A stretch of 64,000 bases of DNA from an uncultured Caryophanales bacterium (GTDB taxonomy: Bacteria; Bacillota_I; Bacilli_A; RFN20; CAG-449): positions 1 to 64,000 of the forward strand of contig CAMCEE010000006.1 in NCBI GenBank assembly GCA_945873815.1, given 5' to 3'. This document shows positions 1-64,000 of this stretch, in pieces. The translations under genes and the position numbers were made by a program. The first letter of the stretch is position 1. The number at the start of each line of letters is the position of its first letter. The notes beneath the pieces were generated by a model. That model worked only from the letters and a program-made list of their open reading frames with translations, did not search any database and was not told where the DNA came from.

Positions 1-60
1 AGATCAAGTGTCAACGTGAATCTCTTCTTCCCACTTTCTTTAGTGGCGCTGACTTTGTTT

Positions 61-89
61 AGTCTATCACTACATTATTATAGTGTCAA
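61..89 (-). promoter_or_regulatory. Probable rRNA operon promoter and leader (leaves left edge)
   Basis: On the minus strand there is a perfect -35 box TTGACA (89-84), a 17-base spacer and a -10-like TAGACT (66-61). Downstream lies a small hairpin (CCACT/AGTGG near 31-46), and the strand reaches the window edge reading TTGATCT. In Bacillus-type rrn operons the 16S precursor leader contains TTGATCTTTGAAAAC, so the edge probably cuts into an rRNA leader. The 16S gene itself is outside the window, so this is inference from a short match. Confidence 0.45.
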
Positions 90-206
90 TAACTTTTTTA
101 TTATTTTTTATATATTTTTTATATGTTGTTAGAAAAAGTAAATGCAAACTTATTTTCGCTTTGTGAAATCTCTTAATGCATTATAAAAAATGCTATAAAA
201 CAAAAT

Positions 207-279
207 AAAAGGAGCTGTAAAGAAATAAAAATTTAGATGTTGACTTCTAAGGGATTATTTCAAAAATAGCTCCTTTTTC
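207..279. terminator. Long-loop hairpin, possible terminator of queT
   Basis: Arms AAAAGGAGCT (207-216) and AGCTCCTTTT (268-277) can pair with a loop of about 50 bases. The minus-strand transcript of the transporter gene ends just upstream of it. A T-rich tract follows the stem on either strand. The loop is long, so efficiency is uncertain. Confidence 0.4.
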
Positions 280-328
280 ATTCTAATAAATTATCACTAT
301 TATATTAATAAGATAAATATGCTTATCA

Positions 329-841
329 TTACCATTCGCCAAGTAATCTTATAATATGCTTCTTAAGAACTAGATATAATGGTATTCCTATTCCATATAC
401 TGCGATAGTTTCGCCTAAAGCAACAACTCCAAATGTTGCCCAATATGCTCCAAAATTTAAATCTGGAACACTGATGATTAACACGATTGGTACTAGGATT
501 GCATTTAAAATAACTAATCCTAATCCAAATGTAATCATCCTGAATAAGTCTTTTTTTATTAACTTTCCAATTAATAAAACAAATGCTCCACCTACAAGTG
601 TTGCTGCCGTACCGATTAACGCATCGTATATGCCAAATCCGAAAAACAGATTAAACATAAAGCATCCTATTGAGCATCCAAGAACAACCTCTGGGCAGAA
701 AAATGCAAGAACTAACAAACCTTCTGCTAATCTTACATTCACCATAAATCCCGATGCGAGATTGCCTTCAATTACACATAGGACAAAATAAAGCGCTGCG
801 ATCACCGAAGCAAAGGTGATTCTTCTTACTGATTTTTTCAT
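329..841 (-). CDS. queT: QueT-family queuosine precursor transporter
   Basis: Small integral membrane protein of about 170 residues with roughly five hydrophobic segments. It matches the QueT family (COG4708), the substrate-binding membrane component that imports queuosine precursors (preQ0/preQ1) for tRNA modification. The family pattern is visible: a charged N-terminus, a conserved NVRLAEGL stretch after the first helix, and FGFGIYDALIG in the middle. The start is placed at ATG 841 rather than the upstream TTG at 862, because AGGAG lies seven bases before 841 and the upstream start falls inside a regulatory hairpin. A preQ1-I-like aptamer at 903-942 precedes it, which supports both the substrate and the mode of control. 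No que biosynthesis gene is in this window, so salvage is likely but not shown. Confidence 0.85.
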   Translation of the reverse strand: MKKSVRRITFASVIAALYFVLCVIEGNLASGFMVNVRLAEGLLVLAFFCPEVVLGCSIGCFMFNLFFGFGIYDALIGTAATLVGGAFVLLIGKLIKKDLFRMITFGLGLVILNAILVPIVLIISVPDLNFGAYWATFGVVALGETIAVYGIGIPLYLVLKKHIIRLLGEW

Positions 842-847
842 ATAAAA

Positions 848-879
848 ACTCCTATGCACCAAATTGAAAACATAGGAGT
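848..879 (-). promoter_or_regulatory. RBS-sequestering expression-platform hairpin of queT
   Basis: On the minus strand ACTCCTATG (879-871 side) pairs over nine bases with CATAGGAGT (856-848). The 3' arm contains the Shine-Dalgarno AGGAG of queT and is followed by TTTTTAT and the start codon. The hairpin can therefore hide the ribosome site, and the short T-run could also terminate transcription weakly. Confidence 0.65.
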
Positions 880-902
880 ATGCAAATAATATTCTACTTT
901 GT

Positions 903-942
903 CCTAGTTTTGTTTAAAGGAAGGATGGTTCATGAACTCCCT
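903..942 (-). ncRNA. preQ1-I riboswitch aptamer
   Basis: Read on the minus strand from 942: stem AGGGAG / CTTCCT with one G-U pair, a loop starting TTC and containing ACC, then the A-rich tail TTAAACAAAACTAGG. The small H-type pseudoknot architecture and the tail agree closely with class I preQ1 riboswitches (compare the tail TTAACAAAACAAGG in the Thermoanaerobacter example). It lies 60 bases upstream of queT, directly before the RBS-masking hairpin. Binding of preQ1 would be expected to lower transporter synthesis. Confidence 0.75.
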
Positions 943-1027
943 AGTCTTATGACTATAAAATATATTATCATCATAAAAATTAAATGCAATAAAAAATTTA
1001 GAATTTGCAAAGATACTTTAAAATAAT

Positions 1028-1055
1028 TTGATTGTTTTTTTTATTAATATAAAAT
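1028..1055 (+). promoter_or_regulatory. Probable sigma-A promoter of tRNA-Thr
   Basis: TTGATT (1028-1033), a 16-base spacer and TAAAAT (1050-1055), located 14 bases before the tRNA. The hydrolase gene starts 19 bases after the tRNA with no terminator between, so it may be co-transcribed. Confidence 0.45.
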
Positions 1056-1069
1056 AGAATATATTTGTT

Positions 1070-1145
<76 letters not shown>

Positions 1146-1164
1146 TTTTTTTAAGGATTACATT

Positions 1165-2118
1165 ATGTGTTTTATTAAAACATTATACAAAAAAATATTG
1201 ATAAAGAGATATGATGATGATCATATTATTCACTACTTTTCATATAAAGATTTTGATGGTCTTTATGCAGAAAGTAGAAATTTTAAGACAGAAGAGGGTT
1301 ACTTAATTAAAGGATATTATTACTATTATCCTTCATACAAAGAAGATCAATTAATCATTCTCTGTCATGGAATTGGTGGTGGACACCGTTCATATATGAG
1401 AGAGATAGAACTATTATGTAAAAAAGGCTATCGCGTATTATCATACGATAACGTTGGTTGCTTTGAATCAGAAGGGAAAAGTATACGTGCAGCTTCCGAA
1501 TCCACTAATGACTTATTATGTGTTCTTAACACATTAAAAAAAGAAGGTTCTCTTAATGGAATAAAAGTATCATTAATCGGTCATTCTTGGGGAGGTCACG
1601 CAGTTAGTAACATCCTATCATATTACAATGAAATTGATTCAATCGTCTGCATCTCCGGATACGCTTCAATGGAATTATTCTTAAATTCAATGTTTAAAGG
1701 AAAGCATAAATTCATTAGACATTCCATTATGAAATATGAAAAAAAGATGAATGAAAAGCTTTATAATTCTTATTCATATAATGCAGTAAAAGATACTAAA
1801 ACTAGAGTTCTATTCATTCATTCAAAAGATGATTCTGTGGTTAGATTAGATGCGAGCGCATTCTCTTATAAAGATAAAATTAATAATCCAAATGTAAATT
1901 ATCTATTATGTGAAGGAAAATCGCATAATCCTAATTACACGTATGACGCTGTAAAATATATGAAAGAATCATTTGGAGAATATAATAAACTAATCAAAGC
2001 AAAGAAATTAAAGACATTCGAGGCAAAGAAAGCATATATGGATAAACTCGATTGGTATAGAATGACAGAACAAGATGAAGATATTTGGAATATTATTCTA
2101 AGCAATATTAAAGAGTAA
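1165..2118 (+). CDS. Alpha/beta-fold hydrolase
   Basis: 317-residue serine hydrolase of the alpha/beta fold; substrate unknown. Visible elements are the oxyanion-hole HG motif at residues 68-69, the nucleophile elbow GHSWG with Ser about 141, an acidic residue in SKDDSV near 222, and the catalytic His near 254 in KSHNP. There is no signal peptide or membrane segment, so it is cytosolic, probably an esterase, thioesterase or lysophospholipase-like enzyme. RBS AAGGATT precedes ATG 1165, which lies only 19 bases after tRNA-Thr. It ends convergently against the GH105 gene at a shared hairpin. Confidence 0.8.
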   Translation: MCFIKTLYKKILIKRYDDDHIIHYFSYKDFDGLYAESRNFKTEEGYLIKGYYYYYPSYKEDQLIILCHGIGGGHRSYMREIELLCKKGYRVLSYDNVGCFESEGKSIRAASESTNDLLCVLNTLKKEGSLNGIKVSLIGHSWGGHAVSNILSYYNEIDSIVCISGYASMELFLNSMFKGKHKFIRHSIMKYEKKMNEKLYNSYSYNAVKDTKTRVLFIHSKDDSVVRLDASAFSYKDKINNPNVNYLLCEGKSHNPNYTYDAVKYMKESFGEYNKLIKAKKLKTFEAKKAYMDKLDWYRMTEQDEDIWNIILSNIKE

Positions 2119-2145
2119 GGCCGAGCACCTTACCCTTTTATTTTA
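2115..2145. terminator. Bidirectional terminator between hydrolase and GH105
   Basis: Stem GTAAGG (2115-2120) and CCTTAC (2128-2133) with a seven-base loop, followed by CCTTTTATTTTAT. It overlaps the hydrolase stop codon and lies between two convergent genes. Confidence 0.65.
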
Positions 2146-3270
2146 TATTTTCAATATTTCAGTATAAGCCATAATAAGAGGGCCTGTACCCTTTGCATCA
2201 TTTTCTACTATCGGTTCAGATAAATAGTATTCGACGCTGCCATCTCGACGTAATTTATCATTAGGACCAAGTCCTGCAACTAAGCATATTCCCCCAAGAT
2301 TTAAATCACCATCTTTATTAACAGAAAGATATTTTTTACAAATTCCATCAAAAATACCTTTACCTATAGCTTGATAAGTTTTATCTAGTACTCCAAGTCT
2401 TACAGCTTTTAAAATTGCGTACGCAATCATTGAACTACCGGATGTCTCTAAATAATTCCCTTTAACATCCTTTAGATTTGGAAGTTGATAGAACATCTTC
2501 GATTCTTCATCTTGATAAAGAAGAATCCCAGCAATCGTTTCTTTAAATATTTTAATCAATCTTTCTTTTTCTTTAGTATGATCTTCTGCGATATAATCAA
2601 TACAATCGATTAACCCTACTGTATACCAACCAATCGATCTTAACCAAAAGTTTTTAGATAATCCAGTTTTTTTATTGCACCAGAACATTTGTTTTGAAGA
2701 ATCATAACCGTGATAATACAATTTCTTCTCCTTATCAAACATTATTCTATATACATTTTCAAATTGATTGATAGTATCGCTGTAATCTTTTATTCCTCTT
2801 TCTGTTTGATATCTTATATAAAAAGGTTGCATCATATATAAACCATCTAACCATACTTGATTAGGATAGATTGCTTTATGCCAGAAGTTTCCTTCTTTTG
2901 TACGAGGATGATTTTGGACTTGTGTATATGTTAATTCAATTGCCTTATTATATTTCTCATTATTTGTAATCTTATATAAATCAAATAAAATACGAGATTC
3001 ACACACATCATCAGTTGAATATTTAAGAGGATCATATCCTCTAATAGAACCGTCATCAAATACATAATAATCTACAAAATTAACAACGAAATTAAGATAT
3101 TTCTCTTCTTTAGTAGTTTTATATAATTCTAGCAATGATGTTATCATACACCCATCAATGTAATTCCAAGCCGGTTTTTTTCCATTCAATATTGACTCGA
3201 TATTCCATAAAGGCATATTTGGATTTGAAGTCATAAGTTTTTCAATATATTTATCGATAATTGGATACAT
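2143..3270 (-). CDS. GH105 unsaturated rhamnogalacturonyl/glucuronyl hydrolase
   Basis: 375-residue member of glycoside hydrolase family 105 (YteR/YesR type). These enzymes release the unsaturated uronic acid left at the non-reducing end by pectin-type lyases. The (alpha/alpha)6-barrel signature pieces are visible: WNYIDG at residues 35-40, DDVCESRILFDLY near 87-100, WLDGLYM with Asp about 142 at the position expected for the catalytic residue, and WLRSIGWY near 210. There is no signal peptide, so it acts on imported oligosaccharides in the cytosol. RBS AGGAGGG lies six bases before the ATG. No pectin lyase, sugar importer or regulator is next to it, so its polysaccharide substrate cannot be read from context. 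Confidence 0.85.
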   Translation of the reverse strand: MYPIIDKYIEKLMTSNPNMPLWNIESILNGKKPAWNYIDGCMITSLLELYKTTKEEKYLNFVVNFVDYYVFDDGSIRGYDPLKYSTDDVCESRILFDLYKITNNEKYNKAIELTYTQVQNHPRTKEGNFWHKAIYPNQVWLDGLYMMQPFYIRYQTERGIKDYSDTINQFENVYRIMFDKEKKLYYHGYDSSKQMFWCNKKTGLSKNFWLRSIGWYTVGLIDCIDYIAEDHTKEKERLIKIFKETIAGILLYQDEESKMFYQLPNLKDVKGNYLETSGSSMIAYAILKAVRLGVLDKTYQAIGKGIFDGICKKYLSVNKDGDLNLGGICLVAGLGPNDKLRRDGSVEYYLSEPIVENDAKGTGPLIMAYTEILKI

Positions 3271-3414
3271 TATTATCCCTCCTACAAGACCATTTTATCT
3301 TATTTTCTTCGACAAAAAAATAAAAAGAAATAAGATATATTTTTTTTGTGCCTAGACAATATAATATATTTTAAAAAAATATTATAATAATATTACATAA
3401 TTGGAGGAAACCAT

Positions 3415-4260
3415 ATGAAAATAGCAATATCCACTGATTCAACTTGCGATCTATCAAAAGAAGAAATTATACGAGAAAATATCAATATTGTTCCACTTCA
3501 TGTCATATTAGGTGAATATGAATATAAAGATGGAATTGATATCAATCCATCAATGATATATTCATACGTAGAAAAGAATAATATTTTACCTAAAACTAGC
3601 GCTTGTTCTGCAGGAGAATATTACGAAGTATTTAATAATTTACTAAAAGAATATGACTATGTAATTCACTTTAATATATCAAAAGAATGCTCTAGTAGTG
3701 GTGCGAATGCTGAACTAGTTCAAGAAGAATTCGATGGGAAAGTAAAAGTAATTGATTCTCGTCACTTATCTACTGGACAAGGATTACTAGTAATGAAAGC
3801 ATGCGATTTAAGAAAAGAAGGTAAAGACGTCGAAGAAATTGTCGAATACATTAATAAAATAAAAGATAAAGTCAATACTTCATTTGTAATTGATACATTA
3901 GATTACCTTGCAAAAGGAGGAAGATGTTCTTCTTTAGCTCTAATTGCATCAAAAATACTTAAAATTCACCCACGCATCAATATGGAAAACGGAAAACTAG
4001 AAGTAGCAAAAAAGCATATAGGTTCATTATTTTCATGCATCAATTCATACGTAGAAAATCTCATACAAGAAAATCCTACATACGATGACACAAGAGTCTA
4101 TATCACACATACTAATTGCAGTCCCTTAATCGTTGATAGCGTTAGAAATAAATTAATAGAAAAATGCCACTTCAAAGAGATTAAAGAAACCATTGCAGGT
4201 TCTGTTATCACCTCTCATTGTGGCAAAGGAACACTTGGTGTTTTATTTATTAAAGAATAG
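3415..4260 (+). CDS. DegV family fatty-acid-binding protein
   Basis: 281 residues, full length for the DegV family (FakB in staphylococci). These proteins hold a fatty acid for phosphorylation by FakA. The N-terminus MKIAISTDSTCDLS, the P.TSACSAGEYYE segment near residue 60 (which contacts the fatty-acid carboxylate in the family), and the late ETIAGSVITSHCGKGTLG block are all typical. A strong GGAGG site precedes the ATG. No fakA is in the window. Convergent with the following HD gene, with no gap. Confidence 0.9.
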   Translation: MKIAISTDSTCDLSKEEIIRENINIVPLHVILGEYEYKDGIDINPSMIYSYVEKNNILPKTSACSAGEYYEVFNNLLKEYDYVIHFNISKECSSSGANAELVQEEFDGKVKVIDSRHLSTGQGLLVMKACDLRKEGKDVEEIVEYINKIKDKVNTSFVIDTLDYLAKGGRCSSLALIASKILKIHPRINMENGKLEVAKKHIGSLFSCINSYVENLIQENPTYDDTRVYITHTNCSPLIVDSVRNKLIEKCHFKEIKETIAGSVITSHCGKGTLGVLFIKE

Positions 4261-4926
4261 TTAGATTAAATCTAACCCATTAATAATCAATTTAAATCTT
4301 GCTTTCAATTTACTTGCAGCTAATTTACACAATTCCATTCTTTCAATAAAGATTTGGAAATAATCCATGATTGGTGTAACTTGTGTATCAATTGTTAATT
4401 CAAGCGTTATTGTACGATCTTTTTTTGAAACATCTACCATAGATGATACAACCGCATAGTTAACTCGATCATGAATATTCTCTTCATGTGTTTCCGGATG
4501 TCTAACTCTAGAACGTCTAACATCTGTTTTATCAGCAATGAGTAAAGCTGCCGCGATTGAATTAACCGGGAAAGCTGCCGATTCATCATGGTTTCCTATT
4601 GCCGCGATAATTAAAGCGATATCTTTTGGATCCATTCCTTTTCTAGTTAGAATATTAAAAGCCATTGCTGCTCCATTAAGTCCATGATTGACACGATTTA
4701 TCGTATTTCCAATATCGTGCATGTATCCTGCGATTTGCCCTAATACGATTTCTCTTTGAGAATATCCAAATTTCGAAAGTATATCTTTCACTACGCTTGC
4801 GCATTTTAAAACATGACCAAATGAATGATCTGTATATCCCATCGATGCAAGTGAATGGTCTGCAGTCGATATGTATGTTGCTATCTCTTTATCGTTTCTA
4901 ATGTCTTCGTATGTAATTTCAGCCAT
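4261..4926 (-). CDS. HD-domain phosphohydrolase
   Basis: 221-residue cytosolic HD superfamily protein. Metal-binding residues are visible as H..H spacing in DHSFGHVLKC, the HD dyad in AGYMHDIGN near residue 70, a His-Asp in AIGNHDESAA, and a late Asp in LLIADKTDV. The family hydrolyses phosphomonoesters or nucleotides; the substrate here is unknown. RBS AAGGAG lies upstream of the ATG. The last third lacks recognisable motifs. Confidence 0.75.
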   Translation of the reverse strand: MAEITYEDIRNDKEIATYISTADHSLASMGYTDHSFGHVLKCASVVKDILSKFGYSQREIVLGQIAGYMHDIGNTINRVNHGLNGAAMAFNILTRKGMDPKDIALIIAAIGNHDESAAFPVNSIAAALLIADKTDVRRSRVRHPETHEENIHDRVNYAVVSSMVDVSKKDRTITLELTIDTQVTPIMDYFQIFIERMELCKLAASKLKARFKLIINGLDLI

Positions 4927-5070
4927 AATCTTCTCCTTTTACTCCCTACTCATTATATCATTTAATAAGAAAAATGAAATAAAAATCTATTTTTAGCATA
5001 AAAAAACGCCTATATATTGGGATTTTTTATTTATGGTATCATTTCTAATGAAAAAAATAAAAAATTTTTG

Positions 5071-5098
5071 TTGCATTTTAACAAAATCGGTATATAAT
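5071..5098 (+). promoter_or_regulatory. Sigma-A promoter of the structured RNA
   Basis: TTGCAT (5071-5076) and TATAAT (5093-5098) with a 16-base spacer, or TTGTTG (5068) with 19. Transcription would start near 5105, at the 5' edge of the rod-like RNA below. Confidence 0.55.
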
Positions 5099-5104
5099 AA
5101 TTTC

Positions 5105-5295
5105 AAGGTGTTAGGCACCTTATCCGTTGCTTACGAACTAAGCTTTGTAGCAATATTAAACGAGATATTGATTAGAACACCACTAATCAATGGATCGTGA
5201 GATATTATTCACTATAAAGAATAGAACTTAAAAGTAAGCCAACATTATATGAGATTTAAGAACTTTACGAATCAAAATCTAAGGTTCTTTTTTTA
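5105..5295 (+). ncRNA. Candidate 6S-like regulatory RNA
   Basis: A stretch of about 190 bases with its own promoter and terminator and no ORF. It folds into a long rod: GTTGCTTAC (5126-5134) with GTAAGCCAAC (5234-5243, one bulge), CTTTGTAG (5143-5150) with CTATAAAG (5212-5219), ACGA with TCGT, and an apical nine-pair stem 5167-5175 / 5183-5191. A large internal bubble (5135-5142 facing 5220-5233) interrupts the rod. Length and the central bubble in a closed rod are what 6S RNA (the RNA polymerase decoy) looks like. A small extra 5' hairpin AGGTG/CACCT is also present. No RNase P, tmRNA or SRP signature was found in it. The identification rests on structure only. Confidence 0.5.
5258..5295 (+). 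terminator. Terminator of the 6S-like RNA
   Basis: Ten-pair stem AAGAACTTTA (5258-5267) with TAAGGTTCTT (5280-5289), one G-U pair, a 12-base loop and a run of seven or more T. Confidence 0.8.
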
Positions 5296-5410
5296 TTTCT
5301 AATAAGATTATATGTGTATTTTTTATCGTAAAAAGAAGCGATATTAAGCCATTAATTTGATTTTTTACTACAAATATATTATTCTTATATTGCGAAAGGA
5401 CGGAAACTCT

Positions 5411-6244
5411 ATGGAAAAAACAATCGTCGCAATTTGTTATGACTTTGATAAAACACTTGCAACAAACGACATGCAAGCATTCAGTTTTATCCCAAATCTA
5501 GGCCTAACCGTTCCTGAATTCTGGGAAAAGTGTGGTCAATTTACAAAAACTTCTGGGTCAGACCCTATTCTTAGTTATCTAAGAGTAATGATGGATCAAT
5601 GTCATAAAAAGGGTATCCCATTAACAAGAGCATATCTTAATTCATTAGGAAAAGATATTAAATATTTCGATGGTGTAACTACCTGGTTTAAAAGACTCAA
5701 TGCATACGCAGAAGAACACGATATCGAATTAGAGCATTATATCATTTCTTCTGGAAATAAAGAAATCATCGAAGGAAGCGCTATTGCAAAAGAATTCAAA
5801 CAAATTTATGGATGCGAATTCCTATACGATGAATATGGTGAAGCATATTGGCCTAAAACAATCATAAACTTTACGCTCAAAACTCAATACTTATTTAGAA
5901 TTTGCAAAGGAGCAATCAATCTATCAGATGAAGAAAAAGTAAACGAAAGAGTTGACAAAAAACATGTTGAATTTAGAAACATGATTTACATAGGAGATGG
6001 CATGACGGATATTCCTTGTATGACCCTTATCAAAGAAAAAGGTGGAACAGCAATTTCAGTATATCCAACTAATCAAAAAGATAAGAGTGTTCAACTAGTT
6101 CAAGACAACCGCGTAAACTATGCTTGTAAAAGCGATTATAGTTCAAACTCTCAATTAGAAAAATTGATTAAACTAATCATCGATTCAATTTCACTAAAAG
6201 AGAAATTACTTGAAAAAGAAACAAAACTTACAAATATACAATAA
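5411..6244 (+). CDS. HAD-superfamily hydrolase (phosphoserine-phosphatase-like)
   Basis: About 278 residues. HAD motif I is CYDFDKTLA near the N-terminus (nucleophile Asp and general-acid Asp), and motif IV is IYIGDGMTDIPC near residue 195. Ser in IISSGNKE serves as motif II. A large insert between motifs I and II suggests a cap domain. Start chosen at ATG 5411, which has AAAGGACGG just upstream; the longer frame from 5357 overlaps a promoter-like TTGATT/TATTCT pair (5357-5385) and has no RBS. Substrate unknown; a phosphomonoesterase role is inferred from the family. Confidence 0.75.
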   Translation: MEKTIVAICYDFDKTLATNDMQAFSFIPNLGLTVPEFWEKCGQFTKTSGSDPILSYLRVMMDQCHKKGIPLTRAYLNSLGKDIKYFDGVTTWFKRLNAYAEEHDIELEHYIISSGNKEIIEGSAIAKEFKQIYGCEFLYDEYGEAYWPKTIINFTLKTQYLFRICKGAINLSDEEKVNERVDKKHVEFRNMIYIGDGMTDIPCMTLIKEKGGTAISVYPTNQKDKSVQLVQDNRVNYACKSDYSSNSQLEKLIKLIIDSISLKEKLLEKETKLTNIQ

Positions 6245-6268
6245 GAACTATATAATTAGTTCTTTTTT
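6243..6268 (+). terminator. Terminator after HAD gene
   Basis: AAGAACT / AGTTCTT stem with an eight-base loop and six T, overlapping the HAD stop codon. It lies 22 bases before the peptidase start, so it may only partly separate the two genes. Confidence 0.65.
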
Positions 6269-6289
6269 GGTTATTAAGGAGAAGAGGAT

Positions 6290-7555
6290 ATGTACGATTT
6301 ACAAAGATGCTATAAACTATTAGAAAAAATATCATTCACCCGCGTTGCAGGGTCAATAGAAGAAACAAAAGCAAGAGAAATACTTAAAGATGAGATCAAA
6401 AAAATTGGTTTAAGGACTTATGAAGAAGAATTTCCTATCGATCATTCGGAAATCAAAGTTGCTAAGTTAGAAGTCCTTTCTCCATACAAAAAAGAATATG
6501 AAGTCACAGGAATCAAGATGACAGGTTGTACTAGTATAGAAGGAATCGAAGCACCATTAATCTATATCGAAAATGCTGATGAAGCAAATCTAATCGATAT
6601 CGAAGGAAAAATCGTTTTACTAAATGGACGAATGTACAATAAAATCTATAAAAAGATTATCGAGAAAAAAACTGCGGGTTTCATTGCCCTATCCGGTTCA
6701 ATATACGATAAAAAAGATGATTCTGATTTAAGTTTAATGTCAATTAGAGAAGCTGATTATTCATTAGGAAAAATCCCTGGAGTATGCTTAAGAGAGTTAG
6801 ACGGTCAAGAATTAGTCGAATTAGGTGCAGAAAAAGTCAAACTCACTTTGATACAAGAAGAAAGCAAAATCATGTCACATAACTTAATCACTGAAATAGA
6901 AGGAACGACAAAAAAGGATGAAATCATCGCTTTTACTGCTCATTATGATTCCGTACCATTCTCTAGCGGTGCATACGATAATGCCTCAGGTAGTGTTGGA
7001 ATCATGGAACTACTTCATCACTTTCATGAAAATAGACCAGCAAGAACATTGCGTTTCATTTGGTGTGGCGCAGAAGAACTTGGATTATTAGGTTCTAAAG
7101 CATATTGTATGAAGCATGAAGAAGAACTAAATAAATTTTTATTCGTTTTAAATATCGATATGATTGGCGTAACATTAGGAAAAGAAATAGCTTGTTGTAC
7201 AAGTGAAACAAGTCTTCCTTCATATATCAATTACCTTGGAAAAGAAATTGGAGTAGCAATAAGTGCAAAACAAGGAGTCTACTCATCAGATTCTACTCCA
7301 TTTGCAGATAAAGGCATTCCTAGTGTATCATTTGCACGTATTTCTCCTAATGGAGGAGCAGAAATACATTCAAGAAAAGATATCATTTCTCCTCTATCAC
7401 CAAAAGCATTCGATTCATCGCTTAAAATCATCACTACTTTTGCGGATCGAATCGTTAATAGCGTATGTTTTCCTATCGAAAGAATTATTCCAAATAATAT
7501 GAAAGAAGAATTAGACTATTACTTATTAAGAAAAGAACGCCCAGACAAAAACTAA
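6290..7555 (+). CDS. M28-family zinc aminopeptidase/carboxypeptidase
   Basis: 421-residue metallopeptidase of family M28. Metal and catalytic residues are all present: His 218 and Asp 220 in AHYDS, bridging Asp 230 in AYDNASG, the Glu pair 262-263 in GAEELGLLG, Asp 290 in NIDMIG and His 360 in GGAEIHS. A PA-like insert (about residues 85-180) precedes the catalytic core, as in the larger family members. There is no signal peptide, so it is probably a cytosolic peptidase. RBS AAGGAGAAGAGG lies before the ATG. Confidence 0.88.
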   Translation: MYDLQRCYKLLEKISFTRVAGSIEETKAREILKDEIKKIGLRTYEEEFPIDHSEIKVAKLEVLSPYKKEYEVTGIKMTGCTSIEGIEAPLIYIENADEANLIDIEGKIVLLNGRMYNKIYKKIIEKKTAGFIALSGSIYDKKDDSDLSLMSIREADYSLGKIPGVCLRELDGQELVELGAEKVKLTLIQEESKIMSHNLITEIEGTTKKDEIIAFTAHYDSVPFSSGAYDNASGSVGIMELLHHFHENRPARTLRFIWCGAEELGLLGSKAYCMKHEEELNKFLFVLNIDMIGVTLGKEIACCTSETSLPSYINYLGKEIGVAISAKQGVYSSDSTPFADKGIPSVSFARISPNGGAEIHSRKDIISPLSPKAFDSSLKIITTFADRIVNSVCFPIERIIPNNMKEELDYYLLRKERPDKN

Positions 7556-7613
7556 ACAAACACATTAATAAAGGTGTATTTCAAATGATGTATTTGTAAG
7601 ATTATATGTTAAT

Positions 7614-7652
7614 AATGATGTTTCCTTATAAGCGAGGAACATCATTTTTTTT
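7614..7652. terminator. Bidirectional terminator
   Basis: Stem AATGATGTTTCC (7614-7625) with GGAACATCATT (7636-7646), one bulged T, then eight T on the plus strand. It lies between the convergent peptidase and membrane-protein genes and overlaps the stop codon of the latter. Confidence 0.75.
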
Positions 7653-8174
7653 CAATGATTCCAAACCAAGTTCTTCTCTCCAATTATATGCATCAAGAAC
7701 AAGGAATGTTTGTAATACTAAAGTAACGGATAAAGCAACGTTATGGTTATATTCATAGTTCTCTAGTCCATCAATATATCTTTGTTTTGAAAACATTGTA
7801 AGAATTACTGCGCCAACAAAGAACGCTAAAATAGTAAATGCCAAGTATGGTTTTGAAATATCTCTTGCAATCGTTACTTTCTTAAAAACATATTTGATTA
7901 TAAAAATAACAAGAGAATATAAGAAACAAAATGCACTTGCAAGAAGAGGAAGTAACCAAACAAATTTAGTAACGTCCAAATAAGCAAATTTGTAATATGA
8001 AGAAACAACGATTTCTCCTTTATCTACCGATGTGCCAAGTTCATCCACTTTTGTTACAAAAAGCAATAATGTCATAATCGCCATAACTAATAGTTGATCT
8101 ATTAATACAAAAAGCGAAAAGTGAGCTTTTCTAAATGTTTTAAATCTACCAATCATTTCTTTTATAAAATCCAT
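7626..8174 (-). CDS. Unknown four-helix membrane protein
   Basis: 182 residues with about four hydrophobic segments: near 22-42, 72-98, 110-128 and 147-160. The N-terminus is basic, with a charged loop DELGTSVDKGE after the first helix. I do not recognise a family. RBS GGTGAAAG precedes the ATG. It stands alone between a terminator and a 150-base gap before the YhcC gene. Confidence 0.6.
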   Translation of the reverse strand: MDFIKEMIGRFKTFRKAHFSLFVLIDQLLVMAIMTLLLFVTKVDELGTSVDKGEIVVSSYYKFAYLDVTKFVWLLPLLASAFCFLYSLVIFIIKYVFKKVTIARDISKPYLAFTILAFFVGAVILTMFSKQRYIDGLENYEYNHNVALSVTLVLQTFLVLDAYNWREELGLESLKKNDVPRL

Positions 8175-8324
8175 ATACTTTCACCATAATTAATAATTGA
8201 ATTATTATTCCTTTCTATTTTCTCTACCGAATATTATCACTAAAGAAATGTTATAATCCAGTAATCCTCATAAGAAATATTATCATTTCTTTTGACTCAA
8301 TAACAAGAAGCAAATACACACTTG

Positions 8325-9233
8325 CTACTTGCGATAATATTTTCCCTGATAAAGATTACTATAGCTCATAATCCTATTAATCTCGTTCATCACTACTTTC
8401 TTATTATTTGCCCAAGAAGGACCGATTAATAAAGAAGATGGCGCATCACCAGTTATTCGATGAATTATCATATCTTTTCTAAGATGAGTAAGAATATAGA
8501 TCACTTCATCAATATAATCATCTTTACTTAAAGGAATATATTCTCCTTTTTCATAAAGTAAAGCTAATTTAGTATCCTTCAATATATATGTGGAATGTAT
8601 CTTTATTCCTTCAACATCCAGTTCATTGATAAATTCTACTGTTTTTACAATGTCATCATGCGTCTCATTTGGTAAACCAATCATTAAATGAACTATAGTC
8701 TCTATATTATATTTCTTTAATAAAGCACACGCATTTCTTACATCGTCATTTGTGATATTTTGATTTAATAATCTGTGCGTATTTTCATTTGAGGTTTGCA
8801 AACCTAACTCAACAAAAACATGATATTTATCATTATAAGAAGAAATAAGTTCACATACACTTTCATTAATGCAATCCGGACGCGTATCAATATCAAGTCC
8901 AACGAAATTTGGTGAAGCATTTAATGCCTCATCATATTTTTTCTTTAATTCCTCTATCGATCCATAAGTATTTGTATATTCTTGGAAATATGCGATAAAT
9001 TTATTTGCTCTTTCTCCTTTATAAGACAAGAGAAAATCTTCTATTTGTTCACTAATTTTTTTAGGGCTATTACCAGTAATTAGTGAACCACCGTTATAGC
9101 AAAATATGCAGCCTTCCCTCCCTTTAGATCCATCACGATTTGGACAAGTAAAATGTCCATTAATGCATATCTTTAATGTCCTTTCACCAAATAATTTTTT
9201 ATAATAATCATTTAATCTATTATACGCTTCCAT
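8325..9233 (-). CDS. YhcC-like radical SAM protein (TIGR01212 family)
   Basis: 302 residues. The N-terminal cluster Cys 30, Cys 42 and Cys 45 (in HFTCPNRDG and GCIFCYNGG) is the radical-SAM 4Fe-4S motif in the variant typical of the YhcC/TIGR01212 group. The rest follows that family: GLDIDTRPDC, FVELGLQTSNENTHRLLN and HLMIGLPNETHDDI. The reaction in the family is not established. The start overlaps by context with the preceding stop (TGATATG), which indicates translational coupling to the CrtO-like gene. Confidence 0.85.
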   Translation of the reverse strand: MEAYNRLNDYYKKLFGERTLKICINGHFTCPNRDGSKGREGCIFCYNGGSLITGNSPKKISEQIEDFLLSYKGERANKFIAYFQEYTNTYGSIEELKKKYDEALNASPNFVGLDIDTRPDCINESVCELISSYNDKYHVFVELGLQTSNENTHRLLNQNITNDDVRNACALLKKYNIETIVHLMIGLPNETHDDIVKTVEFINELDVEGIKIHSTYILKDTKLALLYEKGEYIPLSKDDYIDEVIYILTHLRKDMIIHRITGDAPSSLLIGPSWANNKKVVMNEINRIMSYSNLYQGKYYRK

Positions 9234-9234
9234 A

Positions 9235-9816
9235 TCATTTCTTTCTTTTTGCCATTTTAAGCAATGCTCTTAAACGAGGATAATTGTATCTTAAAATAAA
9301 AGCAGGTAACAAATTAAGAATAGCATTAATCACTGCGATAGGAATTCCAATTGATAATCCAACACTCATACTTCCACCGATAAAAATCTTATAATCCATT
9401 AAAAGAATAAGAAAACCGGTAAAACTAGAAATGATATGTATCACCCATCCGTAATCAATCTCTAATAAAAATCTTTCTATATATTGAACCGAAGTCGGAT
9501 CTTGAATCTTATCTTTATGGAAAGAAGTAAATCCACCTAGTTCAGGAACTTTATCTTTCCACGCTTTAATATTCAAAAAACGATAGAATGCTACTTCCTT
9601 TTTTGAAACATTAAATATTTTCTTTTCGTATCTAAACCATTTTTCTGGTAAGTGACGAATGATTAATGCAGTAATTCCATCAATAATAATAACGCATATC
9701 GTTGAAAGAACGCTAAAAACAAGTAACATCCACCATGAATAGCCAAATGCATTACAGCATATATTTATTAAAGCAACTAAAAAAGTAGATAGCAAAATTA
9801 AAATAATATACAACAT
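9235..9816 (-). CDS. CrtO-like membrane acyltransferase-family protein
   Basis: 193-residue integral membrane protein with an N-terminal hydrophobic pair and a C-terminal pair around a cytosolic segment containing FYRFLNIKAWKDKVPELGGF. That pattern resembles the glycosyl-4,4'-diaponeurosporenoate acyltransferase (CrtO) family. In this setting, downstream of a plsC-type gene, a role in lipid acylation is a better guess than carotenoid synthesis, since no carotenoid genes are visible. The ATG lies one base after the plsC stop. Function is inferred. Confidence 0.55.
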   Translation of the reverse strand: MLYIILILLSTFLVALINICCNAFGYSWWMLLVFSVLSTICVIIIDGITALIIRHLPEKWFRYEKKIFNVSKKEVAFYRFLNIKAWKDKVPELGGFTSFHKDKIQDPTSVQYIERFLLEIDYGWVIHIISSFTGFLILLMDYKIFIGGSMSVGLSIGIPIAVINAILNLLPAFILRYNYPRLRALLKMAKRKK

Positions 9817-9817
9817 A

Positions 9818-10648
9818 TTAATTCTCCGTCAAATATGATAATGGAAGACCATAAACTTTCTCATATAATTCTTTCCATAATCTTTCATTTTCTTTTTTCA
9901 TATATTCGATATTTTCTTTATCAGACAATCCTTCTTTTAAATATATCGGCTTTAAAAAATGCAAAGTATAAGCTTGAATAGGAAATCCTTCTCCATCAAG
10001 TTTTTCCGTATCTCTCATCGTAATAAATGTTGGAAGAACTGGGACTCTTGCTTTAACTGCAAATCTAAACGCCCCATCTTTAAGAGGTTTTGGTTTTCGA
10101 TAATTCCACCATAAAGATTGTTCGGCATAAACTAAAATAAATTTACCTTTTTTAAGTAGATTATTAATCGAAATTAAGCACTCCTTCATTACTTTTAGAT
10201 TTGAACTAAGTGGCAAGGAATAACAGTTTTTCATAAAATAGCCAAATAGCCCAGGAAAATGATAATTCCCTTCTCTAATAACCTTAAATAGTCCGTGTTT
10301 CCTTTTATATTTCTTACAAGCTAAATGAAGAGGAATACTGTCAAATGGATTGAAATGATTTTGCGTAATGATTGCTCCTCCATCAATCGATTTTAAGTTT
10401 TCGATTCCTTCATAAGAATCGATAACAATTTGTCCTTTTTTAATACATTTTTTAAAATATGAAAAAGAGATTTTATCCGCGATAAATGATTTGATTTTAC
10501 TAGAAATCTTTTTTCTTTCAAAATCAACTTCATTTGGACGTAAAGGAACCGTAGGTGGATCATTCTCTAAATCCTGATCAAATAATCCTTTTTTTTCATA
10601 TTCTTTCATCTTTTCAAGTATTTGTAATCGATATTCACTCTTTTCCAT
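9818..10648 (-). CDS. plsC: PlsC-family 1-acylglycerol-3-phosphate acyltransferase
   Basis: 277 residues. The acyltransferase motif NHFNPFD (His 98, Asp 103; HX4D) is present, followed by FILVYAEQSLWW and a PVLPTFI block as in LPLAT proteins. It transfers an acyl chain to lysophosphatidic acid or a related lysolipid at the membrane. Start chosen at ATG 10648, preceded by GGAG at a spacing of six; the frame extends to 10693 without an RBS. First gene of a tight three-gene operon with the CrtO-like and YhcC genes. A paralogue with another acyl acceptor cannot be excluded. Confidence 0.78.
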   Translation of the reverse strand: MEKSEYRLQILEKMKEYEKKGLFDQDLENDPPTVPLRPNEVDFERKKISSKIKSFIADKISFSYFKKCIKKGQIVIDSYEGIENLKSIDGGAIITQNHFNPFDSIPLHLACKKYKRKHGLFKVIREGNYHFPGLFGYFMKNCYSLPLSSNLKVMKECLISINNLLKKGKFILVYAEQSLWWNYRKPKPLKDGAFRFAVKARVPVLPTFITMRDTEKLDGEGFPIQAYTLHFLKPIYLKEGLSDKENIEYMKKENERLWKELYEKVYGLPLSYLTEN

Positions 10649-10733
10649 ATTTATCTCCAAATCAATATAATTTATTATAATATATAATTCCAAACAAATG
10701 GATTATTTTTGTTCAATATGGTATAAATTAGTT

Positions 10734-11846
10734 ATGAAAATTAATCTATCGAAAAAAGACTTACAAACACTTATTAAATTATTGCATACTAGAGAAATCA
10801 ACATCGATGTATCTTCTATGTACCTTTATTATCTAACAAATGAAACCTATTCGATTAAAGAAAAAAATGTTTTATCATTGATGAATAAAAGAAAATTGAG
10901 CGTTAATCAAGCATTCTATTATGAATTCATCAATGCTTTAGATTTAGATTATAAAGATGAAGACTACATTCTTGCGAATAAAACTTGTAAAATATCTGAT
11001 ATCAAAGCATTAGATATTGAAAAATATATTTCTAATCCATATTATCAAACGATTAAAGTTCCCGAAGTAAAAGAGGAAACATGGTATTTTAAATACGATA
11101 GAATCGAAGCATATGAAGGCTTTATGTATAACGATATATCCGTATTAGAAAACGAATATTTCGCAGAAAAATCATCTTTTGGATTCTTTCAAAAACCATA
11201 TAAATATTTAAGCGTATCTGAAGGTGATGATATATGGATGTGCGTTACTCCTCACGAAATGGAAACAATGGAACCATCAATTAACGAAGCAAGAGGTAAT
11301 GTTCTAGTTTTCGGTTTAGGATTAGGATATTATCCATTTATGATTTCTAGAAAATCAAATGTAAATTCAATCACTATTATTGAAAAAGATGTACGAGTTA
11401 TTTCTTTATTCAAAAAATATATCCTCCCTCAATTTCCATACAAAGAAAAGATTACAATCATAAAAGAAGATGCTTTTTCCTATTTAAAGAAAAACGATAT
11501 TGAAAATAAATTCAATTATTCATTTGTTGATTTATGGCATAACGTCGATGATGGAATCCCATTATATTTAAGATTCAAAAAAGAAACAAAAGAAATGATT
11601 AGAACGCACTTCTCATATTGGATAGAAACTTCTCTTTTAGTTTACTTAAGGAGATTAATGCTTTCATTATTAGATGAGCAAGCAGATAATGCAAGCGAAG
11701 AAAATTACCTTAAAGAAGAAAATTATGATGATCATATAATTAATCGAATGTATCAAATTACTAAAAACAAGACAATTAACTCAATTGAAGAAATATATAC
11801 TTTATTATCCGATAATGGATTAAGAAAAATTGCTGAAGAAATATAA
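10734..11846 (+). CDS. Spermidine-synthase-like SAM methyltransferase
   Basis: About 370 residues. The central Rossmann-type block is clear: VLVFGLGLGYYPF (SAM-binding loop), then ITIIEKD (acidic residue at the end of strand 2) and IIKEDAFSYL, as in polyamine-synthase/methyltransferase-like folds. The first 170 residues are a helical extension I do not recognise. No good Shine-Dalgarno precedes ATG 10734, while TATAAA lies seven bases upstream (10722-10727), so the mRNA may be leaderless. Divergent from plsC with about 85 bases between. Substrate unknown. Confidence 0.6.
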   Translation: MKINLSKKDLQTLIKLLHTREINIDVSSMYLYYLTNETYSIKEKNVLSLMNKRKLSVNQAFYYEFINALDLDYKDEDYILANKTCKISDIKALDIEKYISNPYYQTIKVPEVKEETWYFKYDRIEAYEGFMYNDISVLENEYFAEKSSFGFFQKPYKYLSVSEGDDIWMCVTPHEMETMEPSINEARGNVLVFGLGLGYYPFMISRKSNVNSITIIEKDVRVISLFKKYILPQFPYKEKITIIKEDAFSYLKKNDIENKFNYSFVDLWHNVDDGIPLYLRFKKETKEMIRTHFSYWIETSLLVYLRRLMLSLLDEQADNASEENYLKEENYDDHIINRMYQITKNKTINSIEEIYTLLSDNGLRKIAEEI

Positions 11847-11853
11847 AAAAATA

Positions 11854-11913
11854 GGCTATAAAGAATAATTCATCTAATATTTTAGACATTAATCTCTTTA
11901 AAGCCTTTTTTTA
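11854..11913 (+). terminator. Terminator after methyltransferase gene
   Basis: Stem GGCTATAAAGA (11854-11864) with TCTTTAAAGCC (11895-11905), one mismatch, a 30-base loop and a run of seven T. It lies between convergent genes. Confidence 0.65.
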
Positions 11914-11941
11914 TTTCTATCTATCTTATTATTATCATCTA

Positions 11942-12973
11942 TTAAGCCATCGGATAAGAATAAACGTTTTTAGCTCTTGTGAATTTTCCAAATATATATT
12001 TATTACATGCGGATTCATTAAATATATAGATTCTTCCATCGATGTATTCTAATTCTTCTGCCATAGGAGGAGCAACAACGTCTTTTTCAAGGGTGCTAGA
12101 ATTTAAGATGTAAGTATATAATGGGAGTGATTCTTCTTTATCATCTTTATCATACTTATAATTGATTATTTCACCAGAAAGATCTTTTATATTGTGAATA
12201 TAAATATGAGAATTATTTAATCCCCAAGATGTAGATAATGCCATCTTTCCACTAGGAGAAATAGCCACCCCTTGTACTTTATCGCATACTGAATATGCGC
12301 AAGAAGGGATAGGTTGAGCACTTGTAAGTGTACCTAAAGAAATCAATGCATATGGATATTTCATTATTAATGCATGATTATCATAATCTTTTCCTTCAAC
12401 GTGATGAGAATAATGAGTATTATATCCATTTTTCGCATCGTAGAATTCACCAACATACAACGCATCATCTCCTGCGAAGCAGAAAGAAGCATTTACAAAA
12501 ACTTTGAATCTATTTTTTACAACTGCACGTTCTGTAGCGCTTGATTTTAATACATCACTAAGAGACAAAATATAGACATATCCTCCATTTGAAATGAAAA
12601 CGTCATCATTATGAATTGCAATTCCGCCTGCATGGCCTTTATAATTCTTATTATTATAAGTTAAACGTACTTCCTTAGAAGTATTATCTTTATCATTGAT
12701 TACATATAAAATCGTTTCGTTGTTACTCTTATCATACCCTGAACCGATAAATACTTTCTCTTCTTTTGAATATGCTAAACCTTGAGGGGTAAAGCCTGTT
12801 CCTAATCCAGGAATACGGAATTCCTTTCTTGCTTCCTTATAAAATGATGAGAAAGCAATTGCATCATATGAAGCAATTCCACCAATCAACAAACAAAAGA
12901 TTAGGACAATACTTCCTAAAATTATACTAACTAATTTCAAGATACTGAATTTTTTCTTACTTTTTTTTGCCAT
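11942..12973 (-). CDS. Membrane-anchored extracytoplasmic propeller-like protein
   Basis: 344 residues with a basic N-terminus, one strong transmembrane helix (about 12-38) and an extracytoplasmic domain. The domain holds repeated blade-like units such as PQGLAYSKEEKVFIGSGY, HAGGIAIHNDDVFISNGG, DDALYVGEFYD and VQGVAISPSGKMALST, suggesting a beta-propeller. Start placed at ATG 12973, which has AAAGGAG at nine bases; the upstream ATG would bury this RBS in the coding region. No enzymatic motif was recognised. Confidence 0.6.
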   Translation of the reverse strand: MAKKSKKKFSILKLVSIILGSIVLIFCLLIGGIASYDAIAFSSFYKEARKEFRIPGLGTGFTPQGLAYSKEEKVFIGSGYDKSNNETILYVINDKDNTSKEVRLTYNNKNYKGHAGGIAIHNDDVFISNGGYVYILSLSDVLKSSATERAVVKNRFKVFVNASFCFAGDDALYVGEFYDAKNGYNTHYSHHVEGKDYDNHALIMKYPYALISLGTLTSAQPIPSCAYSVCDKVQGVAISPSGKMALSTSWGLNNSHIYIHNIKDLSGEIINYKYDKDDKEESLPLYTYILNSSTLEKDVVAPPMAEELEYIDGRIYIFNESACNKYIFGKFTRAKNVYSYPMA

Positions 12974-13074
12974 ATTAAAATTCTCCTTTTTCATTACTAT
13001 ATATTTTAATAAAATACTACTAATTTTTCAAATAATAAAAAAAGGATGAAATAAATTTCTCCTTTTTACCAACA

Positions 13075-13275
13075 TTATTTAACATTAGTTGCTTTTAAAC
13101 GATTTGTATTCGCATCCCTAATAGGATCAAATTCAACTGCTTGACCATTTTTTAAAGTTCTATGACCATCCATTAAAATTTGTGAATAATGTACAAAATA
13201 TTCTTCTTTTGTCGAATCGCTGATGATGAATCCGTATCCTTTTTCATCATTAAAAAACTTAACAATTCCTGTCAT
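13075..13275 (-). CDS. csp: Cold-shock domain RNA chaperone
   Basis: 66-residue CspA/CspB-type protein, one cold-shock domain. It contains GIVKFFNDEKGYGFI (RNP-1) and EYFVHYSQI (RNP-2). It binds single-stranded RNA or DNA in the cytosol. Start chosen at ATG 13275, preceded by GGAGAAG; the longer frame (to 13374) would add a hydrophobic leader foreign to this family. It lies about 100 bases after the activase operon, so it may have its own promoter there. Confidence 0.88.
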   Translation of the reverse strand: MTGIVKFFNDEKGYGFIISDSTKEEYFVHYSQILMDGHRTLKNGQAVEFDPIRDANTNRLKATNVK

Positions 13276-13378
13276 TATATTCTTCTCCATTCTGCTACAA
13301 AAGTAACAAATACATAATACTACAAAAGAAAACAAAATAATACACACAATATAATAATTCAAACAAATTCGCAAAATA

Positions 13379-14659
13379 CTAGACTTTTTCTTCTTCTTTT
13401 TTTGTTATTTTTTCCCTTGCAAGTGCAAGCATTAATTTTATCCTATTTTCTTGATTAACCTTACTTGCACTAGAATCATAATCGATTGGTGTTATATTAG
13501 CGTCCTTATGCAATTCTTTTAATTTATTCATGACACCTTTCCCACATACATGATTTGGTAAACATCCAAATGGTTGAGCACAAATGATATTACTATAGCC
13601 TATCTTAATAAGTTCATTCATTTCTGCAGTCAATAGCCATCCTTCTCCCATTTTCGCACCATGTTTAATAATTCCAAGAGATTCTTTTCTTGTCGATTCA
13701 AACTTTTCTGGTGGATCAAATAATGAATTCTTTATAATACTATTTCTTAACATCGTTTCATATATAGTAATTATTTTAAGAATCAAAGTATTATATATCT
13801 TTTTACTCAATTTTGTTCGATAATATCTTCTATCATATTCCCCGTTTGCAAAACAATACATCAAAAATCCCATTACTCCAGGAATCATAATTTCTGCTCC
13901 TTCATCAATGAGAAATTTTTCTAATCCATTATTCCCTATCGAAGAATATTTGACGTATATTTCTCCGACAATTCCTACCTTTGGTTTATTTGTAACGTTA
14001 AGTTCAATAGAAGCAAAATCCTTGACTATCTCCTTTAGATTTCTTTTAATTTGAGAGAATGAAGAAGCTTTTCCTTCAGCAAGTTCTTTTCTTAAAATAT
14101 TATTCCACTTTACAACTAATCCATCTGAAGTCCCTTTTTTCACTTCATATGACCTAGTTTTATTATGCAAATACATAATCGTATCTCCATAAACAACTGC
14201 AGCCAACATATCTAGTAAGAATGGAAGAGTAATCTTTAGTCCTTGGCAATGAGCTAAATCACCAAGATTTAGCGTGATGACAGGAACATTTCCAAATCCA
14301 GCATTTTCCAACGCTTTTCTAAGTAATGCAACATAATTACTCGCGCGGCAACCTCCACCTGTTTGAGTTAATACAAGTGCATATTTTTTCACATCTTCTT
14401 TTTGTCGAAGAGCATCGATAAATTGTCCAATAACGCATGTTGCAGGATAGCAAGTATCATTATGAACGTACTTTAATCCCTCCCTAACTAGAATAGTCTC
14501 ATTATTCGTTAGAACTTCACACTTATATCCTCTTCTTTCTAATACTCCAGCAAGTAAATCCATATGTGAATCTAAAAAAGAAGGAATTAATACTGTATAT
14601 TCTCCTCTTTTTTTAATATCAAAAACTGGATATGAGAGAATGTATTCGTTATTATTCAT
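13379..14659 (-). CDS. 2-hydroxyacyl-CoA dehydratase-type protein (C-terminal activase partner)
   Basis: 426 residues matching the C-terminal portion of large BcrAD/BadFG-type activases, related to the 2-hydroxyglutaryl-CoA dehydratase D component. Recognisable pieces are HNDTCYPATCVIGQFI, a TQTGGGCRASNY block with Cys, and PFGCLPNHVCGKG with two Cys, consistent with an iron-sulfur site. In many Bacillota this region is fused behind the ASKHA and DUF2229 domains in one protein of about 1400 residues; here it is a separate gene whose ATG overlaps the upstream stop by eight bases. The two products very likely form one complex. Substrate unknown. Confidence 0.75.
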   Translation of the reverse strand: MNNNEYILSYPVFDIKKRGEYTVLIPSFLDSHMDLLAGVLERRGYKCEVLTNNETILVREGLKYVHNDTCYPATCVIGQFIDALRQKEDVKKYALVLTQTGGGCRASNYVALLRKALENAGFGNVPVITLNLGDLAHCQGLKITLPFLLDMLAAVVYGDTIMYLHNKTRSYEVKKGTSDGLVVKWNNILRKELAEGKASSFSQIKRNLKEIVKDFASIELNVTNKPKVGIVGEIYVKYSSIGNNGLEKFLIDEGAEIMIPGVMGFLMYCFANGEYDRRYYRTKLSKKIYNTLILKIITIYETMLRNSIIKNSLFDPPEKFESTRKESLGIIKHGAKMGEGWLLTAEMNELIKIGYSNIICAQPFGCLPNHVCGKGVMNKLKELHKDANITPIDYDSSASKVNQENRIKLMLALAREKITKKEEEKV

Positions 14660-17576
14660 AGTTATGTTCCCTCCTTTTCAATGCTTCTAATAAGGAACGA
14701 ATTCTAATCTTAACTGCACCTAAATTAGCAATCTCATCGATCTTAATTTGCGTATATATTCTATTATTAGATTCTAGAATTTTTTTAGTTTCATCACTAG
14801 TTATCGCATCTAATCCACATCCAAAAGAAACCAATTGAATAAGGTCAACATCTCTATTATCCACTGCAAATTTTGCTGCGCTATATAGTCTAGCATGATA
14901 TGTCCATTGATTAATAACGTTTGTTGCAAATTTCTTGTTCAAATGAGAAATGCTATCTTCTGAAATCACTGCAACATCAAATTGAGATATTAGTTTATCT
15001 ATTCCATGATTAACTTCTGGATCGACGTGATATGGACGTCCTGCAAGAATGAAAATACGTTTTCCTTTTTCCCTTGCTTTTTCAATTATTTCTTGTCCCT
15101 TATTTCTAATATAAGAAAGATAATCATCGTATTCTCTAAATGCTAATTCTGTAGCTTTTTTTATTTCTTTTCTTGTAAATCCACCAATTCGTAAATTCAA
15201 AATATCAAAAATCTTCTTTTCAAAAACTCTTCTATCATATAATGCAATATAATCACGAATAAAAATCGTATTTCCAAAACTATTAACATTATTCTTCACT
15301 ATTTCTGGATAGTAGGCAACTACCGGACAATTATAATTGTTTTCCGAAATACCTTCTTTAATGTTATATGTCATACAAGGATAAAATATCACATCATAAT
15401 TTTCCTTTATTAGTTTTTCAAAATGTCCATGAACTAGTTTTGCTGGAAAACAAGCTGTATCCGAAGGAATCGTATGTTGTCCGGATATATAGAGTTTAGA
15501 AGAGGAAAAACCACTATTATGTACTTCATATCCTAGACTTGTAAAGAAGGTATGCCAAAATGGTAAAGTCTCGTAATTATTTAGTACTAAAGGTATACCA
15601 AGAGTTCCCCTTTTACCTCCTAATCCTCTATAAGACATTAGTTTTTCTTGAATAAATGAGTAAATATTCAGTGAATTATCGCTAGATTTTTTCGTAATAG
15701 GCTTTTCACATTTATTACCAGAAATATAATTCTTTCCATTTGAGAATTTATTCAAAGTCAAAGAGCAATGGTTCAAACAACCGGAACAATTATAATTTTT
15801 CGTTTCTACTTTAAAATCTTCTATCTCCTTTTTTGTCAATATAGATGATTTATCAAGATTCAAAGAAATTGCATACAAAGCCGCGCCATAAGCCCCTGCA
15901 ATTCCTGAAATATTCGGTCTTATTACATCGATTCCTAATTCTTTTTCAAAAGCTCTTAAAACAGCTTCGTTATAGAATGTTCCACCTTGAACAACAACAT
16001 TCTTTCCTAAATTCTTAGCATCTGAAACTCGAATAACTTTATAAATCGCATTCTTAACAACAGACATTGATAATCCTGCAGAAATATTATCGATAGTCGC
16101 CCCATCTTTTTGGGCTTGCTTTACGCTCGAATTCATAAACACCGTGCACCTAGAGCCTAAATCAACAGGCTTTTTTGCAAGTAAGCCAATCTTAGAAAAT
16201 TCTTCAATCGAATAACCTAACGCCTCGGCAAAAGTCTGAAGAAAACTTCCGCATCCTGACGAACAAGCCTCATTTAGAAATATATTTGATATTACTCCAT
16301 TTTCAATTTTAAAGCATTTTATGTCCTGTCCTCCAATATCGATTACAAAATCAACATTTGGGCTAAAATGTTTCGCAGCATTAAAATGGGCAATTGTTTC
16401 TACTAATCCTCCATCAAGAGAGAAAGCATTTTTGATTAAATCTTCACCATATCCAGTCGAGCAAGCTCCTTTTATAATTGCATTAGGATTTACATTATAT
16501 ATTTCATTTAGAACTTTCTTAAAAACTTCTATTGGATTTCCCTTATTTGATAAATACTTTGTGAATCTAATATTTTTCTCTTCATCAATAAGAACAACTT
16601 TTATGGTAGTAGAACCAGAATCAACACCTAAAAATAATGGTCTATCATATCCTTCAAGAGGAAAAGTTTCGACTCTTGCAAGGCTATGACGATGTCTAAA
16701 CTCCTCTAATTCTGCCTCATTATTAAATAGTGGCTCATTAAATGCAAATGTTTCCTTCGTTTTATTTGTTTCAAATTGTGAGATTATTTCACTTATCGAT
16801 TTCTTATTTGTCGCACATAGCGCTGAGCCTAATGCCACATAATACAAAGAATTCGTTGGAGAAATACCATTTAAATGTAAAGATTCATCAAATGAATCTC
16901 TTAAGGCTTTGATAAACGTCAATGGTCCTCCTAGATAAGCGATATTTCCTTTTATTTCTCTTCCTTGAGCTAAACCACCTATTGTCTGATTAACTACACT
17001 TTTAAAAATAGAAGCAGAAATATCTTCTTTAGAAGCACCTTGATTCAATAGTGCTTGAATATCCGTTTTTGCAAATACTCCACATCTAGAAGCAATAGTA
17101 TATAATTTTGTATGTTTTAATGCATAATCATTCATCTTATCAATAGAAATATTGAGTAAAGTTGCCATTTGATCAATAAATGCACCCGTTCCTCCAGCGC
17201 AAGTACCGTTCATTCTAACTTCTAATCCATGATCCATAAAGAGAATTTTTGCGTCCTCACCACCAAGTTCAATGATACAGTCAACATTTTTTAGATATTT
17301 TTGTGCTGCAACTCTAGTTGCATAAACTTCTTGAACAAAATCAATTGAAAAAGCATCTGCAATCCCCATTCCTGCAGATCCAGACATTCCGAAATATACT
17401 TCATTATCAACATCCTGTTTTTCCTTAATTTTCATTAAAACAGAAAGAAGACTTTCCTTAATATGTGAAAAATGTCTAGTGTATGATGAATATATCACAT
17501 TATCATCGTCATCGATAATAACGCATTTTATCGTTGTTGAACCAATATCTACTCCTATCCTCATATTATTCTCCAA
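14652..17576 (-). CDS. Double-ASKHA 2-hydroxyacyl-CoA dehydratase activase with DUF2229
   Basis: 974 residues with two BcrAD/BadFG ATPase domains in tandem. The first has DIGSTTIK at the N-terminus, ELGGEDAK near 104 and CAGGTGAFIDQ near 126. The second has DSGSTTIKV near 322, DIGGQDIK near 414 and CSSGCGSF near 436. The Cys residues following the ATP motifs are those that hold the bridging 4Fe-4S cluster in the archerase family. A Cys-rich CSGCLNHCSL segment near 600 and a DUF2229 region (KRGTLGIPLVLNNYE) follow. The family drives one-electron reduction of dehydratases with ATP. No classical dehydratase A/B subunits are nearby. It is three bases behind a BMP lipoprotein gene. Confidence 0.85.
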   Translation of the reverse strand: MENNMRIGVDIGSTTIKCVIIDDDDNVIYSSYTRHFSHIKESLLSVLMKIKEKQDVDNEVYFGMSGSAGMGIADAFSIDFVQEVYATRVAAQKYLKNVDCIIELGGEDAKILFMDHGLEVRMNGTCAGGTGAFIDQMATLLNISIDKMNDYALKHTKLYTIASRCGVFAKTDIQALLNQGASKEDISASIFKSVVNQTIGGLAQGREIKGNIAYLGGPLTFIKALRDSFDESLHLNGISPTNSLYYVALGSALCATNKKSISEIISQFETNKTKETFAFNEPLFNNEAELEEFRHRHSLARVETFPLEGYDRPLFLGVDSGSTTIKVVLIDEEKNIRFTKYLSNKGNPIEVFKKVLNEIYNVNPNAIIKGACSTGYGEDLIKNAFSLDGGLVETIAHFNAAKHFSPNVDFVIDIGGQDIKCFKIENGVISNIFLNEACSSGCGSFLQTFAEALGYSIEEFSKIGLLAKKPVDLGSRCTVFMNSSVKQAQKDGATIDNISAGLSMSVVKNAIYKVIRVSDAKNLGKNVVVQGGTFYNEAVLRAFEKELGIDVIRPNISGIAGAYGAALYAISLNLDKSSILTKKEIEDFKVETKNYNCSGCLNHCSLTLNKFSNGKNYISGNKCEKPITKKSSDNSLNIYSFIQEKLMSYRGLGGKRGTLGIPLVLNNYETLPFWHTFFTSLGYEVHNSGFSSSKLYISGQHTIPSDTACFPAKLVHGHFEKLIKENYDVIFYPCMTYNIKEGISENNYNCPVVAYYPEIVKNNVNSFGNTIFIRDYIALYDRRVFEKKIFDILNLRIGGFTRKEIKKATELAFREYDDYLSYIRNKGQEIIEKAREKGKRIFILAGRPYHVDPEVNHGIDKLISQFDVAVISEDSISHLNKKFATNVINQWTYHARLYSAAKFAVDNRDVDLIQLVSFGCGLDAITSDETKKILESNNRIYTQIKIDEIANLGAVKIRIRSLLEALKRREHNYE

Positions 17577-17579
17577 TAT

Positions 17580-18731
17580 TTACACTTTTAAATTGCCTTG
17601 ATAATCAACTTCCTCATCATTTAATGGTAATTCACCCAATGAATGGTTTATCATTATATCTCCGTTTGATACTTTATTAACCATATCTATATACTCTTCT
17701 TTATTGATTTTAGTTAATGGCCATGTTGAGGAAGAAAAAGAAAAAGAAATCATCCTATCACATTCTATTGAACAAACCTTCTCACCAGATAAACCCTTAT
17801 TATCATTTAATATATCCGATAAATAGGATGGGATGTATCTTTCATAATCGCAGACAATTCCACCCAAATACACTGCCTTTTGAGCATCAATTAACGTATC
17901 GTAATAATTATATTCGCTCGAGAGAACATGAACGTTTTCAATTCCTCTTTTCGTCGCAGAAATCAATGCGTTTTTATATACATTTGCACCCGAACATAGA
18001 TATATCTTCTTTTCAAAATATTCTCCAATACCATTCCATGTATTAAACCTACCCACAATATCATTATCGAGTTCATTAAAGTTCGCATAAGCGTATCTAA
18101 TTTTAATTTCGCTATTACTCTTTTTACGATATTCATCTGCTCCTTGAATAAAACTATATCCAATTCTTCGATTTTCTATCGAATCCTTATTTCCTACATA
18201 ATTTATATACTTATAACCTTCTTTTGCTAAAGAATAACCTAAAGAAAAATATGTACTCTCTAAATCAAAATTAAAAGCATAAAGATTAGAAGGTAACGAA
18301 TATGTACTCCATTTTGAATTAGAATAATCGAAATCAAAATCTTTAAAATGCGCATTATACATATCATCTTTAGAAACATCTAAAGCGATAAATTTGTGAT
18401 ATGGATAATATTCAATAACTTTATCAATCGCACTAGCAAACGAAGAACCAAGAGTAATAATAACATTACATCCTGCATCTAAAAGAATTTTAAGTGATGT
18501 TTCTCTATTTTCATCCATATCGTAATTTGGCTTACGAAAAGAATGTGTAACATTATTCTTCTCACACCAAGAAGAACAAATATCATACATTGTCTTTATT
18601 TTCGATTCTTGATTAACGTTTCGATAATCCGATATTATTCCTACTTTAATATCTGTTCTAGGTTCTTTTTTGCATCCTAAAAATGAAGCAAGAGAAAATG
18701 ATAACAATAATAGTAAAGCAGATTTTTTCAT
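17580..18731 (-). CDS. BMP-family substrate-binding lipoprotein
   Basis: 383 residues with a lipoprotein signal (hydrophobic stretch followed by SFLGC, lipidated Cys about 20). The rest fits the BMP/Med family of periplasmic-binding-like proteins (PnrA type), which in known cases bind nucleosides. Supporting pieces are KVGIISDYR, CNVIITLGSSFA, HKFIALDVS and YVGNKDSIENRRIGYSFIQGADEY. It is the first gene of an operon with the activase pair, with three bases between. No ABC permease or ATPase is adjacent, so its transport partner is elsewhere or it is a sensor-like binder. Confidence 0.75.
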   Translation of the reverse strand: MKKSALLLLLSFSLASFLGCKKEPRTDIKVGIISDYRNVNQESKIKTMYDICSSWCEKNNVTHSFRKPNYDMDENRETSLKILLDAGCNVIITLGSSFASAIDKVIEYYPYHKFIALDVSKDDMYNAHFKDFDFDYSNSKWSTYSLPSNLYAFNFDLESTYFSLGYSLAKEGYKYINYVGNKDSIENRRIGYSFIQGADEYRKKSNSEIKIRYAYANFNELDNDIVGRFNTWNGIGEYFEKKIYLCSGANVYKNALISATKRGIENVHVLSSEYNYYDTLIDAQKAVYLGGIVCDYERYIPSYLSDILNDNKGLSGEKVCSIECDRMISFSFSSSTWPLTKINKEEYIDMVNKVSNGDIMINHSLGELPLNDEEVDYQGNLKV

Positions 18732-18923
18732 AGTAATATTCCCTTTATTTACACGATAATTTTACAACAATTAATAAATAAAATCTATTGACTCAAATAA
18801 AATACTTATCAACTTTCCATCTTTGTTTGAAATCTAATCTTACCCCATGAAATATAAAATAAAAATTATTTATAGTATTATGACTGATTTTCGATGTATG
18901 ATATATATTACGCGAGGTGTTAC

Positions 18924-19853
18924 ATGAACAAAAAAACATTACTTAACGAACTATTATTACTCTTCGGAACGATGATATGGGGAATCGCTTTTGTTTTCCA
19001 ATCATTGGGAATGAAATATGTTTCACCATTGACGTTCAATATGGAACGTTCATTAGTCGCTTCATGTTCATTATTCATCGTATATATTATTGTTAAATTA
19101 ATAAAAAAACGTTCAAATAAAAAAAGCATTGAAGAGAAAAAATACAAAATTAAAGATTTAATTATCGGAAGTTTAGTATGCGGATCATCCCTATCAATAG
19201 CAATGTTACTACAACAATTTGGAATATCATTAGAAAGCGCAGGTAAATCAGGTTTCATCACCGCGCTATATATCGTTTTTGTGCCATTATTTGGTTTGTT
19301 TTTTAAAAAGAAACCATCCATATCAATTCTAATCGGTGTCGCATTAAGTATTGGAGGATTGTTATTGATAAATTGTACAGATGGTAAATTCGAATTTGGA
19401 TTAGGTTCTTTATTACTAATCGGATGTGCGATAGGATACGCATTACAAATCATCGCAGTCGATCAATTCAGTAAAAAATGCAATACCATCTTATTAACTG
19501 GTGGCCAATTTTTAGTTTCGTTTTTAATTCATTTTCCCCTAATGTTCATCTTTGAAACACCAAATATCAATTCGATGATTCAAGCATGGGGACCTGTATT
19601 ATTTTTAGGAATTCTTTCATCTGGAGTAGGATTTTCCATCCAAGTATATACACAAAAGAATATCTCACCTGCAATCGCTTCACTTATTATGTCATTTGAA
19701 GCAGTGTTTTCTCTCCTTGCAGGAGTAATAATTCTAAAAGAAAAACATGGAATATTAGAACTTATCGGATGCATCTTATTATTCCTTGCAATTATCATTG
19801 CTCAGATTCCAATTTCTATAAAGAGAAAGGGGATGTTTAGAAACCCAGAATAG
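18924..19853 (+). CDS. EamA/DMT-family transporter
   Basis: About 310 residues with ten hydrophobic helices in two homologous halves of five, the layout of EamA (RhaT/YdcZ-like) drug/metabolite exporters. Motifs include GTMIWGIAFVFQSLGMKYV at the start and GVGFSIQVYTQKNISPAIASL in the second half. Start taken at ATG 18924, with GAGGTG six bases upstream. The last residues (MFRNPE) are encoded inside the left arm of the repeated hairpin 19829-19869, so the C-terminus appears to have been replaced by insertion of that repeat. Substrate unknown. Confidence 0.8.
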   Translation: MNKKTLLNELLLLFGTMIWGIAFVFQSLGMKYVSPLTFNMERSLVASCSLFIVYIIVKLIKKRSNKKSIEEKKYKIKDLIIGSLVCGSSLSIAMLLQQFGISLESAGKSGFITALYIVFVPLFGLFFKKKPSISILIGVALSIGGLLLINCTDGKFEFGLGSLLLIGCAIGYALQIIAVDQFSKKCNTILLTGGQFLVSFLIHFPLMFIFETPNINSMIQAWGPVLFLGILSSGVGFSIQVYTQKNISPAIASLIMSFEAVFSLLAGVIILKEKHGILELIGCILLFLAIIIAQIPISIKRKGMFRNPE

Positions 19854-19869
19854 GTTTCTAAACATCCCC
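19829..19869. repeat. Hairpin repeat A, copy 1 (terminator-like)
   Basis: Perfect 17-bp inverted repeat GGGGATGTTTAGAAACC with a seven-base loop. The same arm (15 bp identical) recurs at 22718-22754. It overlaps the end and stop codon of the EamA gene and marks the left boundary of the accessory island. Confidence 0.8.
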
Positions 19870-19883
19870 CTATTCTTTCAATA

Positions 19884-19960
19884 TGGTGCCGCGTGTGCCG
19901 TCTGGCTCGAAACTTTTTCCTACAAAAATAGGCAATAAATTGGTATTATTTGTTAGAAAT
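19884..19960 (-). repeat. 75-bp cassette-associated repeat, copy 1 (divergent)
   Basis: Plus-strand text runs TGGTGCCGCGTGTGCCGTC, then CGAA, then an AT-rich part containing GGCAATAAA. It aligns along its whole length with 21299-21375 and 50403-50477 but is the most diverged copy. It lies 18 bases downstream of the stop codon of the minus-strand gene 19979-20281. Confidence 0.6.
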
Positions 19961-19978
19961 TAGAACTATTTCTAAAAA

Positions 19979-20281
19979 TTACAAGTTTTTTAAAAATGGA
20001 GATGCTAAATCTTCTACTATAAAAGAACCGTCGTTTATTTTATTTAAAAGCGAAATTAACTTTTCCAATAAAGATAACAATTTTTCTTTATTTAACTTAC
20101 ATGGATTATCATACTCATAAAAACTGCTATATAATGTTGAAATTTCATCATTTAAGGCATTTATTTCATTATTGTTATCAATTAAAGAAACACCAGTAAC
20201 AATTTCCATTTTGGATGTGTCAAATACATCTTTAATAATTGGTCCAATCAAAAAATCTAATTCAATTTTAATAACTCTCAT
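19979..20281 (-). CDS. Small unknown protein of the accessory island
   Basis: 100 residues, acidic, with no signal peptide, membrane segment or known motif. It begins MRVIKIELDFLIGP and has a helical, Leu/Lys-rich middle. The ATG follows directly on a TAA (TAAATG) that ends a 36-codon reading frame in line with the upstream lipoprotein, so it is translationally coupled to whatever is translated there. Small size, position behind an exported protein and the island setting would suit an immunity-type protein, but nothing in the sequence proves this. Confidence 0.5.
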   Translation of the reverse strand: MRVIKIELDFLIGPIIKDVFDTSKMEIVTGVSLIDNNNEINALNDEISTLYSSFYEYDNPCKLNKEKLLSLLEKLISLLNKINDGSFIVEDLASPFLKNL

Positions 20282-20392
20282 TTACTCTTTTCCGCCATCT
20301 AAAGGATACATAGAAACCAAAAAAACATTCATTCCAATTGCTCCTAATGCATAATATTTTCCTTTATACAAATAAACTTTTTCAATACCAGT
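20282..20392 (-). pseudogene. In-frame extension behind the lipoprotein amber codon
   Basis: Directly after the TAG stop (20395-20393) of the lipoprotein the same frame stays open for 36 codons (TGIEKVYLYKGKYYALG... ending in PLDGGKE) up to TAA, which abuts the next ATG. It has no start codon of its own near the beginning. It is either the original C-terminus of the lipoprotein cut off by a nonsense mutation, or the 3' remnant of another gene fused here. Confidence 0.4.
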
Positions 20393-21154
20393 CTACTTAT
20401 CATATAATAATATTTCCAAAATAACATCTTTATCAATCATATCATAAGAAAAGAAATATCCATCGTATGTTCTATTTATATAATCTAATCTGTTTCCTTC
20501 TTGATCAATAATATACGGTATCTTTTCGCTATTAGGCGATTTTAAAAAAAAGCATACCTTTTCAAAATCATAATAGTAATCAGTAAGAGTTTCACTTTTA
20601 GAATAGTCAATTAAATAAACCATTCCTTTAAACTCAATTTTATGCTTAATCGAAGTATTAATTAAATTTATACAATTCTCATATCCCGAAAAACGAAGTG
20701 TCATTTCTTCCGCATATACATCTTCGTTCTTATTCACTAAATACAATTCAATTTCATCGAAGCAAAGCGAAGAATAAGAAGTGCACTTAACATCATATAA
20801 CTTATATATATTCTTTTGATTTGTCGAGTATTTCACTTCCCCCACCGAATAATGATAGATTTCACCTTGAATACTAAAACATATGGAAAAATTCCATTTA
20901 AATCGTTCCTTTCTAGCATAAGAATAATCAACAAGTTCATTGTCGATAGAAGGATAAGACAACGATATTTTCCTGTCAAATAGAATTTCAATATAATCAA
21001 CTACAATATCTCCATAAGAAAATGAAGACTTACAGTTATATCTTCCTTCCTTTATTCTAACATCAAAAAAAGCATCATTATACTTACAAAACAAAGAACA
21101 TGATGAAAACATTAAAAGTAAGGGTACTACAAGAAATACATTTTTCCTTTTCAT
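20393..21154 (-). CDS. Putative lipoprotein, unknown function
   Basis: 253 residues with a lipoprotein signal peptide (KRKN, hydrophobic core, then MFSSC with lipidated Cys about 19). The mature part is rich in Tyr, Ser and charged residues and predicted mostly beta. No family was recognised. The frame ends in TAG and continues in frame for 36 more codons, so the annotated end may be premature. RBS AGGAGG lies upstream of the ATG. It sits between hairpin 21251-21281 and the small coupled gene. Confidence 0.55.
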   Translation of the reverse strand: MKRKNVFLVVPLLLMFSSCSLFCKYNDAFFDVRIKEGRYNCKSSFSYGDIVVDYIEILFDRKISLSYPSIDNELVDYSYARKERFKWNFSICFSIQGEIYHYSVGEVKYSTNQKNIYKLYDVKCTSYSSLCFDEIELYLVNKNEDVYAEEMTLRFSGYENCINLINTSIKHKIEFKGMVYLIDYSKSETLTDYYYDFEKVCFFLKSPNSEKIPYIIDQEGNRLDYINRTYDGYFFSYDMIDKDVILEILLYDK

Positions 21155-21250
21155 AATCTTTTCCTCCTAGATATAATATCACAAGTTATGTCCACTTTTT
21201 GTACATAACTATATTTTATAGTAAATAATAAATAGAAAACAGCATAAAAA

Positions 21251-21281
21251 AATAGTGTAACACCATAGGGTGTCCACTATT
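21251..21281 (-). terminator. Hairpin repeat B, copy 1
   Basis: On the minus strand AATAGTG and CACTATT pair, enclosing a second short stem (ACACC/GGTGT), followed by seven T. It is a good terminator for the minus-strand gene 21398-22174 and its 75-bp repeat. Nearly the same 38-base text recurs at 22497-22527. Confidence 0.75.
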
Positions 21282-21298
21282 CGGACTTTCAAGAAAAT

Positions 21299-21375
21299 TG
21301 GTGCCGCGCGTGCAGTCCTGCGCGAACCCGATTCTAGCAAAAATTAGCAATAAACCTCTATTGATTATTGAAAAT
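21299..21375 (-). repeat. 75-bp cassette-associated repeat, copy 2
   Basis: Shares GTGC.GCG...TGCAGTC, GCGAACCCGATT and AAAAATTAGCAATAAACC with copy 3 at 50403. A GC-rich end (TGGTGCCGCGCG) can form a small stem with CGCGAACC. It lies 22 bases behind the stop of the chimeric gene and 17 bases before the terminator hairpin. Confidence 0.75.
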
Positions 21376-21397
21376 TAACGCAACACTAATAAAATAT

Positions 21398-22174
21398 TTA
21401 TTCTTCCAGTATTGCACTAATAATATCTTCTAGTGACTTTATGCAATCAAGAATCTCCTCAAATCTCGGATAATTACCATATATCATTGCTCGCATCTTC
21501 TCATAATCCCTATTTAATTCATTTATGTTGTGCTCTGCAGGAAAAAGCTTTATTTTTCCTTCTTTTGCTAAATCATATTTAGCCCATCTTCTAGGATAAA
21601 ATCTTTCTTTAAATTCAGCAACTTTATATAATAGTTTCATATTACTGATTGCAGTAATATGTAAATTTTTTTGAACAATGCGATATAAGTCATAATAATG
21701 TCTAGAATATCTTGTTGGAATTATTGAACCATCAGGTCTATTAGCTTCTTTAAATTTCTCACCATCAAAATCTATCGCCAGAAAAAAAGTATATTTGCAT
21801 TCAACTATAGGATATATGCCTAACGATGTTTTTCCTTGTAAATGTTTAAAATATGTATTCTCATCTAAAGGAATGTAAGTTTCATTGGGACATTCTTTAC
21901 ATTGTTTATATTTTTTAAAATCACACAAAATAGAAAACCTATTTTTACAAACTTTCGCATATCCTTTCTTACCATCTTTTTGAACATACTTTTCAGCATA
22001 AACATCAGTTCTTCCTTTAAAATAATCCATATAGATTTTAATTTTATCTTTAGTTGAAAAATTGATTAATGGTAAATCATTAAAGCAAATATTATTTTTT
22101 TTAAGGAGTAGCTTCAATTTGATGTTTTCTTCTTTAAGTCTCTTATTTTCTAAAATTAGTTCTTCTAAATCCAT
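21398..22174 (-). pseudogene. Chimera: TOTE-type primase N-terminus fused to AbiEii toxin C-terminus
   Basis: 258-codon intact ORF made of two unrelated pieces. Residues 1-138 match the archaeo-eukaryotic primase of TOTE conflict systems: a coiled-coil N-terminus (LEELILENKRLKEEN), FKGRTDVYAEKY, a Cys pair in CKECPN, HLQGKTSLGIYP, and the first catalytic hDhD motif in FLAIDFDG. Residues from about 140 match the C-terminus of AbiEii/AbiGii nucleotidyltransferase toxins: EANRPDGS, RYSRHYYDLYRI, RFYPRRWAKYD and DYEKMRAMIYG.YPRFEEIL. The primase lacks the rest of its active site and the toxin lacks its whole nucleotidyltransferase core, so neither activity is expected. No AbiEi partner or TOTE helicase is present. 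Junction near nucleotide 21757. Confidence 0.7.
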
Positions 22175-22180
22175 ATTTTA

Positions 22181-22456
22181 TTATTTAAATCTATATTTAC
22201 TTTTACCAAGTCCAATTACTGAATCTACTATATCTAACTCAATCATTTTTCTTATATACGAGGTAGCTGAATTACGTGAGCATCCAAGTAATTCAATAAT
22301 ATTAGAAGGTCCAAATATTGAATCACCATATTCTAACAATATCTTATCAAGGTTATTTTTTACATTAATTGAGAAAGCACTGATTTTAATTTTTTCACGA
22401 ATTCCCAGTTTTTCATCAACAATTCCCAACTTTTCATCACCAATTCCCAGTTTTTT
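22181..22456 (-). pseudogene. Broken winged-helix C-terminal fragment with LGI-DEK repeats
   Basis: About 90 open codons ending at 22181. The first part holds three heptad-like repeats (KLGIGDE, KLGIVDE, KLGIREK). A winged-helix-like domain follows (GPSNIIELLGCSRNSATSYIRKM...VIGLGKSKYRFK). Such short hydrophobic repeats before a wHTH are common at the C-terminus of AlbA_2/Fic-type DNA-binding proteins. No ATG or RBS starts the frame; the region begins after a TGA at a seven-A run, so this is a 5'-truncated remnant. Confidence 0.5.
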
Positions 22457-22496
22457 TCAACGATTCACTGATATATTTCAAAAACATCTACAAAAA

Positions 22497-22527
22497 AATA
22501 GTGTAACACACTAGGGTGTCCACTATT
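22497..22527 (-). terminator. Hairpin repeat B, copy 2
   Basis: Second copy of the AATAGTG/CACTATT hairpin, nearly identical to 21251-21281, again followed on the minus strand by seven T. No intact minus-strand gene precedes it now, so it looks like the leftover terminator of a lost cassette. Confidence 0.65.
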
Positions 22528-22540
22528 CGGATTCTTATTT

Positions 22541-22716
22541 ATAAATGACAAAGTAAGATAAATAATATAAATGTTGAACTATATTTTAAGCATGTTTTAG
22601 AAAATATCCATTTTGATAGCGTTGATTCCTTAATTCTGTATTTGAATGAAATAAAGAAAAAAATTATAATGCTAGTCCAATCCCGCCTGCGTTATTTGGC
22701 GGATAAATACAAATAA
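22541..22716 (+). other. Orphan 3' reading-frame fragment
   Basis: Plus-strand frame without a usable start, ending in TAA directly before hairpin repeat A copy 2. It encodes about 50 residues (NVELYFKHVLENIHF... LRYLADKYK). It looks like the tail of a lost gene; I cannot name the family. Confidence 0.25.
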
Positions 22717-22717
22717 T

Positions 22718-22760
22718 GGGGATGTTTAGAAACCCATCATTTCTAAACATCCCCTTTTTT
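22718..22760 (+). repeat. Hairpin repeat A, copy 2 (terminator)
   Basis: 15-bp inverted repeat GGGGATGTTTAGAAA with loop CCCATCA and six T on the plus strand. Arms are identical to those at 19829-19869. It marks the right boundary of the island. Confidence 0.8.
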
Positions 22761-22761
22761 A

Positions 22762-22998
22762 TTATTTCATATTTTTTCTATGCATTTGTTTTGTTTGTTT
22801 CGAAGCATCTTTTAAATCTTCAATAACAAGATCGCAAGAATATTCTTCAGCCATTTTTCTACCAGCTTTCATACATTCTGCTTTTGTCTTATAATGCTTA
22901 GTTTGAACATTTCCGTTTGGATCTTGTAATTCCCAATTATCTTGTTCTTTACAAGGTCTACAGATTACTTGTTCATTACTTTTTTTATTTGTTTTCAT
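22762..22998 (-). CDS. DUF2188-like small protein
   Basis: 78 residues. The core NWELQDPNGNVQTKHYKTKAECMKAGRKMAEEY resembles DUF2188 domains (small beta-beta-alpha proteins with a terminal helix, function unknown). An N-terminal CRPCKEQ adds two Cys. RBS AAAGGA lies before the ATG. It stands just outside the island. Confidence 0.6.
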   Translation of the reverse strand: MKTNKKSNEQVICRPCKEQDNWELQDPNGNVQTKHYKTKAECMKAGRKMAEEYSCDLVIEDLKDASKQTKQMHRKNMK

Positions 22999-23053
22999 AC
23001 ATAATTCCTTTCTACATTCCTATTATGTGAAGAAAACAAAATTTAATTCAAAA

Positions 23054-24838
23054 TTATAATTCAAATTGCGAATTATAGAGTGAAGCATAGAATCCTTCTT
23101 GTTTCATCAATTCTTCATGATTACCTTGTTCAATGATATTTCCATCTTTCATTACAAGGATTAAATCAGCATTTCTAATCGTTGATAATCGATGAGCAAT
23201 AACAAATGTCGTCCTACCACGAGTTAATCTATCCATTGCTTTTTGAATAAGTTCTTCAGTTCTAGTATCAACATTTGAAGTCGCTTCATCTAAAATCATT
23301 AAAGGAGCATTTTCCACCATTGCTCTTGCAATAGTAATCAATTGTTTTTGACCGCTTGATATCTGAGAATTATCAGAAATAATATGATTTACTCCCCCAG
23401 GAAGAGTTTCTATTAAGTGTTTTAAATTAGCTTCTTTTATTGCCTTATTAAGAGTTTCATCACTTACGTTTTCCTTTGAGTAAATTATATTTTCTTTTAT
23501 CGAACCCTCAAATAGCCAAGTATCTTGTAAAACCATTCCAAAGAGATTTCTTATTTCTTTTTTCGACATCTTTCTTGTTGAAACATCATCGATTAAAATA
23601 TCGCCTTCCTCTATCTCGTAGAATCTCATTAATAAATTAACCATCGTCGTTTTTCCAGCTCCCGTAGGCCCAACGATTGCAACCTTCATTCCTGGTTGAA
23701 TTAATGCGGAAAAATTAGGAATAATCGTTTTATTTTCTTCGTATCCAAATTTAACGTTTTTGAATTCGACTTTACCCTTAATCTCTTCATTAAATATGAT
23801 AGGTTTATTCGATTCATCTTCAATCTCATCTTGATCCAAGAAATCAAATACTCTAATCGCAGAAGCATTAGCCATTTGAAGGGAATTCATCGATTGTCCG
23901 ATTTGTGAAAGAGGGCTTTGGAATAGATTAACATATACTAAAAAGGCAGAGATCGTTCCAAAGCTGATTATATTTCCATCATTCATCAATAATCCGCCAA
24001 CGACACAAACTGCAACGTAAGCAAAATACGAGATGAAAGAAAGAATTGGTTGAAATAAGCCACCAAAGAATTGAGCCTTAAACATCGTCCAATGCAATCT
24101 TTCGTTTTCATTTGAAAACTCTAATGTTTTCTTATCTTCAGCATTAAATAATTTAATGATTAATTGACCGGTAAAATTTTCTTCCACTGTACTATTGACT
24201 GATGCGATTAATTCTTGTCTTTTCTTAAATTGAGGCATTGCAAACTTAATAACTATAACAAAGAATATTCCCATCAATGGAATGATTGATAGAACAGTTA
24301 ATGCCATTTGCCAAGAAGTAATGAACATTGCAATTAGTACACCAATTAACATGAAAATAGAATGAATAAGTGATGAAATCGTTTGTTGCAATGATTGAGC
24401 GATTTGATCAACATCATTCGTCACAATAGATAAAGTATCTCCATATGGATGCTCATCAAAATATTTCAATTTTAATTTATTGATTTTATGCGAGATTAAT
24501 TCTCTTAAGTCTCGAGAATAATATTGAGTGACATCATTCATAATAAATGTCGAGCAATATGAACAAATCGCACTTGCCACATAAAATGAAGATAATATCA
24601 ATCCATAATAAGCAATTTTTCCCATATCAATGCTTTGAGTTCCAGCATTAGAAGTAATTTCATCTGTTAGTTTTTTAAGTACTTGTGGAGCTAGAATCGA
24701 TAAAACAACACATACGATAAGAAGAATGCTTGCTAAAGCAATCATCCAATAGTATTTTTTCAAAGATAGAACTAGTTTAGTTAGACTCTTTTTATCCATT
24801 TTTTGTTTTGGATATGCTTTATGATTATTCTTTCTCAT
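23054..24838 (-). CDS. Heterodimeric ABC exporter, catalytically competent half
   Basis: 594 residues: a six-helix exporter domain (about 35-320) and an ATPase domain. Walker A is GPTGAGKTT, Walker B ends in LMILDEATSNVD with the catalytic Glu, and the signature loop is the degenerate ISSGQ. With the partner gene (starts overlap by ATGA) it forms a BmrCD/LmrCD-type multidrug or lipid exporter. In such pairs one half keeps the Glu and carries a degenerate signature loop, as here. Regulated with the upstream MarR gene. Substrate not determined. Confidence 0.88.
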   Translation of the reverse strand: MRKNNHKAYPKQKMDKKSLTKLVLSLKKYYWMIALASILLIVCVVLSILAPQVLKKLTDEITSNAGTQSIDMGKIAYYGLILSSFYVASAICSYCSTFIMNDVTQYYSRDLRELISHKINKLKLKYFDEHPYGDTLSIVTNDVDQIAQSLQQTISSLIHSIFMLIGVLIAMFITSWQMALTVLSIIPLMGIFFVIVIKFAMPQFKKRQELIASVNSTVEENFTGQLIIKLFNAEDKKTLEFSNENERLHWTMFKAQFFGGLFQPILSFISYFAYVAVCVVGGLLMNDGNIISFGTISAFLVYVNLFQSPLSQIGQSMNSLQMANASAIRVFDFLDQDEIEDESNKPIIFNEEIKGKVEFKNVKFGYEENKTIIPNFSALIQPGMKVAIVGPTGAGKTTMVNLLMRFYEIEEGDILIDDVSTRKMSKKEIRNLFGMVLQDTWLFEGSIKENIIYSKENVSDETLNKAIKEANLKHLIETLPGGVNHIISDNSQISSGQKQLITIARAMVENAPLMILDEATSNVDTRTEELIQKAMDRLTRGRTTFVIAHRLSTIRNADLILVMKDGNIIEQGNHEELMKQEGFYASLYNSQFEL

Positions 24839-26712
24839 AATCCTAATTCCTCCTTTGATAATTGAGATAATGCAATCTCTTTATACACTTCACAAGAAGA
24901 AAGCAATTCTTTATGTTTACCATACCCAACCATCTTTCCATCTTCTAGAACAACGATTTTATCAGCATCCATAATCGTTCCGATTCTTTGCGCTACTATA
25001 AATTTTGTCACTCCTTTAAATTTTTCATTTAAATTATTCCTTACTTTTTTATCTGTTTTATAATCTAAAGCAGAAAAAGAATCATCAAACACGAGGATTT
25101 CAGGACGTGAAGCTATTGCTCTTGCAATACATAATCTTTGTTTTTGTCCCCCGGAGAAGTTTTTCCCTCCTTGTGAAACTCTCGATTCATACTTATCTTC
25201 TAATTTTTCGATAAACTCCTCTGCTTCAGCAACTTTACAAGCATTGACCATCTCTTCATCAGAAATGTCTTTATTTGAGAATTTGACATTCTCCTTAATC
25301 GTTCCTCTAAATAGTAGATTCCTTTGAGGGACAAAGCCAATCAAAGAACGTAATGTTGATTGTTTGATATCTTTGACGTTTATTCCATCAACTAATACTT
25401 CTCCTTCATTACAATCATATATACGTGGAATAAGATTTATTAAAGATGTTTTACCTGAACCCGTGGAACCAATGAATGCAATTGTTTCACCCTTATTAAC
25501 TTTAAAGGAGATATTAGATACAACATTACTTTCCTCTTTAACATATCGAAAAGAAACATTTCTAAATTCAACTTCACCTTCACTAATTAACTTTTTTTCT
25601 TCTTTTGGATCAATTATTGAAGATTCTTTATTTAACACTTCATTAATTCTATTTGCACAGATTGTTGCACGTGGCCAAAGTAAGAACATCATCATAAGCA
25701 TTAAAAATGACATTATGATTTGACTAGATAAAGTCATAAAAGCAGTAGTAGTTGCAAAATCAATCATTCCTTTATTAATTAAAGAAGCGCCAATCCAATA
25801 TATTGCTAAACTAATTCCATTCATAATAAGCATCATAACTGGGTTCATTAGTCCAGTAACCCTACCAACAAAAACTTGTAGATTTGTCATATCATTATTT
25901 GCTTTTGTAAACTTATCTTCTTGATATTCTTCCGCATTATACGCTCTAACGATACGAATACCCGTTAAGTTTTCTCTAGTTACTCCATTAATTCTATCTG
26001 TGAGTTTTTGCATAATCTTAAATTTTGGTAAAGCTACAACCATTACGACAATTAAGAAAACAACTAATACAACAATTGATATTGCCGTTGCAACAGTTAG
26101 TTCCATCGAACTTGCTTGAATCTTAATTATTGCCCAAATTGCAGTTACTGGTGCAGCAAATATCATTCTCATAATCATTAGATTAGCCATTTGAACATTT
26201 TGAATATCATTTGTTGTTCTTGTAATAAGCGACGGAGTTGAAAAATCATTAATCTCAGCAAGTGAGAAATTCTCAACCTTATTGTACAAATCTCTTCTAA
26301 TCGCTGTGGATAAATCTGCTGCCACATAAGAAGCGATAATACTAATTAACATTTGACAACCTATAGTTCCACCTGCAAAAGCAAGCATAAGACCGCCATT
26401 AGACCATATTTGCGTAGTTGATGCCTTTGAAATATCAATAAATGTCGAAATAGCTTCTTGTGGAATTCCTAATGAAACAAGGAATTCAACATTAGACAAT
26501 TTATCCCATCCAAAAGTATCAACTAGTGATTTCATTTGTTCTGAGATAAGACCAGGATTGTTATGATAATTGAGCATTGTAATCGACTTAATGATTTCTT
26601 GCATAAAATCAACCATCGTCATTGTGCAATATACTTGAAGAATAGTTAATGCAACAATTAATATAACCCCCACCCAGTCAGAAAATTTGAATTTTTTATA
26701 TAATTTAAACAT
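24835..26712 (-). CDS. Heterodimeric ABC exporter, degenerate-site half
   Basis: About 625 residues with exporter transmembrane domain and ATPase domain. Walker A is GSTGSGKTS and the signature loop is canonical FSGGQ, but Walker B ends ILVFDDSFSALD, with Asp in place of the catalytic Glu. This is the standard non-hydrolysing half of a heterodimer. Start set at ATG 26712, preceded by AAGGAGG, which overlaps the marR stop by eight bases. An extra extracytoplasmic loop of about 80 residues follows helix 1 (from NYHNNPG to KASTTQ). Confidence 0.88.
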   Translation of the reverse strand: MFKLYKKFKFSDWVGVILIVALTILQVYCTMTMVDFMQEIIKSITMLNYHNNPGLISEQMKSLVDTFGWDKLSNVEFLVSLGIPQEAISTFIDISKASTTQIWSNGGLMLAFAGGTIGCQMLISIIASYVAADLSTAIRRDLYNKVENFSLAEINDFSTPSLITRTTNDIQNVQMANLMIMRMIFAAPVTAIWAIIKIQASSMELTVATAISIVVLVVFLIVVMVVALPKFKIMQKLTDRINGVTRENLTGIRIVRAYNAEEYQEDKFTKANNDMTNLQVFVGRVTGLMNPVMMLIMNGISLAIYWIGASLINKGMIDFATTTAFMTLSSQIIMSFLMLMMMFLLWPRATICANRINEVLNKESSIIDPKEEKKLISEGEVEFRNVSFRYVKEESNVVSNISFKVNKGETIAFIGSTGSGKTSLINLIPRIYDCNEGEVLVDGINVKDIKQSTLRSLIGFVPQRNLLFRGTIKENVKFSNKDISDEEMVNACKVAEAEEFIEKLEDKYESRVSQGGKNFSGGQKQRLCIARAIASRPEILVFDDSFSALDYKTDKKVRNNLNEKFKGVTKFIVAQRIGTIMDADKIVVLEDGKMVGYGKHKELLSSCEVYKEIALSQLSKEELGL

Positions 26713-27133
26713 CATTTCCTCCTTTTCTATCATTAATTTTATTCATGATTCTAATTAATTCTTCCGCATCATTTCTACCTAAAATCTTATATATTTCCCC
26801 AATTTTTGATACATAACGATGCGTAATATTCTTTGCAATTTCGATTCCTTTTTCAGTAAGAGAAACATTTGTTTTTCTTTTATCTTGAGCATCAGAGATT
26901 CGAACAATACATTTCTTTGATTCCAAATCTTTTAATACATTTCCAATTCTTCCACTACATACACCAAAAAACTCACCAAGTTCCCCAGGAGTAACAACAT
27001 TATTCTTATGGTAGATGTAAACTAAAACCCCACCTTCACCCTTAGAAAAATTACTCATCTCATTGTGTTTATGATTTTTATAATGGTTATAGATCATCTC
27101 TGTGTATTTATGAATGAAATCTTTCTCTTCCAT
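26705..27133 (-). CDS. MarR-family transcriptional regulator
   Basis: 142-residue winged-helix regulator. The DNA-binding part reads VTPGELGEFFGVCSGRIGNVLKDLESKKCIVR, then a wing with DAQDKRKTNVSLTEKG, as in MarR/SlyA proteins. Start set at ATG 27133 (AAAGGG six bases upstream); the longer frame to 27208 crosses the probable operator. It heads the exporter operon and likely represses it until a ligand binds. Confidence 0.85.
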   Translation of the reverse strand: MEEKDFIHKYTEMIYNHYKNHKHNEMSNFSKGEGGVLVYIYHKNNVVTPGELGEFFGVCSGRIGNVLKDLESKKCIVRISDAQDKRKTNVSLTEKGIEIAKNITHRYVSKIGEIYKILGRNDAEELIRIMNKINDRKGGNDV

Positions 27134-27154
27134 AATGAACCCTTTCTTGCAGTA

Positions 27155-27181
27155 AGATAATTTTATCTCACAGTATGAGAT
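27155..27181. promoter_or_regulatory. Probable MarR operator
   Basis: Two overlapping palindromes lie 22-48 bases upstream of the regulator start: AGATAA tt TTATCT (27155-27168) and ATCTCA cagta TGAGAT (27165-27181). Spacing and position fit autoregulation. Assignment by position only. Confidence 0.5.
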
Positions 27182-27348
27182 TATATTGTTGTCGCATCTT
27201 TTTTTCAATAACGTTTGAATAAATTCTATATTTTGTCATATTCTTACTACGCAATTAAAGTATACACATATAATGTTTGCATATTTTGTAGTAATATAGT
27301 AATCTATTTTAGGAGCAAAAATATTTATATATTTTTACAGGAGTTTCT

Positions 27349-28521
27349 ATGAGAAAGATTAAAGTTTTGTTTCCTGAGGTTGAAGCTGGCTTAGGTCATA
27401 TCATGCCATTAAGGTCAGTATATGAAGTTTTCAATAAAAAATATGGTGATAAGGTTGATGTAATCAAACTCAATTACTTTAAAAACACAGGATATAAGAA
27501 ATTAGAAAAATTTGGTGAAATGCTAGTCAACGAAGTTAAAGCCTATAGTAATAATCATTTTAGAGGATACTTTGCAACTAAAGCATGTGAGTTTTTTGGT
27601 ACAACTCTTTCAACAGTTGGAACAATGATTGTCAAGATTCCAGGTTCGCACATAGAAGGCATAAAATATATGGAGGATATCAATCCTGATGTAGTTTTTT
27701 CAACGCACTGGGCCACAAATTATTATGCAGAGAATATGAAGAATAAACCATTCACAATCATGTATTGCCCTGATGTAATAATGAATAAATTATTCATGTA
27801 TCACGCAGATTTGACTCTTCTTTCTATGAAGCCAGGTTATGATATAGCAAAAAGATACAAAAAATACAACGATGAAAATTTGAGACTAGTTCCTTTTTTA
27901 ATTAGAAACGAGGCTTACGATATTCCTACAAATAAATTATCAAATAGAAAAAAACTAAATCTTCCAGAAGATAAATTTACAATCACTATTGCAGAAGGTG
28001 GATATGGAATAGGTAGATTAAAGGAATTATGTGAAAAACTTACTAAAGAACATCTACCATTAACAATAATCGCAGTTTGTGGAAAAAATGAGGAATTAAA
28101 GGAATATCTTTCAGCATTAGAAGTAAGCAAAGAAGTAACATTTATTCCATTAGGTTTTACAGATAAGATGCTTGAATACATTGCTTCTTCCGATTTATTT
28201 TTAGGCAAAAGTGGAAATATCATTTCTGAGCCTACTTTCTTTGGAATTCCATCAATCATCACTGGTTTTGCGACAACTATTGAAAGAAACATTGGAAACT
28301 ATTATATTAATAATGTTCGTTCGTCAATAAAAGAATTTGATGTCGACAATATTATTAGATTAATTAAAGAATTTATTAACAATCCAAAACTTTTGGAGCC
28401 TTACAAGAATAATGCAATCGCATATCATTCTAATTATGGTTCAGAATATACGGCTGACTTAATTTGGGAGAAAATCGTCGAACGCTTTCCTGAATTATTA
28501 AAAGAAGAGGTAACGCAATGA
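27349..28521 (+). CDS. MGDG-synthase/UgtP-like diacylglycerol glycosyltransferase
   Basis: 390 residues of the GT28/MurG-like GT-B fold. The N-terminus VEAGLGHIMP is the acceptor-side Gly loop, and the C-terminal donor site GKSGNIISEPTFFGIPSI is typical of MGDG synthases and processive diacylglycerol glucosyltransferases. Probably peripheral at the inner face of the membrane, making glycolipids. Overlaps the next glycosyltransferase by four bases (ATGA). RBS AGGAG is present. Sugar and acceptor are inferred. Confidence 0.7.
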   Translation: MRKIKVLFPEVEAGLGHIMPLRSVYEVFNKKYGDKVDVIKLNYFKNTGYKKLEKFGEMLVNEVKAYSNNHFRGYFATKACEFFGTTLSTVGTMIVKIPGSHIEGIKYMEDINPDVVFSTHWATNYYAENMKNKPFTIMYCPDVIMNKLFMYHADLTLLSMKPGYDIAKRYKKYNDENLRLVPFLIRNEAYDIPTNKLSNRKKLNLPEDKFTITIAEGGYGIGRLKELCEKLTKEHLPLTIIAVCGKNEELKEYLSALEVSKEVTFIPLGFTDKMLEYIASSDLFLGKSGNIISEPTFFGIPSIITGFATTIERNIGNYYINNVRSSIKEFDVDNIIRLIKEFINNPKLLEPYKNNAIAYHSNYGSEYTADLIWEKIVERFPELLKEEVTQ

Positions 28522-29828
28522 ATTATTTAGAGATAGTAAATCTAGTATTTACAATAATATTTGGAATATATGCTCTGTTTATGCTACATTTCATACTTAT
28601 TGGATTTATTGGAATAATCAAAAAGAAAAAATATCCAAAAACAGATATTAAATACAGATATGGAGTTATTATACCTGCAAGAAACGAAGAGAAAGTTGTC
28701 GGTGGATTAATCGATAGTATCCTTTCATCTGATTACCCACTTGAATTATTAGATATATTTGTTATCGCACATAATTGTACAGATAGAACTGCAGAAGTAG
28801 CAAGATCAAAAGGAGTACATGTTTACGAATATTCAAATCCTGATGAAAGAACGATGGGATTTGCTTTTAAACACTTATTCGAACAAATTGAAAAAGATTA
28901 TGGCACTTCTTCATACGATGGGTTCTTTCTCTTCAATTCCGATAACATAGTGGCAAAGGATTACTTCAGTAAAATGAACGATGCATTTCATTATTTCGAT
29001 AAAAAACACGTTGTTACATCATATAGAAATTCTAAGAATTTTGGTACAAATGTTATCTCTGGATTATACGGAATCTATTTCTCAATGGGTTGCATATTCG
29101 AAAGTAGAGGAAGAACGGTTATTGGATGTTCTACTAGAGTTCAAGGTACCGGATATGTTATTCGTTCAAGCATAGTAAAAAACGGATGGAAATATACTTC
29201 TTTAACTGAAGACTGGGAATTCTCCGTCGATCAAATCATTGATGGACAAATCATCAAATATTGTGATGAAGCAACATTTTATGATGAGCAACCAACAAGT
29301 TTCAAGATTATGTGGAGACAAAGAGTCCGTTGGTCTAGAGGTCATCTTCTAGTTTGTTATGATAGATTAAAGGATCTATTCACGAATTTATTTACTCGTA
29401 AAGGAAAAAATAAATTTTCTACATATGATATGATTTCTAATATTCTTCCATTTTGTTTATTACTAACTTTACTAGGGGTAATTCAATTTATTCTTGTTTC
29501 ATTAGCTCCACTATTTACCGATTTATCATTCTATGATGTGTTTATCAGTTCAAATCATAATATATTCACTTCGTCAGGATATTTATTCTCTATGTTAAGA
29601 AATGCAGCTATTTCTTACGCAACAACAGTAATATCAGCAATCGGTGTATTCATTCTTGAAAGGAAGAGAATTCAAGGAGTAAACATATTCAAAAGAATCC
29701 TTCTATGTCTCGTATGGCCATTGTTCTTAGCATTACAATTCCCTATGGATGTTCAAGCATTCTTCTCAAAAAATCTCGATTGGAAACCAATTCCACACGA
29801 AGATCATAAAACACTAACTAACGTGTAA
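28518..29828 (+). CDS. Membrane GT2-family glycosyltransferase
   Basis: 436 residues: one N-terminal helix, a GT-A domain (VIIPARNEEKVVGGL, FLFNSDNIV as the metal-binding DXD-like site, TEDWEF as the acceptor Asp motif, QRVRWSRG as QXXRW) and three or four C-terminal helices. This is the layout of processive GT2 enzymes such as hyaluronan/cellulose synthase-like and glycolipid transferases. Co-transcribed and coupled with the MGDG-synthase-like gene, so a two-step glycolipid or a lipid-anchored polymer is a fair guess. Confidence 0.78.
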   Translation: MNYLEIVNLVFTIIFGIYALFMLHFILIGFIGIIKKKKYPKTDIKYRYGVIIPARNEEKVVGGLIDSILSSDYPLELLDIFVIAHNCTDRTAEVARSKGVHVYEYSNPDERTMGFAFKHLFEQIEKDYGTSSYDGFFLFNSDNIVAKDYFSKMNDAFHYFDKKHVVTSYRNSKNFGTNVISGLYGIYFSMGCIFESRGRTVIGCSTRVQGTGYVIRSSIVKNGWKYTSLTEDWEFSVDQIIDGQIIKYCDEATFYDEQPTSFKIMWRQRVRWSRGHLLVCYDRLKDLFTNLFTRKGKNKFSTYDMISNILPFCLLLTLLGVIQFILVSLAPLFTDLSFYDVFISSNHNIFTSSGYLFSMLRNAAISYATTVISAIGVFILERKRIQGVNIFKRILLCLVWPLFLALQFPMDVQAFFSKNLDWKPIPHEDHKTLTNV

Positions 29829-29857
29829 TTATTAGTTATCTAGCCTATACTAATTAT

Positions 29858-30134
29858 GGCTCTGTGGAATCTAATAGTGTTTTATCGGGTTAAATCTAAT
29901 GGGGCGAATAGAGTCTAATCTAGTCGTCCTTTTCTATTGGAAGACGTATATATAATACGCTTTCTGAGTATTGGAAAATTAGTATATTCAAATACAATGT
30001 TGATGAGATTTTAAATATAATTATCATTACTTTCTGCGATTTTAAGCGAGGATATTTTATTTTTAAAAGATGTGGAATTGTATGGGGTAGAATTTTTTAT
30101 GATTTTGTCAAAACCCCATTAGATTCCACAGAAC
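29858..30134. mobile_element. ISL3-like MITE (about 277 bp, no transposase)
   Basis: Terminal inverted repeats of about 26 bp: left GGCTCTGTGGAATCTAAT (29858 on), right end CCATTAGATTCCACAGAAC (to 30134), with about four mismatches. Sub-terminal copies of the same motif occur at 29890-29904 (TTAAATCTAATGGGG) and 30070-30088 (TGTGGAATTGTATGGGGT). GGCTCT-type ends with sub-terminal repeats are typical of the ISL3 family. No ORF is inside. No clear target duplication is seen. Confidence 0.6.
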
Positions 30135-30189
30135 ATTTACATTCTTAGGCTCATTCTTTTTTATGTGTGACGGATAGGCCACGAGAAAA

Positions 30190-30213
30190 GGTTAGGCTAA
30201 TATTAGCCTAACC
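30190..30213. repeat. Perfect 24-bp palindrome
   Basis: GGTTAGGCTAATATTAGCCTAACC, perfectly self-complementary without a loop. A T-run follows only about 17 bases later (30229 on). It could be a cruciform-type terminator for the unknown minus-strand gene or a protein site. Confidence 0.5.
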
Positions 30214-30354
30214 CTACAAGTGCCACAGTATTTTTTTTAGGAATACTATTCTAAACTAAAATAATATAGAGCCAATGTTTGAATCAATCTTATATAGAAA
30301 TCATCCTCACTATTTTCATTTATTACAGCGTCTTTTTATAATAGATATATTTAA

Positions 30355-30801
30355 TTACGCATTCTCAGCTGATGTATCTTCATTTGAAGAAGCGACTTGT
30401 TCTTTAAGTTTTAACGCATTCTTTTCACGAAGTTTTCTAGCTTTTTCTTTCTTTTCTAAGACATCTTGTTTAGATGCATAAACCGCAAGAACAATTAATG
30501 AATAAGCACAAGATATAATTACTAACCAAGTACCAAGTCCTGCGAACGATGACATCTTGATAAAGAGCCATCCATTCCACCAATTCTTAAAATCTTCTTG
30601 TGCCTTAATAAGTGGATACAATGGGCTATTTGTAATTAAACTTCCATCTGCACCTAAATTGTTAATAATTAAACTTAATACCATACAAACAATACCGCAA
30701 AGCATAATTGCGCCACCAACAGATAGCCAAATAATTTCTGCAATTTTACGGCCGTTTGCTTTATTTTTTTGTGCTTTTGCTAATTTTTCAATAGGTTTCA
30801 T
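30355..30801 (-). CDS. Unknown membrane protein with coiled-coil tail
   Basis: 148 residues with two transmembrane helices (about 22-48 and 84-110), a short outer loop, and a highly charged Lys/Glu-rich C-terminal helix (KKEKARKLREKNALKLKEQ). No family was recognised. RBS AAAGGAGG precedes the ATG. It follows the 283-residue unknown gene with 68 bases between, on the same strand. Confidence 0.6.
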   Translation of the reverse strand: MKPIEKLAKAQKNKANGRKIAEIIWLSVGGAIMLCGIVCMVLSLIINNLGADGSLITNSPLYPLIKAQEDFKNWWNGWLFIKMSSFAGLGTWLVIISCAYSLIVLAVYASKQDVLEKKEKARKLREKNALKLKEQVASSNEDTSAENA

Positions 30802-30869
30802 AGCAAAATCCTCCTTTAATCATTGCTATAACATAATAGCAAAACTATATTGTCATTTTCAACATCTAA

Positions 30870-31721
30870 TTACTTAGATGCATTTTGTTTCATAGCATTT
30901 TGTTCAAATTCAACTAATTGATTCCAGATAATTTGATGTTTTTCTCTCCATAATGGTTCGTATTTTGCAACGATTTCATACCATGCTTTTAAAATATTAT
31001 CAAATTCTTGTTTGAATGATGAACCATTTGGAACAGGAGATTGTCCAGACATTAATTTAATACCAAAATCCATTTTTGCTGCAGCAACTGCAAATTCAGG
31101 ATATGATTCTGATCTTGCATTTTGTTTAATGAATTCATACATTCCAAGGAGTTTCTTAATATCATTAACACAGAAATTTGATTGAGGAGTCTCTTGTCCT
31201 TTTGATTCTTGCATTGCTTTATTAAATTCAACAAAATGAACATTGAATAATAAATCGCTGATAACCATACATACGATTGCACGATAGAATTTATCTTCTA
31301 AATCGATAATTTCTTCTACACCTTCTTCTAAGGTTCCATCTTTTCTTTGATCTTCGATATATGCTCTAATAATATTTACTAATGATTGCTTTAATGGAAC
31401 AATGTAATCTAAAACTTTAAGGTTTTGTGCATGATCTGGAGTAACTTTATCACCATCTACAAAGATAAATGTTTTGTCTTCTCCATAAACCGTGTCATAG
31501 AATTCTTTCATTTGTTCTTTGATTTTTGCACCGATTTCGCCATTGTTTTCGCAGAATCCATTAAATGGTGTATTACCATTCATCGCTAATTCTAAAGTGT
31601 TTTTCTTTGCATTAAAAACTTGTAATGGATATGTTTGTCTATTTTGTACATATTCAAGTGTGTCTCTAACTGCTAATGCCAAATGATAGAAACTTAATGC
31701 GTAATGTGTTTTTGCGTTCAT
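30870..31721 (-). CDS. Unknown soluble helical protein
   Basis: 283 residues, mostly alpha-helical, with no signal peptide, Cys motif or known domain that I recognise. It starts MNAKTHYALSFYHLALAVRDTLEY. It lies 12 bases behind the Cof phosphatase gene, so the two form an operon with the following membrane protein. RBS GGGAG is present. Confidence 0.6.
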   Translation of the reverse strand: MNAKTHYALSFYHLALAVRDTLEYVQNRQTYPLQVFNAKKNTLELAMNGNTPFNGFCENNGEIGAKIKEQMKEFYDTVYGEDKTFIFVDGDKVTPDHAQNLKVLDYIVPLKQSLVNIIRAYIEDQRKDGTLEEGVEEIIDLEDKFYRAIVCMVISDLLFNVHFVEFNKAMQESKGQETPQSNFCVNDIKKLLGMYEFIKQNARSESYPEFAVAAAKMDFGIKLMSGQSPVPNGSSFKQEFDNILKAWYEIVAKYEPLWREKHQIIWNQLVEFEQNAMKQNASK

Positions 31722-31733
31722 ATTTTTTTCTCC

Positions 31734-32579
31734 CTATTTAATATAATTTGCCAAGTCAGACACTGAATTAACTACTTGCTTTGCTTCTTTTTTAACTTCA
31801 GGTGCTGCTTGATTCATAACGAAACTGTTTTTAAAAGATTTGAATAATGATACATCATTACCAGAATCTCCTACTACTGCAACTTCATCTTCGTTGATAT
31901 TGAGTTCTTTAAGCAATTGTTTTAATGCGCTAGCTTTATCAATTCCCTTCTTGCTGATTTCTACCGCATCGACTGCCCAAGCAAAATTGTATTTGTCACC
32001 ATATTTTTCAATCCACTCTGCAGTTGCATCACGAGCTAAAATTTTCGAATGAGATCTATAGCCAAACCAAGGCATAATCTTATATACTTTCGCATCTTCT
32101 CTACTCAAATATTCAACCATTTTCTTTTTACCAAGAATATAAGGTTCATAATAAGCGCCTTGTAAATTTAAGCCAAAGACTCCAGCGACTTTTTCAATTG
32201 GATTTAATCCGCTTGGTTCAACTATCATGAATTGTTCACTCGTGAAGAACATCCAAGTCTTTATATCAGGATGTTTATCATAAATCTCATAATAGAGTTC
32301 CAAAGCTTCTTTACCAGAAATATAGTCTTCCTTAAGCATCTCTCCTTGGTGCATAATCACTGCACCATTACATGCAACGATAGAAATTGATTTTGTCATT
32401 CCAATTGCTTGTTCAACTTTGTTTGCAATACTGTAATTACGTCCCGTTACCAGAATTACTTCCTTTCCTTCCTTTAAAACATTCTGGATGAATTGTTTAT
32501 TGGCATTAGAAATAAGTCTAACCTTTTTTCTAGGATAGAATAACGTTCCATCTAAATCAGTAGCAATAGCCTTAATCAT
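31734..32579 (-). CDS. Cof-type HAD phosphatase
   Basis: 281 residues. HAD motifs: I ATDLDGTLF, II VTGRNY (Thr), III Lys in [23 protein letters not shown], with a C2-type cap between II and III. The family dephosphorylates sugar phosphates and flavin or pyridoxal phosphates. Start set at ATG 32579 (GGTGAT upstream); an in-frame ATG at 32591 lacks an RBS. First gene of an operon with two unknowns. Confidence 0.85.
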   Translation of the reverse strand: MIKAIATDLDGTLFYPRKKVRLISNANKQFIQNVLKEGKEVILVTGRNYSIANKVEQAIGMTKSISIVACNGAVIMHQGEMLKEDYISGKEALELYYEIYDKHPDIKTWMFFTSEQFMIVEPSGLNPIEKVAGVFGLNLQGAYYEPYILGKKKMVEYLSREDAKVYKIMPWFGYRSHSKILARDATAEWIEKYGDKYNFAWAVDAVEISKKGIDKASALKQLLKELNINEDEVAVVGDSGNDVSLFKSFKNSFVMNQAAPEVKKEAKQVVNSVSDLANYIK

Positions 32580-32672
32580 CAATATCACCATTTGATATTA
32601 TATAGTAAATAAAACTATTTATCTATTACATTTTAATATAAATATTAAATTTCACATCATTTTTGGTCATTT

Positions 32673-33626
32673 CTACATTTTATCCAAGTATAAATTATAT
32701 ATTAATTTTTTCACCATCATCATCTGATTAACATTTATCTTTATCGTTAAGTAATTAACGTATATTTTATATTCTTTAATGAAAATATGTTGTGTCTTAA
32801 ATAGCAATTCAAGTTCTTTAAATAATTCATCAGGAATAATTGAGGCTATAAAAACTTCATCGTAGACAATGTTAAATCCTAATAATTTATTTTTCGATTC
32901 AATATTTCCAATAATACTTCCTTCTTGTCTTGTATTTTGATGAACAATTACTATATCAATATTAGAATTTTTTGCTTCTTCAACCGCCTTTTTCGATACA
33001 ATTTTAAATCCGATAGAACAAAGTGAAATCATTTCATCATAAGAAAGTCTTTCATAAAATCTAATCTTATTATTTATTGAATTAATCGATGTAGGGTATA
33101 TTCCACGTACATCTTTATATAAATAAACGTTTTTTTCTTTAAATACACTCGCAAGCAAAACGCATGAATAATCCGATGTATTCCTTCCTAAAGTAATTAT
33201 TTCATTATCTCCAGTATGCGCTACAAAACCCGGAATTATTACAACTTCATATTTTTTTATTAGATTATCTAAGCAAGAACTATTTATTCCATCAATTCTA
33301 CCATTCCCAAATTCTTCATTAGATAACATTCCTATTTCCAAATATGAAGCAGCATAAGATTTGATTCCCTTTTTCTTGCAAAGATTCGAAAGATATATTG
33401 ATGCATATATTTCTCCAAGAGATAACAATCTATCATATTCTTTTGGTGATATTTTCTTTTCACCTATCGATTCAATTAATGTATCTGTTGCAAAAGGAAA
33501 ACCTTTTCTTCCTATTGCTGATATAACAACTAATAATGGCTTCCTTAAAGAGACTATAATACTTAAAGTATTATCAATAGCATTTTGATTAAGTAATGAA
33601 CTACCTCCGAATTTAATGATTTGCAT
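32673..33626 (-). CDS. Aspartokinase-type amino-acid kinase
   Basis: 317 residues. The N-terminal kinase domain has IIKFGGSSL, PGFVAHTGDNEIITLGRNTSDYSCVLLA, and YLYKDVRGIYPTS, as in aspartate kinases, which phosphorylate aspartate for the lysine/threonine/methionine branch. The C-terminal region after about 235 is short and only ACT-like, so allosteric control may be reduced. Start set at ATG 33626 (GGTGG upstream); the longer frame starts inside the hpf terminator. No other genes of the pathway are adjacent, so a related role is possible. Confidence 0.7.
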   Translation of the reverse strand: MQIIKFGGSSLLNQNAIDNTLSIIVSLRKPLLVVISAIGRKGFPFATDTLIESIGEKKISPKEYDRLLSLGEIYASIYLSNLCKKKGIKSYAASYLEIGMLSNEEFGNGRIDGINSSCLDNLIKKYEVVIIPGFVAHTGDNEIITLGRNTSDYSCVLLASVFKEKNVYLYKDVRGIYPTSINSINNKIRFYERLSYDEMISLCSIGFKIVSKKAVEEAKNSNIDIVIVHQNTRQEGSIIGNIESKNKLLGFNIVYDEVFIASIIPDELFKELELLFKTQHIFIKEYKIYVNYLTIKINVNQMMMVKKLIYNLYLDKM

Positions 33627-33648
33627 ATTTCCACCACTAAAATCTATG

Positions 33649-33675
33649 AAAAAAGGTGAAGCAATATGCTTCACC
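33649..33675 (-). terminator. Terminator of hpf
   Basis: Minus strand: GGTGAAGC, five-base loop, GCTTCACC, then TTTTTT (33654-33649). A clean eight-pair stem 23 bases behind the hpf stop. Confidence 0.85.
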
Positions 33676-33697
33676 CTAAAGAAAATATAACATGCAA

Positions 33698-34240
33698 TTA
33701 TTCTTTTGCTTGAATTACACCATACCCACCATCGTATCTCTTATAAAGAACAGAAATGCAATCATCTTCTTTATCCTTATAGAGGTAGAATGTGTGTCCA
33801 AGATTCTCCATTCTTGTAATAGCTTCTTCTAAATCCATTGGATCTAAATAGACTTCCTTAACCCTTACTGGATCATCTTCTCCTGAATATTCTTCATCTT
33901 CACTTTCAAAGTTCTCAAATGCAATTGATTCACCAAGACTCATTTTATGACGACGATCTAATTTTGTTTTAAGTTTTCTCATTTGTCCTTCCAATTTATC
34001 GATTGCAAGGTCAATTGCAGCGTATAGATCATCATCCATAACTTCGACACGGAAATCCATCATTTTTGTGTTGATTGTAATCTCTACTTTTTGAGAAGTT
34101 TTATATGTCCTTACTAAAACTTTTGCAACGACTTCATCATCAATAACAAAGTACTTATCCATTCTATGGAGCTTTTCTTCGATTGTAGCGCGAATAGCAT
34201 CCGTAACGACAATGTTTTTTCCTACGACTTGATAATTCAT
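33698..34240 (-). CDS. hpf: Ribosome hibernation promoting factor, long form
   Basis: 180 residues. The N-terminal ribosome-binding domain (NYQVVGKNIVVTDAIRATIEEKL to about 100) is followed by an acidic linker and the C-terminal dimerisation domain (VKEVYLDPMDLEEAITRMENLGHTFYLYKD). The long form dimerises 70S ribosomes into 100S particles in stationary phase. RBS AGGAGG is present. Monocistronic with its own terminator. A small GTGTAG/CTACAC inverted repeat (34266-34284) lies just upstream and may be regulatory. Confidence 0.93.
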   Translation of the reverse strand: MNYQVVGKNIVVTDAIRATIEEKLHRMDKYFVIDDEVVAKVLVRTYKTSQKVEITINTKMMDFRVEVMDDDLYAAIDLAIDKLEGQMRKLKTKLDRRHKMSLGESIAFENFESEDEEYSGEDDPVRVKEVYLDPMDLEEAITRMENLGHTFYLYKDKEDDCISVLYKRYDGGYGVIQAKE

Positions 34241-34321
34241 ATAATTAACCTCCTATTATGATATATGTGTAGTGTTTTTCTACACTTAAATTATATGATA
34301 TAAACAACATATTTTATAGAC

Positions 34322-34397
34322 TTGTTATTTTTTTCTTTTGTGATATAATTAAATTAACGAGCGCAAAAAACGTCGTTTTTTTTTACGCTTTTTCCTG
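34322..34397 (+). promoter_or_regulatory. Strong promoter followed at once by a terminator-like hairpin
   Basis: TTGTTA (34322-34327), 16-base spacer, extended -10 TGATATAAT (34341-34349). The transcript would start near 34356 and immediately enter AGCGCAAAAAACG t CGTTTTTT...ACGCT, a hairpin with T-runs (about 34360-34390). No plus-strand gene follows before 35817. It could be a very short RNA or an attenuated start. Confidence 0.4.
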
Positions 34398-34456
34398 TCA
34401 TTATCAATAAAAGTATTTTACCTATCATATAATGATAGAATTATATAAAATTTAAA

Positions 34457-34486
34457 AAAATGATGATTAATAAATCACCATTTTCC
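34457..34486. terminator. Hairpin downstream of the 57-residue gene
   Basis: Stem AAATGATGATT / AATCACCATTT with one mismatch and a short loop, flanked by A and T tracts on both sides. Confidence 0.45.
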
Positions 34487-34501
34487 TATGTTATAAATTT
34501 A

Positions 34502-34675
34502 TTATTTTAGATCATCATTTTCTATGTCATTATCGTATTCGAGCATATCTATCTTTTCCATCAATAATTCTTGTGGAGATATCCCCGATATTGTTTCAAT
34601 GACATTGAAATCCAACCCCATCTCAAAAAGAATATTCGCTATTTTGAATTGTTCTTTCTTTTTATCCGTTTTCAT
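34502..34675 (-). CDS. Small protein resembling PDDEXK-transposase C-terminal tail
   Basis: 57 residues. The segment FKIANILFEMGLDFNVIETISGISPQELL strongly resembles the C-terminal helix-turn-helix-like tail of Rpn/PDDEXK-type transposase nucleases (KMLEKGLDIELIMEITGLSKEEI-like pattern). No nuclease core is present. Start set at ATG 34675, with AGGTGG five bases upstream, so it may be a real stand-alone gene or a remnant. Confidence 0.5.
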   Translation of the reverse strand: MKTDKKKEQFKIANILFEMGLDFNVIETISGISPQELLMEKIDMLEYDNDIENDDLK

Positions 34676-34728
34676 ATTATCCACCTAATATAAATTATGA
34701 GATGAATAATTTTTTTTATTCAAATTGA

Positions 34729-34977
34729 TTATTTTTTAATTGTTTTTAATGCTTTAGCAATTTGATCAGGACAAGAAGTTGGTTTAAATCCACATTTAAT
34801 CCCTTCTAATCTAGAGATTGCTTCATCAATATCCATACCTTTTAACAATGAAGATAAGCCAGCAAGATTACCATTGCATCCACCAACAACTCTAATTGAG
34901 ACAATTTTATTATCTTCATAATCGATATCATATTGACGTGAGCAAACACCACTTGGAATATATTTTAAACTTTCCAT
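34729..34977 (-). CDS. TSCPD-domain protein (TIGR03905 family)
   Basis: 82 residues of the stand-alone TSCPD family. The signature TSCPDQIAKAL is at the C-terminus, with VCSRQYD and VGGCNGNL (Cys residues) before it. The domain also occurs at the end of class II ribonucleotide reductases; the small form has no settled function. RBS AGGGGG. It is 25 bases behind pduL in the same direction. Confidence 0.85.
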   Translation of the reverse strand: MESLKYIPSGVCSRQYDIDYEDNKIVSIRVVGGCNGNLAGLSSLLKGMDIDEAISRLEGIKCGFKPTSCPDQIAKALKTIKK

Positions 34978-35002
34978 AAATCCCCCTAATTAACATGAAG
35001 AA

Positions 35003-35575
35003 CTATTTAACTAATTCTCCAAATACTTCTCCACTTAATGCACCAGCATTAGCTTCATCCGTATCGATATGCATTGCAAGAGCATAAGATGGACTTACTC
35101 TAACAACAGTATCACCAAATACAAGTGATCTACCTGTTTCATTTAATACTTTGACATTTACAATGTCACCATTTTTAACTCCAAATGCTTCAGCATCTGC
35201 AGGAGTCATATGAATATGACGTTTTGCAACAATAACGCCTTCTTTTAATTCAATTTCACCGCATGGACCAACTAATTTACATGCTGCAGAACCAGCTACA
35301 TCACCTGATTCTCTAACAGGAGCAACTACGCCTACCGTTCTAGCGTCAGTAAATGATAATTCTACTTGATCTGCTTTTCTAACTGGTCCTAAAATTGTAC
35401 AAGTAACTTCACCCTTTGGTCCGACTACTCTAATTCTTTGATTTGATGCAAATTGACCAGGTTGAGATAACATTTTTTTAACTTCAAGTTGGAAACCTTT
35501 ACCAAATAATACTTCTAATGTTTCTTGTGTAACGTGTGCATGACGAGCACTTGTTTCGATAATAAATTGTGCCAT
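35003..35575 (-). CDS. pduL: PduL-type phosphate acyltransferase
   Basis: 190 residues of the PduL family, which interconvert acyl-CoA and acyl phosphate. Zn-binding His residues appear in ETSARHAHVT at the start and AKRHIHMTPADAEAFG near 130, with the repeated GP.GE elements of the two barrel domains. No microcompartment signal extension or shell protein is nearby, so it probably acts as a housekeeping Pta substitute with an acetate kinase encoded elsewhere. Promoter 35622-35650 and RBS AAGGAG lie upstream. Confidence 0.88.
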   Translation of the reverse strand: MAQFIIETSARHAHVTQETLEVLFGKGFQLEVKKMLSQPGQFASNQRIRVVGPKGEVTCTILGPVRKADQVELSFTDARTVGVVAPVRESGDVAGSAACKLVGPCGEIELKEGVIVAKRHIHMTPADAEAFGVKNGDIVNVKVLNETGRSLVFGDTVVRVSPSYALAMHIDTDEANAGALSGEVFGELVK

Positions 35576-35621
35576 TATAACGACTCCTTCTTTTCATATT
35601 TCGCTTTTTTGCGACATAATT

Positions 35622-35650
35622 ATCTTACTATTTAATCGTTTTTTTGTCTA
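35622..35650 (-). promoter_or_regulatory. Probable promoter of pduL
   Basis: Minus strand TAGACA (35650-35645), 17-base spacer, TAAGAT (35627-35622), about 45 bases before the start codon. Confidence 0.4.
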
Positions 35651-35816
35651 TAAATAGGAGTATAATCAAAAATCTTTTGTTCCTAAAGTGTAAAAAGAAG
35701 AAAAAAATATTCAATGTTAGCGTTTTCATTGCCATTTCATTCTGCTCTTGATTGAATTATATATTATTAAATATATATACTAATAATTAACTGATAAGAA
35801 TGGCTGAGGTGATTAT

Positions 35817-37649
35817 ATGTTATTTGGCAAACATGTCAATAAATACTATAAAAAATATTTTTGGTACTTCTTTTTCGGCTTTTTATTCTTAGTATTTGTC
35901 GATTACATCCAATTGTTTATTCCACAAATAACCGGTGACATCGTAGATGCAGTAATCAATGCTGTAAATGGAAATCCTAATCCTAATCTACCTTCAATCG
36001 GACTCAATAATTACGATTTTTTAATTCAAGAAACACTATGGATAGTACTTGTCGGTTTAGGAATGTTTGCAGGAAGAAGTGCATGGAGAATTTTCATTTT
36101 TGGAGAATCCATTAGAATACAAGCGGATATTCGTGGAGAAATGTTCAAAAAAACGGAGATATTGTCTCAAAGATATTATAAAGAAAATAAAACTGGAGCG
36201 ATTTTATCTTATTTCAGCAACGATTTAGAAACAGTTGAGGAAGCTTTTGGTTTTGGTATCGTCCAACTTGTAGATGGTGTCTTTTTGCTTATTATGTCAT
36301 TCATTAGAATGCTAAGAATCGATGCAATATTAACGTTAATTCTATTAATTCCAATTATCGCGCTTTGCATAGTCGCTTTCTTTGTTGAAAAAATAATGGA
36401 CAAAAAATTTGAAAAAAGACAAAAAGCTTATGAAGATATGTCAGATTTTGCTCAAGAAAACTTCACAGGTATCAGGGTCATTAAAGCATTTGTCAAAGAA
36501 AAGAAAGAATTAAATCAATTTGCAAAACAAGCAAAGAAGAATAAAGATACAAATATCAGTTTTTCAAGAACAGATGCAATTTTAAACGTTCTCTTTGATG
36601 TATTGATCTACGTGATATTCGGCGTAATCTTAATTGGTGGAAGTTATTTAGTATATCTCTTCATCCAATCAGGTGGATACAAAGAAGGAACCAATCCAAA
36701 TTCGTTAAAAGGAATATCCGTTGGTCAATTAGTTGTTTTCATCGGATATGTTGATACAATAATTTGGCCAATCTTCGCTTTAGCAGGTATAATCAATCTA
36801 ACTGCAAGAGCAAAGGCTTCACTAAGAAGAATCTCAACTTTATTAGATGAAAAAGTTGAAATAGTTGATGACAAAGTAATTACTCCAGATGATATAAAAG
36901 GAGAGATTGAATTTAGAAACTTCAATTTCTCATTCCCTGATGATCCAGAAGGAGTAATTCTTAAAGATATTAATTTAAAGATTAATGCAGGAGAAACAAT
37001 AGGTATCGTTGGTAAGATTGGCTCTGGTAAATCTACTTTAGTTAACATGCTATTTAGACTATATAATGTGGAAGAAAACACATTATTCATCGATGGAAAT
37101 GATATTATGCATTTACCAATAAAAATGGTAAGAGAAAATATTGGATATTGTCCTCAAGATAATTTCTTATTCTCAGATTCAGTTAGAAATAATATTGCTT
37201 TTTCAAATAAAGACTTATCTGATGAATTAGTTAAAGAAGCAGCAGAATTCTCTTCCGTAAGTGAAAACATCGAAGGATTCAAAGATAAATATGAAACACT
37301 AATTGGAGAAAAAGGTGTTTCCTTATCCGGTGGTCAAAAACAAAGAATTTCAATTTCAAGAGCAATCGTAAAAGATCCAAAAATACTTGTCCTTGATGAT
37401 TCTGTGAGCGCAGTCGATGTTAAAACAGAAGAAACAATCATCTCTAATATTAAAAAAATTAGAAAAGGAAAAACAACATTACTCATCGCTTCTAGAGTAT
37501 CAACAGTTATGTCACTTGATAGAATCATTGTTCTTGATGATGGTAAAGTAGATGCATTTGGAACACATGAAGAATGTATGTCTTCATCGAAAATATATGC
37601 TAGAATGGTCGAGCTCCAATCTCTAGAAAAAGAAATGGAGGGTGAATAA
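35817..37649 (+). CDS. Heterodimeric ABC exporter, degenerate-site half
   Basis: 610 residues: six-helix exporter domain with an extra outer loop (VNGNPNPNLPSIGLNNYD), then an ATPase domain. Walker A GKIGSGKST, canonical LSGGQ, Walker B LVLDDSVSAVD with Asp instead of the catalytic Glu. It pairs with the next gene, which overlaps it by eight bases. RBS GAGGTG. No regulator gene is adjacent, unlike the MarR-controlled pair at 23-27 kb. Confidence 0.88.
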   Translation: MLFGKHVNKYYKKYFWYFFFGFLFLVFVDYIQLFIPQITGDIVDAVINAVNGNPNPNLPSIGLNNYDFLIQETLWIVLVGLGMFAGRSAWRIFIFGESIRIQADIRGEMFKKTEILSQRYYKENKTGAILSYFSNDLETVEEAFGFGIVQLVDGVFLLIMSFIRMLRIDAILTLILLIPIIALCIVAFFVEKIMDKKFEKRQKAYEDMSDFAQENFTGIRVIKAFVKEKKELNQFAKQAKKNKDTNISFSRTDAILNVLFDVLIYVIFGVILIGGSYLVYLFIQSGGYKEGTNPNSLKGISVGQLVVFIGYVDTIIWPIFALAGIINLTARAKASLRRISTLLDEKVEIVDDKVITPDDIKGEIEFRNFNFSFPDDPEGVILKDINLKINAGETIGIVGKIGSGKSTLVNMLFRLYNVEENTLFIDGNDIMHLPIKMVRENIGYCPQDNFLFSDSVRNNIAFSNKDLSDELVKEAAEFSSVSENIEGFKDKYETLIGEKGVSLSGGQKQRISISRAIVKDPKILVLDDSVSAVDVKTEETIISNIKKIRKGKTTLLIASRVSTVMSLDRIIVLDDGKVDAFGTHEECMSSSKIYARMVELQSLEKEMEGE

Positions 37650-39504
37650 TATGGCAGAGCACGTTTATGAAAAAAACGATCGTCACATGGGTGATTTTGA
37701 AATCATTAAAAAGACTTGGCCTTACGTTAAACCATACTTATGGAAGTTAATTTGCGTCTTACTATTAATGATACTCATGATATTTGTTGACCTAGCTTCT
37801 ACGGTATTACCTGGTTATATCACCTCTTCTCTTCAAGATTTAGCAAGAGATTTCGGTGGTAATCCATCACTTATCGCCATTAGTGATATGAGTAAAGTAT
37901 TTATTCTATGCGGAGGATTATTCGCCGTTAGTATGATGAATACGATTCTTGTTTATATCACTAGAATGTCTTTGCAAAAAATTGGCCAAAGCATCATCTA
38001 CGATATGCGTATGTTTGTGTTCGAGCACATCGATAATATGTCAATTGCTCAAATCAATGAAATTCCAGTTGGAAGCTTAGTAACTAGGGTAGCATCAGAT
38101 ACCAACCAACTAAGCGATCTATTCACAAATACCATTGTTAATTTAATAAAGAATGTTCTTTTATTAGTCGGTGTTACGCTCATCATGTATCTCATCGATT
38201 GGAGAATTGCAACAATCCTTGTCTGCTTCATGCCAATAATTGGAATTGCTTCTTATTTCTTTAGAAAATTCTCAAGAGCAAATTATCGTAAAGTAAGACA
38301 TTCTTTCTCTGTAATGAATGCTTTCTTAAACGAGAATATTTCTGGAATGAAGATTACTCAAATATTCAATCAAGAAGAACAAAAGAAAACAGAATTTGAT
38401 CGATTAAATGATGATATTGTTAAATCGAGGAAAACAGACGTTAAAATATTTGCTCTATTCCGTCCATCAATTACTTTGATTTATTATATTGCACTTGCGG
38501 CAGTATTTGGATTAGGTACATATTTCTGCGTTAGATATGGAGTAGTTTCAAGTCCATTACTCGGAGGGTTTATAGAACTTTCTATCGTCGGTATCGTCCA
38601 AGTATTCTATTCATTAGTAAGTAAGTTCTTCAATCCAATACAAAATCTTGCCGATCAATTAAACGCTTTACAAAGAGCATTTACTTCTTGTGAAAGATTA
38701 TACAATCTCATCGAAACAAAACCAGATTTTAGAAACGTTGAAAACCCATTGCAAATCGAGCATTTCAATGGGGATATCGAATTTAAGAATGTTTGGTTTG
38801 CATATAAAGAAGATGAATGGATTTTAAAAGATGTATCATTTCACATTGCACCTAAACAAGTTGTAGCTTTTGTTGGTGCAACGGGCGCTGGAAAAACGAC
38901 AATTCTTCAACTTATCGTTAGAAACTATGATATTCAAAAAGGCCAAATCTTAATCGATGGCCACGATATTAGAGAAATCGATATAAAATCATTAAGACGT
39001 GGAATTGGTCAAATGTTACAAGATGTCTTCCTTTTCTCCGGTTCAATCAAGTCAAATATCAATTTAAGAGATGATAGTATCTCTGATGAAGCAATCATCG
39101 ATGCTTGTAAATATGTAAATGCAGATTCATTCATCGATAAGTTAGATAAAGGCTTAGATACTGAAGTAAATGAAGGAGGTAACAACTTCTCTTCTGGACA
39201 AAGACAATTACTTAGTTTTGCTCGAACAGTAGTTCATAAACCACAAATTCTCATTCTCGATGAAGCGACTGCGAATATCGACACTGAAACGGAACAAATA
39301 ATTCAAGAATCTCTCTTAAAAATGATGAATATTGGTACGATGCTTATAGTTGCTCATAGATTATCAACAATTCAACATGCTGACAATATCATTTGCTTAC
39401 AACATGGTAAGATAATCGAACAAGGTAATCATCAAGAATTATTAAAGAATAAAGGATATTACTACAATCTCTATAGGCTTCAATACCAAGATCAAGAGAA
39501 ATAG
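37642..39504 (+). CDS. Heterodimeric ABC exporter, catalytically competent half
   Basis: 620 residues with an amphipathic N-terminal segment, six transmembrane helices and an ATPase domain. Walker A GATGAGKTT, Walker B LILDEATANID with the catalytic Glu, degenerate signature FSSGQ. Complements the partner's degenerate Walker B, giving one active ATP site as in TM287/288 and LmrCD. Start ATG lies inside the end of the upstream gene. Substrate unknown. Confidence 0.88.
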   Translation: MNNMAEHVYEKNDRHMGDFEIIKKTWPYVKPYLWKLICVLLLMILMIFVDLASTVLPGYITSSLQDLARDFGGNPSLIAISDMSKVFILCGGLFAVSMMNTILVYITRMSLQKIGQSIIYDMRMFVFEHIDNMSIAQINEIPVGSLVTRVASDTNQLSDLFTNTIVNLIKNVLLLVGVTLIMYLIDWRIATILVCFMPIIGIASYFFRKFSRANYRKVRHSFSVMNAFLNENISGMKITQIFNQEEQKKTEFDRLNDDIVKSRKTDVKIFALFRPSITLIYYIALAAVFGLGTYFCVRYGVVSSPLLGGFIELSIVGIVQVFYSLVSKFFNPIQNLADQLNALQRAFTSCERLYNLIETKPDFRNVENPLQIEHFNGDIEFKNVWFAYKEDEWILKDVSFHIAPKQVVAFVGATGAGKTTILQLIVRNYDIQKGQILIDGHDIREIDIKSLRRGIGQMLQDVFLFSGSIKSNINLRDDSISDEAIIDACKYVNADSFIDKLDKGLDTEVNEGGNNFSSGQRQLLSFARTVVHKPQILILDEATANIDTETEQIIQESLLKMMNIGTMLIVAHRLSTIQHADNIICLQHGKIIEQGNHQELLKNKGYYYNLYRLQYQDQEK

Positions 39505-39524
39505 GTTCTTCAAAATCTAACGAA

Positions 39525-39555
39525 GGGGTGCATAAATTAATCTCACCCCTTTTTC
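39525..39555 (+). terminator. Terminator of the ABC exporter operon
   Basis: GGGGTG (39525-39530), 13-base loop, CACCCC (39544-39549), then TTTTT. Confidence 0.75.
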
Positions 39556-39726
39556 TATTAGATGAGATATAAGATAAGATTTCCAAATTATTAAAATATA
39601 CTTTTATAACTTATTTCCTACTTTTTTTGAATTATTTATCTTTCTAAAGATAAAGTCTACATAAATTTTTGCATTTAGTTTTTCAACTAACAACCTATTT
39701 TTGTAGCGCTTAAATTACATTTTATG

Positions 39727-39755
39727 TTGTTTATTGTATAAGCATAAGATATAAT
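39727..39755 (+). promoter_or_regulatory. Promoter of the Ca/Na antiporter gene
   Basis: TTGTTT (39727-39732), 17-base spacer, perfect TATAAT (39750-39755), 30 bases before the start codon. The 200 bases before it hold no gene or clear structure. Confidence 0.6.
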
Positions 39756-39784
39756 TGATATGTTTTGAAAAAGGAGTACAATCA

Positions 39785-40849
39785 ATGTTTAATTCATTAC
39801 AACCATGGTCATTAATAGTCATCTACTTAGTCTTAGCTGCAGCAATCTGTTTCTTGTCAAAGAAACTCGCCGATTACGTGGATGCGTTAGATAAAAAAAC
39901 TAAAGTTTCCGGTGCTTTTATAGGTGCAGTTTTACTAGCAGCAGTCACTTCCCTTCCAGAATTGTTCACAAGTATTTCTGCAACGATTCTTCTTCCAGAT
40001 TCTGCAAATCTAGTTGTTGGGAATATCCTAGGATCAAATTTATTTAATTTAGCAATCATTGGATTTGCAATGATATTCTATTTTAAATCATTTGCAAAAT
40101 CAAAATTTGAATTTAAATCGCATTTCATCGTATTAGTTGGTGTATTAGGAATCTATGGAATCGTTTCATATGGTATTATGGGAAGTTCTTCCATTCAACC
40201 GATTTTTGGAACAAGCGGATACTTAAAAAATGTAAACTGGATTGCGATATTGATTCTTATAATCTATGGAATTACTATATACTTCCAACCAAAAGAAGAA
40301 AATGATGAAGATAATGAAGAAAAAATTGACCCATATAAGAACTTATCATTAAAACAAGTAGTTATCAGATTTGTAATTTGTGCTTTATTATTAGTAGGAA
40401 CATCAATCTTAATCACATACAATACCGATGCAATCGCTAATGCATTTAACCTTGATGCAACTCTTGCTGGAGCAATATTCCTTGCAGTTGCAACATCCCT
40501 TCCAGAATTAGTATCAACAATCACATTATGTAAAAAAGGGAACTTCAATGCTGCTTTAGGAGATATTATTGGATCTTGTCTATTCAATTTTACTATCATC
40601 GGACTAGCTGAATTCATGTCATATAAATCATCCTTATTACCAGGATATATCGCGGGAGATCCGAATATAATTAATGCGATTAAAATGATTATTATTACAC
40701 TAGTTGTTATTGTATTCTTGAGCATTTCATTAATCGTGAATTATTATGCAAAGAGAAAAAATAAAGAAGAAGATAAAATAAATTATGTTATATATATCAT
40801 TTCTGGAATCGCACTACTTTCTGGATACATTATCTTCCTAATTATATAA
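39785..40849 (+). CDS. Calcium/sodium antiporter (CaxA/YrbG family)
   Basis: 354 residues with ten to eleven helices in two inverted repeats. Each repeat carries the ion-binding alpha motif (GAVLLAAVTSLPELFTS and GAIFLAVATSLPELVST), paired with GNILGSNLFNL and GDIIGSCLFNF. The Glu residues in these motifs bind Ca2+/Na+ in the NCX family. A charged loop EENDEDNEEK joins the halves. Start set at ATG 39785 (GGAG at eight bases); an earlier in-frame start overlaps the promoter. Confidence 0.9.
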   Translation: MFNSLQPWSLIVIYLVLAAAICFLSKKLADYVDALDKKTKVSGAFIGAVLLAAVTSLPELFTSISATILLPDSANLVVGNILGSNLFNLAIIGFAMIFYFKSFAKSKFEFKSHFIVLVGVLGIYGIVSYGIMGSSSIQPIFGTSGYLKNVNWIAILILIIYGITIYFQPKEENDEDNEEKIDPYKNLSLKQVVIRFVICALLLVGTSILITYNTDAIANAFNLDATLAGAIFLAVATSLPELVSTITLCKKGNFNAALGDIIGSCLFNFTIIGLAEFMSYKSSLLPGYIAGDPNIINAIKMIIITLVVIVFLSISLIVNYYAKRKNKEEDKINYVIYIISGIALLSGYIIFLII

Positions 40850-40860
40850 AACCAAATTAA

Positions 40861-40902
40861 AAGCGTAGATGCAGGCAAATATGCATTTACGCTTCTTTTT
40901 TT
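40861..40902. terminator. Strong bidirectional terminator
   Basis: 13-pair stem AAGCGTAGATGCA (40861-40873) with TGCATTTACGCTT (40882-40894), one G-U pair, then seven T. Shared by the convergent antiporter and DJ-1 genes. Confidence 0.8.
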
Positions 40903-41449
40903 ATTCTCCTTTACAAGCGTTTCTTAATGATTCACTCGCTTTTTTTCCATGAAAGAATTCATAGATTCTAAGTCCAAAATCAATAGAATAATACATTGAC
41001 TTCGCAGTGATGAAGTTGCCATCACAAACTACTCCTTCATCACGTTTATAATTTCCATCTACCACATATTCTTCAAAGCCAGGGTAGCATGTATAATTCT
41101 TCCCTTTTAAATATCCTAATCTTCCAATTAACATAGGCGCAGCACAAATTGCAGATACCAATTTACCTTTGTCAGCAAAATAAGATATTATCTCATCAAC
41201 TTTCTTTATGAAGGCGAGAATCTTAAAGCTTCCAGGTCCTCCTGGAATAATCAAAGCATCAAAAGAAGATAAATCAACCTCATCAATCGTTTTAGAAAGT
41301 ACTAAATTATTTCCGCATTTTGTCGTTATTTCTTTTCTTCCCATCATAGAAGCAAGAATAACTTCCTCTCCTCCACGAATAAGAACGTCTTGTGTAGCAA
41401 GCGCTTCAACATCTTCAAATGCATCACCGATTAACATCAAATATTTCAT
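40901..41449 (-). CDS. DJ-1/PfpI family protein
   Basis: 182 residues. The nucleophile elbow SAICAAPMLIG holds the conserved reactive Cys, and LIIPGGPGS supplies the Glu/Gly-loop region. Members act as glyoxalase/deglycase-like or redox-sensing proteins; the exact role here is open. It lies 11 bases behind gatB and is probably the last gene of the pcrA-gatCAB operon. Its own RBS is weak (GGATCA). Confidence 0.85.
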   Translation of the reverse strand: MKYLMLIGDAFEDVEALATQDVLIRGGEEVILASMMGRKEITTKCGNNLVLSKTIDEVDLSSFDALIIPGGPGSFKILAFIKKVDEIISYFADKGKLVSAICAAPMLIGRLGYLKGKNYTCYPGFEEYVVDGNYKRDEGVVCDGNFITAKSMYYSIDFGLRIYEFFHGKKASESLRNACKGE

Positions 41450-41460
41450 AATTAATGATC

Positions 41461-42900
41461 CTATCTCTTGTTTAATGATTCAACAACAAGTTTATTTGCA
41501 ATTTGTGGGTTAACTTTTCCCTTACTTGCTTTCATAATTTGTCCAACTAAGAACCCAACTGCACGATCTTTTCCATTTTTATAATCAACAACGGATTGAG
41601 GGAATGAATCAATTACACTATCAACAAGAGATTGAATCTCGTCGACATTTGAATTTTGTTTCAATCCTAATTCATCTGCAATCTTTATCGCGGAAGCGTT
41701 ATCTATTACCATATTTTCAAATACTTTACGTCCTTGATTAAATGATAATTCACCCTTTTCAAGCATAATAATAAGCGATAATAAATTATCTGGCGATACT
41801 TTAAATTGATTGATAGATAAATTATTTTTATTTAGATATGCAAGAATATCTCCATTAATCCAGTTCCAAAACAATTTTGCTTTTGATGAATCAATCTTAA
41901 CGCATTCATCAAAATAACGATTCATCGAAAGATCTTGTAACATTTGATTAGCTTCATCTTCACTCAATCCAAGACTAATGTATCTTTCGTATTTTTCAGA
42001 TGCTAATTCAGGACAAGTATCTATTGCATCTTGAACAAATTTATCACTTAATCTAATAGGAATGATGTTTGGTTCAGTGAAATACTTATAATCGACTGCA
42101 TCAGTTTTCTTTCTCATCATGACAGTTTCTTTTTTTATCTCATCAAAACGTCTTGTTTCTTGTTCTACAGGAATTCCTTTAAGAAGAAGTTTAGCTTGTC
42201 TAGAAACTTCATAATCAATTGCTCTTTGAACGTTTGCAATACTATTCAAATTCTTAACTTCAACTTTCGTTCCATATTTATCGCTTCCACAAGGTCTAAT
42301 TGAGACATTAACATCACATCTTAACGAGCCTTCTTCCATCTTACCATCAGAGACTTCAGTAAATACGACGATTGATCTAATTGCATCAACGTATTTTGCC
42401 GCCTCTTCTCCTGAACGAATTTCAGGTTCTGAAACAATTTCAACAAGTGGAGTACCTGCACGGTTATAATCAACAAGCGTACAATCCGCCATATGGTGTT
42501 GCATACATGTATCTTCTTCCATATGTAATCTTTCAATGTGAATACGTTTAGAGGATCCATCATTCAACTTAATGTCCACATATCCCTTAGACCCGATTGG
42601 ACGAGCTTGTTGTGTAATTTGGAATCCTTTTGGTAAATCGCTGTAAAAGTAATTTTTTCTATCAAACCACAATTCATGATCAATCTTCATATTCAATGCA
42701 TTCGATACTCTAATCGCATTGATTACTGCTTGTTTATTAACTATCGGCATCGTTCCTGGGAATGCCATATCTAAAGGTCTAACGCAAGTATTAGGTTCTT
42801 CACCAAAACTAACTTTACCGCTTGAAAACATCTTTGATTTAGTTTTCATTTCTACGTGAATTTCAATACCAATTATCGCTTCAAAATTCATCCTACTCAC
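41461..42900 (-). CDS. gatB: Asp/Glu-tRNA(Asn/Gln) amidotransferase subunit B
   Basis: 479 residues, full length. N-terminal GIEIHVEMKTKSKMFS, MEEGSLRCDVNVS and the helical/YqeY tail (VGFLVGQIMKASKGKVNPQIANKLV) are all typical. With GatA and GatC it converts Glu-tRNA(Gln) to Gln-tRNA(Gln). Since asnS is present at 53.5 kb, Gln-tRNA is the likely main product. Start overlaps the gatA stop by eight bases. Confidence 0.96.
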   Translation of the reverse strand: MSRMNFEAIIGIEIHVEMKTKSKMFSSGKVSFGEEPNTCVRPLDMAFPGTMPIVNKQAVINAIRVSNALNMKIDHELWFDRKNYFYSDLPKGFQITQQARPIGSKGYVDIKLNDGSSKRIHIERLHMEEDTCMQHHMADCTLVDYNRAGTPLVEIVSEPEIRSGEEAAKYVDAIRSIVVFTEVSDGKMEEGSLRCDVNVSIRPCGSDKYGTKVEVKNLNSIANVQRAIDYEVSRQAKLLLKGIPVEQETRRFDEIKKETVMMRKKTDAVDYKYFTEPNIIPIRLSDKFVQDAIDTCPELASEKYERYISLGLSEDEANQMLQDLSMNRYFDECVKIDSSKAKLFWNWINGDILAYLNKNNLSINQFKVSPDNLLSLIIMLEKGELSFNQGRKVFENMVIDNASAIKIADELGLKQNSNVDEIQSLVDSVIDSFPQSVVDYKNGKDRAVGFLVGQIMKASKGKVNPQIANKLVVESLNKR

Positions 42901-44371
42901 CTACTTTCTTTGCATATATGTTCTTCAAATCCAATTTACTTTCAAGAGCATATGCAATGTTGAAACATTCAGATTCAGTAAATGCTTTTGTCATAATATT
43001 AACATCAAATGGGAACCCGTCATCTAATCCCATTGGAATAGAAATAGATGGTAAACCAGCAAAATTACCCATTGCAAGATGATTTTCAATCGCCATAGTA
43101 CCTTGATCAAGTTTATCACTTATATTATCGTTTGAAATAAATGGATTTCTAATAATACCTCCACATGGAGTTACAATCGCATCGTATGAAGATAAGATCT
43201 CATTCACCTTATTAACAACAATCCTTCTAATCTTTTGTGCACGTAGGAATAATTCTTCTTGATTATCTTTAAATAATGAATAAGAACCAATTACAAATCT
43301 TCTCTTAATCAATTCGGAGAATCCTGCAGTTCTTGCTTTCATCATAACTTCTTGATATGTTTTTTCTTCGCCAATTCGAGGCCCAAATTTGATTCCATCA
43401 AGATTTGCATTATTAGATGTAGCTTCAGCACAAGAAATAATCATATACGTTGGATAGATAGCCGCAAGTAATCTTAAATCAATGGATACTTCTTCAACAC
43501 TAGCTCCAAGTGAAACAAATATATCTTTTATCTTATTCATACCATCTAAGATAGGTTGATCCTTAATTGATTCATTTAGTTCTTTAATATAAGCTATTCT
43601 TTTTCCATTTAAACTCTTTTCTAGATCTTTTAAATAATCAGGAACCGCATTAATTGATGAAGTAGCATCATGAGATAAATCTTCTCCCGCAAGAACATTC
43701 AAAACAAGTGCAGCATCTTTAACAGTTCTAGTAAAATATGCAACGTGATCTAATGATGGAGCAAAAGGAAATAAACCATAACGAGAAATCCTTCCCCAAG
43801 ATGGTTTCATTCCAACTAATCCTGCATACGAAGCAGGTTTTCTTACTGAATCACCAGTATCAGAGCCAAGAGAAAATGGCACAATTCCTTGAGCAACAAT
43901 TGAAGCAGATCCGCAAGAAGATCCACCAATCTTATATGTGTGAGTAGGATCATATGGATTATATGTAATTCCTTTATGTCCTGTAGTACCAGTTCCCCCC
44001 ATTGCAAGTTCATCTAGAGTAGTTTTTGCAATTAACACTGCTTTCTTTTCTTTTAATTTTGCAATTACTGTTGCATCGAAGCAAGGAATATAATCTTTTA
44101 AAATATCACTAGAAGCAGTAGTTAAAATATCCTTTGTTGCAAAATTATCCTTCGCGACGAAAGGAATGCCCCAAAACACATTATCTTCTTCAACTTCATT
44201 TAATGAAGAAGCAAATTCCAATGCTTCTTTTTCAGCAAGTGTTTCGATTGCATTTGTATTTTCTCTTTTAATTTCTTCAATCACTTCCTTAGCGAGTTCT
44301 AAAGGAGTAACTTTCTTAGAAACTAATAATTCATGTAATTCCTCTATTGTTTTTCCGATGTAATTACTCAT
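42893..44371 (-). CDS. gatA: Asp/Glu-tRNA amidotransferase subunit A
   Basis: About 492 residues of the amidase-signature family. The Ser-cisSer-Lys triad is visible: Lys in PFVAKDNFAT, and the GGSSCGSA block and SLGSDTGDSVRKPA block with the two Ser. It releases ammonia from glutamine for GatB. Start set at ATG 44371, one base after the gatC stop and preceded by GGTGGTGGG; the longer frame is not family-like. Confidence 0.95.
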   Translation of the reverse strand: MSNYIGKTIEELHELLVSKKVTPLELAKEVIEEIKRENTNAIETLAEKEALEFASSLNEVEEDNVFWGIPFVAKDNFATKDILTTASSDILKDYIPCFDATVIAKLKEKKAVLIAKTTLDELAMGGTGTTGHKGITYNPYDPTHTYKIGGSSCGSASIVAQGIVPFSLGSDTGDSVRKPASYAGLVGMKPSWGRISRYGLFPFAPSLDHVAYFTRTVKDAALVLNVLAGEDLSHDATSSINAVPDYLKDLEKSLNGKRIAYIKELNESIKDQPILDGMNKIKDIFVSLGASVEEVSIDLRLLAAIYPTYMIISCAEATSNNANLDGIKFGPRIGEEKTYQEVMMKARTAGFSELIKRRFVIGSYSLFKDNQEELFLRAQKIRRIVVNKVNEILSSYDAIVTPCGGIIRNPFISNDNISDKLDQGTMAIENHLAMGNFAGLPSISIPMGLDDGFPFDVNIMTKAFTESECFNIAYALESKLDLKNIYAKKVGE

Positions 44372-44372
44372 A

Positions 44373-44669
44373 TTATCCCACCACCTTTGGAAGCTTAATT
44401 TGTCCATCGACAACATCTTTTGCATTTCTTAAAATATCATCTTTTGATAATGATGGTTCCTCTACGTCATCTCTTAAATAATCCGTATAAATATCAAAAG
44501 GGAAAGTCATCGGCGATACATTTTCTAAACCATCAATTTCACCAAGTAATTCCATTTGTTTAGTAAGAACATCAAATTCTTTTAATAACACTTCATATTG
44601 TTCATCTGACATGTCAAACATTAAATTATTCGCACATTTTACTAATAATGCTTTATCATATTTAACCAT
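44373..44669 (-). CDS. gatC: Asp/Glu-tRNA amidotransferase subunit C
   Basis: 98 residues. The family pattern is seen in CANNLMFDMSDEQYEVLLKEFD and GLENVSPMTFPF followed by LRDDVEEPSLSKDDILRNA. It wraps around and stabilises GatA/GatB. Start overlaps the pcrA stop by eight bases. Confidence 0.92.
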   Translation of the reverse strand: MVKYDKALLVKCANNLMFDMSDEQYEVLLKEFDVLTKQMELLGEIDGLENVSPMTFPFDIYTDYLRDDVEEPSLSKDDILRNAKDVVDGQIKLPKVVG

Positions 44670-46884
44670 TGTTATTATCTCCTTTCTTTATTGATATATG
44701 ATTCCCTAATAGAGTTTTCTTTCCTTCAATTCCATCGAATTGGACAACGATCAGTTTATCGATTACTTCAACTACTTTCCCTCTACCGTAAGTAGTATGT
44801 ATTACAATATCTCCAACCTTCCAGTCTGTAATGCCGTTTGTCTCACTCGATAATGCGACCTGCTTAGCAGAAATATCTTTCTTAATAAATCCTGCAGGTT
44901 TATAAATCGTTTGTGAAGAAGAATTGTATAAAGATCTAAAATCCGTCTTCTTAGTTTCAAGTCCAGCTTCTTTAATAAATCTAGAAGGTTGAAGTGGGCA
45001 TTGCATGACATAAGAATAATCTTGATTTGATGAAATAGATAATTCCTTTTTAGCACGTGTCATTGCAACGTATGCTAAGCGTCTTTCTTCTTCTAATCCC
45101 GTTCTTGATTCAGATATTGATCTTTCCGATGGGAACACTCCATCACAGAATCCATAAATGAACACATTATCAAACTCCAGACCTTTTGCAGTATGAACAG
45201 TCATTAATGAAACATAATCTCCAGTACTAACATCATCCTGTGCCGATTGAAGCATCGCATTATTAACAAAATCATCAAAATGCATAGTCGGATTTTCTTT
45301 CAAAAATCCATCAACATATGAAATCAATTCCTTTACGTTTTCTATTCTTTCATCCGCATTATCATCTTCTTCTTTTAAATACGCAAAATATCCAATATTC
45401 GTGATAAAATTCTCTAATACATTTGAAAGAGAACGATTATCTAGTTCAATTTCATTATTGACGATTTTCATTTGTTCAATAATGTTAATCCATCCCACTC
45501 TTTGTTTCAAAGTTAATGGAGAAGAATTGATATTCTCTTTTATGTACAAAAATAATGTTTGTCCTATTTTTTTAGCTTCATCAATAATTTTTTGTTCTGT
45601 AGTAGGACCGATATTCTTTTTAGGAACGTTAATGATTCTTAAAAATGCAGTATCATCTGCAGGATTAACAATTAATCTAAAATAGGAAATGATATCCTTA
45701 ATTTCACGTCTTTGATAGAATTTCATTCCACCAAATATTCTATATGGAATACGATACATACCTAAAACCGTTTCTAAATCACGCGTTAAATAGTTTACTC
45801 GATAGAGAACTGCAATATCTTTATAATTAACATTTTTTAGTTTATGAAGATCGATAATTGAAGTTACCACATGTGTGGATTCCTCTCTTTGTGTCCTTGC
45901 GTTAAATACTCTAATCGGAGTTCCTTCATCTCCAAGTGAATATAATGCTTTTTGTACTCTTTCCTTATTACAAGCAATAAGTTTATTCGAAGAAGAAAGA
46001 ATAGTTTTCGTGGAACGATAATTCCTATCAAGGATAATCGTATTCACCTTTGCACCCTTATAGATGTAGTTAACATTTTCTTCCAAATCCATGATTAAAT
46101 GATGATTTGCACCTCTCCAAGTATAAATAGTTTGATCAGGATCTCCAACGACATATAGACTTGTTTCTCTATTCATAAGGAGTGAAATAAGTTTAAATTG
46201 AACGTCATTTATATCTTGAAATTCATCTATCAATATATGTGAGATTCCACGCATATATCTTTCTCGTACACCATTATCTTTATCTTCTAATATATCAATC
46301 GTTTTTAAAAGTAAATCATCAAAATCAAAAGAATGTCTTTCATATAAAATCTCAGTATACTCTCTAAAATAGACTTTAAAATCTTTTAAAGTAGAATCAG
46401 GATATTCATCATTTTTAATGTCTTCATATTCTAATCCTCTCATTTTTTTATTGCCAATCCATTCTAAGCACTTCTTAATATTTGCATCGGTTTTAGGAAG
46501 ATGATGAAGTTCAGAAAAAATGTATTTCATAATTCCTAATTGATCTTCCTCATCAAGAATAGTGAAATTTCTAGGATACCCTATATGCTCTGCTTCAAAA
46601 CGCAAAAATCTAGCACACCAAGAATGAATTGTCCCAAGAAACAATCCCGATACATCTCCACATATTGAAACTACTCTTTCCTTTATTTCCTTTGCAGCTT
46701 TATTCGTGAAAGTTAATGCAATAATTGAATAAGGAGATACTCCCATTTCTTCTAATAAATATGAAATTCTATATGTTAATACTCTTGTTTTTCCAGATCC
46801 AGCACCTGCAACAACTCTAGTATATTGGCTATTACAAGTAACTCCAGCGTATTGTTCATCGTTCAATAAAGTTCTATAATCCAT
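44662..46884 (-). CDS. pcrA: UvrD/PcrA-type DNA helicase
   Basis: 740 residues of superfamily 1A. Motifs in order: Q motif LNDEQYAGVTC, I AGAGSGKTRVL, Ia TFTNKAAKEIKERV, II LIDEFQDIND, III VVGDPDQTIYTWRGA, IV LDRNYRST, V LMTVHTAKGLEFDNVFI, VI EEERRLAYVAMTRAKKEL. The C-terminal Tudor-like segment (WKVGDIVIHTTYGRGKVVEV) that binds RNA polymerase in PcrA is present. First gene of the pcrA-gatCAB-DJ-1 operon. RBS AAGGAG. Confidence 0.95.
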   Translation of the reverse strand: MDYRTLLNDEQYAGVTCNSQYTRVVAGAGSGKTRVLTYRISYLLEEMGVSPYSIIALTFTNKAAKEIKERVVSICGDVSGLFLGTIHSWCARFLRFEAEHIGYPRNFTILDEEDQLGIMKYIFSELHHLPKTDANIKKCLEWIGNKKMRGLEYEDIKNDEYPDSTLKDFKVYFREYTEILYERHSFDFDDLLLKTIDILEDKDNGVRERYMRGISHILIDEFQDINDVQFKLISLLMNRETSLYVVGDPDQTIYTWRGANHHLIMDLEENVNYIYKGAKVNTIILDRNYRSTKTILSSSNKLIACNKERVQKALYSLGDEGTPIRVFNARTQREESTHVVTSIIDLHKLKNVNYKDIAVLYRVNYLTRDLETVLGMYRIPYRIFGGMKFYQRREIKDIISYFRLIVNPADDTAFLRIINVPKKNIGPTTEQKIIDEAKKIGQTLFLYIKENINSSPLTLKQRVGWINIIEQMKIVNNEIELDNRSLSNVLENFITNIGYFAYLKEEDDNADERIENVKELISYVDGFLKENPTMHFDDFVNNAMLQSAQDDVSTGDYVSLMTVHTAKGLEFDNVFIYGFCDGVFPSERSISESRTGLEEERRLAYVAMTRAKKELSISSNQDYSYVMQCPLQPSRFIKEAGLETKKTDFRSLYNSSSQTIYKPAGFIKKDISAKQVALSSETNGITDWKVGDIVIHTTYGRGKVVEVIDKLIVVQFDGIEGKKTLLGNHISIKKGDNNNG

Positions 46885-46964
46885 ATGGCTTTACTCCTTG
46901 CTATATGATTATATCATATATTATTTTTCGCTCCTACATTAAAACAAAATGATTACAAAATTTA

Positions 46965-47411
46965 TCATAAACAAAATGATAAATCATTCATCGTATTTAT
47001 CATTTCTCTAATATTCTCAAATCCATAGATCTCATTGATGATTATCTTGTTTTCTATTACAAATAGTAAGGGAACACTTTCATACGAAATATCCTGATAA
47101 TTCATTACTCCAATATTCGATTTATTAATTTTTTTTCTTACTTCTTGATAATCAAGTAAAAATAAATCAAAATCGGCCTCATTTTTCTTATGATTCAATA
47201 CTTCTATTGTATTTTGACAAGCTAAGCAAGAAGAAGAAAAAATTAATACATAATAACGGTTTATCATCTTCAAAAAAATTTCATTCAATGGGATTCTTTC
47301 AAATGAAATATCTTCTTTTATTCCACTCGGTTCGCTTTCACTAATAGAAGAGCAAGAAACAGTAAAAGCAAAAATAAAACAAAAAAGAACATTAAAGAAC
47401 CTTTTATTCAT
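46965..47411 (-). CDS. Thioredoxin-like lipoprotein
   Basis: 148 residues. Lipoprotein signal with lipobox TVSCS (Cys about 19). The mature domain has YVLIFSSSCLACQNTIEVL, a CXXC motif in the position of a thioredoxin active site, and VPLLFVIENK before a turn where the cis-Pro is expected. Probably an extracytoplasmic thiol-disulfide protein. Start set at ATG 47411 with GAGGAGGG upstream; the longer frame would hide the signal peptide. Confidence 0.7.
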   Translation of the reverse strand: MNKRFFNVLFCFIFAFTVSCSSISESEPSGIKEDISFERIPLNEIFLKMINRYYVLIFSSSCLACQNTIEVLNHKKNEADFDLFLLDYQEVRKKINKSNIGVMNYQDISYESVPLLFVIENKIIINEIYGFENIREMINTMNDLSFCL

Positions 47412-47493
47412 AATTTTTCCCTCCTCTATTATATTTATTACGTAAATTATTCTTTTTTTTCTTAACAAATGGTAAAATACTATTGGTGATTCA

Positions 47494-48414
47494 ATGAAAA
47501 AGTACGAAGGAGTAAAAGCATTAGCTTTTGTGTCAATCATTTCTGCTATATGCTTAATACTAATACTCATGACTCATTTCACTGGTAGTGTAGGGATTAT
47601 TCTACTACTAACATTACCACTTTGTGCTAGTCTAGTTTCACTAAGCGTCAATAAAAGGTATGTATTAACATATGTAGTTGCAACGTTATTGATGTCAATT
47701 ATTGACATTCAACTCGCACTATTTGTTGTATTACCATCATTATTATCTGGCACTCTATTTGGTATATTAATCAAAAGATTCATCCACGGATATTACATCA
47801 TTATAATCAATTCTCTCTTTCAATTATTACTTGAGGTTGGAGCAATCTACTTAGTTAGAACCATTTACAACGTAGATATCATTAAAACGATTTCAACAAT
47901 AATAAAACTCGATGATAATGATTTTCATCAAATATCCTTCTTGTTTATCTTCTTAATATCTTTAATAGAAACAACTCTATCCTATTTAATCATTAGTAAT
48001 GAACTAAAGAAGATTTCATTTTCATTTAATGAAAAAAACGATAGTTTTATGCCAATACTAATAATGAACATTGTCTTACTCAGCTTATCTATTAGTTTTT
48101 TCTTCATAAATAAACTAATATCATATCTCACATTAGGAATATATCTATATTTCGCAGTTATATTAGGTTACTATATATTTAGTTTTCACGAGAAAAAGGC
48201 CATGTTAATCACTCAATGTGGCTTGTACATAATATCATTAATAATTACATTAATTGTTTCCTCTTTTATTGATATTACGTATTACCCTCTACTACTATTT
48301 ATTATTCCAGGCAGTGAAATCCTTTCAAGTATATACATTATTATTAAATGCTTGATATCAAAAAGAAGATTATCTGACGCAACTGCATTTCAAACTATAT
48401 TAAAAGAAAATTAA
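47494..48414 (+). CDS. YybS-like polytopic membrane protein
   Basis: 306 residues with eight or so transmembrane helices and short loops, similar in length and layout to DUF2232/YybS proteins of Bacillota; I see no sequence motif that settles it. RBS TTGGTGA is modest. First gene of a three-gene membrane-protein operon and divergent from the thioredoxin-like lipoprotein. Confidence 0.5.
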   Translation: MKKYEGVKALAFVSIISAICLILILMTHFTGSVGIILLLTLPLCASLVSLSVNKRYVLTYVVATLLMSIIDIQLALFVVLPSLLSGTLFGILIKRFIHGYYIIIINSLFQLLLEVGAIYLVRTIYNVDIIKTISTIIKLDDNDFHQISFLFIFLISLIETTLSYLIISNELKKISFSFNEKNDSFMPILIMNIVLLSLSISFFFINKLISYLTLGIYLYFAVILGYYIFSFHEKKAMLITQCGLYIISLIITLIVSSFIDITYYPLLLFIIPGSEILSSIYIIIKCLISKRRLSDATAFQTILKEN

Positions 48415-48431
48415 AAAGAAAGGATAGGAAA

Positions 48432-48872
48432 ATGTTCGATTTTTTAAAAACCGTTGGACAAGGTGCTCTATATTTAATTTTTTCACCATTCATTTTACTT
48501 GGTGTTGCTCTTTATAGTGTTTATGCAATATTTTTATTCTTTTTTATGTTTATTAAAAGAATCGTCTTATTCTTTAAAGGCGAAGATATGAAAGAAGAAT
48601 CACGTTACGATTTAGTCGCTAAAGTACATCTTCAAAATCAAGATATTGAAGAAGAAACTAAGCAAAATTCAATCGATGTTCCTTCAACAAACTTAATTAA
48701 GGAACAAACAACTATTATTCAATCACCAATCATTATTCAAACAGATGAACAAGGGAGAATTAAAAGCGTTCATAATGTTTCTCCAAACGGTCAATTATCA
48801 TCAAATAATGCAAACGTATTAATAAATAAAGATGAAACACCTTCTATAGAAACAAGGAGGGATGATGAATGA
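48432..48872 (+). CDS. Unknown single-spanning membrane protein with acidic tail
   Basis: 146 residues: a hydrophobic N-terminal hairpin or long helix (about 12-45), then a hydrophilic tail rich in Gln, Ser, Asn and Glu that looks disordered. No known domain. RBS AAAGGA. It overlaps the next gene by four bases (ATGA). Confidence 0.55.
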   Translation: MFDFLKTVGQGALYLIFSPFILLGVALYSVYAIFLFFFMFIKRIVLFFKGEDMKEESRYDLVAKVHLQNQDIEEETKQNSIDVPSTNLIKEQTTIIQSPIIIQTDEQGRIKSVHNVSPNGQLSSNNANVLINKDETPSIETRRDDE

Positions 48873-49561
48873 TTACTCTTTTAATTAAGCTTTCCGAATC
48901 TGATAAGAGAGTTTTAATTGCTTTACTCTTAATTATAATTCTCATATTGATTATTGTTGGCTATCTTGTAAAATTAATCAAATATATCGTCAAGGTTCAA
49001 GCGCACCACGTCGATAAAGCGATGTATGATATATTAGATGCAAACTTAATAACTGAAAAGAAAACGTTCTTTAAAGTATCATGGGAAAAAAGTAGAAGAA
49101 AATTCTATTACGATGCACGCATTCCAATGATTGTAATAATCCTAATGATCTCTTTGATTCTTGTTTATCAAACCTTCAAAGGTGATTATTCATGGTCATT
49201 CATCGGAGAAAATCTCTATGATGCATCATTCACTTTACATTTCCCAACAGAAAACTTCTTTGGTTTACAATTGATTTCCAATTGGCCAACAATTTCAAAA
49301 GCAAGTGTTTTCCATTTTGATAGTTTCGAAGCATGGATAAGTTATATTTTCTTCATTGCAATATCATATGGTGCTATTCACTTTCTAGTATGCACCTGTG
49401 CATTAATGGCACGTGATATCTATACAATAAAAGCAGGAAATGATTATTTCCATAAAGATATAAAAGATTTAAAGAAAGCAAAAATGGAAGCTCAACAAGC
49501 TCATAGAAAGAATCCAACACAAGAAATGATGGATTATGTAGAAAATAAAGATAAAGACTAA
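48869..49561 (+). CDS. Unknown three-helix membrane protein
   Basis: 230 residues with helices near 10-36, 84-105 and 148-178. A cytosolic basic segment follows helix 1 (KKTFFKVSWEKSRRKFYYDAR). The tail is charged. No family recognised. It is translationally coupled to the preceding gene and ends the operon at the terminator 49569-49650. Confidence 0.55.
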   Translation: MITLLIKLSESDKRVLIALLLIIILILIIVGYLVKLIKYIVKVQAHHVDKAMYDILDANLITEKKTFFKVSWEKSRRKFYYDARIPMIVIILMISLILVYQTFKGDYSWSFIGENLYDASFTLHFPTENFFGLQLISNWPTISKASVFHFDSFEAWISYIFFIAISYGAIHFLVCTCALMARDIYTIKAGNDYFHKDIKDLKKAKMEAQQAHRKNPTQEMMDYVENKDKD

Positions 49562-49568
49562 TAATCAT

Positions 49569-49650
49569 AAAGGATGTATGAAACTAATGTAAAACGAAAA
49601 AGCTGGACCACAACTTTATCATTGAACTACCTTGTTTCCATCCTTTTTTT
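49569..49650 (+). terminator. Terminator of the membrane-protein operon
   Basis: Arms AAAGGATG...GAAAC and GTTTC CATCCTTT close a long loop (about 45 bases) and are followed by seven T. Confidence 0.5.
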
Positions 49651-49713
49651 ATTATTAATTATATTTCGTTTATAAAACAATTCTTATTAGAAATGTTTAC
49701 TAGATTTAATAAA

Positions 49714-50338
49714 ATCGAGTAGAGAGTGAAAAACAATAGTTTCTCCGCTCCCTCTCACATCAACGTACGTACGGTCTTCCGTATACGGTTGTTTAAAAAA
49801 TATGCTTGATTTAAATTGTCTTTAGATAAGACTTCATCCATAAACTTCATAGTTTTGCTTTCCTCCTTTTGGTCTATCTATCATCACTATTTTTGGCTAA
49901 CTTTTCACAAGATACGCTTGTTACTTCTCATCCTTTCAAGTTAAATAGACACGTCCATTTGTACTTTGCAAAAGGTTTATTTATTCATCCCTTCATCTTT
50001 CGACTACTTTGGATTCTCTTGACTTCTAGTGACAAACCTTTTTTGACTTCGAGTTTCCCCAAATTCACTAGACCTCACGGTGTAAGGCATATATCTTTCT
50101 AGCCTTGAGTACTTGATTTACTAACTAACTATTACGGTCATTTGTGATTTTAATATGTTTGGCTATTTCATCACCAGTTAATCGCCTTATATCAAGTTTC
50201 TATTCGTAACCCAGTCTATTTGCTACACTCTTCTTTCATCTCATACCTCACGATACAAGACTTAGTTTCGCTATGTAGTTATAACGACTTTCCTACTCGG
50301 GACTTTCACCCTTTAGATATATGACATGCCCGTCACAC
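49714..50338 (-). mobile_element. Class IIC group II intron lacking its RT ORF
   Basis: On the minus strand the element opens with GTGTGACGGGCATG (50338 on) and AAGGGTGAAAGTCCCGA, matching the 5' end and domain I of the Oceanobacillus-type IIC intron. It closes with domain V (49761-49794), domain VI and CTCTACTCGAT (49714). Domain IV keeps an RBS and about the first 18 codons of the RT (from ATG 49850, MKFMDEVLSKDNLNQAYF) fused directly to post-ORF sequence. The domain V triad is AAC where the copy at 51777 and the family have CGC. Upstream lies a terminator stem (GCAGTCAT/ATGACCGC, about 50350-50371) and TTTTCTTT, the usual IIC target. Confidence 0.8.
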
Positions 50339-50344
50339 CAAAGA

Positions 50345-50371
50345 AAAGCGGTCATATAATGACTGCCAATT
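50345..50371 (-). terminator. Terminator of the ATPase gene, target of the intron
   Basis: Minus strand GCAGTCAT tat ATGACCGC, one mismatch, then TTTTCTTT. The group II intron begins a few bases later, as is typical for class IIC insertion behind terminators. Confidence 0.6.
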
Positions 50372-50402
50372 AACCGAACATAAACGTTCGCATATTCTCA
50401 CA

Positions 50403-50477
50403 TGGTGCAGCGTATGCAGTCTAGTGCGAACCCGATTGTTTCAAAAATTAGCAATAAACCATTATTAATTATTGAAA
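50403..50477 (-). repeat. 75-bp cassette-associated repeat, copy 3
   Basis: Plus-strand text TGGTGCAGCGTATGCAGTC, then GTGCGAACCCGATT and AAAAATTAGCAATAAACC, then ATTATTGAAA. Closest to copy 2 at 21299. It lies six bases behind the stop codon of the ATPase gene and about 32 bases before that gene's terminator. Confidence 0.75.
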
Positions 50478-50482
50478 GCAAA

Positions 50483-51697
50483 TTAGATAAACAATAAGCT
50501 GTTTTCATCTAATAAAAAATTAAAAATATTAATCATTCTGTAACCTTTCTCTAATTTTACCAAAGGATTATTATCCATACTGATTACTATTTTTTTATAT
50601 CCATCATCTAATCCTTTAAATGCACCTAATTCTCTATTTTTTGTTTCATCGTTCTCTATTGTTAAAGATACTTGAATATAATATAAATCATCGTTACTTC
50701 TGACAATAAAATCAATTTCTTGATCATTATTTTTTCCAATATCAACAACATATCCTCTTCTAAGTAATTCAAGATATACGATATTTTCTAAAATGTGTGT
50801 CATTTCTATTTGTCTATAATTAAGTTTTGCATTTCTAAGTCCCATATCAACAACGTAATACTTATTTAATGTTTTTAAATATTCTTTACCCTTAATATCA
50901 TATCTTGTCGCTTTATATAACAAGAAAGCGTCACACAAATATTTTAGATAATCTGAAATAGTTTCATTATCAACACTTTTATATCCATTCGACTTAAGAG
51001 TATTTGCAATTCTATTTGGAGAAACATAAGAACCAATACTTGAAAATAATAATTCAATTAAAGAATTAAACAATGCCTCGTTACGTATATGGTTTCTTTC
51101 AATAATATCTTTGAAAGCAATTGTTTCATTTATCATATTTAAATATTCAATTTTTTCATTTTTATTATCACTAGCACAGATATAAGGTAAACCACCATAT
51201 GTTATATATTCATTAAAAGCTGTTTGTCTATCTACATTTCTAGACTCAAAAAATTCTTTAAAAGAAATTGGATATACCTTAATTTCAATTCCTCTCCCTC
51301 TCATCTTAGTGTTAATGTCACTGGATAATAATTTTGAGTTAGAACCTGTAATGTACAAATCCGAATTAAAATCCGTTTTTATTCCGTTAACAACATCTTC
51401 AAATTCATTAACCATTTGTATCTCATCAATAAAAATATAATATTTATCTTCATCAATAATTTGATTGTTAACATATTCATACAATTTATCTGGATCTCTA
51501 AGTTTGATATTTTTTCTTGATTCAAGATTAATTGCAATAATATGATCTTTATTTACTCCTGATTCAACCAAGTAATTATAATAGATATCAAATAATAAAT
51601 ACGACTTACCACACCTTCTAATACCGGTAATTATCTTAACAATATCTTTGTCTTTATACGAAATTAGTTTTTCTAAATAGAAGTCTCTTTTTATCAT
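50483..51697 (-). CDS. AAA_14/DUF4143 ATPase
   Basis: 404 residues of the COG1373 family. Walker A GIRRCGKSYLL near residue 25, Walker B YIFIDEIQMV near 95, sensor Asn in YITGSNSKLL near 120, arginine finger region MRGRG, and the DUF4143 C-terminal domain with YYVVDMGLRNAKL and an endonuclease-like DQEIDFIVR segment. Function of the family is unresolved; such genes are common in accessory DNA. Start set at ATG 51697 (GAGGTG upstream). It lies between two IIC intron remnants and is followed by the 75-bp repeat and a terminator. Confidence 0.85.
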   Translation of the reverse strand: MIKRDFYLEKLISYKDKDIVKIITGIRRCGKSYLLFDIYYNYLVESGVNKDHIIAINLESRKNIKLRDPDKLYEYVNNQIIDEDKYYIFIDEIQMVNEFEDVVNGIKTDFNSDLYITGSNSKLLSSDINTKMRGRGIEIKVYPISFKEFFESRNVDRQTAFNEYITYGGLPYICASDNKNEKIEYLNMINETIAFKDIIERNHIRNEALFNSLIELLFSSIGSYVSPNRIANTLKSNGYKSVDNETISDYLKYLCDAFLLYKATRYDIKGKEYLKTLNKYYVVDMGLRNAKLNYRQIEMTHILENIVYLELLRRGYVVDIGKNNDQEIDFIVRSNDDLYYIQVSLTIENDETKNRELGAFKGLDDGYKKIVISMDNNPLVKLEKGYRMINIFNFLLDENSLLFI

Positions 51698-51776
51698 ATT
51701 ATTCACCTCTATCGTTATTCTAACCGCAAAACTTTCTAATTTCAATATTTTTACGATTAAAGAATATTCATTTCAC

Positions 51777-51868
51777 ATCGAGTAGAGAGTGAATAACAAT
51801 AGTTTCTCCGCTCCCTCTCACACCACCGTACGTACGGTCTTCCGTATACGGCGGTTTAAATAAACAAT
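51777..51868 (-). mobile_element. 3' end (domains V-VI) of a class IIC intron
   Basis: Minus strand: domain V with ACCGCCGTATACGG...CCGTACGTACGGTGGT (51856-51821), identical in plan to the Oceanobacillus IIC intron including the CGC triad, then TGTGAGAGGGAGCGGAG and CTCTACTCGAT ending at about 51777. It follows the RT fragment below. The 5' half of this intron copy is missing. Confidence 0.8.
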
Positions 51869-52411
51869 CTATGCTATCGGTTTAAGATAGTACTCAAGAG
51901 GGTCCAATGACCCTCTTTTCTTTAGTCGTGAGTTTGAAATTGCTCTTTGGATTACAAAAGAGTGGCTCTTAAATTGATAGCCTCTTCTACAATAGGTTAG
52001 TCCCTTTTCTTCTTCATTTATTCCAAGTTTAACTAATAAAGAGATTTGTTTACTTGGGGTTTTCCATTGTTTCCAAATAACTACTCTAATTGCATTTCTT
52101 ACCCATGGACCAATCTTACTTTCTAGCGCTCCTTTCATTGAGGCTTGTCGGTAATAATTAATCAAACCTCTTAAGACTTCATTTATCTTTTTAATTCGAT
52201 AAGTTAAGTCTACACTCCAAGAACGCTTTACTAATTTCTTTAATTTGAGAAATAGTTTCTTGAAACTTTCTTTATGGGGTTTAGACTTCCAATTTTCTTT
52301 GTCTTTCCAAAATGAAAAGCCTAAGTATTTAAGGTTATTTGGTCTTGTGATATGTGTCTTTTCTGCATTAACCTTTAACTTAAGTTTTGTTTCAATAAAA
52401 GTAATAATATA
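51869..52411 (-). pseudogene. 5'-truncated group II intron reverse transcriptase/maturase
   Basis: About 180 in-frame codons of the C-terminal RT/X-domain region. Recognisable are KLKVNAEKTHITRPNNLKYLGFSFW, the maturase helices (RIKKINEVLRGLINYYRQASM) and RNAIRVVIWKQWKTP. The catalytic YADD motif and everything before it are absent: the frame begins just behind the stop of the neighbouring gene at 52425 with no start codon. The first 98-codon ATG frame (52165) is only an internal Met. Confidence 0.85.
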
Positions 52412-52424
52412 TTAATAATTAATA

Positions 52425-53510
52425 TTAGAATTCAAAAATCTCTTGAATAGAAGTATAAGGATTTATAATGTCTTTACCAATCGAAATAGCGTATTTTCCA
52501 ATATGTGAATTATTCTTAACTGTCATTATTTCTCTTGAAGCAATCGCATATTCTTCATTTCCTTTAATCCCAGCACCAGCATTAAACACATATCCACCTA
52601 ATTCTCTTATCGCATTATCTGAATCTAAAGAATCATAAACTCCATTTTCTATTAATGAAGGCTTTAATGTATTTTCATTAACATAATTTGAAGTAAATAT
52701 AGAATCACCTTCAATAATATTTACCGCATAAGACGCATTGACTCTATATGCTTCTTTTAAAGAGGTTACCTCCTTGACTTTAAGTTGCGTATTCTCAAAC
52801 CATTTTGCCCCTATATTTTCATCATCGAATTTAGGATCTTTTATTATTACGATATCATAATACGAAGAAGGCAAATCAACTTGCGTAGTAACGTTTACTA
52901 TTAACGCCGGCGAAGAATCTTTTCCTTTCAAAGTAATCTTAGTTCTCTTTCCTTCTTTATCAGGAAAAGAATATATAGTTTCGCTAAAATAATCTACTCC
53001 TGTATAATGGAAAGTTACAAAATTAGATGCTCTAAGCGCGTCATGAATAATATAATCTCCATTTGTTAAGCTGAACAAATCAATTTGTTCATTAAATTTA
53101 TTCCCAAGAGAAATCGATTCACTCTTAATGCTATTAGAGCCGATTGCATCTTTTAGATTTACTAATCTAACACTATCTGTATATTTATCCAATTCATACG
53201 TTATCTTGGATTTAGAAGTCAATAAGTATTTTCCATATGTTGCAACATCAATAATGTCCGCTTTTTCGTGAGCAAAAGAATCGTAGATTTTCTTAGATTC
53301 ATTTTCTGTTTTATCTAAGACAGTAATGATGTCACCAATATTAGTTCCATTATTCTTATTTACTAAATCAACGATAGAAGAGACAGCCAAAAATCCAGTA
53401 TACGAAATAAGTAATGCATTTACTGCAATAAGAACTCCACGTATTCTTCTTTTTTGGTTAATCTTTTTTTTCAACTCTTCTTCTTCTTTTACTTCTTCAA
53501 TTGATTGCAT
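52425..53510 (-). CDS. Membrane-anchored extracytoplasmic protein, unknown
   Basis: 361 residues: a charged cytosolic N-terminus (EEVKEEEELKKKINQKRR), one transmembrane helix (about 25-48) and a large extracytoplasmic part. The domain is beta-rich with Asp/Asn-rich turns; no known family was recognised. It lies nine bases behind asnS in the same direction, so it may share its transcript. The intron RT fragment abuts its stop codon, so any original terminator has been lost. Confidence 0.55.
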   Translation of the reverse strand: MQSIEEVKEEEELKKKINQKRRIRGVLIAVNALLISYTGFLAVSSIVDLVNKNNGTNIGDIITVLDKTENESKKIYDSFAHEKADIIDVATYGKYLLTSKSKITYELDKYTDSVRLVNLKDAIGSNSIKSESISLGNKFNEQIDLFSLTNGDYIIHDALRASNFVTFHYTGVDYFSETIYSFPDKEGKRTKITLKGKDSSPALIVNVTTQVDLPSSYYDIVIIKDPKFDDENIGAKWFENTQLKVKEVTSLKEAYRVNASYAVNIIEGDSIFTSNYVNENTLKPSLIENGVYDSLDSDNAIRELGGYVFNAGAGIKGNEEYAIASREIMTVKNNSHIGKYAISIGKDIINPYTSIQEIFEF

Positions 53511-53519
53511 GCTTATCTC

Positions 53520-54905
53520 CTAATAATCCATACTTCCATATGTACGTGGGAAAGGTAATACATCTCTAATGTTATTAATTCCACTTAAATACATTACTAA
53601 TCTTTCAAATCCAATACCAAATCCAGCATGTTTACAACCGCCGTATCTTCTTAAATCGAGATACCATCCGTATTTATCTAATGGTAAATGTGATTCTTCC
53701 ATTTTACGTTTCAATACATCGTATCTTTCTTCTCTTTGAGAACCACCTACTAATTCTCCGACTCCTGGAACTAATAAGTCACAAGCTGCGACTGTCTTGC
53801 CATCATCGTTTTCTCTCATATAGAATGATTTGATTTCCTTTGGATAATTGATTAGGAATAATGGTCCTTTAACAACTTCTTCTGTTAAATATCTCTCATG
53901 TTCTGATTGTAAATCCATTCCCCATTCAATCTTATTTTCTTCAAATTTCTTTCCTTTTGCAACTGCATCTTTTAGGATTTCAATAGCTTCGGTATATTCC
54001 ATTTTCTTGAATGGAGTATTAATAACATGATTTAATCTTTCTTTTAATGTTGGATCAATTCTCTCATTAAAGAATGCCATCTCTTCAGGAGCATTCTCTA
54101 AGCAATAATTTATGCAATAAACAACGCAATCTTCGATTAACGACATATCATCTTCTAAATCTGCAAATGCGATTTCAGGTTCGATCATCCAGAATTCTGA
54201 AGCGTGGCTTCTAGTATTTGATTTTTCACTTCTGAATGTTGGTCCAAATGTATATACATCCCTAAATGCTAATGCAAATGCCTCAACGTGAATTTGACCA
54301 GATCCAGAAAGTAAAGTCTTCTTTCCAAAATATGCGTCTTGATCCTTGTCGTTTGTTACAACGTGGAACATGTCATCACCCTCACATGTAATTCCAGTTA
54401 ATAATGGTGTATGAACATAAACAAATCCTTGATTTTGGAAGAATTCATGAATTGCCATAGAAAGGACACTTCTTAATCTAAATACAGCATTGAAAGTATT
54501 TGTTCTAGGACGCAAATGAGCAATCTCTCTTAAATATTCAAATGAATGTCTCTTTTTTTGTAATGGATAAGAAGGATCAACTTCTCCTTCAACTATCAAT
54601 GATTCTATTTGAATCTCAAATGGTTGTTTTCCATTTGGAGTTAAGACAAACTTACCTTTTATATCAACTGCAGTTCCAGCAATTAAATGAGCAATCTCAT
54701 CGTGGTTTGCAACATCTTTTGAATAAACTAATTGAGCATTTTTAAAATATGAGCCATCATTAAGTTCAATAAAACCAATGGATCCATTATCTCTATTTGT
54801 TTTAATCCATCCTTCTAGTTCTACTTCATCAATAGAATCTTTCATTAATTGATCGCCATAATTAACGACTTCGAATAATTCTCTTACCGTTTTAAACTCT
54901 ACCAT
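53520..54905 (-). CDS. asnS: Asparaginyl-tRNA synthetase
   Basis: 461 residues, full-length class IIb synthetase. The N-terminal OB-fold anticodon domain (VELEGWIKTNRDNGSIGFIELNDGS) is followed by motif 1 region RLRSVLSMAIHEFF, motif 2 FGPTFRSEKSNTRSHASEFWMIEPE and motif 3 GFGIGFERLVMYL. HTPLLTGITCEGDDMFHV is typical of AsnRS rather than AspRS. It charges tRNA-Asn directly. RBS GGAGGC. An inverted repeat lies in the leader, and no T-box is seen. Confidence 0.96.
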   Translation of the reverse strand: MVEFKTVRELFEVVNYGDQLMKDSIDEVELEGWIKTNRDNGSIGFIELNDGSYFKNAQLVYSKDVANHDEIAHLIAGTAVDIKGKFVLTPNGKQPFEIQIESLIVEGEVDPSYPLQKKRHSFEYLREIAHLRPRTNTFNAVFRLRSVLSMAIHEFFQNQGFVYVHTPLLTGITCEGDDMFHVVTNDKDQDAYFGKKTLLSGSGQIHVEAFALAFRDVYTFGPTFRSEKSNTRSHASEFWMIEPEIAFADLEDDMSLIEDCVVYCINYCLENAPEEMAFFNERIDPTLKERLNHVINTPFKKMEYTEAIEILKDAVAKGKKFEENKIEWGMDLQSEHERYLTEEVVKGPLFLINYPKEIKSFYMRENDDGKTVAACDLLVPGVGELVGGSQREERYDVLKRKMEESHLPLDKYGWYLDLRRYGGCKHAGFGIGFERLVMYLSGINNIRDVLPFPRTYGSMDY

Positions 54906-54926
54906 AAAAACGCCTCCATAAATATA

Positions 54927-54948
54927 ACGAATACAAATATGTATTCGT
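54927..54948. promoter_or_regulatory. Inverted repeat in the asnS leader
   Basis: ACGAATAC (54927-54934) and GTATTCGT (54941-54948) separated by six bases, about 20 bases before the start codon. It could be an operator or a leader hairpin near the RBS. Confidence 0.4.
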
Positions 54949-55111
54949 ATAATAAATTATACATTTTGTTTTCATTAATTCATAGACAAAAGATAGATTT
55001 TTTATTTTTTTTAAACATATTCTTAACAATCAATTTCGTAATAAAAGATTTTTAGGAAAAATATGCTTTTTTCCGTATTACATTAATATAACGTTTTTTC
55101 AAGGAGGTATT

Positions 55112-56845
55112 ATGAAAAATAAACTACTAGTCTTTTCATGCACAGCGTTAATCACATTATTATCGACAAACCAAGTTAATCCTAATCTATGTCTTGCAAG
55201 TGATAATACTGTATCTTATCAAAATAACGCATATCAAATGCATGAAGTACAATCACAAACAAAAAACTTACTACTTTCAGAATCAATCTATAATGTAACT
55301 CAAACTAGATTTCAATTAAAAAACTCGATTAGAATAAAAAATGGTGCTAAGAACATCTTCTCCCTATTCATCAGTTTTGATGAAGAAGATACTAGAACGA
55401 TAGCTTATGGTGGTTACATTCGATTTTACATCATCGATGATAATGGAAATGATTTAGCATGTATCGATAAAAGTTTTTCTTCTGAGCAAGAATTAGATGA
55501 CATAGGTCCTTATTCATTATATTGCAATGAGAATTATATCGTTCTAACATTTGATACATCATCTTTTCCTGATTATTTCACTTTCTGTGGAGAAGAATAT
55601 GCTTCAAATAATAAATCATTCTTTATCGACTCGCCTGATCCATTAACTGTAAGAGCATATAGTTTAGAAACAAATCATATAAGTTATGATGATAGGCTCA
55701 TTGGTTATCCAAAGCCTAAATATGGAATTGCCCCAAACTCAAATGGTGTTTACTGTAATGGATCGACATATAATATCGACATAGATTACGACAATCGACT
55801 AACAGTAAACGATATCACAAACAATATCACTGCATATGATTACGATGACAATCGTGAAGTAGATAAAAGCGTTACTGATGATACATATTCTAAGGCACTT
55901 CAAGAAAATAAACTAGGTACGTATTCATTTAAAGTTAATGCTCAAGATTCATCAAACAACAAGAGTCAATTGACAGTTAACGCAACGATAAAAGACCTAA
56001 CCGCGCCTGTCATTTACGGTGAGAATGATTTATCAATATCATACAAAGAATTATCAGAAACAGACACGATTTCCCTTAAAAACTACTATGAAGTGGTTGA
56101 TAATTACGATAATAATATAAACCTTGATACCGATATAATCCAATTGACGAGATGGGACAAAACAAATGTGACGCTAAAAGCAATTGATAGTTCTTCAAAC
56201 ATATCTAAAAAGGATGTATCAATCTATGTGTACGATGATATAAAACCACTTATCATCGGTCCTTCTTCTCTTGAATTCTATCAATTTGAAATCAAAGATG
56301 ATGCTGAATTATTAAAGAATTTCACTTATGATGATGAAGATGGATCAGGAGTAAAGGAATACGGAATAAAAAAAGCATTAGGTAAATGTGATTATGGAAA
56401 AACCGGTTCTTATCCTATCACTATTTATTGCATTGATAAATTTAATAATGAATCAACATATCAAACAACTATCAAAATCAAAGATGGCATTGGACCTGTA
56501 TTCTTCATCAATGAGGTCTCATTATCATTAACAACGTCTTCTTTAAAAACAGCTAATGAAATTATTTCTCTTGCACAAGATCAAAAAATAATAGAAAGCG
56601 AAAACTATATCGAATGTAAATTCATCGATAATGAATATCAAGAAAATTATCGAAATGAAGGAAGTTACAAAACAAGAATAGTATGTTATAAAAAAGATGG
56701 AACAAAAGACTACTTCATGTTTAAAATCAATATTCAAAAAGAATATGAAAGAAACCTATTTAAAAGAATCTTCAATTCAATTGTTGATTTCTTTAATAGA
56801 TTCACCTCATTCTTTAAATATATTTGGAATGCGTTTACAAAATAA
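55112..56845 (+). CDS. Large exported protein with Ig-like/DUF5011-type domains
   Basis: 577 residues with a Sec signal peptide (cleavage near NLCLA, residue 29). A novel beta-rich N-terminal domain (about 50-190) is followed by three Ig-like repeats starting near KYGIAPNSN, LTAPVIYGENDLS and IKPLIIGPSSLEF. Each ends in a TVNATIKD- or VSIYVYDD-like strand, as in DUF5011 or cadherin-like modules. The C-terminus is an amphipathic aromatic tail (FNSIVDFFNRFTSFFKYIW) with a final Lys. There is no LPXTG, so it may bind the membrane through the tail. RBS AAGGAGG. Probably surface adhesion or matrix. Confidence 0.65.
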   Translation: MKNKLLVFSCTALITLLSTNQVNPNLCLASDNTVSYQNNAYQMHEVQSQTKNLLLSESIYNVTQTRFQLKNSIRIKNGAKNIFSLFISFDEEDTRTIAYGGYIRFYIIDDNGNDLACIDKSFSSEQELDDIGPYSLYCNENYIVLTFDTSSFPDYFTFCGEEYASNNKSFFIDSPDPLTVRAYSLETNHISYDDRLIGYPKPKYGIAPNSNGVYCNGSTYNIDIDYDNRLTVNDITNNITAYDYDDNREVDKSVTDDTYSKALQENKLGTYSFKVNAQDSSNNKSQLTVNATIKDLTAPVIYGENDLSISYKELSETDTISLKNYYEVVDNYDNNINLDTDIIQLTRWDKTNVTLKAIDSSSNISKKDVSIYVYDDIKPLIIGPSSLEFYQFEIKDDAELLKNFTYDDEDGSGVKEYGIKKALGKCDYGKTGSYPITIYCIDKFNNESTYQTTIKIKDGIGPVFFINEVSLSLTTSSLKTANEIISLAQDQKIIESENYIECKFIDNEYQENYRNEGSYKTRIVCYKKDGTKDYFMFKINIQKEYERNLFKRIFNSIVDFFNRFTSFFKYIWNAFTK

Positions 56846-56901
56846 AGCTCATTTATAGATTCATTCTTGCTTCTAAATTATAATAATATTAGGTGAAAGA
56901 A

Positions 56902-57738
56902 ATGAATATATACAAGTGTCCAGTATGCAATAACCCATTAAATATAATTGATAAAACATATAAATGCAAATTAAATCATTCCTACGATATAGCAAAGAAA
57001 AGATACGTTAATCTAATGCTTGCAAATCAAGGTCATTCTTTACAAGAAGGAGATAATAAAATGATGATACAAGCAAGAAGCGATTTTTTGAATTCTAAAA
57101 AATATGATGTTTTATTAAATTCTATTATTAGTAACGTATCTTCTCTTCCTCTTACAAAGATTATCTTTTGTGATGTAGCTTGTGGTGATGGATACTATAC
57201 CACAAAAATTCAAGAGGAGATATCAAAAAATAAAGAGATTAAGACAATAGGAATTGATATATCAAAAGACGCCATTCAACAAGCATCAACAAGAAGAAAT
57301 ATCCTTAAAATTAATAATCTAGATTACGTTATTGGAAATATGGATTATCTTCCTTTTATGAATGATTCATTCAATGTATTACTTAATTCCTTCGCTCCAA
57401 TAAATGAAAAAGAATTTCAAAGAGTATTAAAATCAAACGGATATTATTTTCGTGTTCTTCCTGGAAAATATCACCTTTTAGAACTAAAAGAATTTCTCTA
57501 TGATGAAGTGAGATTAAATACCCCAAAAGTCGAAGAATTAGAAGGTTTTGAATTACTAAAAGAAGAAATCGTCAAAGATACAATCGAATTAAATAATAAA
57601 GAGATAAATGATCTATTCACAATGACTCCTTATTACTATAAAACAAGTTATGAAGCTAAGGAGCGATTAAAAAACCTTTCATATTTAAAAACAAAGATTG
57701 AATTTGTGATTAGAATCTATAAATGCTCAAAAAAATAA
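56902..57738 (+). CDS. rlmA: 23S rRNA (guanine-N1) methyltransferase RlmA-like
   Basis: About 278 residues. N-terminal zinc site CPVC (Cys) with CKLNHSYDIAKKRYVNLM, then a class I methyltransferase fold (IFCDVACGDGYYT SAM loop, GIDISKDAI). This is the RlmA(I/II) layout, which methylates G745/G748 of 23S rRNA. Start ATG 56902 has AGGTGA six bases upstream; a GTG at 56893 is the alternative. Confidence 0.82.
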   Translation: MNIYKCPVCNNPLNIIDKTYKCKLNHSYDIAKKRYVNLMLANQGHSLQEGDNKMMIQARSDFLNSKKYDVLLNSIISNVSSLPLTKIIFCDVACGDGYYTTKIQEEISKNKEIKTIGIDISKDAIQQASTRRNILKINNLDYVIGNMDYLPFMNDSFNVLLNSFAPINEKEFQRVLKSNGYYFRVLPGKYHLLELKEFLYDEVRLNTPKVEELEGFELLKEEIVKDTIELNNKEINDLFTMTPYYYKTSYEAKERLKNLSYLKTKIEFVIRIYKCSKK

Positions 57739-57763
57739 TGGCAGATATTGCCATTATCTTTTG
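57735..57763. terminator. Hairpin between rlmA and the 217-residue gene
   Basis: ATAATGGC (57735-57742) and GCCATTAT (57750-57757) with a seven-base loop, then CTTTT. Convergent genes share it. Confidence 0.55.
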
Positions 57764-58407
57764 TGTTTGTTTTTCTTTAATTCATAATAGAATAATTTCT
57801 TTACGTCTGCGCTATTCAAGAATGGATATAATGCGTCAATATCCAAATCTGGACATTTGCCACAAACGTATCTATCTACTAGAATCGACAAGCAATCCGG
57901 TGATACAAAGTGAACCATTTTTATTGAAATTGTATCTCCATCTTTTAATGTCTTCAAGAAAATTGCATCGCAATCTTTTTTTGTCATAAATGGCATGATT
58001 GCAGCATAATCGACATCTTTAAATTCTTTATCGTTTTTAAGAATCCTTTTTGCAATTCCATGAATATCGTCTTTATCCATATAGGGTAGAATCTTCAAAA
58101 GACGATTTGTTGTATCTTCTGTTGCAGGGCTATCTTGGAACCAATCTTTTGTAGTACGTTTTACTTTTTTAGAAATTTTCGTACCTAATCCTTTCATTGA
58201 ACTAACAAACTCATTCCAATCCCTTTTTAGATTTTCTTTCGAAAACATTGTTTCGCTTGATTTTTTACTAGAGGAGTCTTCTTCAGAATCATATTTGATT
58301 CTTTGTGATTTTCTATTATCAACAACTTCAGGATCAATTACATTATCGCCATCTTTGATTTCCTCATAGTAAGTTTTTCCATTAATTGTTACTTTTCTCA
58401 ACTTCAT
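57754..58407 (-). CDS. Unknown helical protein coupled to XRE regulator
   Basis: 217 residues. A small beta N-terminus (KLRKVTINGKTYYEEIKDGD), a Ser/Lys-rich linker, and a C-terminal helical repeat region in which units end in ILPYMDKDDI, IMPFMTKKDC and LYPFLNSADV, suggesting short helical repeats of 30-35 residues. No known family. Its start lies 26 bases inside the XRE gene with RBS GGGAGG, so both are translated from one message. Confidence 0.6.
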   Translation of the reverse strand: MKLRKVTINGKTYYEEIKDGDNVIDPEVVDNRKSQRIKYDSEEDSSSKKSSETMFSKENLKRDWNEFVSSMKGLGTKISKKVKRTTKDWFQDSPATEDTTNRLLKILPYMDKDDIHGIAKRILKNDKEFKDVDYAAIMPFMTKKDCDAIFLKTLKDGDTISIKMVHFVSPDCLSILVDRYVCGKCPDLDIDALYPFLNSADVKKLFYYELKKNKHKR

Positions 58408-58858
58408 ATAAATTACCTCCCGTTAAAAAGCGCATTTCTGAATTAGTCAATTTGCAAAATAATTCTTCCTCATCATCAATTTCAATTTCTCCCGCTTTAA
58501 TTGCCTTCAAGACAACTAATCTCTCCGCAGGAGACATTTGATAAAGAACGTTAGGAATATCAACTTTTATCTTTCTTGAAATGATTTGCTCAATTACATA
58601 ACTTCTATTATGTCCCGAAAAAATATTGTCCGGATCAATTTCGGAATCCTCTTGCAAACATAACATTTCTTCAAAAGATATAGAGAAAATCTTACACAAT
58701 TCCAACAATGAATCAATTGACGGAATAGATGTGCCATTCTCCCATTTAGAAAGGGCTTGTCTAGTAATGTACAATTGATCTGCAAGTTCTTCTTGAGACA
58801 ATTTAAATTCTCTTCTTAATTTAGCTATCTTATTTCCGACTTCAACAAAGTCAATCAT
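58382..58858 (-). CDS. XRE-family transcriptional regulator
   Basis: 158 residues. N-terminal lambda-repressor-like HTH: KIAKLRREFKLSQEELADQLYITRQALSKWENGTSIPSIDSLLELCKIF. The C-terminal 90 residues have no known sensor domain but share the acidic style of the partner. Strong RBS AAAGGAGG. It overlaps the following gene and probably regulates the pair itself. Confidence 0.85.
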   Translation of the reverse strand: MIDFVEVGNKIAKLRREFKLSQEELADQLYITRQALSKWENGTSIPSIDSLLELCKIFSISFEEMLCLQEDSEIDPDNIFSGHNRSYVIEQIISRKIKVDIPNVLYQMSPAERLVVLKAIKAGEIEIDDEEELFCKLTNSEMRFLTGGNLYEVEKSNN

Positions 58859-58940
58859 ACGCTTACCTCCTTTCTACATTTTCATTTTACAACGCTGATT
58901 TTGAAATATCACGCAACACGTAGTTGCATTATTATGTATG

Positions 58941-59441
58941 TCAATTAAGTAACTTTTCTCCCCATTTCTCGATTAAATCGTTTTCTTTCATCTTTGCGTT
59001 AGCCGCGCTAGTTGAAGGAAGTTTAAAAATAATATCTTTATAACTAGGAAATCGCTTCAATAATAAATTATATGCTTTTGTCCCATTACAAAGGATCTTC
59101 TTTATTTTAGTTTCTTTGATAATCTTCTCCAATTTCAAATATTCGACATTTTTTATCGAGTGATCATACGAACAAATTATATCGCATTCTTCGATAACAT
59201 CATATAATGCTATCTTGTTTTTGTAAAAAAATTGAATTTTTTCATTTTTCGTTGCATTTTCTATATTTTCACCATAAATAACAGATAAAATGCGCCAAAA
59301 ACGATTATTTGGATTCATATAGTAAAATCCAACTTCTCGTGATTTGACGCTTGGAAAACTTCCTAAAATCAAAATTTCAGATTCTTTATTGCAAATTATA
59401 TCAAACGGTTGTAATACATGCGTATATTCGTTCTTTTTCAT
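58941..59441 (-). CDS. DNA-deoxyinosine/mismatch uracil glycosylase family protein
   Basis: About 166 residues of the small UDG superfamily (TIGR04274-type). The active-site block ILGSFPSVKSREVGFYYMNPNNRFW and the C-terminal LPSTSAANAK match that group, which removes hypoxanthine or mismatched uracil from DNA. Starts at 59441 or at an in-frame ATG 59453; both overlap or abut the stop of the lipoprotein gene (59443), so the two are coupled. Confidence 0.82.
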   Translation of the reverse strand: MKKNEYTHVLQPFDIICNKESEILILGSFPSVKSREVGFYYMNPNNRFWRILSVIYGENIENATKNEKIQFFYKNKIALYDVIEECDIICSYDHSIKNVEYLKLEKIIKETKIKKILCNGTKAYNLLLKRFPSYKDIIFKLPSTSAANAKMKENDLIEKWGEKLLN

Positions 59442-59442
59442 A

Positions 59443-60765
59443 TTATTGAGCATCTATAATAGTAATACTATTCTCTAATGCATAAACTTGCCAATATTTG
59501 TTTGTATTCCATAAATATGGAGCGACCACAATAGAAACCTTGTTTCCTGAAACATAATGTTCATGTAAAGGATTCTTCGATAAACCGATCTCAGAAGATA
59601 AATTCACCATCGATTCATTTTTGAAAAATAAAGCTTTAGCATTCATAGCGTTAGTATAAGCATTATAATATTCTTCCTTATATTCTTTATCAAATACTGT
59701 ATAGTATTTTGAATCCTTTACATAATAATTAACATATCCTTCAATTTTTCTTAATTTTTTAAACATATTTGAATATTCTGGATATTTTGAAAGTTTATCA
59801 ACTTCATATTTAATGCTATAAGCAGAATCATCCATCAATTCAAGTTTTGAAACATCGATAGAAGAAAATTCTTTTTCTATTGAAGAGAATGAATAATATT
59901 GTAACCCAGGACGGAAATTAAAAACGTTTAATGCTCCATTAAGAGCGTAAGAACTCCCTATTTTTAATGAATTAAGAAATTTTGAATCGCCATGAACATT
60001 AATGATATACTCTCCATCAAAGAATAATCCATTCGTATCATCCATTTTTCCTAGATATTTACATTCTACTTGAACTAATGTTCCTCCATTGCATCCTTTT
60101 CCATTCAATGTGATTTCATCAGTATAAGCATAAGCTTCTTCTAAAGAGACTTTTTTAAACTCTGGATCAGGAATGCTTTTTGATCCAAGATTAAATGTTC
60201 CATCATGGGTAATCTCTTCTAAATCGCAATATAATGATACAGTTCCTTGTATATTGAGCGTTTGTCCGATTCTAGATTTTGCTTTTTGATATACATCAGC
60301 GTTAGTTTTTACATAAATGAAGCCATTACCATCACTCATCAATAACTTATATCTATTTCCCATACCATTTTTTGTAGTAATCATATCAAAAACAGAAAGG
60401 ATTTTTAAATCAAGGGAAACTTTAACATTAGATTCTGCGACTCCTAAATCATTAACACTAGATTTTAATCCTCTTGCGCATTCCTTAATCTCTTCTAAAT
60501 CGGAAAGTATTTTTTCCTCACTTGTAGAAGATAAATTTTCTCCACTCGATGTATTATCTATTTCATTTGAAGAAGTTGTGTTTACGCTTGATTCACTCAA
60601 ATATGAGTTTGATATAGAAGAAGTGTTTCCACTTGAATTGCTAGATAAAGTTACATTCTCACTAGTAGTGTTACTAATAATAGAAGAGACACTAGACGAA
60701 TTTCTATTACATCCAACTAATATAAATGAGACGCATAACAATAATAATATTTTTTTGTTTTTCAT
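59443..60765 (-). CDS. Ser/Thr-rich lipoprotein, unknown function
   Basis: 440 residues. Lipoprotein signal with lipobox ILVGC (Cys about 19), a low-complexity Ser/Thr/Asn linker of about 65 residues, a helical piece (EEKILSDLEEIKECARGL), then two OB-fold-like beta modules (DLKILSVFDMI...GFIYVKTNADVYQ...GQTLNIQGTVSLY and VECKYLGKMDDTNGLFFD). No enzymatic motif. A cell-surface binding role is inferred. RBS GAGGAAG. Confidence 0.6.
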   Translation of the reverse strand: MKNKKILLLLCVSFILVGCNRNSSSVSSIISNTTSENVTLSSNSSGNTSSISNSYLSESSVNTTSSNEIDNTSSGENLSSTSEEKILSDLEEIKECARGLKSSVNDLGVAESNVKVSLDLKILSVFDMITTKNGMGNRYKLLMSDGNGFIYVKTNADVYQKAKSRIGQTLNIQGTVSLYCDLEEITHDGTFNLGSKSIPDPEFKKVSLEEAYAYTDEITLNGKGCNGGTLVQVECKYLGKMDDTNGLFFDGEYIINVHGDSKFLNSLKIGSSYALNGALNVFNFRPGLQYYSFSSIEKEFSSIDVSKLELMDDSAYSIKYEVDKLSKYPEYSNMFKKLRKIEGYVNYYVKDSKYYTVFDKEYKEEYYNAYTNAMNAKALFFKNESMVNLSSEIGLSKNPLHEHYVSGNKVSIVVAPYLWNTNKYWQVYALENSITIIDAQ

Positions 60766-60825
60766 AATAATTCTTCCTCGATAAACTGAGCAAGATTATT
60801 ATATCATAGTATTTTATTTTTGCAC

Positions 60826-60993
60826 CTACAAATCTCTTTTAGCGTATAAGAGGATTCCACTTATTGTAAAACCTAAAGAAAGAATAATAGATAAAAGAAT
60901 AGCTAATAAAATGTTATTACCATCAATAGTATCTTTGTATGATATAGAAATACTTTGTAAAATAAACAAAAAAAGAGTGTTAGTATATTCTAT
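60826..60993 (-). pseudogene. C-terminal fragment of a membrane protein (ABC-2 permease-like)
   Basis: About 55 open codons without a start, ending in ...GNNILLAILLSIILSLGFTISGILLYAKRDL and TAG. One hydrophobic helix followed by a short basic end, as at the C-terminus of ABC-2 type permeases. It begins inside the terminator of the Nudix gene. No upstream part remains. Confidence 0.35.
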
Positions 60994-61001
60994 TCACTCT
61001 T
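60973..61001 (-). terminator. Terminator of the Nudix gene
   Basis: Minus strand AAGAGTG, 15-base loop, CACTCTT followed by five further T (seven in the run), 18 bases behind the stop codon. Confidence 0.75.
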
Positions 61002-61018
61002 ATCATTCGATGAAATAA

Positions 61019-61873
61019 TTAATCAGTCATATTCAATTCGAAATCACCATCTTGCTCATTAAATTCAATAATTTCTCGGATTTGATCTCGTGTAAATAGC
61101 ATATTTTCTGGAGAAACGACTAATTTTGTTGCTCTACCATCCTTATAAGTGATTACTGCAGAAACATAACCTTGCGCATAAATCACAGGAATAGTCAAAC
61201 CAATTACGTAAGCTCGAATTGGTTTTCCCTTTTCATCTAGCAATCCTTCTACATATCCATAATTTGTATTAAGTGGCAAATCGAATTTATTTCTAACTTC
61301 CTCTTTATAAAGAGAATCAACAACAACTTCAATAGGCTTATTATATATATCAGAATCCTTTATGCTCTTAATGAATCCAAGTTGTTGATATACGTTAAAA
61401 AAATGTAAATATTGAGAAGGTAAAATATAAGACCTCTTCATGCATCTAATAAACTCTTCTCTTGTAAACCATTCATAAGAATATGCTTCATCTTTTGGTG
61501 CATTTACTTGAGAAAAATCACAACTTGTTTCACACATATAAACATGATAAATTGTTTGTTTCTTTTCGTTAACTACTTCATTAACTTTTCTAATATTAAA
61601 TGCTTCGATACATAATTTTTCTAATAATTCTCGATTCAAACAACTTAGTGGATCTTCACCTTGAAGAACATATCCTCTTACCGTAGTCTCATAATATCCC
61701 GCATATTTTTCTTTTGAATAACTTCTTCTTAAACACAAAATATGTCCATCTCTATGACTAACTAAAACTTCACTAGCTAAATGATATAAGCCTGTTTCTA
61801 TTTCAGCACCCTTAACTATCTTACTACTAGCTTTTGAGCCATCTCTACGATATGCGTCCCATATTTCATTCAT
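61019..61873 (-). CDS. Nudix-fold hydrolase with degenerate Nudix box
   Basis: 284 residues. The N-terminal 150 residues follow the YfcD/IDI-like Nudix group (WDAYRRDGSK, HLASEVLVSHRDGHILCLRRS). The box region reads RGYVLQGEDPLSCLNRELLEKLCI: the Gly, first Glu and RE are kept, but the second Glu of the EE pair is Lys and the final Gly is Cys, so pyrophosphohydrolase activity is doubtful. Residues 150-284 form an extra domain with a gamma-glutamylcyclotransferase-like or unknown fold. RBS GGAGGGGG. Confidence 0.7.
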   Translation of the reverse strand: MNEIWDAYRRDGSKASSKIVKGAEIETGLYHLASEVLVSHRDGHILCLRRSYSKEKYAGYYETTVRGYVLQGEDPLSCLNRELLEKLCIEAFNIRKVNEVVNEKKQTIYHVYMCETSCDFSQVNAPKDEAYSYEWFTREEFIRCMKRSYILPSQYLHFFNVYQQLGFIKSIKDSDIYNKPIEVVVDSLYKEEVRNKFDLPLNTNYGYVEGLLDEKGKPIRAYVIGLTIPVIYAQGYVSAVITYKDGRATKLVVSPENMLFTRDQIREIIEFNEQDGDFELNMTD

Positions 61874-61953
61874 AAAATCCCCCTCCTCTTTCTTATTTTA
61901 TATAATAACAATTATTTGTTTTCAACACAATTAGCCCTATCTAACAATGCAAA

Positions 61954-64000
61954 TCATTGCTTATATTTTGCTAAAAGCTCCATCATTTCCTTGATATTCA
62001 CAGGTTTTGCAATAAATCCATTCATTCCTGCATCTTTATATTTCCTTTGTTCTTCAATAAATGTATTCGCAGTCATTGCAATAATTGGGATCGATAAAGC
62101 ATCTGCTTTATCCGATTTTCTTATTTCCTTAGTTGCTTCTAATCCATTCATAACAGGCATCATAATATCCATCAAAATAATATCAAATGTTCCTTCCGGA
62201 CATGAAATGAATTTATCAAGAGCTTCTTTACCATTTTGTGCTTTTGTAATTATCGCTCCTTCTTCAGATAACAAATATTCAACAATTTCCATATTCAATT
62301 CATTATCTTCAACGACAAGAATCTTTGTATTACGAATCGATATCTTATCGTTCATCTCAATTGATTTTTCTTTATATTCTTTGTCAATTTCCAATGTCAA
62401 TTCAATAAAGAATTTCGTTCCTACATTCTTTTCGCTTTCAACAGTAATATTTCCACCCATTTTTTCAACGAGTTTTTTAACAATTGACATACCAAGTCCT
62501 GAACCTTGGAATCTACTTCTAGCATCATTACTTTCTTGAGAGAATGGTTCAAATATTCTACTAAGATATTCTTTTTCCATTCCAATTCCAGTATCTGAAA
62601 CAGTTAACAAGTAAGTTGCAGTGTTTTCATCACTACTAGTTTCTTCACAAACAACATCGATAAGTCCATTTGGTCGATTGTATTTAATGGAATTAGATAG
62701 GAGATTAATAATTATTTGTTGAATGTGAACCGGACTACCTTTCAAATATTTATGTTTAATATTTATACTCGTATTCAATGTTAATCCCAATTCTTCAACT
62801 TTAACATGGCTAATATTGTGGATTGAATCAAAAAGTTCAACCGCATCAAAAGAAACGTTTTGAAGAATTACTTCACCTGTTTCCAATTTACTCATTGATA
62901 ATACATCATTAACAAGGGAGAGAAGATATTTTGAAGATGATTGTATCTTCTCCATACAATCACGTATTTTTTCTTTCGAATCCATATTCTTATTAATGAT
63001 TTCAATCATACCATTAATTCCATTAATTGGAGTTCTAATATCGTGAGATATACGAGCCAAGAAATCTGATTTTGCATCATTTGCTTTTTTAGTTTCTTCA
63101 AGTGCTTGTACTAATAATTCTTGTTGTTCAATCTTCTTTATCTCATTTTCCGTAACATTAGAATGATAACCTCTGAAATAGAAACCACCAGTGTAAGAAC
63201 GATCTCTCCATCCACCACATCTCATATAAGTTAAACCAAGAGTAGGATGATACCATCGATAGGTATATTCACTCCTAACATCGGTAATTAACGATTGCGT
63301 ATATCTTTCAAAGCCTTCCATATCATCAGGATGAATTCTCTTTCTTAACTCCTCATTTGCTTCTTCAGGAGTATATGTAGAATCTAATCCCAAGATATCA
63401 AGCATCGTCTTATTGCAAATCAATCTTGGTTTAGTACCATCTTTTATTTCTAAACTCCAAAGACCCATATGTGCGCCTTCAAGTGTATTTTCAATTCGTC
63501 TTTGATATTTGCTTAAAGCCTTATATGCTTCATCCAATTTCTTTTGGTTCTTGATCTCTTTAACTTTTTCTTCATCAATTATCTTAATCGTGAATAAAGC
63601 ATAGATCAGATCCCCTTTCTCATTTCGTCCAGCATCAATAAAACTAATACGTGTCCATAATCCATTTTTATCTAACACATCACATTCAATAGAACTCTTA
63701 TTTTTCATTCTATTAGGGAGAGTAGATAAATCACAGAATTCAAACATCGCATCAACATAATTATCATCAACTAATGAATAAATAATTTTAGAAACTATCA
63801 ACGATAATTCACCATGACTACCAGCAACCTCATGGAAATAATCCACTCTTTTAATTTCATCATATGTATTGTTTACAAGATCCAAATGATATGTTGTAAT
63901 AAACGAATTGTTTAAGGCAGAAATAATTTGCATTTGTTTTCCAATTGCATTTTTATGTTCCATCTCTTTATTAACAACCTCATCTTCATTTCTTAGTCCA
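61954..64000 (-). CDS. Hybrid sensor histidine kinase/response regulator (5' end outside window)
   Basis: At least 680 codons; the frame is open to the right edge beyond ATG 63963, so the N-terminus is missing. Domains from the visible start: a PAS-like region, a coiled coil ([20 protein letters not shown]), a PAS/PAC domain ([13 protein letters not shown]...[11 protein letters not shown]), HisKA with [15 protein letters not shown] (phospho-His), HATPase (N box [11 protein letters not shown] boxes DTGIGM and GSGLGMSIV), and a C-terminal receiver (VVEDNELN, phospho-Asp in [12 protein letters not shown], Lys in FIAKPV). A phosphorelay or c-di-GMP-type output is not in view. Confidence 0.9.

What the first reader, a model, noticed from the sequence alone, without database searches (positions are those of the whole stretch)
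21398..22174. Intact ORF joining a TOTE primase fragment to an AbiEii toxin fragment
The frame is uninterrupted for 258 codons, yet residues 1-138 are TOTE-type primase (through the first DFDG catalytic motif) and residues from about 140 are the AbiEii C-terminus. Two conflict systems have been spliced in frame. Either it is recombination debris that stays open by chance, or the fusion is kept for some function such as a decoy or regulatory remnant.
Basis: partly seen in the sequence, partly recalled or inferred. Interest (0 to 1): 0.6.

Follow-up and report, generated by a model that had tools for sequence, protein, structure and literature searches.

The report
Chance fusion of two broken genes
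An open reading frame in an AT-rich bacterium is the front of one broken phage-defence gene joined in frame to the back of a broken toxin gene; it is most likely recent recombination debris with no function, and so essentially ordinary.

Summary
ORF 21398-22174 (-) is 258 codons long. Residues 1 to about 141 are the N-terminus of a TOTE-type primase-helicase, up to and including DFDG (135-138). Residues from about 142 are the last third of an AbiEii nucleotidyltransferase.

The same joint was found nowhere else. Every match in 395 class and 279 order genomes is one parent or the other, as separate genes or remnants. Phages, plasmids, viral contigs and genome contigs add no second copy.

Neither active centre survives. 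The TOTE part stops just after its first catalytic motif. AbiEii has lost motifs I-III and its antitoxin. The joint lies among other debris: a truncated, frameshifted winged-helix fragment ends 6 bases upstream, and an IS66 remnant and 40-nt direct repeats flank it.

Openness means little: an in-frame join of two coding frames is open by construction. All 13 and all 23 strongly conserved residues are still present, so the fusion is probably young. Best reading: a recent fusion pseudogene without function.

The parts
21398..22174 (-). Chimeric ORF, 258 aa (fusion pseudogene)
21752..22174 (-). TOTE primase N-terminal part, residues 1 to about 141 (coiled-coil-like lead plus first part of the AEP domain)
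   Evidence: Pfam AEP-TOTE E 9.8e-28; 54.9% identity to an 886-aa TOTE protein, L064:4626-7286
21761..21772 (-). DFDG, first catalytic motif of the AEP domain (residues 135-138; motif role recalled)
   Evidence: translation
21743..21754 (-). Junction, residues 141-143; TTTAAAGA of the TOTE side meets (C)AAGAAGC of the AbiEii side
   Evidence: (relatives' DNA on both sides)
21398..21751 (-). AbiEii C-terminal part, residues about 142-258, holding only the motif-IV-like RHYYD (158-162)
   Evidence: PADLOC AbiEii E 1.7e-30; 60.2% identity over 108 aa to a 338-aa AbiEii, L004
22181..22429 (-). Debris: C-terminal winged-helix fragment (82 aa) of a PDC-S72-like protein, frameshifted at its 5' side; its stop codon is 6 bases before the chimera's ATG
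   Evidence: PDLC05078 residues 14-82 = profile 305-374 of 377, E 7.1e-10; frames
22492..22531 (-). 40-nt hairpin plus T-run repeat, copy 1 (where the winged-helix fragment ends)
21246..21285 (-). 40-nt repeat, copy 2, 95% identical to copy 1
21294..21369 (-). 75-nt genome-private element just 3' of the chimera's stop
22555..22714 (+). Remnant of an IS66 transposase C-terminus
   Evidence: Pfam PF13817 E 0.0081, below its cut-off; DNA 84-86% identical to copies at own C3, C4 and congener G003

Best explanation
A fusion pseudogene. Illegitimate recombination, probably through a few bases of shared sequence (AAGA or AAAGA), joined codon ~141 of a TOTE primase-helicase gene to about codon 229 of an abiEii toxin gene lying downstream or brought alongside. 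Everything between the two points was lost: the rest of TOTE, the antitoxin gene abiEi, and the catalytic part of AbiEii. The join happened to be in frame, so a 258-codon ORF remained. It does nothing now and will decay like the winged-helix fragment beside it. Shown: the two parents, the joint, the missing motifs, the debris context, and its absence from the other genomes searched. Inferred: the mechanism of joining, its youth, and the lack of function.
For: Parents and joint. Single occurrence: own genome 1 match. Relatives: 8 of 58 genomes match; class: 47 of 395; order: 39 of 279; own genome counted in each, and the sets overlap. Outside the own genome each match is one parent only. Missing parts: AbiEii motifs I and II (catalytic) and III are each needed for toxicity (PMC3985639, passages read); the joint falls after the WEKxTILH stretch that I equate with motif III, and no AbiEi lies upstream. 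Debris: frameshifted fragment 6 bases upstream, IS66 remnant, direct repeats on both sides. Decay of this family is common: 8 of the 28 AbiEii-half rows outside the own genome have a frame under 300 aa or an internal stop (some may be cut by contig ends). In the own genome a second abiEii is cut to 109 aa next to an IS200-type transposase. Youth: 13 of 13 and 23 of 23 columns conserved at 90% or more are unchanged. Under neutral drift the ORF would keep its frame with probability 0.51 at 1% and 0.14 at 3% substitutions per site (simulation, substitutions only).
Against: The frame is intact and all strongly conserved residues are kept, which purifying selection would also give. In 8 genomes that hold both parents, none has them on one contig, so the supposed neighbouring arrangement was not seen. 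The parents of the exact sequence are not in hand; microhomology is read from relatives of about 60% identity or less. Rate tests are mixed: on the AbiEii half the chimera's terminal branch is longer than the median (0.568 against 0.353) and it has more unique first- and second-position changes than L004 with L090 as third (35 against 12) but fewer than L091 with L005 as third (18 against 24). On the TOTE half its branch is shorter (0.367 against 0.428).
Confidence: 0.87

Rival explanations
1. Assembly chimera: two real genes were wrongly joined by the assembler, so the fusion does not exist in the cell.
For: The joint is known from one assembly only; the genome is in 39 contigs.
Against: The shared sequence at the joint is about 4-6 bases, far shorter than usual assembly words (inference). 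No second TOTE or related AbiEii template exists in the assembly. Contig C6 continues for kilobases on both sides.
Confidence: 0.06
2. A kept fusion acting as a decoy, inhibitor or regulator: the coiled-coil and half AEP domain would bind TOTE partners or a phage target, and the AbiEii tail would titrate an AbiEi-type antitoxin or a target RNA.
For: Open frame and full retention of conserved residues; the genome holds an intact AbiEi/AbiEii pair on C27.
Against: No other copy of the joint; no TOTE gene elsewhere in the own genome. AbiEi and AbiEii are reported not to interact (type IV; PMC3985639). The C27 AbiEii belongs to a different profile (PDLC02288, not PDLC02289). No Shine-Dalgarno-like stretch before the ATG, unlike two window genes that have GGAGG, though many TOTE relatives also lack one. 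The predicted structure is of low confidence at and beyond the joint.
Confidence: 0.04
3. A true two-domain protein family not yet catalogued, of which this is the only member sampled.
For: Only one genome per species was searched; most strains are not held.
Against: Both halves are incomplete domains, cut inside their folds (profiles 1-102 of 230 and 198-302 of 309). In A4 the relatives' rows overlap by only a few columns at the joint.
Confidence: 0.03

Closest known systems
TOTE conflict system AEP primase (Pfam PF22548), long primase-helicase proteins of about 870-1000 aa
   Same: Residues 1-141, including the N-terminal lead and DFDG; 54.9% identity to the closest relative
   Different: Rest of the primase domain and the whole helicase part are absent; no system neighbours
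AbiEii toxin of the AbiE type IV toxin-antitoxin system (Pfam PF08843, PADLOC PDLC02289)
   Same: Residues ~142-258 equal the last ~115 residues; 60.2% identity over 108 aa to the closest relative
   Different: Motifs I-III and the antitoxin gene are missing; only the motif-IV-like RHYYD is left
Fusion pseudogenes in decaying defence islands (general kind, recalled)
   Same: Fragments of several defence-type genes piled up between repeats and insertion-sequence remnants
   Different: Nothing of note; here the join happens to be in frame

Membership tests
TOTE primase | Match to the AEP-TOTE profile over the whole domain | tested here: not met
   Significant (E 9.8e-28) but only profile 1-102 of 230
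TOTE primase | First AEP motif (DFDG-type) | tested here: met
   Residues 135-138
TOTE primase | Remaining AEP motifs and fused helicase | tested here: not met
   Homology ends at residue ~143; relatives run on for hundreds of residues
AbiEii toxin | NTase motifs I and II (hG[G/S]x15DhD) | tested here: not met
   The N-terminal two thirds are absent; motif definition from PMC3985639
AbiEii toxin | Motif III (lysine) | tested here: not met
   Joint lies after WEKxTILH; equating this with motif III is my reading
AbiEii toxin | Motif IV (+DxxD type) | tested here: inconclusive
   RHYYD at 158-162 has H where the published pentad has D
AbiE type IV TA system | Antitoxin abiEi directly upstream | tested here: not met
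   Upstream is a PDC-S72-like fragment; L004 has a gene directly upstream of its abiEii, which I read as abiEi
Conserved fusion gene | Same joint in at least one other genome | tested here: not met
Conserved fusion gene | dN/dS below 1 across the joint among homologues | not testable with these tools
   No homologue of the joint exists in the held data

The most novel reading that the evidence does not exclude
The 258-aa protein is made and kept as a regulator: an inactive TOTE/AbiEii chimera that binds a shared target or partner and damps conflict systems carried by the cell or by incoming elements.
Probability: 0.04. Interest if true: 0.5.

Novelty: new member of a known kind. Interest (0 to 1): 0.12.

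Why it matters
Chiefly as a caution: an open, confidently annotated two-domain ORF can be recent debris, and domain scans alone would list it as a primase or as an AbiEii toxin. It also marks a spot where accessory genes of this genome break and rejoin, next to repeats that occur beside other accessory genes of the same genome.

Tried and rejected
Considered and rejected: (1) one continuous family across residue 140. A few rows cross the joint: one search gives 4-188 and 4-186 (L029, L035; TOTE frames of 869 and 867 aa; 11-143), one search gives 121-249 (L025) and 102-249 (L036); one search gives 121-254 and 124-252. All are single-parent genes with loose ends. In plasmids one row spans 31-210 (H4, 25% identity). 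Its DNA is a frameshifted TOTE remnant, and the second half alone gives no significant match there (best E 0.69). (2) A mobile cassette bounded by the 40-nt repeats: suggested, but copies elsewhere lie beside a tRNA-Gly and a Fic gene, so the repeat may be only a shared terminator. (3) Integron attC for the 75-nt element: no match to the canonical core that I recall. The two tyrosine recombinases in the genome have frames of 305 and 308 aa, Xer-like in size; no integron integrase profile was run. (4) An RNA family: nothing meaningful at E up to 1.

Led nowhere: the genome-contig scan with the protein and the viral scans gave no relatives. The 22-row alignment A3 misplaced the TOTE rows and was replaced by A4, for which I chose 12 of the available relatives. 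AlphaFold on A4 gave mean pLDDT 58.7, pTM 0.35, and under 50 at 123-158, 171-215 and 230-232; the alignment is shallow (2 rows for the AbiEii half), so this is weak evidence and no fold search was run. Searches of the paper library for TOTE found no paper on that system, so TOTE statements rest on Pfam's name and recall.

Full report
The ORF. Frame 21398-22174 (-) encodes 258 aa from an ATG. Pfam finds AEP-TOTE at 43-144 (E 9.8e-28) and AbiEii at 157-243 (E 3.7e-4, just under the gathering score). PADLOC finds PrimPol at 38-144 (E 1.9e-23) and AbiEii at 141-254 (E 1.7e-30, profile 198-302 of 309). NCBIfam adds only a weak CRISPR-type PrimPol match.

The joint. Relatives fetched from the order and class were laid codon by codon at the joint. 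On the TOTE side they continue, for example as FKD or FKE, into the rest of the primase. On the AbiEii side they read WEKxTILH-xEANRP or close to it. The chimera reads DFDGEKF-KEANRPDG. In the 13-row alignment A4 the 10 TOTE rows end and the 2 AbiEii rows begin within a few columns of each other. The DNA there (AAATTTAAAGAAGCTAATAGACC) fits both a TOTE-like TTTAAAGA and an AbiEii-like CAAGAAGCTAAT, a shared stretch of about 4-6 bases. The true parents are not in hand, so this is an inference from relatives.

One of a kind. The own genome has 1 match. 8 of 58 relatives, 47 of 395 class genomes and 39 of 279 order genomes match, own genome counted in each; the sets overlap. In one search the 45 rows outside the own genome divide into 28 AbiEii-half and 17 TOTE-half rows. 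The few rows that run past the joint are single-parent genes. A scan of genome contigs and one of viral contigs confirmed no relative. Phages gave 1 record (AbiEii half) and plasmids 287 records, none covering 80% of the query (40 of the 287 plasmid rows were listed). The one listed plasmid row with wide cover across the joint is a broken TOTE gene without an AbiEii half.

What is missing. AbiEii needs NTase motifs I-III and motif IV; mutations in each abolish toxicity in the system studied (PMC3985639, passages read). The chimera keeps only the last ~115 residues and a motif-IV-like RHYYD, and has no AbiEi upstream, where a relative has a gene that I read as AbiEi. The TOTE half stops after DFDG, at profile position 102 of 230. 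Neither half can be expected to be active (inference).

Surroundings. The chimera's ATG is 6 bases from the stop of an 82-aa fragment that matches the last 70 positions or so of PDC-S72 (that this is a Fic-type C-terminus is my recollection). Its upstream frame is shifted at a run of A and ends at a 40-nt repeat. Beyond it lies an IS66 transposase C-terminal remnant (weak by profile; its DNA is 84-86% identical to copies in the own genome and a congener). On the other side come a 75-nt repeat and a second copy of the 40-nt repeat. The ABC-transporter genes beside it have DNA-level matches in congeners; of the debris only the repeats and the IS66 remnant do, not the chimera. On contig C4 of the same genome another abiE pair has its toxin cut to 109 aa next to an IS200-type transposase. 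Broken AbiEii genes are thus usual here: 8 of the 28 AbiEii-half rows are short or contain a stop, some perhaps cut by contig ends.

Is it kept? The chimera retains 13 of 13 (TOTE half, 19 homologues) and 23 of 23 (AbiEii half, 32 homologues) columns conserved at 90% or more (duplicates L064, L065 and L089 dropped, and L026, with an internal stop, left out). Simulated neutral substitution leaves the frame open in 0.51 of cases at 1% and 0.14 at 3% divergence, so the fusion is either young or constrained. The relative-rate tests are mixed and do not separate these: a longer than median branch on the AbiEii half, a shorter one on the TOTE half. Retention of residues that served two now-destroyed active sites is more simply explained by youth. 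No Shine-Dalgarno-like stretch precedes the ATG, whereas two window genes checked have GGAGG; several TOTE relatives also lack one, so this says little. AlphaFold on A4 gives low confidence, under 50 at 123-158 and over much of the AbiEii half, with a shallow alignment.

Route of formation. A single deletion would need TOTE, abiEi and abiEii in line on one strand. Of 8 genomes with both parents (G265, G372, G397, G444, G446, G558, G575, G579), none has them on one contig, so the precursor was not seen. The AbiEii half probably carried its own 3' flank: the intact AbiE pair on C27 has the same 75-nt element at its 3' end.

Verdict. The best explanation is a young fusion pseudogene in a decaying accessory region. 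It has no demonstrated relative with the same joint, and no evidence of function.

Noticed in passing
window 21294-21369, 19878-19954, 50398-50473 (-); G000 C27:3754-3831, C4:41109-41182; weak C4:38254-38335 and L060:2331-2370: A ~75-nt hairpin-prone element, 5 strong and 2 weak copies in this genome, each on the same strand as, and within about 30 nt of the stop of, an accessory-type gene (the chimera, a 100-aa ORF, an AAA/DUF4143 gene, AbiEii, a 566-aa gene, two Fic genes). 0 of 7 congeners; in the order only one further match, inside a coding gene; 0 viral contigs and 3 chance-like hits in genome contigs. Possibly a private 3' recombination site or REP-like element.
   Followed up: partly
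window 21246-21285, 22492-22531; L060:2285-2338; L061:3315-3370: 40-nt hairpin plus T-run repeat, 4 copies; one directly follows a tRNA-Gly and precedes the AbiEi/AbiEii pair on C27.
   Followed up: partly
L086:8912-11344 (G000 C4): 810-aa protein with BspA-type leucine-rich repeats followed by an N6/N4 DNA methylase domain, in an accessory-gene cluster with RhuM and Fic genes.
   Followed up: no
L086:2688-4161 (G000 C4): AbiEi followed by an AbiEii cut to 109 aa, next to an IS200-type transposase.
   Followed up: no
window 22555-22714 (+): IS66 transposase C-terminal remnant with near copies at own C3 and C4 and in congener G003.
   Followed up: partly

Follow-up and report, generated by a model that had tools for sequence, protein, structure and literature searches.

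The window analysed here, 64,000 nucleotides of a contig from an uncultured Caryophanales bacterium, carries on its minus strand a 625-nt element that begins at 50338 (GTGTGACGGG...) and closes at 49714 (...CTACTCGAT). A second, 5'-truncated copy is also present in the window (Table 1). Judged from its sequence, the element is by ancestry a group IIC intron. It matches RF02001, the model for domain I (D1) of this class, at 104.6 bits (E 2.5e-20; gathering score 32), a score that is not degraded in comparison with those of sister copies (98.8-101.3 bits), and its 5' end (GTGTGACGGG) fits the GUGYG rule of group IIC introns. In the alignment its termini are identical to those of the other copies at both ends, in agreement with an earlier sequence-only reading of this DNA that had recognized a class IIC intron with both ends kept. 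The first 541 nt show 87-96% identity, over the parts present, to copies on contigs C10, C1 and C29 of the same genome and to the intron of a genus relative (G005), and 93% identity to an intact intron from a more distant genus (L072, on G137:C120). Domains V and VI (D5-D6) make up the last 87 nt, and the closing ...CTACTCGAT is common to every other copy.

Table 1. Coordinates of the intron, its parts and its neighbouring copy in the window
Feature	Position	Strand	Basis
Group IIC intron with complete ends, ORF deleted	49714-50338	minus	ends and RF02001
5' exon: terminator-like hairpin GGCAGTCATTATATGACCGC, then TTTTCTTTG	50339-50367	minus	inspection of flank
C to A change (C258) in UUACCC	50081	minus	invariant in the IIC set used
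J2/3, AAG for AGC; partner strand of the triad in the catalytic triplex	50018-50020	minus	alignment
D3 U to A change (U330) in CAUAGUA motif	50009	minus	invariant in the IIC set used
RT reading-frame remnant, codons 1-18 (MKFMDEVLSKDNLNQAYF...)	49798-49850	minus	comparison with the RT of L072:2721-3989
Deletion junction	49797/49798	minus	1224 nt absent relative to intact L072
Domain V, C-AAC-C...G-UUG-A	49760-49791; triad 49790-49788	minus	alignment, RNAfold
Domain VI and 3' splice end ...CTACTCGAT	49714-49759	minus	alignment to other copies
Second copy, 5'-truncated	51777-52424	minus	RF00029 44.8 bits; GIIM match 52049-52261

The intact L072 intron (L072:2231-4081) is complete at 1851 nt and contains an open 422-aa reverse transcriptase (RT; L072:2721-3989) with RVT_1 and GIIM domains. 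Among solved structures this RT is closest to 7uim_D (E 8e-148), which we take to be the E. rectale RT chain, and it matches the GsI-IIC RT 6ar1 at E 5e-108; a search for viral relatives of the RT found none. Compared with this reference, the window intron shows one deletion of 1224 nt that joins reference nt 543 to nt 1768, with GCATATTT followed directly by TTTAAACAACCG at the junction, and spans from RT codon 18 to 8 nt beyond the RT stop codon. The earlier statement that the RT part is gone from about codon 18 to the post-ORF region was accurate, and the intact RT/maturase in domain IV expected of a mobile group II intron is missing.

Group IIC introns insert at intrinsic terminators (PMC4424553). 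Since the 5' exon of the window intron consists of a hairpin and a T-rich tract, the element most likely entered by this usual route; the copies that keep their 5' end, this one included, mostly sit after such a structure. The hairpin is absent from the automatic terminator scan, which is stricter and requires an uninterrupted stem. A paralogue of the terminator without the intron was located in the same genome (G000:C4:39607-39671). A repeat of 75-81 bp (AATGGTTTATTGCTAATTTTTG...ATCGGGTTCGC...GACTGCA..CGC.GCACCA), without Rfam match, was also seen at three places (50402-50482 and 21299-21373 of the window, and G000:C27:3760-3840), with 80-84% identity and a GGTTCG/GCACCA-like end stretch.

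In the O. iheyensis intron the catalytic triple helix is formed by the D5 triad C358-G359-C360, the bulge A376-C377 and the J2/3 residues A287-G288-C289, with C358 partnered by C289 (PMC7275048). All seven other copies examined, from three genomes, have a D5 of the form CCGCC...GGUGG, whereas the window intron reads CAACC...GUUGA. What the sequence-only reading had said of D5 was borne out: AAC stands in the 5' arm where the nearby second copy and the Oceanobacillus intron have CGC, and the facing arm has GTTGA for GGTGG when compared with the seven other copies. Its reservation that a corrected alignment might place the triad elsewhere does not apply, because the letters flanking the triad and the lengths of the D5 arms are identical across copies and leave the register clear. 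In the normal register the oppositions 358-385, 359-384 and 360-383 become A-G, A-U and C-U, and the stem loses three pairs (C357/A386, A358/G385 and C360/U383). A slip of one base lets CAAC pair with GUUG and leaves C361 bulged out. RNAfold gives the slipped form as the best fold, at -9.4 kcal/mol versus about -17 to -20 kcal/mol for the normal stem (-20.2 kcal/mol in the comparison of 45-nt D5 pieces). The D5-D6 model RF00029 found no match in the window intron, even at E 10, but does recognise the second copy and the others. The AGC/CGC triad with a paired lower stem that is used to recognise group IIC introns is therefore not what this D5 presents.

The J2/3 strand is also changed, a point that was not in the earlier reading. 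AGC was present in all 8 of the other IIC intron matches retrieved by a pattern search across the order, as well as in the aligned family copies, and the AAG of the window intron departs from this mark of the class. The further hits with AAG in that search showed no intron context. Because J2/3 is changed, layer 1 of the triplex in this intron is G289 with A358 opposite G385. A variant in which all three partners were changed isosterically (C289A/C358A/G385U) kept wild-type splicing rates (PMC7275048).

To describe constraint, invariant columns were defined by six IIC introns from other genera plus the sister copies. The resulting counts are small numbers: 4 of the 14 private changes of the window intron in D1-D3 fall in class-invariant columns, against 4.9 expected without constraint, and in a narrower column range the values were 3/13 for this intron, 0/12 for three sister copies together and 4/27 for the copy G005C7 (8.5 expected). 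The invariant positions affected in the window intron are C258, J2/3 (GC to AG) and U330, the first and last being changed to A; conserved sites have not been avoided. The private changes are, in addition, clustered at the active site, with 5 of 22 inside the 11 triple-helix nucleotides (P about 3e-5 under uniformity), a catalytic region that was chosen partly post hoc; one of the 22 changes is an alignment-edge gap and does not alter the result. Merging adjacent changes leaves 3 of 20 events in the region. This clustering is modest, and it is the sole unexplained point. It can be due to chance in one copy among many, or else most of the domain I changes could be older than the death of the copy. 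Taken as proof of selection, the clustering was rejected as weak, because P falls to about 0.005 after merging and the region was partly defined post hoc.

Broken copies are usual in this genome. Fused or truncated ones occur on contigs C7 and C18, and the second copy in the window consists of an RT C-terminal remnant and a D5-D6 with the normal CGC, its 5' break lying somewhere near 52390-52424. The copy on contig C29 (L013, G000:C29 1-3126) has its RT split by an IS110-family transposase gene on the opposite strand (465-1655). The copy on contig C1 (L012, G000:C1:230000-234411, 2395-4357) is a twintron: an inner group II intron with RF02005 D1D4-6, a 441-aa RT and a GAGCC-type D5 splits the IIC intron after about nt 334, within the conserved CATAGT/AGTCG of D3. 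Nesting of this kind has been described in T. elongatus and Trichodesmium. The ends of contigs C1 and C29 overlap in intron sequence, so both may represent a single copy. In the genus relative, a sister intron (L034, G005:C59, 2532-3161) shows an in-frame deletion of the RT core that leaves 209 aa, and its D5 is normal. The cognate RT genes visible in the assembly are all interrupted or truncated; a driver RT could be hidden, because contigs end inside the copies at C10, C18 and C1/C29. Truncation or inactivation is the condition of most bacterial group II copies (PMC4424553). Since copies 93-99% identical were found in other genera of the order (L072, G137:C120, full length; L073 and L074, G081), their sequences suggest a recent horizontal spread of the intron among these genera.

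The sequence-only reading had proposed a search for other copies with the same deletion and triad, which would show mobility in trans. The search was run and gave no sign of such mobility: no second copy of the deletion was found in the assembly itself, the genus, the family or the class sample, and no other slipped AAC D5 appeared among 279 genomes from the order, in a scan of 84,980 species or in viral contigs. The same reading held that without other AAC copies the element would simply be a dead remnant, and this is the situation of the window intron. The species scan for an AAC D5 returned seven loci, none like this one: four match RF00029 and have their AAC in the normal register (AAC/GUU), a fifth, from Vagococcus, is an IIC-like D5 that carries AAC and has its bottom unpaired, and the remaining two are chance matches. 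Rare D5 triads in other IIC-like introns include CAC in a class relative (L093, G306), where the change turns a G-U wobble into A-U, and AAC in Vagococcus silagei (L040).

The tests of constraint, uniqueness and genome context agree, and each indicates a relic in decay. With a probability of about 0.88, we regard the window intron as one of the multiple copies of a group IIC retro-intron related to the E. rectale-type IIC RT family, a copy that is degenerate and non-mobile. It would have arrived behind an intrinsic terminator, as is normal for IIC introns; a single internal deletion would then have removed its RT, and drift would since have altered J2/3, the D5 triad and its facing strand and two other invariant positions. 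Even with an RT supplied, neither splicing nor movement of its RNA would be expected; we infer both this loss of catalysis and the order of the events. The weakened D5, the J2/3 change, the near-chance share of changes at invariant sites, the uniqueness of the copy and its broken sister copies support the relic. Counting against it are the active-site clustering, the undegraded D1 score and the D5 pairing restored in the slipped register, together with A288 and A359-U, which keep the homo-triplet pattern in one layer.

Mobilization of an ORF-less intron in trans, now or recently, by the RT of a sister copy appears unlikely. In its favour, domain IV is deleted in the same part as in Thermosynechococcus elongatus, the case that it would resemble; both ends, D1 and the terminator site have been preserved, and the genome contains sister copies. 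The ORF-less introns of T. elongatus have a single deletion in common, and driver RTs mobilise them (PMC2882425). However, a single copy with the deletion occurs in the assembly, instead of several at different sites, with some doubt left by assembly gaps; D5 and J2/3 are mutated, a condition that the part of the T. elongatus account used here does not report for those forms (PMC2882425); and an intact cognate RT gene is not visible in the assembly, although one could hide at contig ends. Even less probable is a working intron with a rebuilt triple helix, in which J2/3 AAG meets the slipped CAAC/GUUG of D5 and one C is extruded. Every triad letter pairs in this register, which RNAfold prefers, A288 and A359 match like G288 and G359 of the standard triplex, and the changes are concentrated in two interacting strands. 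Yet G289 is unmatched to A358, the extruded C moves the triad by one base pair relative to the metal-holding AC bulge, two more invariant sites are altered and no second example was found in the order, the species scan or the viral contigs. Moreover, random paired changes in the facing arm would produce slipped pairing in roughly 1 of 10 comparable pairs, by a rough estimate.

A compensatory pair set was likewise considered for the D5 change and rejected as the main reading, because pairing occurs only in the slipped register and J2/3 position 289 is unmatched. That J2/3 and the triad changed together, from AGC/CGC to AAG/slipped AAC, in an intron that is still active and splices or moves with an RT in trans is very improbable. 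A similarly low probability is assigned to a sequencing or assembly error in the draft contig, which is probably metagenome-derived. The window intron is unique and other copies lie at contig ends, as happens when an assembler has trouble with a repeat, but this copy is placed well inside an 86,622-base contig with unique sequence on both sides, and an assembly error would not typically yield separate substitutions at J2/3, in D3 and in each of the D5 arms.

The earlier description, a class IIC intron without ORF and with an altered triad, is literally correct, whereas the active variant triad or movement in trans that it implied found no support: the copy is unique, J2/3 and two other invariant sites are mutated, and no intact cognate RT is visible. 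Since the window intron fails in its D5, J2/3 and RT features, the appropriate annotation is a degenerate (pseudo) IIC intron, neither a functional ORF-less intron nor a new triad type. It resembles the E. rectale, O. iheyensis and GsI-IIC introns in its RF02001 D1, its GUGUG 5' end and its site after an intrinsic terminator, as well as in the CGC-type D5 of its sister copies and the RT of its intact relative. In contrast to these introns, it has no RT and shows AAG and AAC for AGC and CGC. With the ORF-less TeI3 introns of T. elongatus (PMC2882425) it shares an RT cut by one domain IV deletion with N-terminal codons remaining, and the presence of further related copies in the genome, twintrons among them. 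TeI3 is multi-copy and trans-mobilised, whereas the window intron is single and mutated in its catalytic core. Like the inactivated bacterial group II copies already described (PMC4424553), it is an inactivated retro-intron copy located outside genes; unlike the fragments among the truncated copies, it retains both exact ends.

If the intron were active, AGC and CGC would not be the sole solutions tolerated by an active site that is shared with the spliceosome, and it would be, to our knowledge, the first such intron found in nature whose catalytic triplex is altered on both strands. If it is dead, the finding matters little by itself, and it documents the decay of a recently active IIC family that is spreading between related bacteria.
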